Below are positions 1 through 36,726 of a DNA stretch of 36,726 nt, piece by piece. The DNA lies in assembly GCA_023260985.1 (NCBI GenBank), contig JALRKY010000001.1, positions 1-36,726 on the forward strand, written 5' to 3'. Numbering within the stretch: position 1 is the stretch's first letter; the number at the start of each line of letters is the position of its first letter. The DNA is from Altererythrobacter sp. Its GTDB lineage: Bacteria; Pseudomonadota; Alphaproteobacteria; Sphingomonadales; Sphingomonadaceae. The notes below the pieces were generated by a model, which saw only the letters and a list, made by a program, of their open reading frames with translations, searched no databases and was not told where the DNA came from. The position numbers were made by a program, and so were the translations under genes.

Positions 1-301
1 CGTCAAGGTCTTCGGCATCGTCTTCCTCGGCCACTGGCGCGGGCGCCACCAGCCGGAGATCCGCGAGGTCGGCTGGGCCATGCGCGCCGGCATGCTGCTC
101 GCCGCGGTCTCCTGCCTCGCGCTGGGGGTGCTGCCGCCCCTGGTCATCGAAGCGCAGAGCCTGCCCGAGCGCGACATTCCGGACTACGTTGCGGCCGACG
201 GCAACACCAAGGTGACCTTCACCCGCGTGCCGAAGCTCGACGAAGTGCCCTACCCGGTCACCATGGAACCGAACCTGGTCGTCGAGTTCTACTCGCGCTA
301 A
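1..301 (+). CDS. C-terminal end of a proton-pumping antiporter/complex I-like membrane subunit (partial)
   Basis: The reading frame is open from base 2 and ends at the TAA at 299-301, so only about the last 99 residues are present. They begin with the pattern [12 protein letters not shown] and continue into a hydrophobic helix ([20 protein letters not shown]). This resembles the end of the proton-conducting membrane subunits shared by HyfB/hydrogenase-4 component B, MnhD/MrpD and NuoL/NuoN. About 50 polar residues follow the last helix, ending VVEFYSR. The visible Met at 80 is internal and is not the start. The exact subfamily cannot be fixed from this fragment; the HyfB-like group is my best guess. 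A strong terminator follows directly, so this is the last gene of its transcript. Confidence 0.6.
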
Positions 302-327
302 GGCTGTACCAAGCGATCACGCAAGAG

Positions 328-354
328 AGGGCGGTCCGAATGGGCCGCCCTTTT
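328..354 (+). terminator. Intrinsic terminator after the antiporter-like gene
   Basis: AGGGCGG (328-334) pairs with CCGCCCT (345-351). The inner bases 335-337 and 342-344 extend this to a 10-bp stem with one G-T pair and a four-base loop. The 3' arm runs straight into TTTT. It lies 27 bases after the stop codon. Confidence 0.88.
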
Positions 355-376
355 ACTTTCGGCTCGGCCTGTTAAA

Positions 377-400
377 TTAGGTTTCAATATGTGAACCTAA
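377..400. promoter_or_regulatory. 24-bp palindromic operator upstream of the quinone-reductase gene
   Basis: TTAGGTT (377-383) is mirrored by AACCTAA (394-400) around a 10-bp centre, giving a 24-bp dyad that ends 22 bases before the ATG at 423. Seven base pairs per arm are perfect. A possible -10 (TTAAAT, 372-377) abuts the left arm, so a bound protein would block transcription start. The geometry suits a dimeric MarR-, HxlR- or TetR-type repressor. No regulator gene is adjacent, so the binding protein is unknown. Confidence 0.6.
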
Positions 401-422
401 ATGCGTCGAGAGGAGCAGGATA

Positions 423-1061
423 ATGAACATACTCATAATTGACGGTCATCCCGATGCCAATCGCCTGACCTCTCATCTCCTCGATGCGTACGAAAGCGCG
501 TTACCTGGCTCAGCTACTTTCAGCAGGATAGCGGTATGCGACCTCTCCTTCAGCCCAAACTTGCGCCATGGTTATGCCAAGCGCACCGAATGGGAACCGG
601 ACCTGCTTAACCTCGCGCGGAAACTCGACGAATGCGACCATCTGGTAATCGCTTTTCCAATGTGGTGGGGCAGCGAGCCAGGTGAACTCAAGGGATTGCT
701 GGACCGACTGCTTTTGCCGGGATTCTCCTTCGCCTACCACCAAGATGACCCTTGGTGGGATCGCCTGATGGAAGGCCGTTCTGCAGATGTCATCGCGACT
801 ATGGATACGCCCCCGCTGTTCCTGCGGCTTATGTACGGCAATGCTATCGTCAAACGCTGGAAGCGCCAGATACTTGGATTTTGTGGATTCAAGCCCGTGC
901 GCTTCCTCGCACTTGGCCCGGTAAGGGACGGCGAAGCAAACAAACGGTTGCCGCGATGGCGATCGCAAGTCGAAAAACTTGCCCGATCGATACGGACTGT
1001 CGAGCCAGGTAAGAAGCAACCACGGCTCGAACATTTCTTGAAAGCCGGCAAACTAGCCTGA
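423..1061 (+). CDS. NAD(P)H:quinone oxidoreductase-like flavoprotein (flavodoxin-2 fold)
   Basis: This 212-residue protein has the layout of the Flavodoxin_2 family (KefF, MdaB, NQO1 type). It opens with a beta strand and nucleotide loop ([18 protein letters not shown], residues 2-19). The FMN-contacting segment [19 protein letters not shown] lies near residues 78-96, and the family's C-terminal region closes the fold. Members are soluble FMN or FAD enzymes that carry out two-electron reduction of quinones or similar electrophiles with NAD(P)H. The ATG at 423 is supported by GAGAGGAG at 408-415. The gene stands alone with its own operator. By eye its GC is lower than that of its neighbours, which could mean later acquisition. 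Its end overlaps the end of tgt by 9 bases, tail to tail. The substrate is not predictable. Confidence 0.8.
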
Positions 1062-2180
1062 CGAATAATCCCGCCGGAAGTCACTCGCGAACGCCGCAAA
1101 GCGTCCATCCCCGGTCGCGTCGCGCATCGCCGCCATCAGTTGCTGGTAGAAGCTGAGATTGTGCTCTGTCACTAGCATGGCGCCAAGTATCTCGCCCGAC
1201 TTGTGCAAGTGATGGAGATAAGCGCGCGAATAGCTTCCGCAGGTGGCGCAGGTGCATCTGTCATCGAGCGGCCCGCTATCCTCCGCATGGCGCGCGTTGC
1301 GCAAATTTAGCGGGCCGCTCCAGGTGAAGGCCTGCCCATTGCGGCCCGAGCGCGTCGGCAACACACAATCAAACATGTCGATCCCTCGCTCGACCGCGCC
1401 CACGAGGTCGTCAGGCTTACCCACGCCCATCAGGTAACGCGGCTTGTCCTGCGGCAATTGCTCGGGCGCGAAATCGAGCGTGGCGAACATCGCCTCCTGC
1501 CCCTCGCCCACGGCTAGCCCACCCACAGCATAGCCATCGAAACCGATCCCGATCAGCTTCTCGGCGCTGACCTTGCGAAGCTCCTCATCGAGAGCGCCCT
1601 GCTGTATGCCGAACAGCGCCGCTCGTCCCGCATGTTCGTCGCCGCTGTCGAAACCGTCGCGGCTGCGCTTTGCCCAGCGCATCGACATCTCCATCGAACG
1701 GGCAATCACATCGCGCGGCTGGTCCGCCCGCGGGCATTCGTCGAATGCCATGACGATGTCGCTACCGAGCAGGCGCTGGATTTCCATCGAGCGTTCGGGC
1801 GTGAGCATGTGCTTCGAGCCATCGAGGTGGCTGCGGAATTCGACGCCCTCCTCGGTGAGCTTGCGCAGCTCCGAAAGGCTCATCACCTGGTAGCCGCCGC
1901 TGTCGGTCAGGATCGGGCGCGGCCAGTTCATGAACTGGTGCAGCCCGCCCAAGCGGGCAACCCGCTCCGCCCCGGGACGGAGCATCAAATGGTAGGTGTT
2001 GCCCAGGATGATGTCCGCGCCGGTTGCGCGCACGTTTTCGGGCTTCATCGCCTTGACCGTGGCGGCTGTGCCGACGGGCATGAAGGCAGGCGTGCGGATT
2101 TCCCCGCGCAGCATGCGGATTGTGCCGGTGCGGGCCTTGCCGTCGGTGGCATCGATCGAGAAGGAAAAGCGGTCTGCCAT
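1053..2180 (-). CDS. tgt: tRNA-guanine transglycosylase
   Basis: This 375-residue enzyme exchanges guanine 34 for preQ1 in the tRNAs for Asp, Asn, His and Tyr, the base-swap step of queuosine synthesis. The catalytic Asp lies in [11 protein letters not shown] (D93), and the nucleophilic Asp is D271 in [14 protein letters not shown]. The zinc site is C309, C311, C314 and H340 (CTCATC, then LVTEHNL). The length is normal for bacterial Tgt. It is the last gene of a long minus-strand string. queA, which acts two steps later, lies upstream beyond two ABC-transporter genes. No strong ribosome site is visible before the ATG at 2180. Confidence 0.97.
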
Positions 2181-2201
2181 AGCGCCCGCGCGCCTAGCCG
2201 T

Positions 2202-2966
2202 TCACGCTCTCAGGCGCCAGCCCGTCTTGAAGATGTAAGCGATGATTGCCACGCATACCGCCAGGAAGCAGAGCGTGATGCCGAGCGAAAGCCCGAAATT
2301 GACATCGGCGCTGCCGTAGAAAGTCCAGCGCAGCCCGCTGACGAGATAGACGATCGGGTTGAACAGCGCGATCTTGTCCCATGGCTCGGGCAGCATGTCG
2401 ATCGAGTAGAATGTGCCGCCAAGGAAGGTGAGCGGCGTGAGGAACAGCATCGGGATGATCCCGAGTTTCTCGAAATTGTCCGCCCAGATGCCAAGGATGA
2501 AGCCGAACAGGCTGAAGGCCGCGGCGACCAGCATGATATAGACCACCGCCAGCAGTGGGTGTGCGATCGAATAATCGACGAGCAGCCGGGCAGTGACGAG
2601 GATTATCGCGGCAAGGATCAGGCTCTTCGTGGCAGCCGCGCCGACGAAACCGATCAGCGTTTCCGCCACGCCCACCGGTGCGCTGAGGAGTTCGTAAATC
2701 GTCCCCGTGAAGCGCGGCATGTAGATGCCGAAGCTTGAGTTGCTGGTTGTCTCGCCCAGCAAGGTGAGCATCAGCAGGCCGGGAATGATGAAAGAGCCAT
2801 AGCCGACCCCGCTAAGGTCGGGCATGCGCCCGCCGATCGCCGCACCGAATACGATGAAGTAAAGCGAAGTCGTGAGCACGGGCGCCAGCACCGACTGGAA
2901 GGCGGTGCGCAGGAAGCGGACCAGTTCGCGCTTGTAGATCGACCAGGTGGAACGCCACGCAATCAT
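2202..2966 (-). CDS. ABC-2 type transporter permease
   Basis: This 254-residue membrane protein has about six hydrophobic helices. It has the typical ABC-2 (NodJ/YadH-like) start, WSIYKRELVRFLRTAFQSVL, and the conserved segment LGGTFYSIDMLPEPW in the second half. It should form a homodimeric channel powered by the ATPase encoded just upstream. Its ATG overlaps the ATPase stop in an ATGA motif, a sign of translational coupling. Such exporters move polysaccharide, lipid or drug substrates; nothing here reveals which. The pair lies between queA and tgt, which is unusual company for queuosine genes. Confidence 0.9.
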   Translation of the reverse strand: MIAWRSTWSIYKRELVRFLRTAFQSVLAPVLTTSLYFIVFGAAIGGRMPDLSGVGYGSFIIPGLLMLTLLGETTSNSSFGIYMPRFTGTIYELLSAPVGVAETLIGFVGAAATKSLILAAIILVTARLLVDYSIAHPLLAVVYIMLVAAAFSLFGFILGIWADNFEKLGIIPMLFLTPLTFLGGTFYSIDMLPEPWDKIALFNPIVYLVSGLRWTFYGSADVNFGLSLGITLCFLAVCVAIIAYIFKTGWRLRA

Positions 2967-3907
2967 GCCGCGGCCTCCTCGTGATCGAGCAGCGAAACGA
3001 AGATCTCCTCGAGGCTGCTCTCTCGCGTGTCGATCCCGGTATAGTCGATCCCGGCGCGGGTCAGCGCCTTGGTCAGCTCGGCGACTTCCGCCTTGCCCTT
3101 GCCCGTACCGTCACCCCCGCGATAGCGCAGCGACATCCCGCCATTCTCCAGCTCGACCGGGAAGCTGGCGATGGCGGGCGGTATCTCGCTCATCGGCACA
3201 GCCAGCGCGATGTGCGCCTCGGTTCGGCCGAGCTTGGCCATCATGGCCGATTTGTCGTCGACAGTGATGAGCCGCCCCTTGTTAATGATGCCCACCCGGT
3301 CGGCCATTTCCTCGGCTTCTTCAATGTAATGCGTGGTGAGGATGACGGTAACGCCGCGCGCGCGCATCTGTCCGATGATCGCCCACATGCCCTTGCGCAG
3401 CTCGACATCGACCCCTGCCGTGGGCTCGTCGAGGAACAGAAGGTCTGGCTCGTGCGCCAGCGCCTTCGCAATCAGCACGCGGCGCTTCATCCCGCCCGAC
3501 AGCGTCATGATGCGATCGTTGCGCTTCTCCCACAGGCTGAGCGAACGCAGGATTTCCTCGATCCGTCCCTTGTCCGGCGCGAGGCCGAACAATCCGCGCG
3601 AATAGCTTACCGCGCGGATCACCGGCTCGAACATGTCGGTGCTGAGTTCCTGCGGGACCAGGCCGATCCGGCGACGTGCATCGCGCCAATGCGAAGCTAT
3701 GTCCTGCCCGAAAGCATGGATCGTGCCGCCGGTCGGTCGGACCAGCCCGCACACCGCGCCGATCAACGTGGTCTTGCCCGCACCATTGGGGCCAAGCAGC
3801 GCGAAAATTTCGCCTTTGCGGATTTCCAGGTCGACGTGATCAAGTGCTTTCAGGCCGCCGGGATAGATCTTGGTCAGGCCGCGTAACTCAAGAATGGGTT
3901 CGCTCAT
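2963..3907 (-). CDS. ABC transporter ATP-binding protein (partner of the ABC-2 permease)
   Basis: This 314-residue ATPase has Walker A GPNGAGKT (residues 39-46), the signature LSGGM (136-140), Walker B LLFLDEPT (156-163) and the switch His in LTTHYIEEAEEM. About 90 residues follow the ATPase core, as in the NodI/YadG/CcmA-like exporter ATPases. It lies nine bases after queA and overlaps the permease gene by four bases, so the two are surely made together. The substrate is unknown. Confidence 0.92.
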   Translation of the reverse strand: MSEPILELRGLTKIYPGGLKALDHVDLEIRKGEIFALLGPNGAGKTTLIGAVCGLVRPTGGTIHAFGQDIASHWRDARRRIGLVPQELSTDMFEPVIRAVSYSRGLFGLAPDKGRIEEILRSLSLWEKRNDRIMTLSGGMKRRVLIAKALAHEPDLLFLDEPTAGVDVELRKGMWAIIGQMRARGVTVILTTHYIEEAEEMADRVGIINKGRLITVDDKSAMMAKLGRTEAHIALAVPMSEIPPAIASFPVELENGGMSLRYRGGDGTGKGKAEVAELTKALTRAGIDYTGIDTRESSLEEIFVSLLDHEEAAA

Positions 3908-3916
3908 TGCAACCGA

Positions 3917-4951
3917 TTAGGGCAAGAGCAATGAGGAGTCACCATAGGAATAGAAGCGATATTCCGCCTCGATTGCGTGGGCATAGGCCGCCATCATGCG
4001 CTCCCTTCCCATCAGTGCGCTGACCAGCATCATCAGGGTCGACTTGGGCAGGTGAAAATTGGTCATCAGCCCATCGACGGCCTTGAAGCGGTAGCCGGGC
4101 GTGATGAAAATCGCGGTGTCGCCTTCGAACCGAGCAATCGTGCCGTCGTCGTGCGCGGCGCTCTCAAGCAGGCGTAACGAAGTCGTGCCGACCGCGATGA
4201 TCCGGCCGCCAGCGGCACGTGCCGCGTTCAGCCGCGCAGCCGCCTGGGGTTCGATCCGGCCCCATTCGGCATGCATCTGGTGATTCTCGGTGTCTTCGGC
4301 CTTTACCGGCAGGAAAGTGCCAGCGCCGACATGCAGGGTCAGCGTTTCGCTGAGGATGCCGTGGTCAACGAGATCCCGCATCAACCGATCGGTGAAATGG
4401 AGCGCGGCTGTTGGTGCTGCAACGGCGCCATCCTTGGCCGCGAACATCGTCTGATAGTCTTCGCGGTCGCGCTCATCGGTTGCGCGTTTGCCCGCGATAT
4501 AGGGCGGCAAAGGCATGGTTCCCGCGCGGTCGAGCAACACCTCGACCGGCTCGTCGCCCTCGAAGAAAAGCGTGAAACTGCCATCGGCGTGCCGCGCTTC
4601 CGCTATCGCTGTAACCCCGCCCCCGAAAACCAGCTGGTCGCCTTCCTTCACGCGCTTGGCGTTGCGGATGAAGGCAATCCAGCGGCGCAGGTCTTCCCGC
4701 TTGTGCAGCGTCGCGCCGATCTTTGCTTCACCGCCAGCCTTGCGGCCTTCAAGTTGGGCCGGGATCACGCGGGTATCGTTGAACACCAGCACATCGCCCG
4801 GCTCGAGCAATTCGGGCAAGTCGCGGATATGGCGGTCGAGGAACTCTCCTTCGCCGTGCACCACCAGCATGCGCGCGGCATCGCGCGGACGTACCGGGCG
4901 CAGCGCTATCCGCTCTGGCGGAAGCTCAAAATCGAATAGGTCAACATGCAT
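3917..4951 (-). CDS. queA: S-adenosylmethionine:tRNA ribosyltransferase-isomerase
   Basis: QueA transfers and rearranges the ribosyl group of S-adenosylmethionine onto preQ1 in tRNA, giving epoxyqueuosine. The 344-residue product starts with the family hallmark [24 protein letters not shown]. It contains [15 protein letters not shown] and MHAEWGRI, and ends with [17 protein letters not shown]. Start 4951 is preceded on the minus strand by AGGGG at a sensible distance. It sits between a periplasmic prolyl isomerase gene and the ABC pair in one co-directional string. Confidence 0.97.
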
Positions 4952-4990
4952 TGCCTGCGCCCCTAGAGGCGGGATACGGCGATGAAAAGG

Positions 4991-5659
4991 CTAATTGCCG
5001 ATCGGCGCGCTCAGCATGTCGGCAGTGATATCCTGCTGCGCTTCAACTTCTGGCATCGTCGGACGCGGCTTGTTGTCGGCCGCGATCGAGGCTTGCACGA
5101 TGCGTGTGGGATTGGCGGGGGGCTCGCCGCGATTAATCGCATCGATACCGGCCATGTTGCTGATCACACGACCGAAGTTAGTGTAGCGCTTGTCGAGGCT
5201 GAAACGGGGATAGAACACTATGAAAAACTGGCTGTTGGCGCTGTCTTCATCGTTAGCACGGGCCATCGAGACCGTACCGCGAATGTGCGGGATCGGGCTG
5301 AACTCGGCCTCGAGGTCGGGCAATTCCGAACCGCCCTGCCCTGTGCCGGTTGGATCACCACCCTGCGCCATGAAACCCTCGATCACGCGATGGAAGATCA
5401 CACCTTCGTAGAAGCCCTGGCGGGTCAGCGTTTTGATCCGCTCGACATGATTGGGCGCCCAATTTGGCATCAGGCGGATCGCCACGCGCTCGCCGTTCGA
5501 CAGGTCTAGCAGCCAAATGTTCTCCGGATCTGCCGCGAGGTCGTAATTGACTGCATCATAAACCCGCGGGCCAGCGGGCGCCTCGTCCTGGGCGATGGCC
5601 GGAAGCGGTGCGGAGAGCAGGCCGAGCGTAGCGGCGATGGCGAAAACGTTCTTCAGCAT
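4991..5659 (-). CDS. Exported cyclophilin-type peptidyl-prolyl cis-trans isomerase
   Basis: I start this at the ATG at 5659, giving 222 residues. That start gives a textbook signal peptide: MLKN, a hydrophobic core, then a likely cut after PLPAIA at residue 23. The in-frame extension upstream to 5770 would bury that signal and reads like non-coding sequence. The mature part carries the cyclophilin motifs IFHRVIEGFMAQGGDPTGTGQGG and NSQFFIVF. The enzyme should catalyse prolyl isomerisation of proteins folding in the periplasm. It belongs to the coaD-ppi-queA gene order. The ribosome site (GTGAAG) is weak. Confidence 0.9.
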   Translation of the reverse strand: MLKNVFAIAATLGLLSAPLPAIAQDEAPAGPRVYDAVNYDLAADPENIWLLDLSNGERVAIRLMPNWAPNHVERIKTLTRQGFYEGVIFHRVIEGFMAQGGDPTGTGQGGSELPDLEAEFSPIPHIRGTVSMARANDEDSANSQFFIVFYPRFSLDKRYTNFGRVISNMAGIDAINRGEPPANPTRIVQASIAADNKPRPTMPEVEAQQDITADMLSAPIGN

Positions 5660-5745
5660 GTTTGACTTCACGAAGGTTTGAATTCCCGATGAGTTGGCGG
5701 GCGGTCTAGCCGCACATCTCTGTCGCCGCAATGAATGATCGCGGC

Positions 5746-5769
5746 TGGCTGCACAGCTTCGTGCAGCCA
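5746..5769. repeat. Perfect 9-bp hairpin between coaD and the cyclophilin gene
   Basis: TGGCTGCAC (5746-5754) and GTGCAGCCA (5761-5769) flank a six-base loop, immediately after the coaD stop on the minus strand. There is no T run on either side, so it is not a standard terminator. It may be an RNA processing or stability element that tunes expression between the two genes. Confidence 0.5.
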
Positions 5770-5770
5770 A

Positions 5771-6283
5771 TCAACGACCGCCAAGCCGACCGTTCCGTTC
5801 GACCCTGGCAATCACGTCTTGACACACACTGCGCGTAACGAATTTGGAGATATCGCCGCCATAAAGCGCGATTTCCTTGACCAAGCGACTCGCGATCGGC
5901 TGCAATGCCACATCGGCCATCAGGAACACCGTTTCGATATCGTAGTTGAGCTGCCGGTTCATGCCGGTCAGCTGGTACTCATATTCAAAATCGGTCACGC
6001 CGCGGATTCCGCGGATTACCACTAGGGCCCCCATACGGTCGGCGAAATCCATCAGAAGCGAGTTGAACCCTTCGACACGGATCTTCCCATCCGCGATCGA
6101 GGCTACCTCGCGCTCGATCATGGCGATGCGTTCGTCATCGGAGAACATCGGTGACTTTGCGGCGTTGGTGGTTACGCCGATAATCAATTCGTCGACCAGC
6201 TTTGCGCCGCGTTCGATGATATCCATGTGGCCGAGCGTGATCGGGTCGAAAGTGCCCGGATAAATGCCGATGCGTCGAGTCAC
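5771..6283 (-). CDS. coaD: Phosphopantetheine adenylyltransferase
   Basis: CoaD joins ATP and 4'-phosphopantetheine to give dephospho-CoA, the penultimate step of coenzyme A synthesis. The 170-residue product opens with IGIYPGTFDPITLGHMDII, the nucleotidyltransferase fold with its TxGH motif at residues 16-19. It carries VVIRGIRGVTDFEYEYQLTGMNR and a C-terminal region ending in RVERNGRLGG. The start is a GTG at 6283 that overlaps the ispA stop (GTGA) and follows a good GGAGAGAG ribosome site. This overlap ties it to ispA. Confidence 0.96.
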   Translation of the reverse strand: MTRRIGIYPGTFDPITLGHMDIIERGAKLVDELIIGVTTNAAKSPMFSDDERIAMIEREVASIADGKIRVEGFNSLLMDFADRMGALVVIRGIRGVTDFEYEYQLTGMNRQLNYDIETVFLMADVALQPIASRLVKEIALYGGDISKFVTRSVCQDVIARVERNGRLGGR

Positions 6284-7185
6284 TTGTCTCTCTCCACGAT
6301 ATAGCGCGCAATGGCCGTAAGCATCCGTGCATCCTCGCCATGAGCGGCAAGGTGCCCCGCTGCTTGTTCTACCAGAGCCTTGGCCTGTTCGCGCGCCTTT
6401 TCAGCCCCCATCAGTGTGACAAAGGTCTGCTTGCCCTGCCCCTCGTCTTTTCGCAGCGCCTTGCCTGCCTTGGCTTCATCGCCTTCATGATCGAGCAGGT
6501 CGTCAGCGATCTGGAACGCGAGGCCGATGTCACGCGAATAGGCGCGCAAGTGCACCCGGCCTTCGGGCGGAACATGGCCCATTATCGTACCCATTTCGAC
6601 CGACGCCGCTAGCAGCGCTCCCGTCTTAAGCTGCTGCAACCGGGTGATGGTGTGAAGATCATAATCTTCCTTCTCCGCCATCATGTCCATCATCTGCCCG
6701 CCGGCCATCCCGTCCTTGCCGCTGGCCCGACCAAGGGTCGAAATCAGCTCAACCCTGATGAAAGGATCCGCGCTAGTTTCAGGATCGGACAGGATTTCGA
6801 ATGCGAGCGCATGCAGCGCATCGCCGGCAAGTACCGCAGTAGCCTCATCAAATGTCTTGTGGAGCGTAGGCTTGCCGTGGCGCATGTCGTCATCGTCCAT
6901 GCAGGGCAGATCATCGTGGATCAGCGAATAGACATGGATCGCCTCGATCGCACAGGCCGCGCGCAATGCCCGGTCGCGATCCACACCGAACAATTCTGCT
7001 GTGCTCACCAGCAGCAGCGGCCGCACGCGCTTGCCGCCGCCGATCGTAGCATAGCGCATCGCTTCGACCAGGCGCGCACGGCTGTCCTGCGGCACTGGCA
7101 GCATGGCATCGAACACGCTGTCGATCTCGCGTTGCACACGCGTGAGCGCTTCCTTCATCAAGCTGAAGTCGATAGCCGGAACCAT
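6280..7185 (-). CDS. ispA: Short-chain polyprenyl diphosphate synthase, probably farnesyl diphosphate synthase
   Basis: This 301-residue prenyltransferase condenses isopentenyl diphosphate with allylic primers to give farnesyl diphosphate for quinones, undecaprenyl phosphate and carotenoids. The first Asp-rich motif is DDLPCMDDDD (residues 91-100), with two residues inserted between the aspartates and an aromatic Tyr five residues before it. That arrangement is typical of bacterial farnesyl synthases. The second motif is DDLLD (228-232). xseB lies five bases upstream, a pairing found in many proteobacteria. Geranylgeranyl product specificity cannot be excluded by eye. Confidence 0.93.
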   Translation of the reverse strand: MVPAIDFSLMKEALTRVQREIDSVFDAMLPVPQDSRARLVEAMRYATIGGGKRVRPLLLVSTAELFGVDRDRALRAACAIEAIHVYSLIHDDLPCMDDDDMRHGKPTLHKTFDEATAVLAGDALHALAFEILSDPETSADPFIRVELISTLGRASGKDGMAGGQMMDMMAEKEDYDLHTITRLQQLKTGALLAASVEMGTIMGHVPPEGRVHLRAYSRDIGLAFQIADDLLDHEGDEAKAGKALRKDEGQGKQTFVTLMGAEKAREQAKALVEQAAGHLAAHGEDARMLTAIARYIVERDK

Positions 7186-7190
7186 TCAGC

Positions 7191-7472
7191 CTATCCGTCG
7201 GAATCGAACGGCGCTGTGCCTGTGGCGGCGCCGCTTCCGTCGGTCACGATACGCTCGATTCGCGCCTGCGCATCGTCAAGCCGCTTCTGGCAATGCTTGC
7301 GCAGTGCCTCTCCGCGTTCATAAAGCGCGATCGATTGATCGAGTGGGACATTCCCACTCTCCAATTGCTGCACGATCTCTTCCAGCGCGCCCAACGCCTG
7401 CTCGAAGCTTAATTGCGATATCTCGGTCGTGTCAGAAATGGCCTTGGCCCCTTTCACTTGCATGGTGAGCAT
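7191..7472 (-). CDS. xseB: Exodeoxyribonuclease VII small subunit
   Basis: XseB is the small helical subunit that assembles with XseA into the single-strand exonuclease VII. The core SFEQALGALEEIVQQLESGNVPLDQSIALYERGEALRKHC is the family signature, followed by an acidic Gly/Ala-rich tail. The start may be the ATG at 7472 or the second Met at 7463; neither has a clear ribosome site. It is the first gene of the minus-strand string that continues through ispA, coaD, ppi, queA, the ABC genes and tgt. Confidence 0.92.
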   Translation of the reverse strand: MLTMQVKGAKAISDTTEISQLSFEQALGALEEIVQQLESGNVPLDQSIALYERGEALRKHCQKRLDDAQARIERIVTDGSGAATGTAPFDSDG

Positions 7473-7497
7473 TGACCGCCACGGCGCGGACGGTCAA
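7472..7497. repeat. Inverted repeat in the divergent xseB/DUF2177 gap
   Basis: TTGACCG (7472-7478) is mirrored by CGGTCAA (7491-7497) with a 12-base centre, in the 60-base gap between two divergent genes. It touches the first possible xseB start codon. It could be an operator or an RNA stem. No convincing -10 boxes were found on either strand. Confidence 0.3.
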
Positions 7498-7532
7498 GCT
7501 GTCAGTCGATAAGAGCTAACTGGGAGTTGCGG

Positions 7533-7937
7533 ATGACCAAGTGGATAATCGCCTATCTCGTCGCTGCGGTCGCCTTTGGTATCCTCGACTCCGTCTGGCT
7601 GCGGTGGGCTGGACCAAATCTCTACCGGCCAGTGATCGGCGAAATCATGGCGGATGATTTCCGCATGGTCCCGGCGGCAGTCTTTTACGTCGCCTATCTC
7701 GCCGGAATGGTGTGGTTCGCGATTCGTCCGGCGCTCGAAAGCGGCCAGGTGACGACCGCGATTCTCAATGGAGCGCTGCTTGGTGCGCTTTGCTATGCCA
7801 CTTTCGACCTCACCAGCCAGGCCGTCTTCAAGGTCTGGGCGACCCATGTGAGCGTGGCCGACATACTCTGGGGCACTTTCGCTACCGCGACTGCCAGCGC
7901 GATCGCGACCTGGACCACTCTCAAGTTCGCTAGCTGA
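7533..7937 (+). CDS. DUF2177 family inner-membrane protein
   Basis: This small membrane protein of about 134 residues has four predicted helices. It has the DUF2177 pattern: the N-terminal helix with FGILDSVWLRW, then an A-VFYVAYLAGMVWFAI helix, then LNGALLGALCYATFDLTSQAVFK, then a final helix. I place the start at the ATG at 7533 because GGGAG (7522-7526) lies six bases before it; an in-frame TTG at 7527 is closer and less likely. The function of the family is unknown. The next membrane gene begins eight bases after its end, suggesting one transcript. Confidence 0.8.
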   Translation: MTKWIIAYLVAAVAFGILDSVWLRWAGPNLYRPVIGEIMADDFRMVPAAVFYVAYLAGMVWFAIRPALESGQVTTAILNGALLGALCYATFDLTSQAVFKVWATHVSVADILWGTFATATASAIATWTTLKFAS

Positions 7938-7944
7938 GACGGGC

Positions 7945-8607
7945 ATGTTCATAGGACACTTTGCCCCTGCCTTTGCGGCCGCCGCAGTCAGCCGCCGCGC
8001 GCCCGGCCTTGGCACGTTATTCGTCGCAGCGCAGCTAGTCGATTGGGCCTTCTTTGCATTCGCCGCAGTCGGGATAGAACACATGCGGATCGATCCGCAT
8101 GCCACAGTGATGGTGCCTTTCGACCTCTATTACATGCCCTATACGCACAGCCTGCTGGGCACTGGTGTTTGGGCAGTGATCTTTGGCCTGTTGGTCTTCG
8201 CGATCCTGCGCGACAAAGTAGCCGGAATTCTGGCCGGTCTGGTGGTACTGTCCCACTGGGGTCTCGACTGGCTCGTCCACCGCCCTGATCTTACCCTTGC
8301 AGGAGGCGGTACGGCCTTCGGCCTTGGACTATGGAATTATCCGGCCATCGAAATGCCGCTGGAAATCGGCATCACGCTGGGAGCATTCTATTGGTATGTC
8401 AGGAGCACACGCGGGCCGATCGGCCAACCGCTGGTGCTGATGGCGCTGCTGCTGGTATTCCAGGCGATCAACTGGTTCGCGCCCCATCCGGCGCAGGCTG
8501 GCTTGGTGCTTTATCTTCAGGCGCTGGCCGCCTTTGCCGTTGCGGCATTCTTCGCACGGTGGGCGGGGGACAATCGGCGGCACAAACGCGCGCGGGACTG
8601 GCGATAG
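7945..8607 (+). CDS. Multi-pass membrane protein, possibly of the YdjM-like metal-dependent hydrolase superfamily
   Basis: This protein of 220 residues has about six hydrophobic segments. Polar residues inside or beside the membrane stand out: GHFAPAF near the start, MPYTHSLLG near residue 70, and [13 protein letters not shown] near residue 110. His/Asp sets of this kind occur in YdjM/DUF457-type membrane proteins, which are thought to be zinc-dependent hydrolases. That assignment is a resemblance, not a proof. It lies between the DUF2177 gene and purL on the same strand. The His and Asp residues make a simple structural role less likely. Confidence 0.6.
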
Positions 8608-8635
8608 AGGCATACGGGCGCTAAGGGCGCTCACC

Positions 8636-11227
<2,592 letters not shown>

Positions 11228-11232
11228 CTATC

Positions 11233-11631
11233 ATGGCGGGTTACTCAGGCACGCCACTGGCAAAGAAGCTCTCGCTGAAGCGCGGTCTGACAGCCTGGTT
11301 CCACGAAATGCCGGAGCCGATCCATGTCGAGCTAGCGGAAGCGGATGTTCAGGAACAACCCGGCCCTATCAAAGACCTCGACGTTGCGCATATTTTCGTA
11401 ACCAGGCGCACCGAGCTCGAACACCTGCTCACCGAATTGCGCCACACAATTGCGCTCAATGGCTTCGTTTGGGTGAGCTGGCCGAAGAAAGCCTCGAAAG
11501 TCGCAACCGGCATCACGGAAGACACGATTCGCGAGATCGGCTTGCCGCTCGGCTTCGTCGATGTGAAAGTATGCGCAGTTGACCAGACTTGGTCTGGTCT
11601 CAAGCTGATGATCCGCAAGGAGCTCCGCTAA
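11233..11631 (+). CDS. DUF3052 family protein
   Basis: The product is 132 residues from the ATG at 11233, just after the previous gene's stop. It begins AGYSGTPLAKKLSLKRGL and contains LDVAHIFVTRRTELEHLL, GFVWVSWPKKASKVATGITEDTIRE and a C-terminal DVKVCAVDQTWSGLKLMIRK. These are the conserved blocks of DUF3052. The family has no settled function; the protein is soluble and small. A longer in-frame reading back to 11053 overlaps the previous gene and is not supported. Two hairpin-forming repeats lie at its 3' end. Confidence 0.82.
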   Translation: MAGYSGTPLAKKLSLKRGLTAWFHEMPEPIHVELAEADVQEQPGPIKDLDVAHIFVTRRTELEHLLTELRHTIALNGFVWVSWPKKASKVATGITEDTIREIGLPLGFVDVKVCAVDQTWSGLKLMIRKELR

Positions 11632-11638
11632 GGAGCTC
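11620..11638. repeat. 7-bp hairpin spanning the convergent DUF3052/coq4 stops
   Basis: GAGCTCC (11620-11626) and GGAGCTC (11632-11638) flank a five-base loop, exactly between the ends of two convergent genes. It lacks a T run in either direction, so it is at best a weak bidirectional stop or an mRNA 3' end stabiliser. Confidence 0.4.
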
Positions 11639-12431
11639 AGGCAGCGAGCGGCTCGGGCAAGCGCATGTCGCTGTCCGCCAGCCCTTCCTCGATCAGTTTC
11701 GCGATGCAGCGACGATAGATCACCGGCTCGCCGATGTTCAGCCGCTTGCGCGCCGCATCGATATCCTCGCGCATTAACGCTTCGACATCCTCATGCGCGA
11801 TCTTTGCTGCCGCGCGGCCAAGCGCCCTGCCTTCGCGGATGGCATCAAAAAGCGGCGCGTTCGTCTTGCTTTCCTTAAGCTGTTGGCGCGTGCCGGCATA
11901 GGCGATGAAGAGAATGCCGAGATTGTGGTTCTGCTCATAGCTGAAGCCCAGCAGGCAGGCCTCTCCCAGCCCGTCCCGGCCATAGCTGGTCAGCACATGG
12001 AACAGGTCATGCGTGTCGCGAAGGCGTTCGAAATACCATTCTGTCTGGTCCTGGTGGCGGTTTTCGGGCGGCGACCACTTGTGGCTTTCCGCCACAAGTC
12101 CGGCAGCGCTGAGCCCTTCGCGCTTCATGAAACGGATATAGTGCTGCGCCACGCTGTTCGGTCCGCAATCGGCCCAGCGTGCGTGGTCGTCGAGCATCTT
12201 CGGTATGTTGACCTCTTCGCGCATCATGCGCTTGCCCTCATCCGACTGGATGAAATTCCATGCCTGGCGATGCCCCTTGCGCCCCTTGAGCGCCTCGATG
12301 ATGTGGAACACCTGTTCGGTGTCTTCCTTGTCGGCTACCAGCTTGCGGAAATGCTTCCACACCTTGAACGGGCGGAAACCGGAAGTTTTGCGGCCGGACG
12401 CAACGAGTGGACGATCAGTTAGGCTTGTCAT
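11637..12431 (-). CDS. Coq4 family ubiquinone biosynthesis protein
   Basis: This 264-residue protein belongs to the Coq4 family, which is needed for ubiquinone (coenzyme Q) synthesis. The diagnostic metal-binding motif HDxxHx11E is complete: H141, D142, H145 and E157 in HDLFHVLTSYGRDGLGE. The next block, SYEQNHNLGILFIAYAG, is also family-typical. Start 12431 has a good ribosome site (GAGGAAG on the minus strand). Upstream lies a clear promoter overlapped by a palindrome, so expression is probably controlled by a repressor. It diverges from a nitroreductase gene that shares this region. Confidence 0.9.
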   Translation of the reverse strand: MTSLTDRPLVASGRKTSGFRPFKVWKHFRKLVADKEDTEQVFHIIEALKGRKGHRQAWNFIQSDEGKRMMREEVNIPKMLDDHARWADCGPNSVAQHYIRFMKREGLSAAGLVAESHKWSPPENRHQDQTEWYFERLRDTHDLFHVLTSYGRDGLGEACLLGFSYEQNHNLGILFIAYAGTRQQLKESKTNAPLFDAIREGRALGRAAAKIAHEDVEALMREDIDAARKRLNIGEPVIYRRCIAKLIEEGLADSDMRLPEPLAA

Positions 12432-12454
12432 GGCTTCCTCATTATCGCGACACT

Positions 12455-12472
12455 ATTTACAGGATTGTAAAT
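12455..12472. promoter_or_regulatory. 18-bp palindromic operator at the coq4 promoter
   Basis: ATTTACA (12455-12461) and TGTAAAT (12466-12472) form a perfect dyad around GGAT. It overlaps the -10 element of the coq4 promoter read on the minus strand. The sequence type is common for TetR-family regulators, but no such gene is in the window. Confidence 0.6.
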
Positions 12473-12491
12473 TGTCTGTCCACGGCTGCAA
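12464..12491 (-). promoter_or_regulatory. Promoter for coq4
   Basis: Read on the minus strand: -35 TTGCAG (12486-12491), a 16-base spacer, then -10 TACAAT (12464-12469). The start codon lies about 33 bases downstream. The -10 sits inside the palindrome at 12455-12472. Confidence 0.55.
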
Positions 12492-12539
12492 CATGCTTAC
12501 CGCTTTGCCTTTCCCTGGGAATGCGCGAGTAGTTCGCCC

Positions 12540-13211
12540 ATGCAATCACACGAACAGATCCCCTATTCGCTGCCCAGCCTGCCAGAAGCGGAAAGCATCG
12601 CCCGCGCGCGCGCCATGCGCGACCGACTGAAACAGCGGCGCAGCTGCCGCTATTTTTCCGCAGAGCCGGTGCCGCGCGAAGTCATCGAGGCCGCGATCGA
12701 GGCCGCTGGCAGCGCGCCCAACGGCGCGAACCACCAGCCGTGGCATTTCGCGGTGGTCTCTTCGCCCGAGAAGAAGCGCGCGATCCGCGAAGCCGCCGAG
12801 GAGGAAGAGAAGCGCTTCTACGCTGGGAAAGCGAGCGAGGAATGGCTTGATGCCCTTGGGCCGCTCGGGACCGATGCAGACAAACCCTTCCTCGAAACAG
12901 CACCATGGCTGATCGTGGTTTTCGCACAGCGCAAGGGCGGGATCGACGAGGACGGAGCGACTCAGAACTATTACGTCAATGAAAGCGTCGGCATCGCCTG
13001 CGGCATGTTGATCGCGACGCTCCATGAAGCCGGGTGCGCCACACTGACCCACACCCCTTCCCCCATGGGATTCCTGCGCGAAATTTGCGGGCGCCCCGAA
13101 CACGAGAAGCCGCTGATGATCGTGGTGGTCGGCCATCCCGCAGAAGGGGCGACCGTTCCGGCCCATGCATTGAGGAAGAAGCCGCTTAGCCAGATCGCCA
13201 CTTGGCTATGA
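12540..13211 (+). CDS. Nitroreductase family FMN oxidoreductase
   Basis: This 223-residue protein has the nitroreductase pattern. It has an N-terminal FMN phosphate-binding RRSCRYFSAEPV (near residues 32-43), then AIEAAGSAPNGANHQPWHFAVV, then YYVNESVGIACGMLIATLHEAGCATLTHTP and the C-terminal VVVGHPAEGA. Such enzymes are FMN homodimers that reduce nitro groups, flavins or other small molecules with NAD(P)H. The SAPNGANHQPW block resembles the iodotyrosine deiodinase/BluB-like branch, but the substrate is open. It diverges from coq4 and ends against serB, tail to tail. Confidence 0.85.
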   Translation: MQSHEQIPYSLPSLPEAESIARARAMRDRLKQRRSCRYFSAEPVPREVIEAAIEAAGSAPNGANHQPWHFAVVSSPEKKRAIREAAEEEEKRFYAGKASEEWLDALGPLGTDADKPFLETAPWLIVVFAQRKGGIDEDGATQNYYVNESVGIACGMLIATLHEAGCATLTHTPSPMGFLREICGRPEHEKPLMIVVVGHPAEGATVPAHALRKKPLSQIATWL

Positions 13212-14096
13212 TTAACCCGCAACCCATTCGCTTTGGGCAATGCCGAGCAGTTTGAGCACTGAAGTCAGGTCGCCGCGATCGATCCAGCCATTGGCGGCAA
13301 GTTTTGCGGCAGGCTTGGCGCGATAGGCCACGCCATAATCCGCCGCGAGCAGCATCGGAACGTCATTTGCCCCGTCACCTGTCGCAAGCGATACTGCGCC
13401 CTCACCCAATTCCGCCAGTTCTCCTTCAAGTGTGGCGCGCTTGACCGAGCTGTCGGTTACCGGACCCGCCAGCTTCCCTGTGAGTTTGCCGCCGTCGATG
13501 GCGAGCCTGTTTCCGACAACCCGCTCGAAACCAAGCTGTTCGGCTATCGGATCGGCAAATTGGTGAAAGCCGCCGGTGACAAGGACGGTGTTACATCCCC
13601 TGGATTTCAGCGTTTCGACCAGCATGCGCGCGCCCGGCATCGGCACGATGCGCGTCGAAAGGCATTTGAAAATTGCCTCTTCGGACAAATCGCGCAGCAA
13701 CATCACCCGTTCGCGTAGCGCGCTTTCGAAGTCGAGTTCCCCCTGCATGGCGCGTTCGGTTATCGCGGCAATATGGTGCTTGATCCCGGCGAAGTCGGCC
13801 AGTTCATCGATGCATTCCTGCTCGATCATGGTCGAATCCATGTCCGATACGAACAGGGCCGGCGTAACGATCGGAGCTTGCGACACCAGCACGTCAGCCG
13901 GGTCGAAATGTTTCGAAAGCAGCTTCTGCAGCGCCTCCGCTTCCCCATCGGGAACGAGCAGCTCAAGCACATCCTCGTTCGATTCCAGCATCATCGCCGA
14001 TGCCAGCTCATAGCCATCAGCCTCGATTGCGCGCGTTGCAGCATCGAGGCGCGTTTCCAAGCTGGCCGGGTCTGCTATCAGCCGGGCGATGGGCAC
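13212..14096 (-). CDS. serB: Phosphoserine phosphatase
   Basis: SerB removes phosphate from phosphoserine in the last step of serine synthesis. I choose the GTG at 14096 (294 residues) because GAGGAG sits eight bases upstream on the minus strand. Longer in-frame readings up to 14222 overlap miaA and look non-coding. The haloacid-dehalogenase motifs are present: [10 protein letters not shown] (nucleophile D85), VTGGFHQFA, the lysine region, and [10 protein letters not shown]. An ACT-like N-terminal domain covers about the first 80 residues. The start overlaps the miaA start head to head. Confidence 0.93.
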
Positions 14097-15036
14097 TTCG
14101 GATTCTCCTCGACAACAACCGGTCGCGCTCATCGCAGGGCCAACCGCCAGCGGCAAGAGCGATCTCGCGGTTCGGCTGGCATTGACGCTGGAAGAGCAAG
14201 GAAAGCGGGCGGTTGTAATCAATGCCGACAGCGCACAGGTCTATGCCGATCTGCGTGTGCTCAGTGCGCGGCCCGATGATGAAGAGATGCGCGGGATCGA
14301 GCACCGCCTGTTCGGCGCATGGGATGGAGCGCAGCCCTGCTCGGCGGCGGATTGGGCTGATGCGGCCAAATGCGAGATCGCAGCGCTGCATGCCGATGAT
14401 GCCTTGCCCATTCTGGTCGGTGGGACCGGGCTGTACATGCGGACGCTGTTGGAAGGGATAGCCCCGATTCCGCCGATAGACCCGGCAATGCGGGACGCGG
14501 TGCGTGCGCTCCCGACTAGTGAGGCCTATGCGGCATTGCAGGTAGAGGATCCCCAACGCGCCGCCTTGCTCAACTCGGCCGACAGCCAGCGGATTGCACG
14601 CGCGCTGGAAGTAGTCCGCTCGACCGGCAAGTCGCTGGAGCATTGGCAGGCCGAGAAGGCGGGAGGGATCGGTGAAGAGATTACGCTTCACCCGCTGGTC
14701 CTGCTGCCCGATCGCGAATGGCTCTATGCCCGCTGCGACCTTCGCTTCGCACGCATGCTCGATATGGGCGCGATAGCGGAGGTCGAAGCCCTGCTTGCGC
14801 GCAAGCTCTCCGCGGAACTGCCTGTGATGCGCGCGATCGGCGTACAAGAGATTTCGGCCTACCTGCGCGGCGAGGTCTCTCGCGATGAAATGATAGCCAG
14901 CGGGCAGCAAGCAACGCGCAACTATGCCAAGCGGCAATATACGTGGTTTCGGCGCCAGCCGCCGAAAGATTGGCCAAGATGCGAGTCTCAAAATATCTCT
15001 ATTGGAGATCATTTTGCATCATTATTACGTGGTTAA
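14089..15036 (+). CDS. miaA: tRNA dimethylallyltransferase
   Basis: MiaA adds a dimethylallyl group from DMAPP to A37 of tRNAs that read codons starting with U. The 315-residue product has the P-loop GPTASGKS (residues 17-24), then [19 protein letters not shown], then [16 protein letters not shown]. Its C-terminal half contains [12 protein letters not shown] and [16 protein letters not shown]. No other start fits, since the P-loop follows closely. The ATG at 14089 lies inside the serB start region, so the first eight bases are shared. No good ribosome site precedes it. A terminator follows about 42 bases after the stop. Confidence 0.95.
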
Positions 15037-15077
15037 CGGTTGACACGTTAGATTTGAACGCATAGCGGGTCATTCGC

Positions 15078-15116
15078 TGGCTCGGTGCGTGACCCTGCAC
15101 CGGGCCGCGTTTTATT
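15078..15116 (+). terminator. Strong terminator or attenuator between miaA and ilvB
   Basis: GGCTCGGTGC (15079-15088) pairs with GCACCGGGCC (15097-15106) through ten pairs with one G-T, around an eight-base loop. TTTTATT begins three bases later, at 15110. It could simply end miaA transcription. It could also act on an ilv transcript started at the upstream TTGACA. A competing pair, GGGTCA (15067-15072) with TGACCC (15090-15095), would break this stem. Confidence 0.7.
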
Positions 15117-15143
15117 GTGAAGCGCGCGAAATGCGCATAAATG
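15115..15143 (+). promoter_or_regulatory. Possible ilvB promoter downstream of the terminator
   Basis: TTGTGA (15115-15120), a 17-base spacer and TAAATG (15138-15143) give a moderate promoter 35 bases before the ilvB start. An alternative -35 TTGACA at 15040-15045 is perfect but has only a poor -10 (TAGCGG, 15063-15068), and its transcript would meet the hairpin at once. Confidence 0.35.
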
Positions 15144-15177
15144 CGGGGGTCACCCGCGCGGATGGAAGGAAGCGAAC

Positions 15178-16923
15178 GTGTCACAGGAGCGCAGCGGCGC
15201 AGCAATCCTGGTCAAATGCCTGATCGAGCGGGGTGTCGAATTCGTATTCGGCTACCCCGGCGGAGCTGTGCTACCCATCTATGACGAGCTTTTCGGCGAC
15301 GAGCGCATTCGCCACATTCTCGTCCGGCACGAGGCAGGCGCGGCGCATGCGGCTGAGGGCTATGCCCGCTCTACCGGCAAGCCCGGCGTTGTGCTCGTCA
15401 CTTCCGGCCCCGGCGCGACCAATGCTGTTACCGGCATCGCGGACGCGTTTCTCGACTCGATTCCCATGGTGGTGATCACCGGTCAGGTTCCGACAGCATT
15501 GATCGGTACCGACGCATTCCAGGAAGCCGACACGGTCGGCATTACCCGCCACTGCACCAAGCACAATTACCTCGTGAAGGAACCGGCGGACCTGAAGCCG
15601 ACGATCGAGGAAGCGTTCCGTATCGCCACCACCGGCAGGCCTGGTCCGGTGGTGATCGACATACCCAAAGATGTGCAGATCGCGGTCCCTTCCAGGACTA
15701 AGACGTCGAATGGCTCGGCGGCACACCGCTACCAACCTCGCATGGTCGGCAGCGCCGACGAGATCGCCGAAGCGGTCGAACTGCTGGCCAAGGCCGAACG
15801 CCCCGTGTTCTACACGGGCGGCGGGGTGATCAACTCAGGTCCCGAAGCAAGCCGCTTGCTGCGTCAGCTGCAGGATATCACCGGAGCGCCCACTACCTCA
15901 ACGCTCATGGGCCTCGGCGCATTCCCGGCGGACCACCCGGACTGGCTCGGAATGCTGGGCATGCACGGTACGTTCGAAGCCAATATGGCGATGAACAAAT
16001 GCGACGTGATGGTCTGCATCGGCGCTCGCTTCGATGATCGCGTGACCGGCAGGCTTGACGCCTTCAGCCCGGATTCGACCAAGATCCACATCGATATCGA
16101 TCGCAGTTCGATCAACAAGACGGTCCATGTCGACTTGCCGATCGTGGGCGATTGCGCCCACGTCCTCTCGCAACTGATCTCCGCCTGGGGCGATCGCAAG
16201 CCGAGAGACCTGGGCGAATGGAAGGCGCGGATCGCGGGCTGGCGCGCACACGAATGCCTGGCCTATCCCGAAAAGTCGGACATGATCATGCCGCAAAAGG
16301 CGGTGGAGCGGCTTTTCGCGCTGACGAAGCACCGCAATCCGATCATTTCGACCGAAGTCGGTCAGCACCAGATGTGGGCGGCGCAATATTTCGGCTTCAA
16401 CGATCCAAACAAGTGGCTGACTTCCGGCGGGCTCGGCACGATGGGCTATGGCCTGCCCGCAGCAATCGGCGCGCAGCTCGGCAATCCGGACGACCTCGTG
16501 ATCGATATCGCGGGTGAGGCTTCGATCCAGATGAATATTCAGGAGCTCGGCACGGCCAGCCAGTATCGCCTGCCGGTGAAGGTGTTCATCCTCAACAACG
16601 AGTTCATGGGCATGGTGCGCCAATGGCAGCAGCTGACCTATGAGAGCCGCTATTCGAACTCCTATTCGGACAGCCTGCCCGATTTCGTGAAACTGGCCGA
16701 AGCCTATGGCTGGAAGGGCATACGCATCGAAGACGAGGCCGGGCTCGATGCCGGGATCGAAGCCATGCTGGCCCACGACGGCCCGGTGATGGTCGATTGC
16801 CTGGTCGCCAAGGAAGCCAACTGCTTCCCGATGATCCCCAGCGGCGCGGCGCACACCGACATGTTGCTTTACGGCGACCAGGTCGAAGGCACTATGGACG
16901 ACGAAGCCAAGGCTTTGGTCTGA
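15178..16923 (+). CDS. ilvB: Acetolactate synthase large (catalytic) subunit
   Basis: This 581-residue thiamine-diphosphate enzyme makes acetolactate or acetohydroxybutyrate, the first common step of valine, leucine and isoleucine synthesis. It shows [15 protein letters not shown], the catalytic Glu E52 ([16 protein letters not shown]), the FAD-linked middle domain and [21 protein letters not shown]. The metal/cofactor motif reads GEASIQM (G446-E447) where the textbook form is GD. The start is a GTG at 15178 with a good ribosome site (AAGGAAG) five bases upstream. It is first in an ilvB-ilvN-ilvC string. Confidence 0.96.
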
Positions 16924-16935
16924 GGAATTGACGAC

Positions 16936-18484
<1,549 letters not shown>

Positions 18485-18500
18485 GCCGAAAAGGTGCCTC

Positions 18501-19649
18501 ATGCGCCTTTCCGAGTGCCACAATATCGACGATTTCCGGAAGCTGGCCAGGGCGCGACTGCCCTGGCCGGTTTTCGACTATATCGACGGGGCAGCGGATG
18601 ACGAGCTGACCAAGGCGCGCAACACCGCCGCCTTCGAAACGTGCGATCTGGTGCCTGACGTGCTGGCAGGGGTCGCCCAGATCGATACCAGCTGCACGAT
18701 CATGGGGCGCAAGAGCGCCCTGCCTTTGATGCTCAGCCCCACGGCCGTCCAGCGCGCTTTTCACTGGCAGGGCGAAACTGCGGTCGCCAAGGCAGCGGAA
18801 AAGTTCGGCCTGTGGTTCGGCATTTCAAGCCTCGCGACACGCAGTATCGAGGAAGTGGCCGCGCTCACCAACGCCCCCAAGCTGTTCCAGCTCTATGTGC
18901 ACAAGGACAAGGGGCTGAACCGCTCGATGATCGAGCGCTGCCATGCCGCCAAATTCGATGCCCTGGCGCTCACAGTCGACACTATCGTATCTGGCAAGCG
19001 CGAGCGGTGCCTGCGCAGCGGGTTCACCACCCCGCCCCGCTTTTCGGCCAGCGCGGTGTGGAGTTATGCCACGCGCCCGCGCTGGACGCTCGATTACCTC
19101 TTCCGCGAAAAATTCCGCCTGCCCAATCTCGACACCCATGTCAGCGAAGGCAGCGGCAAGGCGGTGAGCATCGCCGACTATTTCAACACCATGCTCGACA
19201 CTTCGATGGATTGGGACACGGCGGCCCGCATCCGCGAGGATTGGGGCGGAAAATTCTGCCTGAAGGGCGTGATGAGCGCGAATGACGCGCGGCGAGCGGT
19301 GCAGATCGGAGCGGACGCGATCATGATCTCCAATCACGGCGGGCGCCAACTCGACGGCAGCCGCGCGCCTTTCGACCAGCTACGCGAGATCGTCGATACA
19401 GTCGGCGGCGAAATCGAGATCATCGTTGACGGCGGCGTTCGACGCGGCACGCATGTGCTCAAGAGCCTGTGCGCCGGCGCAACCGCCGCATCGGGCGGCA
19501 GGCTTTACCTCTATGCCCTTGCCGCCACCGGCCAACCCGGCGTCGAACGCGCGGTCGGCATCCTCAAGGATGAAATCGAACGCGGGATGCGGCTGATGGG
19601 CGTCACCAGCATCGATCAACTGACCCCCGAAAGGCTGCGTTGGCGCTGA
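18501..19649 (+). CDS. FMN-dependent alpha-hydroxy-acid oxidase/dehydrogenase
   Basis: This 382-residue protein is of the lactate dehydrogenase (LldD)/glycolate oxidase/mandelate dehydrogenase family. It opens with DDFRKLARARLPWPVFDYIDGAADDE. The active-site His is H279 in SNHGGRQLDGSRAP, and the FMN-phosphate loop is VDGGVRRGTHVLKSLCAGATAASGGR. It should oxidise a 2-hydroxy acid such as L-lactate and pass the electrons to quinone, cytochrome or oxygen. It follows ilvC by 16 bases with its own AAAGGTG site, so it may be co-transcribed. A link to branched-chain metabolism is only suggested by position. Confidence 0.9.
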   Translation: MRLSECHNIDDFRKLARARLPWPVFDYIDGAADDELTKARNTAAFETCDLVPDVLAGVAQIDTSCTIMGRKSALPLMLSPTAVQRAFHWQGETAVAKAAEKFGLWFGISSLATRSIEEVAALTNAPKLFQLYVHKDKGLNRSMIERCHAAKFDALALTVDTIVSGKRERCLRSGFTTPPRFSASAVWSYATRPRWTLDYLFREKFRLPNLDTHVSEGSGKAVSIADYFNTMLDTSMDWDTAARIREDWGGKFCLKGVMSANDARRAVQIGADAIMISNHGGRQLDGSRAPFDQLREIVDTVGGEIEIIVDGGVRRGTHVLKSLCAGATAASGGRLYLYALAATGQPGVERAVGILKDEIERGMRLMGVTSIDQLTPERLRWR

Positions 19650-19659
19650 CCGATCCCGC

Positions 19660-20796
19660 CTAACGCATCTGCACGAAACAGGCCCGCAATTCATCGACGA
19701 ACAACTCGGGCTGTTCCCATGCCGCAAAATGCCCGCCCTTGGGCAAGTCGTTCCAATAGACGAGATTGGTGTAGCGCCTTTCCGCCCACTTCCGCGGTGC
19801 CGGGATGATTTCCTTGGGGAAGGCGCTCGCCCCAGTTGGAACCTTCACTTCTCCTTGTCCGAACTTGGCGAAGCTCTCCCAATACAGGCGCGCCGAGGAC
19901 GCACCCGTGGCCGGCAGCCAATAGAGCATGATGTTATCGAGGATCCTGTCACGCGACAGCGCATCGAACGGCGAACCATCATTGTCCGTCCATGCCCACA
20001 TCTTCTCGAATATCCACCCGGCCAGCCCAACCGGCGAATCGACGAGGCCATAACCCACGGTCTGGGGCCTCGTGCTCTGCTGCTTGGAATAGCCCGAGTC
20101 CCAATCCTGGTAATGCTGCAGCGCCCCCAGCGCCTTCAGCTCGGCTGGCGTAGGGCTCGCAAGGTCTTCCGGCGTCGGTTGCCCGAGCGGCATGTTGATG
20201 TGAATTCCCGCGCAACCTTCAGGCGCTTGTGCACCGATGGCGGTCGTCACAGCGCTGCCCCAGTCGCCGCCCTGCGCCACCCAGCGAGAATAGCCGAGCC
20301 GCCGCATCAATTCGGCCCAGGCAGTCGCAATCTTCTCGACGCCCCAACCCGTGGCATTCGGCTTGCCGGAAAAACCGAAGCCGGGTAGCGACGGCGCGAC
20401 CACATGGAATGCCTGGCTGGCATTCCCGCCGAATTCCTCGGGCTGAGTCAAACGCGGAATCACTTCGAGGAACTCGATCACCGATCCCGGCCATCCATGC
20501 GTCAGGATCAGCGGCAAGGCATCCTCATGCGGCGAGCGGACATGCAGGAAATGGATGTCCAGCCCGTCGATCTCGGTCACGAACTGGCCCAGAGCGTTAA
20601 GCCGGGCCTCACACGCGCGCCAGTCATACCCGTGACGCCAGTAGCGGCACAGCGCCTGCAACTCGGCTAGCGGCGTCCCTTGCGACCAGTCGTCGACCGC
20701 TTCCTTCTCGGGCCAGCGGGCCATATCGAGTCTGAGATGCAGATCGGCGAGTGCCGCGTCCTCGATATCCAGGTTGAATGTGCGAATCTCGTTCAT
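19660..20796 (-). CDS. Epoxide hydrolase (EHN domain, alpha/beta hydrolase)
   Basis: This 378-residue enzyme has the N-terminal epoxide-hydrolase lid domain (RWPEKEAVDDWSQGTPLAEL, residues 28-46), then an alpha/beta hydrolase core. The oxyanion motif is HGWPGS (100-105), the nucleophile is D178 in VAQGGDWGSA, and the catalytic His is H356 in KGGHFAAWEQPE. The family opens epoxides to diols and resembles microsomal and juvenile-hormone epoxide hydrolases. Its ATG overlaps the stop of the thioesterase gene (ATGA), so the two are probably translated together. The natural substrate is unknown. Confidence 0.92.
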   Translation of the reverse strand: MNEIRTFNLDIEDAALADLHLRLDMARWPEKEAVDDWSQGTPLAELQALCRYWRHGYDWRACEARLNALGQFVTEIDGLDIHFLHVRSPHEDALPLILTHGWPGSVIEFLEVIPRLTQPEEFGGNASQAFHVVAPSLPGFGFSGKPNATGWGVEKIATAWAELMRRLGYSRWVAQGGDWGSAVTTAIGAQAPEGCAGIHINMPLGQPTPEDLASPTPAELKALGALQHYQDWDSGYSKQQSTRPQTVGYGLVDSPVGLAGWIFEKMWAWTDNDGSPFDALSRDRILDNIMLYWLPATGASSARLYWESFAKFGQGEVKVPTGASAFPKEIIPAPRKWAERRYTNLVYWNDLPKGGHFAAWEQPELFVDELRACFVQMR

Positions 20797-21224
20797 TGCG
20801 TTGCTGCCTTCGATGCCGCGACCACTCGTTCCGTATCTACCAGAAGGATCGTGCTGGTCGCCTTGGCCAATACAGTCCCGTCCGGGGCCTTGAGGTGCCC
20901 CTCATAGAAATTGGTGCGCTTGCCCGCGCGCTCGACCCAACCCTCTGCGATCACCAGCCCAGGCCGCGCCGGAGCGAAAAAGCTAACCTTGAGTTCGAGT
21001 GACATCGGCACGAAGCCTTTGCCGTGCCGCGCGATCACCGCATGCGCCATTGCCGCATCGATCCACCCAGTCACGAAGCCGCCCTGCACGACGCCACCCG
21101 AATGGCACATCTCCGGTCTCGCTTCGTATTCAAGCGTCGCGCGCCCTTCCGGGTCGAGGTTGACGATACGTACCAGCCCCATGATCTGGTACAGTGAAGG
21201 CTCTGCGGCGTGAGTGTCTGTCAT
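20793..21224 (-). CDS. PaaI-type hotdog thioesterase
   Basis: This 143-residue protein has the hotdog fold. The active-site region is MCHSGGVVQGGFVTGWIDAAMAHAVI (near residues 39-64), followed by SLELKVSFFAPARPGLVIAEGWVERAGKRTNFYEG. This pattern is that of PaaI-family acyl-CoA thioesterases. It overlaps the epoxide hydrolase gene by four bases, so the pair may work on one degradation pathway of a lipid-like or aromatic compound. It diverges from leuA. The ribosome site before the ATG is weak. Confidence 0.85.
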   Translation of the reverse strand: MTDTHAAEPSLYQIMGLVRIVNLDPEGRATLEYEARPEMCHSGGVVQGGFVTGWIDAAMAHAVIARHGKGFVPMSLELKVSFFAPARPGLVIAEGWVERAGKRTNFYEGHLKAPDGTVLAKATSTILLVDTERVVAASKAATQ

Positions 21225-21299
21225 GCTTCGGTGATAGTCGGCTCGCTTTTTCTCTCCAAGCGCCTTGCGCTCGGCGCAATTTTCGGCAATTGAGCCGGC

Positions 21300-21353
21300 A
21301 TGACACGTAACGGATCGCTGCCGCTGCTACGACTTACACGCCCTTGGGCGTGA
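21300..21353 (+). CDS. Leucine-rich leader peptide upstream of leuA
   Basis: A 17-codon ORF reads MTRNGSLPLLRLTRPWA and then TGA. Four of the six codons from 7 to 12 are leucine (CTG, CTG, CTA, CTT), including the rare CTA. It ends 87 bases before leuA. Its last codons form the first arm of a perfect 10-bp inverted repeat. The arrangement matches ribosome-mediated attenuation, where stalling at leucine codons changes RNA folding. The ribosome site is poor (TGAG), so translation is inferred. Confidence 0.6.
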   Translation: MTRNGSLPLLRLTRPWA

Positions 21354-21392
21354 CCAGTCGCGTGCCTTGATGGCGCGCGGGGCGCCCAAGGG
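21341..21392 (+). promoter_or_regulatory. Candidate leuA attenuator stems
   Basis: CCCTTGGGCG (21341-21350) is perfectly complementary to CGCCCAAGGG (21383-21392). Inside it lies a second stem, GCGTGCC (21360-21366) with GGCGCGC (21372-21378). The first arm can also fold on itself (CGCCC-TT-GGGCG, 21339-21350). The first arm overlaps the end and stop of the leader peptide, so ribosome position would decide which stems form. No T run follows, so control may be of translation or Rho access rather than intrinsic termination. Confidence 0.5.
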
Positions 21393-21440
21393 AGCATCGC
21401 CGCACCGCCTCAATCCAGTTTCGTTACGAGTTCGATACCA

Positions 21441-23120
21441 ATGACCATGCTGTCCGATCCAAGCCGCAAGTACCGGCCCTTCCCTCAGGTCAACCTGCCC
21501 GACCGGCAGTGGCCAAGCCGCACCATCACTTCGCCGCCGCGCTGGCTTTCGACCGATTTGCGTGATGGCAACCAGTCGATCATCGACCCGATGGATGCGG
21601 TGAAGAAGAACCGCTTCTTCGACGAACTCGTGCGCATCGGCGTCAAGGAGATCGAAGTCGGGTTCCCGAGCGCTGGCGCCACAGAGTTCGACTTCATTTC
21701 CGGCCTCGTCCGATCAGGCAAGATCCCGGACGATGTGACGGTGCAAGTGCTGACGCAAAGCCGTGAAGACTTGATCCGCATCAGCTTCGAAAGCCTCGAA
21801 GGCGCCCGGTCCGCCATCGTCCACCTCTACAATGCCGTCAGCCCCGCATGGCGCGATATCGTGTTCCGCATGTCCAAGGACGAAGTGCGCGAAATCGCAA
21901 TCGCGGGCGCGAAAGTGATGCGCGACGAAGCCGCCAAGCGGCCTGAAACCGACTGGCATTTCCAATACTCGCCCGAAACCTTCTCGACTGCCGAGCTCGA
22001 TTTCAGCATCGCCGTGTGCGAGGCCGTGATGGAAGTTCTCCGGCCAACGCCGGAGCATCCCATCATCCTGAACCTGCCCGCCACGATCGAAGCGGCGACT
22101 CCCAATATCTACGCTGACCAGATCGAATATTTCTGCCGCAAACTGCCCAATCGCGACAGCGCGGTGATCAGCCTGCACACCCATAACGATCGCGGCACTG
22201 GCGTCGCGGCGGCGGAACTGGGGCTGATGGCGGGCGCCGATCGCGTCGAAGGCTGCCTTTTCGGCAATGGTGAGCGCACCGGCAATTGCTGTCTCGTGAC
22301 CGTCGCGCTCAACTTGTACACGCAGGGCATCGACCCCGGCCTCGATTTCTCCGACATCGACCGGATCATCGAAACGGTCGAATATTGCAACGAACTGCCA
22401 GTTCACCAGCGCCACCCCTATGGCGGAGAACTGGTCTTCACCGCTTTTTCGGGTTCGCACCAGGATGCAATCAAAAAGGGCTTCGAAGCGCACGCCAAGC
22501 AGAATGACGAACTTTGGCGCGTGCCCTATTTGCCGATCGACCCGGCCGACCTTGGCCGCAATTACGAGGCGGTGATCCGGGTCAATTCACAGTCCGGAAA
22601 GGGTGGTTTTGCCTGGGTGCTGGAACAGGATCAGGGACTGAAGCTGCCGAAGAAGATGCAGACGGACTTCTCGAAGCACGTCCAGCACCTCGCGGATGAG
22701 CTGGGCCGCGAACTCAATGCCACTGACATCTGGAACGCCTTCCGCAGGGCCTACTACGTCAAGATCGACCCGCGCCACTTCCGCCTTGTCGACTATGAAG
22801 AAATCCGCGCAGCAGACGGTACGCGTATCTTCTCCGGCAAGATCGCAGTCGATGGGCAGGAACAGACCGTCAGCGGGCGCGGAAACGGGCTGATCTCCAG
22901 CGTGATGAGCACGATCCGCAACACGTTTGGTGTCGAGCTGGACGTGACCGACTACACTGAGCATGCGCTTGGCACCGGCACCGATGCGCGCGCCGCCGCC
23001 TATCTCGAGTGCCGCACGCCCGATGGACGAACCATTTGGGGCTGCGGGATCGACGAGGACATCGCGACTGCCAGCGTTCGGGCGGTGCTGAGCGCAGCAA
23101 ACGGCGCAGTGACTGGCTAG
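21441..23120 (+). CDS. leuA: 2-isopropylmalate synthase
   Basis: LeuA condenses acetyl-CoA with 2-oxoisovalerate, the committed step of leucine synthesis. The 559-residue product is of the long LeuA form seen in actinobacteria and many proteobacteria (LeuA type 2). It has [16 protein letters not shown] (residues 37-52; metal- and substrate-binding R41/D42), [39 protein letters not shown], and a C-terminal LeuA regulatory domain from about residue 420 that should bind leucine. A second in-frame ATG lies at 21447. Its leader carries a leucine-rich peptide. Confidence 0.96.
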
Positions 23121-23150
23121 GAAAAGGCTGGCGACTGGCTTGACGCCCTA

Positions 23151-23180
23151 ACCTGGCCAGCTGGCGGTTATTACAGTTTT
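23151..23180 (+). terminator. Weak terminator-like hairpin after leuA
   Basis: AACC (23151-23154) pairs with GGTT (23167-23170), and GCC (23157-23159) with GGC (23164-23166), leaving a two-base bulge. ATTACAGTTTT follows. The stem is short and the T run distant. Confidence 0.3.
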
Positions 23181-23292
23181 CCTACGCCAACCGAATGTCG
23201 TAGTCCTGCAACCATAAACGAAGTGGCATCCCCAATGGCAATTCCGATTGTGATTTGCCCTTGCCCACGAAACGAAGTTTTCACGTCAGGAC

Positions 23293-23310
23293 TGTGTCGC
23301 ATGTGTCGCA
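23293..23310. repeat. Tandem 9-bp direct repeat upstream of the amidohydrolase gene
   Basis: TGTGTCGCA occurs twice head to tail (23293-23301 and 23302-23310), ending 34 bases before the ATG at 23345. Adjacent direct repeats of this size can be binding sites for a regulator that binds in tandem. The rest of the 224-base gap after leuA holds no gene I can support. Confidence 0.4.
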
Positions 23311-23344
23311 CGGCCAACAAGGAAATCGGAGAGGTTGAACGATC

Positions 23345-24394
23345 ATGACCGAAGAAATTCTCGAACCCGAGCTGCCGATTATCGACCCCCACCATCACCT
23401 GTGGGACTTGCTCCCGCTGATAGGAGCCTTTCCTGAGCCGCGCCACCGCTTCATCGAAGCTCTAACCAATAACGCTTACTACACCTTCGATGCACTTCAC
23501 GCTCACCTTACCAGCGGCCACAATGTGATCGGCACGGTCTTCATGGAGTGCGGCGCCTTTTACCGGGCCGATGCCAGTGATGATATGAAGGTCGTGGGCG
23601 AAGTGGAGTTCGTGAACGGCGTTGCCGCGCAATCAGCCTGCGGGCTCTACGGCCCATTGCGCGCCTGTGCGGCGATCATCGGACACGCCAACCTCCAACT
23701 CGGCGACAAGGCAGCACCCGTTCTCGAAAGGCTGCAAGCGGCCGCACCCGACCGCTTCCGCGGCATCCGGCACCAGGCCGCGTGGGACGCCGACCCCGAA
23801 GTGCTCGGTGCCCCATTCCATGCTCCTGAAGGGCTCTATCGAGATGCGACTTTCCGGGAAGGCTTCGCTCATCTTGGCCGCATGGGCCTCACCTTCGATG
23901 CCTGGCTGCTCGAACCGCAGCTACCTGACATTATCGACCTTGCCCGCGCCTTCCCGGACCAGCCGATCTGCCTCGACCATTGCGGAACCCCGCTCAATAT
24001 TGCCAGCTACTACGGCAAGCTGCACGAGCGCTTCGACACCTGGCGGCACAACATCCACGAACTGGCGAAGTGCGAGAACGTGGTCGTAAAGCTTGGCGGG
24101 CTTGCAATGGCCTTCTGCGGGCTACCCAACAAGGGACCGGCGGCAGGCATCGGTTCGGAAGATTTGGGCGCGATGTGGCGGCCCTATATCGAAACCTGCA
24201 TCGAAGCCTTCGGGCCGCATCGTGCCATGTTCGAAAGCAATTACCCGGTCGATCATTGGGGGGCGGATTATCCCGTACTGTGGAACGCCTTCAAGCGCAT
24301 CACCCTGGGCGCAAGCTCCGATGAGAAACGCGCGCTTTACGCAGGTAACGCGGCACGCTTCTACGACATCGAACATATCCTGCCAGCAGCCTGA
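23345..24394 (+). CDS. Amidohydrolase-2 family TIM-barrel hydrolase
   Basis: This 349-residue protein has the amidohydrolase_2 (COG3618-like) layout. It has an HxH metal motif in IIDPHHHLWDLLP (near residues 13-21), the His of CLDHCGTP near residue 215, and the late Asp region FESNYPVDHWG near residue 300. Family members hydrolyse lactones or decarboxylate small acids, usually with zinc. GGAGAGG lies upstream of the ATG. It precedes a nitronate-monooxygenase-like gene by about 100 bases, with a hairpin between them, so co-expression is possible. The substrate is unknown. Confidence 0.87.
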   Translation: MTEEILEPELPIIDPHHHLWDLLPLIGAFPEPRHRFIEALTNNAYYTFDALHAHLTSGHNVIGTVFMECGAFYRADASDDMKVVGEVEFVNGVAAQSACGLYGPLRACAAIIGHANLQLGDKAAPVLERLQAAAPDRFRGIRHQAAWDADPEVLGAPFHAPEGLYRDATFREGFAHLGRMGLTFDAWLLEPQLPDIIDLARAFPDQPICLDHCGTPLNIASYYGKLHERFDTWRHNIHELAKCENVVVKLGGLAMAFCGLPNKGPAAGIGSEDLGAMWRPYIETCIEAFGPHRAMFESNYPVDHWGADYPVLWNAFKRITLGASSDEKRALYAGNAARFYDIEHILPAA

Positions 24395-24413
24395 CGCTAC
24401 GGCATCGAGGCTC

Positions 24414-24442
24414 TCGGGGCCCTAGCAAAATCAGGGCCTCGA
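24414..24442. repeat. 10-bp hairpin between the amidohydrolase and flavin oxidoreductase genes
   Basis: TCGGGGCCCT (24414-24423) pairs with AGGGCCTCGA (24433-24442) around nine bases, with one G-T pair. No T run follows on either strand. An alternative pair, CGAGGC (24405-24410) with GCCTCG (24436-24441), competes with it. Confidence 0.5.
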
Positions 24443-24500
24443 CAGCGGCTGCGACGCTGCCTAATCGATCCGCCAAACAGTGTCTTGAACGGAGAACCCG

Positions 24501-25487
24501 ATGGCCCTTCCCGCACCCTTCGACCGACTGCGACTCCCTCTGATCGGCTCGCCACTGTTCATCGTGTCGGCCCCTGAACTTGTGATCGCGCAATGCAAGG
24601 CAGGGATTATTGGTAGTTTCCCGGCGCTGAATGCCCGGCCGCAGTCGCTACTCGACGAATGGCTGCACCAGATCACGGAGGAGCTGGCCAAGCACAATCG
24701 CGAGAACCCAGATCGTCCGGCGGCACCTTTTGCCGTCAACCAGATCATCCACAAATCGAACGACCGGGTCGATGCCGACATGGCGACTTGTGAAAAATGG
24801 CAGGTACCGCTGGTGATCACTTCGCTCGGCGCGCGCGAAGAGGTGTTCCAGGCCGTCCGTAATTGGGGCGGGATCACCATGCATGACGTGATCAACAACC
24901 GCTTCGCGCACAAGGCGATCGAAAAGGGTGCCGACGGCCTGATCCCAGTGGCCGCCGGCGCTGGCGGCCATGCCGGCTCTCTGTCGCCCTTTGCGTTGAT
25001 GCAGGAAATTCGCGAATGGTTTGACGGGCTGGTCGCCCTGTCGGGCTCGATCGCGAATGGCTATTCGATCCTTGCCGCGCAGGCGATGCGCGCAGACTTC
25101 GGCTATATGGGAAGCGCCTTCATCGCCACGAAGGAAGCCAATGCCGACCAGCGTTACAAGGACGCGATCGTGGAAGGCAGCGCGGAAGGGATCGTCTACA
25201 CGAACCTGTTCACCGGCGTGCACGGCAACTATTTGCGCAGTTCGATCGTCGCCGCAGGGCTCGACCCTGACGACCTGCCTGTCAGTGATCCGTCCAAGAT
25301 GAACTTCGGCAGCGGGGGCAACACCAAGGCCAAGGCGTGGAAGGATATCTGGGGATCTGGCCAGGGCGTTGGCGCGATCAAGCAGGTCGGCACAGTGGAA
25401 GACCTCGTGGCCCGGCTTGAACGCGAATACCACGCAGGGAAGGCCGAACTTGCCGCAAAGTCAGCCTACAAACCCTCGACCAGCTAA
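24501..25487 (+). CDS. NAD(P)H-dependent flavin oxidoreductase, nitronate monooxygenase-like
   Basis: This 328-residue FMN TIM-barrel protein is of the nitronate monooxygenase/2-nitropropane dioxygenase family. It starts RLPLIGSPLFIVSAPELVIAQCKAGIIGSFPALNARP. The FMN and catalytic region is GADGLIPVAAGAGGHAGSLSPFALMQEIR, and a second phosphate-binding block is IANGYSILAAQAMRADFGYMGSAFIATKEA. Members oxidise nitronates, or use NAD(P)H to reduce quinones. GGAGA precedes the ATG. The stop overlaps the 3' end of a gene remnant on the other strand. Confidence 0.9.
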   Translation: MALPAPFDRLRLPLIGSPLFIVSAPELVIAQCKAGIIGSFPALNARPQSLLDEWLHQITEELAKHNRENPDRPAAPFAVNQIIHKSNDRVDADMATCEKWQVPLVITSLGAREEVFQAVRNWGGITMHDVINNRFAHKAIEKGADGLIPVAAGAGGHAGSLSPFALMQEIREWFDGLVALSGSIANGYSILAAQAMRADFGYMGSAFIATKEANADQRYKDAIVEGSAEGIVYTNLFTGVHGNYLRSSIVAAGLDPDDLPVSDPSKMNFGSGGNTKAKAWKDIWGSGQGVGAIKQVGTVEDLVARLEREYHAGKAELAAKSAYKPSTS

Positions 25488-25615
25488 GTCGCATTCCACA
25501 GGGCTTCCGCCATTGCATCAAGCTCGCTGCAGTCGAAACCCGTCCCCACTGGATCCTTGCGATCGAGCACCAGCCGCCCGCTCCCGCTTATGCGTCCCAA
25601 ATGCAAACATTGACT
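25484..25615 (-). pseudogene. 3' remnant of an unidentified protein gene
   Basis: On the minus strand a frame without stops from 25615 to a TAG at 25484-25486 encodes about 43 residues ending MAEALWNAT. It has a protein-like middle (GRLVLDRKDPVGTGFDC) and a strong G/C third-position bias. It has no ATG in frame, and the codon TAG at 25616-25618 closes it upstream, where the sequence abruptly becomes AT-rich. I read this as the tail of a gene whose 5' part was lost. A tiny gene with a TTG start at 25606 is the alternative. I do not recognise the family. Confidence 0.45.
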
Positions 25616-25676
25616 CTATTTTAGCGCGGCGTCGAGTCTTGTTTGCTCCGAATTGATTGTATTTAATTCTGAAACT

Positions 25677-26162
25677 TCAATAAATTCCGAGGACAATTCC
25701 TTCCGACATTGCAGCACCGAGTTCAAATGCCCTTGCCAATTCAGGTTCATCAAGGAGTTTGGGTGAGAGTATCTGTTCCGGCGTCTGCGCATTGAGGTTC
25801 ACGATGATCGAGTCAGCCACGCGCCGCAATCGCCAACCAGCTGCAATCCGGTCAATCTGACGCTGCGCCCCCTCCCCGTCCGAACCAGCAGCAACGATGG
25901 TGGCGTATGCTCTTCCTTCAAGCTGACCCAGGACTGGATAATAGCAGCGGTCGAACATCTCCTTCATAAGACCGCTCATCGAACCAAGATTCTCCGGGCA
26001 AACGAAGATATAGGCTCGCGCGCCGAGCAAGTCAGCGGGTTCAACCTCGTCCGCGTGCGCCAATCGCGCTGCAGCGCCCGCTGCCTGTGCCGCGGCGCCG
26101 GCAAGGGCTTCGCTCGCCCCGGTGCGGCTGTGCCATGCGATCAGGAGTGTTTCCTCTGCCAT
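25677..26162 (-). CDS. Flavodoxin-like NAD(P)H oxidoreductase
   Basis: I start at the ATG at 26162, giving 161 residues and an immediate flavodoxin beta strand and FMN phosphate loop (LLIAWHSRTGASEALAG, residues 6-22). A GTG-started extension to 26219 adds residues without fold similarity. Further motifs are FVCPENLGSMSGLMKEMFDRCYYP (near 56-79) and IVAAGSDGEGAQRQIDRIAAGWRL. It is probably an FMN protein that reduces small molecules or carries electrons. The gene ends in an AT-rich stretch unlike its surroundings and diverges from recJ. No clear ribosome site was seen. Confidence 0.75.
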   Translation of the reverse strand: MAEETLLIAWHSRTGASEALAGAAAQAAGAAARLAHADEVEPADLLGARAYIFVCPENLGSMSGLMKEMFDRCYYPVLGQLEGRAYATIVAAGSDGEGAQRQIDRIAAGWRLRRVADSIIVNLNAQTPEQILSPKLLDEPELARAFELGAAMSEGIVLGIY

Positions 26163-26244
26163 CCAACGCAACAGACGGGCCAAGATGTCGAATGTCAATC
26201 TTGCAGCCTTCTCGTGCACACAGGGATCGTATAGGGTTCAGGTG

Positions 26245-28032
26245 ATGGCCTCTCGATCGATCTCCCATGTGCTTGGCGTCGCCTCCTCCCTTTCGGGCCG
26301 CTCGTGGTTATGGCGTGGCGGCAATATGGAAATCGAACCAGGCGTAGCCGGCCTGGAAGACGATATACTCACGCAACTGCTGCTGACTCGCGGCGTCATT
26401 CGAGAAGACCTTGCACGCAATTTGACCCCCACTTTGCGCGAATTCCTGCCCGACCCGAGTGAATTCCGCGACATGGAATCGGCCGCCGAGCGGATCGCCC
26501 AAGCTGCGCTGAGCGGCGAGGCGATAACCATCTATGGCGATTACGACGTCGACGGGGCAACCAGCGCGGCTCTGCTCGTCAACCTGCTCCGCGATATGGG
26601 GGCGGATGCGAACTACTATATCCCCGACCGCTTGCTCGAAGGCTATGGCCCCAGCGGAGAAGCGCTGCTGAAACTGGCAGACGCAGGCTCGAGCCTGATC
26701 GTTACAGTCGATTGCGGCACCATGGCACATGAGGCGCTCAAGCAAGCGCATGACGCAGGCGTCGACGTTATCGTGGTCGACCACCACAAATGTGCACCGG
26801 AATTGCCGTTGGCGGCTGCGCTGGTGAACCCGAACCGCCTAGACGAATCCGACCTTGCAGCCGCCCATGGCCATCTGGCCGCAGTTGGTGTGGCCTTCCT
26901 TCTCGCCATCGCACTGGTGAGAACGCTACGTGAGCGCGGATTTTTCGAGGATCGGCCAGAGCCCAATCTGATGGCTCTACTCGACCTAGTCGCACTGGGC
27001 ACGGTCGCCGATGTCGCGGCGCTCCATGGCCTCAACCGGGCCTTCGTGGCTCAGGGGCTCAAGGTGATGTCGCGACGCGAACGCATCGGCATGGCCGCGC
27101 TGATCGATGCCAGCAGGCTGAAGCGCGCGCCGCAGTGCAGCGATCTTGGCTTTGCGCTCGGCCCTCGTATCAACGCCGGCGGGCGTGTTGGCGAATCGAC
27201 GCTTGGCGTGCGGCTATTGACCACTTCCGATCCGGATGAGGCACGCGAGATCGCCGAGCAACTATCGCGGCTCAACGAGGAAAGGCGCGCGATTGAGGCA
27301 GAGGTGCAACAAGCCGCCGAAGCGCAGATCGCCACCCAGCACAACCGATCGGTCGTGGTGCTTTCGGGATCTGGATGGCACCCGGGCGTAATTGGTATCG
27401 TCGCAGGCCGGATCAAGGAAAAGACCGGCAAGCCGAGCATCGCGATCGCGCTTGATGAAGAGAGCGGTATCGGAAAGGGTTCTGGCCGTTCGATTTCGGG
27501 CGTGGACCTTGGCGCAGCGATCATAGCAGCGCGCGAATCAGGGCTGCTCGTGGCTGGTGGCGGCCACGCGATGGCGGCTGGCCTGACTGTCGAGCGCAGC
27601 CTGATCGATCCGCTCGGGGAATTCCTCGACAATCGGCTCTCGCGGGATGTCGGTCGGGCGCTCGAAAGCCAGACCATCCAGCTCGATTTGGCGGTGGCGC
27701 CTGGTGGACTTACGCCAGACCTAGTCGAAACGCTCGAGCGGGCCGGGCCGTTCGGCGTCGGCTGGCCCGGCCCGCGAGTCGCCGTTGGGCCAGTGCGGAT
27801 CGTGAAGGCAGATCTTGTCGGGCAAGACCATTTGCGAGTGATCGCGGTAGGTGACGACGGTCGCTCGCTCAAGGCAATAGCCTTCCGTGCCGCAGAGACA
27901 GAAATGGCGCAGACGATCCTGCACCGCTCTCACGGAAGGCGTTTCCATCTCGCGGGCCGCCTCAAGATCGACGATTGGAGCGCACGCCCTCAGGCTGAGC
28001 TTCACCTTGAAGATGCAGCCTTCGCGGATTGA
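26245..28032 (+). CDS. recJ: Single-stranded-DNA-specific exonuclease RecJ
   Basis: RecJ digests single-stranded DNA 5' to 3' in recombination and mismatch repair. Starting at the ATG at 26245 gives 595 residues and the family-typical opening VLGVASSLSGRSWLWR, with AGGG upstream. A longer in-frame reading to 26122 overlaps the divergent flavodoxin-like gene. The DHH phosphoesterase motifs are present: YGDYDVDGATSAALL (DYDVDG at 99-104), VDCGT, VVDHHK (DHH at 179-181) and LVALGTVADVAAL. The DHHA1 motif GGGHAMAAG and a C-terminal OB-like part complete it. Confidence 0.95.
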   Translation: MASRSISHVLGVASSLSGRSWLWRGGNMEIEPGVAGLEDDILTQLLLTRGVIREDLARNLTPTLREFLPDPSEFRDMESAAERIAQAALSGEAITIYGDYDVDGATSAALLVNLLRDMGADANYYIPDRLLEGYGPSGEALLKLADAGSSLIVTVDCGTMAHEALKQAHDAGVDVIVVDHHKCAPELPLAAALVNPNRLDESDLAAAHGHLAAVGVAFLLAIALVRTLRERGFFEDRPEPNLMALLDLVALGTVADVAALHGLNRAFVAQGLKVMSRRERIGMAALIDASRLKRAPQCSDLGFALGPRINAGGRVGESTLGVRLLTTSDPDEAREIAEQLSRLNEERRAIEAEVQQAAEAQIATQHNRSVVVLSGSGWHPGVIGIVAGRIKEKTGKPSIAIALDEESGIGKGSGRSISGVDLGAAIIAARESGLLVAGGGHAMAAGLTVERSLIDPLGEFLDNRLSRDVGRALESQTIQLDLAVAPGGLTPDLVETLERAGPFGVGWPGPRVAVGPVRIVKADLVGQDHLRVIAVGDDGRSLKAIAFRAAETEMAQTILHRSHGRRFHLAGRLKIDDWSARPQAELHLEDAAFAD

Positions 28033-28045
28033 CGAAAAACTGGGG

Positions 28046-28074
28046 TTGACCGGAATCACCCACGCTCCTATTTG
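28046..28074 (+). promoter_or_regulatory. Promoter for tRNA-Glu
   Basis: TTGACC (28046-28051), a 17-base spacer and TATTTG (28069-28074) form a near-consensus housekeeping promoter 20 bases before the tRNA. Confidence 0.65.
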
Positions 28075-28094
28075 CGCGCTCTCGCAACGAGCGT

Positions 28095-28169
28095 GGCCCC
28101 TTCGTCTAGCGGTCAGGACGCGGCCCTTTCACGGCTGAAACACGGGTTCGATTCCCGTAGGGGTCACCA
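28095..28169 (+). tRNA. tRNA-Glu (anticodon TTC)
   Basis: The acceptor stem GGCCCCT (28095-28101) pairs with AGGGGTC (28159-28165). The discriminator A and an encoded CCA follow. The D arm (GTCTAGCGGTCAGGAC), anticodon loop CTTTCAC with TTC, and T arm (ACGGGTTCGATTCCCGT) are all in place. It closely matches bacterial glutamate tRNAs. It reads GAA and GAG codons. Confidence 0.96.
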
Positions 28170-28172
28170 CCT

Positions 28173-28190
28173 CATTCACATTGTTGTCAT
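28173..28190 (+). promoter_or_regulatory. Weak candidate Pho box upstream of phoR
   Basis: CATTCAC (28173-28179), four bases, then TTGTCAT (28184-28190) fit the 7+4 spacing of PhoB sites. The second heptamer is good and the first is poor. It lies 73 bases before the phoR start. Confidence 0.35.
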
Positions 28191-28263
28191 AATTTCCCCT
28201 CATGGGGGACGGCGGCTTCTTGGCGCTTTCCTTGCCGTGCGGTTCTGGTATGCCCCGTCCGCC

Positions 28264-29454
28264 ATGGACGATCGCCAGCAGCATCCGATTGCGGGAAGCC
28301 TGATCGCGCTTGCCACTGCACTTGCGCTGATTTTGCTGGGTTTTGATGCCCTTGTTGCACTAGGCATGCTGGTGATCTGGATCGGATCGCTCTACCTCAT
28401 CAGCAGTCGCCCGCCCCAGGCTAGCCCTCCTGCAAGAGCGGGCATCATTTCGCGCGAGAACATGGGTGAGTTGATCGAACATTCTGCAACGCCGCTACTA
28501 GTGCTTGACCGCGGGCGTATCGCGATCGCCAATCGAGCAGCACAGAAAATGCTAGGCAAGCACGTGGTTGGGCAGGATGCGCGCATGGCCTTTCGCCAGC
28601 CCGAAGCGGTCAAATTGCTAGGGAGAAAAGGCAACGGGGCCGCAATTGTGCGTGGGCTGGTGCGCCGCCGTGACATCTGGCGGATCAACCGCCAGAAGGT
28701 CGACGGTGACCTGTCGGTGATTGAATTGATAAGCCTCACAGCCGAAGCGGACATCAGCCGGGCACATACTGATTTCGTCGCCAATGCGAGCCACGAACTG
28801 CGTACCCCGCTCGCGTCGATCATCGGCTATGTTGAGACCTTGCGTGACGACAATCTCGACCCAGCGACCACTAGGAAATTTCTCGACACGACCCTGCGGG
28901 AAACGTATCGGCTACAATCGCTGGTTAGTGACCTGATGTCCTTGTCGCGCGTCGAAGCGGAAAAGCACGATCAGCCGACTGAGATCATCGACCTTGCGCC
29001 GGTGGTTGAACGCGCCGCGCGCGATGCAGCAGGAAGTGAGCGCGCCTCACGAATGAAGTTCGAGATCAGACAGCCCTTGCGAATACAAGGTGATATGCCG
29101 CAGATCGAACAACTGGTGCGAAATTTGGTCGACAATGCGCTTAAATATGGCGAGGCCGGAACGCCGGTCACTATCGAACTCGCTGCAGCAAAGGACGGGC
29201 AGGCAAGCCTGACCGTGTCCGACCAAGGCGAGGGGATCGCGGCCGATCACCTGCCCCACCTAACCCGGCGCTTCTATCGCACCGATCCGGGGCGCAGCCG
29301 CGCATCGGGGGGCACCGGCCTTGGACTGGCAATCGTTAAGCACATTGTTGAACGTCACCGTGGACGTCTCGACATCCAGAGTGAACTGGGCAAAGGAACC
29401 TCGGTAGTGGTGCGAATTCCGACCGCTCCGAACGAGCCGGATGAATTGTCATGA
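28264..29454 (+). CDS. phoR: Phosphate regulon sensor histidine kinase PhoR
   Basis: PhoR phosphorylates or dephosphorylates PhoB according to phosphate supply. The product is 396 residues from the ATG at 28264. Two hydrophobic helices (residues 11-48) are followed by a PAS-like region (near 66-160), then the HisKA box with H177 in FVANASHELRTPLASIIGY. The ATPase domain has LVRNLVDNALKYGE, DQGEGI and GGTGLGLAIVKHI. A longer in-frame frame runs through the tRNA and is not real. No ribosome site is clear. Its stop codon overlaps the Pho box for pstC. Confidence 0.9.
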   Translation: MDDRQQHPIAGSLIALATALALILLGFDALVALGMLVIWIGSLYLISSRPPQASPPARAGIISRENMGELIEHSATPLLVLDRGRIAIANRAAQKMLGKHVVGQDARMAFRQPEAVKLLGRKGNGAAIVRGLVRRRDIWRINRQKVDGDLSVIELISLTAEADISRAHTDFVANASHELRTPLASIIGYVETLRDDNLDPATTRKFLDTTLRETYRLQSLVSDLMSLSRVEAEKHDQPTEIIDLAPVVERAARDAAGSERASRMKFEIRQPLRIQGDMPQIEQLVRNLVDNALKYGEAGTPVTIELAAAKDGQASLTVSDQGEGIAADHLPHLTRRFYRTDPGRSRASGGTGLGLAIVKHIVERHRGRLDIQSELGKGTSVVVRIPTAPNEPDELS

Positions 29455-29474
29455 AACTGTCTTATTTCTTTAAC
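29446..29474 (+). promoter_or_regulatory. Pho box upstream of the pst genes
   Basis: Heptamers TTGTCAT (29446-29452), CTGTCTT (29457-29463) and CTTTAAC (29468-29474) recur every 11 bases with AT-rich four-base spacers. The first two closely fit the PhoB consensus CTGTCAT. The site overlaps the phoR stop and should let PhoB-P activate the small ORF and pstCAB-phoU. Confidence 0.7.
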
Positions 29475-29490
29475 ATTGGTCTGGAGAGCC

Positions 29491-29604
29491 ATGTACGAAG
29501 CCATGCCCGATAAAGGACAGTCCGGGACCTACGCCAGTTTGAAACACGCGCCGCTTAAGTCCCGTTTGCGGGCTGCCAGCGCCGGACAGAAGTACAGGTC
29601 ATAA
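29491..29604 (+). CDS. Small ORF between the Pho box and pstC (37 residues)
   Basis: An ATG at 29491 has GGAGAG four bases upstream, a better ribosome site than that of pstC itself. The 37-residue product starts MYEAMPDKGQSGTY and ends GQKYRS. It is basic and has no membrane helix. About 70% of its third positions are G or C, as in real genes here. It stops ten bases before pstC, so it may couple translation to pstC or make a small Pho-regulated protein. I recognise no family. Its function is unknown and its coding status needs protein evidence. Confidence 0.5.
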   Translation: MYEAMPDKGQSGTYASLKHAPLKSRLRAASAGQKYRS

Positions 29605-29614
29605 CAGTAAGCCA

Positions 29615-30997
29615 ATGACTTCGATTACCTTGCTCTTGATCGCCCTCGGGCTTGGCCTTGCAGCCTGGCTCGTTGCGCGCGCGAAGGCCTGGAGCTTCCA
29701 GAAGGATGGCGAACACTGCCGTCTTGCCGCACGGCCCAACTACCATGCGTGGTATGTCGCTCTCTGGGTCATTGTGCCGTTGCTGGCATTTACCATCATG
29801 TGGGCGATGATCGAGCCGCAACTGGTCACGAATGCGGTGCTTGCTTCCCCGGCCGCCCAAAACCTGCCTCAATTCGGTTTCGAGCGCGATTCGATCCTGG
29901 CGGAGGCCCGCTCGGTCGCCGCAGGCGGCGGAGCGGTGTTTAATCCCGATTCGGAAGCGCTGGTTGCTCCGTTTGCAGAGGCGATCCAGCGTTTCCGTCT
30001 GATAAGCATCGCGATTGCAATAGCGATCGCCTTGCTCACCGGCATCTTCGCTTTCCTCAAGGTCAAACCGGACTTTGCAGCCCGCACGCGCGTTGAACGC
30101 GCTGTCATGGCCATCCTGCTGCTGGCTTCGTTGGTCGCGATCCTCACGACTTTCGGCATCTTCGCCAGTCTGGTGTTCGAAACCGTCCGCTTCTTCGGAA
30201 TGGTTTCGCCGATTGATTTCCTGTTCGGCACGCACTGGGGCCCGGACCCGATGAGCAACCCCGACAATCCGGACCCCAGCCGATATGGCGCGATTCCGCT
30301 TTTCTGGGGCACGATCTACATCGGTGCGATCATCGCCATGATCGTGGCAATTCCACTGGGCCTGATGAGCGCGATCTACCTGACGCAATATGCCAACCCG
30401 CGCCTCCGCGCCTGGCTGAAGCCTGCGCTGGAGATCCTCGCCGGCGTTCCGACCGTCGTTTACGGTTATTTCGCCGCGCTTACAGTTGCACCGGCAATCC
30501 GCGACGCGGCCGTAGCCATGGGCATCGCCAATGCTTCGAGCGAAAGCGCCCTCGCTGCCGGTGTCGTTATGGGTGTGATGATCATCCCGTTCGTTTCCTC
30601 CATGGCAGACGACTCCATCGCTGCGGTGCCCAGCGCGATGCGCGATGGCAGCCTGGCGCTTGGCGCAACAACGTCGGAAACGATCCGCCGTGTGCTGGTG
30701 CCTGCAGCCCTGCCCGGTATCGTCGGCGGCGTCATGCTGGCGATAAGCCGCGCCATCGGCGAAACCATGATTGTGGTGATGGCGGCCGGCGCCGCTGCCA
30801 ATCTTTCAGCGAACCCACTCGAGGCAATGACGACTGTCACCTTCCAGATCGTTGCCATGCTGACCGGCGAAGGCAGCTTCGACCATCCTGCCACGCTCAG
30901 CGCCTTCGCGCTCGGCCTGGTCCTGTTCATCGTGACGCTTGGGCTCAACTTCGTTGCCCTGCGCGTCGTCAAGCGGTTCCGCGAAGCATATGAGTGA
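29615..30997 (+). CDS. pstC: Phosphate ABC transporter permease PstC
   Basis: PstC forms half of the membrane channel of the high-affinity phosphate importer. At 460 residues it is much longer than the E. coli protein; the extra N-terminal part has two helices and a spacer (to about residue 150), as in many alphaproteobacteria. The core permease domain has LFWGTIYIGAIIAMIVAIPLGLMSAIYLTQYA, EILAGVPTVVYGYFAALTVAP and ALGATTSETIRRVLVPAALPGIVGGVMLAISRAIGETM, the ATPase-coupling loop. Its end overlaps pstA by eight bases. No pstS (binding protein) gene precedes it. Confidence 0.94.
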   Translation: MTSITLLLIALGLGLAAWLVARAKAWSFQKDGEHCRLAARPNYHAWYVALWVIVPLLAFTIMWAMIEPQLVTNAVLASPAAQNLPQFGFERDSILAEARSVAAGGGAVFNPDSEALVAPFAEAIQRFRLISIAIAIAIALLTGIFAFLKVKPDFAARTRVERAVMAILLLASLVAILTTFGIFASLVFETVRFFGMVSPIDFLFGTHWGPDPMSNPDNPDPSRYGAIPLFWGTIYIGAIIAMIVAIPLGLMSAIYLTQYANPRLRAWLKPALEILAGVPTVVYGYFAALTVAPAIRDAAVAMGIANASSESALAAGVVMGVMIIPFVSSMADDSIAAVPSAMRDGSLALGATTSETIRRVLVPAALPGIVGGVMLAISRAIGETMIVVMAAGAAANLSANPLEAMTTVTFQIVAMLTGEGSFDHPATLSAFALGLVLFIVTLGLNFVALRVVKRFREAYE

Positions 30998-32255
30998 CGC
31001 TGCAACATCCACGCATATAGCGCCGACGAGAACGGATGCCTTTCGCAAGCGCCTCGCCAAGCGCTATGCTGCCGAGCGCCGCTTCAAGCTGGCTGGGCTC
31101 AGCGCCGTGCTTGTGTCGGTTGCTGTGCTGATCTTCCTGCTTGGCAATATGACCTTCAATGGCTTTGCCGGCTTCCAGCGCGCCGAGCTTGATGTCACCA
31201 TCGACTTTCCTTCTTCGGGGATTTCCGGTGACGCCAACAGCCTGAGCGGACCTGGTGGGCTCCAGACGCTGCAGATCCAGGGCCTGCCCGCTGTCGTTGC
31301 GTTCTACGCGGAGCAATCGCTCGGCAGCGAAGCTGCTGAGGGCCTCAGCACCGAGGCATGGCGTGACGTGGCTGCCGATGTGATCAAGGACCCCGCCCTG
31401 TTGCAGGGCACCCATCAGTTCAGCCTTCCTGCGACTGACAACCTTGCTGCAGCACTGAAAGGCGAAGGCACGCCTGAAGAAAGGGCACTCGCAGAGCGGC
31501 TCGAGGCGGAAGGCAAGCTGTCGAACAATTTCGACCCCGGCTTCCTGTCACGCGCCGACGCCACCAGCCCGCAGAAGGTGGGCATCTGGGGCGCCTTGAA
31601 GGGCTCGATCCTGACCATGATCGTGACCTTGCTGCTCGCCTTTCCCATTGGCGTGCTGGCCGCGCTCTACCTCGAGGAATACGCTCCGAAGAACCGCTGG
31701 ACCGACGTGATCGAGGTTTCGATCAACAATCTGGCGGCAGTTCCTTCGATCATCTTTGGCCTGCTTGGTCTGGCGGTATTCCTCTGGATATTCCCCAACT
31801 TCCGCTCGGCCCCGCTGATCGGCGGCATGACGCTGGCACTGATGACTATGCCGGTGATCGTGATTTCAGGGCGCAACGCGATCAAGGCCGTGCCGCCTTC
31901 GATCCGCGACGGTGCGCTGGCGATCGGCGCTTCGCCAGTGCAGGTGGTGTTCCACCATGTCCTGCCGCTCGCGCTGCCGGGCATCCTTACAGGCACCATC
32001 ATCGGGATGGCGCGTGCATTGGGTGAAACTGCGCCGCTGCTGATGATCGGCATGCGCGCATTCGTGGCGACCCCGCCCGACGGCTTCACTTCGCCCGCAA
32101 CGGTGCTGCCGGTGCAGATTTTCCTGTGGTCCGACGAGATCGACCGCGGCTTTGTCGAGCGCACCAGCGCTGCGATCATCATCCTGTTGCTGTTCCTCCT
32201 GGTGATGAACGGCCTCGCGATCTACCTCCGCAACAAATTCGAGAAAAAGTGGTGA
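30990..32255 (+). CDS. pstA: Phosphate ABC transporter permease PstA
   Basis: PstA is the second channel subunit. The product is 421 residues from the ATG at 30990, which overlaps the end of pstC. One N-terminal helix is followed by a long periplasmic segment of about 150 residues (DUF3333-like), then the permease core. Core motifs are [53 protein letters not shown] and [42 protein letters not shown] long N-terminal region is usual in alphaproteobacteria. The stop overlaps the pstB start in GTGA. Confidence 0.94.
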
Positions 32256-33040
32256 CTGTAATCCATCCAAACCTGGAGGTCATCGACCCCAAGATGCGCG
32301 CCGTGGACGTTTCGGTCTACTATGGCGACAAGCAGGCGATCGACAATGTCTCGATCGACATCCCCGCCCGTTATGTGACGGCTTTCATTGGCCCATCGGG
32401 TTGCGGCAAGTCGACTTTCCTTCGCGCGCTCAACCGGATGAATGACACCATCCCCTCCGCGCGCGTGGATGGTACGATCGAACTTGATGGCGAAGACATC
32501 TATCGCTCCGGTATGGACGTGGTGCAGCTGCGTGCTCGGGTGGGCATGGTGTTCCAAAAGCCCAATCCCTTCCCGAAGTCGATCTATGAAAACATCGCCT
32601 ATGGGCCGCGCATCCACGGCTTGGCGGAAACGAAGGAAGAGCTTGACGAAGTGGTCGAACGCTCCCTCACACGCGCCGGCCTGTGGGACGAAGTGAAGGA
32701 TCGCTTGAACGATTCGGGCACGGCACTCTCCGGCGGCCAGCAGCAGCGCCTCTGCATCGCACGCGCGATCGCGGTCGATCCCGAAGTGATCCTAATGGAC
32801 GAGCCCTGCTCAGCGCTTGATCCGATCGCCACCGCCAAGATCGAGGAACTGATCGCCGAACTGACCGACCGCTACGCAATCGTGATAGTCACCCACTCGA
32901 TGCAGCAGGCGGCGCGCGTTTCGCAGCGCACTGCGTTCTTCCACCTTGGCAAGATGGTCGAATACGGTCACACTTCCGACATATTCACCAATCCGATCGA
33001 AGTGCGGACCAAGGATTACATCACAGGACGGTACGGGTAA
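32252..33040 (+). CDS. pstB: Phosphate ABC transporter ATP-binding protein PstB
   Basis: PstB drives phosphate import. I take the GTG at 32252, which overlaps the pstA stop and gives 262 residues, the normal length. Walker A is GPSGCGKST (47-55), the signature is [16 protein letters not shown], and Walker B is [13 protein letters not shown]. The Q-loop [20 protein letters not shown] is the PstB-specific form. Its TAA shares one base with the phoU ATG. Confidence 0.97.
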
Positions 33041-33708
33041 TGGCCGAGCATACAGTCAAGGCATTCGACGAGGACATCACCCGCCTGCGCGGACTGATCG
33101 CAGAGATGGGCGGCTTGGCCGAGGTTTCTATCAACGAGGCGCTTGATGCGCTGGTTCGCGGCGACGAAGTCCTGGCCGACCAGATTGTAGCGCGCGACAA
33201 GAAGATCGACGCGCTGGAAATGGAAGTCGACAAGCTCGCGGTGCGCGTGATCGCCTTGCGTGCGCCCATGGCGGACGACCTGCGCGAAGTGATCGCGGCG
33301 TTGAAGATCGCCGGCGTGGTTGAGCGCATTGGCGACTATTCCAAGAATATCGCCCGCCGTGTGGGTGAAATCCAGGATCGCAAGCGGTTCGAACCGCTGA
33401 CCCTGCTGCCCGCGATGGGCGAACTGGCAGGCGAGATGGTGCATGACGTGCTTACCGCCTATGCCGCACGCGACCCTGAGCTGGCGCGCGAAGTGATCGC
33501 CGCGGACGCTAAGGTCGACGCGTTTTATGACAGTATTTTTCGCAACCTTGTTAGTTATATGGTTGAAAATCCTGCCACCATTTCGAGTGCTGCACAGCTG
33601 CTGTTCGTCGCGCGCAACATCGAGCGGATCGGCGACCATGCGACCAATGTGGCGGAGATGGTGCATTTTGCGGCAACCGGGACTTATCCACCCGATCATG
33701 ACGACTGA
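33040..33708 (+). CDS. phoU: Phosphate signalling protein PhoU
   Basis: PhoU links the state of the Pst transporter to PhoR and keeps the Pho regulon off when phosphate is plentiful. The 222-residue all-helical protein has two PhoU repeats, each with the metal-binding type motif (RVIALRAPMADDLREVIAALKIAGVVERIGDYSKNIARR, and LLFVARNIERIGDHATNVAEM near the end). It starts within the pstB stop codon, so it is translationally coupled. Confidence 0.96.
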   Translation: MAEHTVKAFDEDITRLRGLIAEMGGLAEVSINEALDALVRGDEVLADQIVARDKKIDALEMEVDKLAVRVIALRAPMADDLREVIAALKIAGVVERIGDYSKNIARRVGEIQDRKRFEPLTLLPAMGELAGEMVHDVLTAYAARDPELAREVIAADAKVDAFYDSIFRNLVSYMVENPATISSAAQLLFVARNIERIGDHATNVAEMVHFAATGTYPPDHDD

Positions 33709-33733
33709 CATCATTCTGTCTTAAAAGTGACAT
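33705..33733 (+). promoter_or_regulatory. Pho box upstream of phoB
   Basis: Three heptamers, CTGACAT (33705-33711), CTGTCTT (33716-33722) and GTGACAT (33727-33733), recur at exactly 11-base intervals with CATT and AAAA between them. All resemble the PhoB half-site CTGTCAT. The site begins in the phoU stop region and ends 44 bases before phoB, which suggests autoactivation. Confidence 0.75.
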
Positions 33734-33777
33734 AAGGGCAGGAGCCGGAACACGCATCTATGGGGTGAAGCGCTGCC

Positions 33778-34467
33778 ATGTCTGACGCAAAACTGCTCTT
33801 AATCGAAGACGATCCGGCTCTGTCCGAACTGCTCGAATACCGTTTCCGCAACGAAGGTTATGCAGTCCGCTGCACTCCAGATGGCGACGAGGCCTTGATC
33901 CTTGCCGCCGAGGACACGCCGGACCTAATCATCCTCGACTGGATGATAGAAGGCACCAGCGGGATCGAAGTCTGCCGCCGCCTGCGCCGCGACAAGCAGA
34001 TCGCCCATGTCCCGATCATCATGCTCACCGCGCGCGAAACCGAGGACGATCGGGTGCGCGGGCTCGAAACCGGTGCCGACGACTACCTCACCAAACCTTT
34101 CAGTCCGCGCGAACTGCTCGCCCGCATCGCGGCTGTGATGCGGCGCATCCGCCCTGCACTCGCCGGCGAAAGAGTGTCTGTGGGCGACCTCATGCTCGAC
34201 CCTGTGGCGCACAAGGTGCAGTGCCGCGGCAAGGACTTGAAGCTTGGCCCGACCGAATACAGGCTGCTTAAATTTTTCATGGAAAGCCCCGGTCGCGTGT
34301 TCAGCCGTGGACAGTTGCTTGATGGCGTGTGGGGCACCAGCAGCGATATCGAACTGCGCACGGTCGACGTGCATATCCGGCGCCTGCGCAAGGCGATCGA
34401 GCTTGGCGGCGCGAAGGATCCGATCCGTACGGTCCGCTCGGCAGGATACGCGCTCGAAGCGGTTTAA
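33778..34467 (+). CDS. phoB: Phosphate regulon response regulator PhoB
   Basis: PhoB binds Pho boxes when phosphorylated by PhoR and activates phosphate-uptake genes. The 229-residue product has a receiver domain (acidic pocket E10/D11/D12, phospho-acceptor D54 in IILDWMIEGTSG, K106 in LTKPFSPREL) and an OmpR-type winged-helix domain (GPTEYRLLKFFMESPGRVFSRGQLLDGVWG and TVDVHIRRLRKAIE). GGGGTGAAG precedes the ATG. It is separated from phoU by its own Pho box. Confidence 0.97.
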   Translation: MSDAKLLLIEDDPALSELLEYRFRNEGYAVRCTPDGDEALILAAEDTPDLIILDWMIEGTSGIEVCRRLRRDKQIAHVPIIMLTARETEDDRVRGLETGADDYLTKPFSPRELLARIAAVMRRIRPALAGERVSVGDLMLDPVAHKVQCRGKDLKLGPTEYRLLKFFMESPGRVFSRGQLLDGVWGTSSDIELRTVDVHIRRLRKAIELGGAKDPIRTVRSAGYALEAV

Positions 34468-35109
34468 ATCTGGCCACCGGGTGCGCTTCCCAGCAAGTCT
34501 GCCAGGATCAAGCCGCCAATCAGCAGGAATACTGCCCCGATTCCGCGATCCACCCAGCGCCGAGTGTTTGGGCTATCCAGCGTGCGAGCGAGCTGACGCC
34601 CGGCAAAGATGTAGAGCGCGCCCGCGATCAGGTTGATGACCAGCGCAACGATGGCCAACAAGGCAATCTGCCAGCCGATGGATTTACCCGGGTCGACGAA
34701 GGGTTGGATCAGGGTAACCATATAAATCAGCGATTTGGGATTGCCGATGGCAACAAAGATGCCGTCGCGAAATGCGTTGCGTGAGGCCTTCTCTGTTGCG
34801 GGTTCGTGCGCTTCCTCATGCTTGAATGAGTGACGGATAGCCATGATCCCGCCACATGAGATAGGACACACCTGCCAGCGCAAGGCCATAGAAGGCGAGC
34901 GGATATGCCTTGGCCAGCGTTCCCAGCCCCAGTGCCGCAAGCACCTACTACACACCGCAACCGATCTGCATTCCTAACAGCGCGGCCAAGCCAGAACGTG
35001 CACCTCGCCAGATCGCCTGGCTTATGACAAAGGCCATCGAGACACCCAGGACGATGCTGGTCACGCCGGTCACGAGTATGAATGCGACGAGTTTTTCGGG
35101 ATCGAGCAT
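34464..35109 (-). pseudogene. Decayed LysE-family amino-acid/metabolite exporter gene
   Basis: From the ATG at 35109 the frame reads as a LysE/RhtB exporter (MLDPEKLVAFILVTGVTSIV, then AFVISQAIWRGARSGLAALLGMQIG). Two adjacent TAG stops follow at codons 54-55 (34945-34950). The same frame then continues LAALGLGTLAKAYPLAFYG. Near 34842-34855 a one-base insertion or two-base deletion moves it into the frame that reads AIRHSFKHEE and GIFVAIGNPKSLIYMVTLIQPF to a TAA at 34464. The usual early PGP motif is also lost (LGVS). With a double stop and a frameshift, the gene is dead unless the sequence has errors. It ends against phoB, overlapping by four bases. Confidence 0.85.
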
Positions 35110-35133
35110 GGCGCACGCGCGCTAGCTTCGGGA

Positions 35134-36609
35134 TCAATGGAAGTCACGTGATTTGGGTAGGATCCTCAGATCGCGCGGGTGCCCGCGGCTGGGCGGCGCT
35201 CGCTCACTATGCAAATCCCGCGGTCGGATAACTGGCGGATTACGCCCCGTCAGCGGACTGCTGACATGGTCAGCACGCGCAACTGGGGCAGAAAGAAGGT
35301 CGTCAGCCAGGCCGTAAAGCGCATCGGTCGCATCGGTCAGGTGCTGCGCGATCACATGAATCACTTCGTCATCATATTCGACCCGGCCGCGTACCTCCAT
35401 CAGCCGCGCCCCCATGATCACACGGCGCTGTTTCTCCATCAGATCTGGCCAGATCACGAGGTTTGCCACCCCGGTCTCGTCTTCCAGCGTGATGAAGCAC
35501 ACGCCCTTGGCGCTGCCGGGCCGCTGGCGGATCAGCACCAGCCCGGCGACCTGCACCATGCTGCGAAAATTGCGTTCCCTCAGGTCGCAGGCGCGCACGA
35601 AGCCGCGCTCGGCCAGCGAAGCCCGCAGGAAAGCCATGGGATGCGCTTTCAGGCTCAACCGCATGGTCTGGTAGTCATTCACCACTTCCTCGCTGAGCGG
35701 CATTTGCGGCAGCAGCGTACGTGCGCGCTCCGCGCCTTCATCGCGCTCGGCGGCGGCCCGGAACAGCGGCAGGTCAGGTGCAGCGATCAGACTGCGCGCA
35801 TCCCACAGCGCCTGCCGCCGCGACAGCCCCATCGAGCTGAAGCAATCCGCACTGGCGAGCCGTTCAATATGCGCCGGCGAGAGCCCCGCCCGTTCGCGCA
35901 ACTCGGCCACGTCACCGAACACCCCGCCTTCAGCACGCGCCGCCACGATCCGCGCCGCGACATGCTCGGGCAGGCCATCGACCTGGCGCAAGCCGATCCG
36001 CATGGAGATGTGCCGGTCAAACCGCCCTTCCCGCGCCCCGTCCGCCGCGCTGACTTCCTCAAGCGTATTGTCCCACATGGAATGGTTCACGTCTGCAGGC
36101 AGGACCTCGACCCCATGCTCGCGCGCATCGCGCACGATCTGCGCCGGAGCGTAAAACCCCATCGGTTGCGAATTGAGCAGCGCGCAGGCGAAAGCCGCAG
36201 GGAAATGGCATTTAAGCCAGCTCGAAACATAGACAAGATGCGCGAAACTCGCCGCATGGCTCTCCGGAAAACCGTATTCGCCAAAGCCCTTGATCTGGTT
36301 GAAGCAGCGCGCGGCGAAATCGGGATCGTATCCGCGCGCGACCATGCGCCCCACCATCATGTCTTCCAGTTCGTACACCATGCCGCGGCTGCGGAAAGTC
36401 GCCATCGCTTTCCTTAACTGGTTGGCCTCGGCGGAAGAGAACCTGGCCGCGTCGAGCGCGATCTTCATCGCCTGTTCCTGGAAGATCGGCACCCCCAGCG
36501 TACGCGCGAGGATGCTGGAAAGCTCGTCAGGCGGGCCGTGCTCGGGGCTCGGGGCCGGGATCTGCACCGGTTCCGCCCCTCGCCGACGCTTCAGATAGGG
36601 ATGCACCAT
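35134..36609 (-). CDS. dnaE2: Error-prone DNA polymerase DnaE2 (ImuC), C-terminal part only
   Basis: From MVHPYLKRRRG to the family-typical end GHPRDLRILPKSRDFH, about 491 residues match the C-terminal half of DnaE2. They cover the fingers region (GVPIFQEQAMKIAL, GFGEYGFPESHAASFAHLVY), helix-hairpin-helix (AELRERAGLSPAHIERLASADCF) and OB fold (VQVAGLVLIRQRPGSAKGVCFITLEDETG). DnaE2 is the damage-induced translesion polymerase acting with ImuA and ImuB. The palm with its catalytic aspartates and the PHP domain are missing. Upstream of 36609 the frame stays open to the window edge, but the sequence is not DnaE2-like. Confidence 0.85.
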   Translation of the reverse strand: MVHPYLKRRRGAEPVQIPAPSPEHGPPDELSSILARTLGVPIFQEQAMKIALDAARFSSAEANQLRKAMATFRSRGMVYELEDMMVGRMVARGYDPDFAARCFNQIKGFGEYGFPESHAASFAHLVYVSSWLKCHFPAAFACALLNSQPMGFYAPAQIVRDAREHGVEVLPADVNHSMWDNTLEEVSAADGAREGRFDRHISMRIGLRQVDGLPEHVAARIVAARAEGGVFGDVAELRERAGLSPAHIERLASADCFSSMGLSRRQALWDARSLIAAPDLPLFRAAAERDEGAERARTLLPQMPLSEEVVNDYQTMRLSLKAHPMAFLRASLAERGFVRACDLRERNFRSMVQVAGLVLIRQRPGSAKGVCFITLEDETGVANLVIWPDLMEKQRRVIMGARLMEVRGRVEYDDEVIHVIAQHLTDATDALYGLADDLLSAPVARADHVSSPLTGRNPPVIRPRDLHSERAPPSRGHPRDLRILPKSRDFH

Positions 36610-36726
36610 CGACCAGTAAATACCCAAAACTCTGTCCAACCATCTCTTGGTCTTCTGAAAAAGAAGTGGATTTTGAAACCTTGAGAACCTTGATTTTGAC
36701 ATTGAAAAAGACGGCGCAGACCAAGG
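36610..36726. other. AT-rich non-DnaE2 sequence at the window edge
   Basis: These 117 bases are clearly AT-richer than the rest and replace the expected DnaE2 residues before MVHPYL. They contain an 8-bp repeat AACCTTGA at a 9-bp period (36677-36684 and 36686-36693) and a small CTTCT/AGAAG hairpin near 36655. No coding feature can be named. They may be the end of a mobile element, a rearrangement join or an assembly artefact. Confidence 0.4.

Follow-up and report, generated by a model that had tools for sequence, protein, structure and literature searches.

What is the short, leucine-rich open reading frame (ORF) that precedes leuA in an Altererythrobacter genome, and does it belong to an RNA switch that senses leucine? 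The window analysed here is the whole stretch of 36,726 nucleotides at the start of contig JALRKY010000001.1 (assembly GCA_023260985.1; Sphingomonadaceae). An earlier note, made from its letters, had read positions 21300-21440 as a leucine attenuator. The features on which the answer depends are listed below; all lie on the forward (+) strand, and the evidence for each is given in brackets.

21265-21299, + strand: promoter-like conserved block, whose TTGCGC (21265-21270) begins 35 nt before the leader ATG
21300-21353, + strand: leader ORF encoding MTRNGSLPLLRLTRPWA, with stop codon TGA at 21351-21353 (sequence; kept in relatives' loci)
21306-21314, + strand: 5' strand of P4, CGTAACGGA, leader codons 3-5 (window fold)
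21327-21335, + strand: control codon block CTA CGA CTT (fixed codons in 140 loci)
21337-21352, + strand: P0, a self-fold of arm A (21337-21342 with 21347-21352 around CUUG), alternative to P1
21341-21350, + strand: arm A of P1, overlapping the end of the leader ORF (exact repeat, arm matching, compensatory changes)
21359-21379, + strand: P2, the inner stem, 21359-21366 with 21372-21379 (window fold; complementarity)
21372-21409, + strand: P3, a weak alternative, 21372-21375 with 21406-21409 and 21377-21380 with 21400-21403 (predicted, ribosome at leader stop)
21383-21392, + strand: arm D of P1, partner of A (compensatory changes, arm matching)
21420-21428, + strand: 3' strand of P4, TTCGTTACG, whose last base is also the first of GAG 21428-21430, the weak Shine-Dalgarno-like match of leuA (window fold; enrichment in related loci)
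21441-23120, + strand: leuA, 2-isopropylmalate synthase of the 559-aa type (LeuA search; TIGR00973)

The leader ORF and its stems are a real and conserved feature. The ORF is as the earlier note described it, running for 17 codons from ATG 21300 and encoding MTRNGSLPLLRLTRPWA, with four Leu codons within six (CTG 21318, CTG 21324, CTA 21327 and CTT 21333); leuA begins 87 nt past its end. CTA, which had been called rare, accounts for 9 of the 267 Leu codons in nine genes of the window and CTT for 33, whilst CGA makes up 10 of the 193 Arg codons in the same genes. Of 5000 mononucleotide shuffles of the intergenic stretch, 25 produced an ATG-initiated ORF of at least 10 codons with four Leu codons in six. 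The same criterion was satisfied by 3 of 1462 overlapping 216-nt tiles of the window on both strands, a count that takes in tiles containing the leader itself. The folding energy of the whole region is unexceptional for its composition (z -1.42, 17/200 shuffles equally good), and it is therefore conservation, not folding energy, that places the leader beyond chance.

Forty one distinct loci upstream of leuA were gathered from the window's genus, 25 via LeuA alone and 16 more via DNA similarity to the leader region. All 41 encode an in-frame peptide with LRLxRPW near its end, so the Leu codons before leuA, whose conservation the earlier note had proposed as a check, are kept throughout. The residue that follows this motif is A in 40 loci and G in one, and the leaders of L011, L016 and L023 extend one codon past the A. 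A DNA search of relatives found a match in 49 of 100 genomes, every one of them in the window's genus. Three genomes lacking a DNA match (G008, G020 and G023) nevertheless carry the leader at their leuA loci (L022, L016 and L023, respectively). A set of 140 distinct loci with the 559-aa LeuA type encodes 105 different peptides with a fixed C-terminal end. The Arg codon of the control block is CGA at all 140, and the Leu codon after it is CTT at 132 and CTA at 8, never CTG or CTC, which are the common ones. All 140 loci were required to match the LRLxRPW pattern, with the third bases of CGA and CTT left free. A pattern scan that fixes CGCCC and TGGGCG supplied 58 of them, and the other 82 agree (CGA 82, CTT 75, CTA 7). 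Two of the 140 (L139 and L145) come from records labelled Mesorhizobium and Actinobacteria and are possibly misbinned. Judged by this conservation, selection maintains a short leucine-rich ORF here, in which the uncommon codons CGA and CTT/CTA are fixed close to the C-terminal end.

The perfect 10-bp inverted repeat reported earlier is exact (CCCTTGGGCG at 21341-21350, CGCCCAAGGG at 21383-21392) and forms P1, and the stem that it encloses, placed by the earlier note at 21360-21378, is present as P2. Covariation of the stems had also been suggested as a check, and the outer stem does carry compensatory changes. In alignment A2 (37 of 53 representatives), P1 has 48 two-sided changed cells compared with 14.9 in shuffles, and a covariation score of 0.401 compared with 0.243. 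For both measures 0/500 shuffles were as high, and slid versions of the stem scored at most 0.240. The pairs with a two-sided change (5 vs 3.3 shuffled, 36/500 as high) and the further pair types (11 vs 11.3 shuffled, 447/500 as high) are the P1 measures least affected by relatedness, and neither is clearly above shuffles. Arms A and D reach a score of 9 or more out of 10 in 181 of 203 loci, as opposed to 0.9% of shuffles; the percentage paired for P1 is inflated in this arm-fit set and in A2 because arm D was picked by its complementarity to A.

Three matching arm contexts were found, namely TTGGGCG/CGCYCAA, TTAGGCG/CGCCTAA and CTGGGCG/CGCTCAG, the second of them in 13 loci whose leader ends RLxRP. 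The arm pairs themselves differ by locus and include CCCTTGGGCG/CGCCCAAGGG, CCCTTAGGCG/CGCCTAAGGG, CCCCTGGGCG/CGCTCAGGGG (with one G-U) and CCCTTAAACA/TGTTTAAGGG. In 147 of 185 loci, no other A variant fitted D better than the one that the locus itself carries. This held for 129/135 loci with CCCTTGGGCG and 13/13 with CCCTTAGGCG, for 2/7 with CCCCTGAGCG and 2/3 with CCCCTGAACG, and for just 1/27 with CCCCTGGGCG, whose D fits CCCCTGAGCG better (one G-U pair). The type and place of the stop codon vary together with the matching arm changes. In the 13 RLxRP loci, which belong to other genera, the stop sits at the usual place of the Trp codon, and in loci from other orders it usually stands directly after a Pro codon.

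By reading of the predicted folds, P1 with P2 is the structure formed past the Leu codons in 36 of the 41 genus loci, other folds being favoured in L008, L020, L040, L041 and L049. The complementarity of P2 exceeds that of shuffled and swapped pairs. P0 and P1 share arm A, and in folding models the choice among competing stems would depend on ribosome position. Outer pair one of P0 holds in 94.1% of 153 sequences (shuffled mean 81.7%, maximum 88.2%); outer pair two holds in 73.9% (shuffled mean 70.1%), which merely equals the shuffled maximum of 73.9%. Separately, several Acetobacteraceae were seen by eye to have a second complement right after arm D (CTCAGGG GAAG CCCTGAG), a possible alternative hairpin.

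How far does the arrangement reach? A covariance model trained on the 41 genus sequences (R1) matched 271 of 396 genomes of the window's order, in 46 of 84 genera, and 269 of these matches lie inside the window's family. Eight family genomes without an R1 match were examined, of which one has LeuA and seven have no TIGR00973 LeuA match. As these seven (G152, G161, G170, G172, G193, G198 and G232) have neither the leader nor a LeuA match, loss of leucine synthesis in their lineages is suggested. A second model (R2), trained on 37 sequences, matched 58 of 288 class genomes in 40 families. The best 30 of the 58, from 23 families, all lie before leuA, and 20 of these 30 genomes are outside the source genomes of R2 (compared by genome, the named records of R2 aside). 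The 23 families spanned by these checked matches go beyond the earlier note, whose guess had concerned one family. Seven genomes gave a second model match, four of them at the same place on the opposite strand and three weak (E 0.0009 to 0.007).

Scanning named genomes with a sequence pattern returned at least 117 stretches. Among the 117 listed, 67 have the 559-aa LeuA type within 700 nt downstream, 26 have the other type of about 520 aa downstream, and 24 have neither; five of the last group end within 250 nt, and the remaining 19 look like chance. Labels among the 26 include Rhodospirillales, Acetobacteraceae, Roseomonas, Phenylobacterium and Proteobacteria. Of 61 further loci, 51 hold the leader core: 28 of 37 outside the genus fetched by LeuA alone, and 23 of the 24 remaining, which had been picked for holding the leader. 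The position of leuA starts in this set was assigned by rule and is incorrect for at least L133 and L142. A looser peptide pattern matched 28 of 35 loci, but at the wrong place in at least L264, L279 and L290. A strict DNA pattern was rejected as a class-wide signal. It matched 12 of 385 genomes, two of them in the window's genus, and LeuA was in the locus for just those two, whilst a reversed-pattern control matched more genomes (23); it therefore carries no class-wide signal. The recurrence of the arrangement upstream of leuA across many alphaproteobacteria makes a leucine-sensing switch the probable reading.

The gene that follows the leader is of two kinds. The leuA of the window matches the NCBIfam LeuA model TIGR00973 at 6.6e-53, under the curated cut-off. 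The 559-aa and 520-aa types are about 28% identical and have the leader in common, and a member of the window's own family (L108) carries it before the 520-aa type. The presence of the same leader before such dissimilar types suggests that, in Sphingomonadaceae, one leuA took the place of another whilst the leader stayed. At one locus (L024; G011:C1:371133-372804) leuA matches as two overlapping pieces in different frames, reflecting either a frameshift or a sequencing error.

What, then, would the leader act upon? The earlier note had named blocked translation as one possible output, and this is the output favoured by the complementarity between the leader and the initiation region of leuA (P4). 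In the window, P4 comprises nine pairs (21306-21314 with 21420-21428) plus a separate 2-bp contact (21303-21304 with 21430-21431). Its 5' strand consists of codons 3-5 instead of the Leu codons, and its 3' strand has one base in common with the GAG. The complementarity is ordinary for the composition (z -0.9), and the fit of P4 in the window is fair, not decisive. Across related loci, leader codons 5-8 and leuA positions -20..-13 share 0.636 paired positions per locus in helices of at least 8, compared with 0.090 in GC-matched swaps; the same test gave no excess at leuA -4..+9. Amongst 33 dissimilar loci, 1 of 2000 permutations was as good as the observed complementarity. The figure was 3/2000 for 37 dissimilar loci, all but one outside the window's family, for which the leuA starts were likewise assigned by rule, with the errors named above. 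Measured against composition shuffles, the P4 excess is 1.17 +/- 0.12 in the 140 loci, 0.68 +/- 0.27 in the set of 33, of which just 4 exceed a z of 2, and 0.71 +/- 0.21 in the 37. The adjacent upstream zone is also in excess (0.47 +/- 0.19 at -44..-25; 0/500 permutations as good at -48..-28), and part of the P4 signal may thus be composition or a looser pairing zone. In some lineages the run of Leu codons can itself pair, for example CTTCTTCTGC/GCAGAAGAAG at -20..-11.

Folding was also modelled with a ribosome masking part of the leader. Mean leader pairing of -20..-6 is 0.404, compared with 0.243 in 420 chimeras with GC-matched tails. Compared with the stop state, a mask over the first core Leu codon reduces pairing of -20..-6 in 82 of the 140 loci and increases it in 2, an effect that is partly built in because the mask removes the leader strand. 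Pairing of -12..+3 hardly differs between stall and stop (0.434 vs 0.495, 140 loci). In the model of the window, pairing of 21425-21436 falls from 0.71 at the stop to 0.36 when the ribosome stalls at CTA 21327, and that of 21441-21449 rises (0.51 vs 0.30); a stall at CTT 21333 leaves P4 paired (0.72 vs 0.71 at the stop). The Shine-Dalgarno match of leuA is just 3 bases in 133 of 140 loci, no better than random 22-mers from the window, so the region that P4 would hide has no clear ribosome site. Our trust in a translational output is lower for this reason, and because pairing of the start codon changes little in the models.

The transcript itself may begin close to the leader. Relative to the leader ATG, the 140 loci have T at -36 in 84%, T at -35 in 82% and C at -1 in 80%, with a conserved TTG at about -36 to -34. 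A consensus scan of the window leader region found no sigma-70 site. No Shine-Dalgarno sequence stands out before the leader ATG, the match being at most 3 bases in 102 of 140 loci (1393/2000 random window 22-mers match comparably). Given the lack of a Shine-Dalgarno sequence and the conserved TTG 35-36 nt upstream, a transcript start at or next to the leader ATG, and hence a leaderless start, is plausible. A leader ORF on a leaderless transcript has been described for trpL of Sinorhizobium meliloti (PMC10117765).

Taken together, these data make the leucine attenuation layout proposed in the earlier note well supported from sequence, by the leaders at 41/41 genus loci and the compensatory changes in the outer stem. 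The reading that we favour, at a little better than even confidence, is a ribosome-mediated leucine attenuator of leuA whose output would most likely be leuA translation. The mRNA may begin at or near the ATG of the leader. The end of the ORF (arm A) would pair with arm D and close a long hairpin with P2, a step to which the compensatory changes attest, and the front and middle of the ORF would pair with the leuA initiation region as P4, which has statistical support, modest in the window. Under leucine shortage, slow passage of the ribosome over the first Leu codons of the block would keep the P4 strand covered; P1/P2 would meanwhile hold the rest, and the start region of leuA would be open. 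When leucine is plentiful, the ribosome would proceed and leave, P4 would re-form and leuA would start less often.

The same stems could serve transcription attenuation by leucine, with termination via a weak intrinsic terminator or Rho, which we consider rather unlikely. Here, a ribosome at the leader stop under plentiful leucine would cover A and the 5' arm of P2, leaving the 3' arm of P2 to form P3 (in Acetobacteraceae, arm D would pair with the CCCTGAG just after it), and under leucine shortage P1/P2 would prevent termination. A P3-like pairing is indeed predicted in the stop state of the window and was seen by eye in many of the 41 loci, complements of D directly after D were seen by eye in several of 21 loci, and pyrimidine-rich stretches follow, again by eye, in many. 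T runs reach a length of at least 4 in 30 of 140 loci, compared with 5 of 140 shuffled. However, the longest run is 3 or less in the other 110, and no terminator-like site was found in 21180-21500, in keeping with the earlier note, which had remarked on the lack of a T run; an intrinsic terminator was rejected on these grounds. The complementarity of P3 is modest (mean -14.8 vs -13.3 kcal/mol shuffled, a gain of merely 1.5 kcal/mol) and weaker against shuffles than P1 and P2, so P3 was likewise rejected as the main switch. Moreover, termination leaves the pairing between leader and leuA start unexplained.

It is improbable that the element is a protein-binding or structural RNA, in which a regulator would recognise P1/P2 and the invariant CGACTT, the ORF being incidental or partly used. 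Such recognition would suit codons (CGA and CTT/CTA) that are fixed beyond amino acid need, and a precedent has been argued for the actinobacterial LEU element (PMC1262725). It sits poorly with an ORF that keeps its frame, start, Leu run and stop whilst its N-terminal codons vary (105 peptides in 140 loci), and whose stop shifts type and place with matching arm changes. A conserved promoter and leader with no regulatory role, and hence no leucine switch, is very improbable given the compensatory changes and the position of all 30 checked class-wide matches before leuA.

Returning to translational attenuation, a broader proposal can be made tentatively, at somewhat less than even confidence. 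This would be a class-wide, uncatalogued switch of alphaproteobacterial leuA, in which the leucine-coding ORF doubles as an antisense strand hiding the leuA start, and leader translation directly gates leuA translation. Its stop codon would lie in or beside the switch helix and move with the arm changes, and the leader, standing before two distant leuA types, may have outlived gene replacement.

Does the element correspond to a known system? A search of Rfam with the whole window at the curated score returned one tRNA only, and a search with 21225-21500 at E up to 10 returned no match; nor did 13 related loci match any family, Leu leaders included. A literature search by titles and abstract openings found no alphaproteobacterial leuA leader, and our claim of novelty reaches as far as that search. 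To this extent the earlier suggestion that the variant may be undescribed holds. The treatment of proteobacterial attenuators by Vitreschak et al. 2004 could include such leaders. The enterobacterial leuL attenuators combine a short ORF, clustered Leu codons including rare ones, and competing stems set by where the ribosome stops. The present leader resembles them in all of these respects, the ribosome's choice here being modelled, but unlike leuL it shows no terminator hairpin with a T run and has no Rfam match.

The closest published element found is the actinobacterial LEU element, in which a Leu-run ORF precedes leuA, as here, and a stem joins the Leu codons to the Shine-Dalgarno sequence of leuA (PMC1262725). 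That stem is close to P4, although P4 of the window uses codons 3-5 instead. The LEU element is said to form either a pseudoknot or, upon one shared base stem, an alternative hairpin, and the authors held leader translation to be unlikely and proposed a binding protein (PMC1262725). In contrast to that element, which belongs to a different phylum, the long hairpin P1/P2 here overlaps the leader stop. Within the alphaproteobacteria, work on Caulobacter ilvIH describes an attenuated branched-chain amino acid operon with a leader CDS (PMC4117421), a likeness in class and in leader but for a different gene, ilvIH as opposed to leuA; the term leuA has no occurrence in the text of that paper. The trpL/rnTrpL of S. 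meliloti is described as a transcription attenuator with a functional sRNA (PMC10117765). It shares with the leuA leader an alphaproteobacterial leader ORF and a leaderless transcript, as may apply here, and differs in its amino acid and gene (tryptophan and trpE), in acting on transcription and in the functional sRNA.

A second upstream region of the window, 14979-15120 before ilvB, contains a short ORF of 28 residues with an Ile run from 14979. Further on come TTGACAC at 15040 and a GC-rich inverted repeat (CTCGGTGC at 15081, GCACCGGGCC at 15097), with TTTTATT after it at 15110. Of 12 relatives examined, 3 (L351, L352 and L360) share RIII-like ORF ends, and the element may therefore be an ilv attenuator or the terminator of the upstream gene.

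If the reading is right, a leader that Rfam 15 lacks would govern how leuA responds to leucine across a large bacterial class. The element can be found readily, with 30/30 checked best matches standing before leuA, and would help in annotating small ORFs of a kind usually overlooked. Sharp mutational predictions follow from its stop codon, its control codons and its pairing strands. The interest of the leader lies in its breadth, in its absence from Rfam and in the testable dual use of its ORF; moreover, its occurrence before LeuA types about 28% identical would make a case for regulation that survives the replacement of the gene it regulates.
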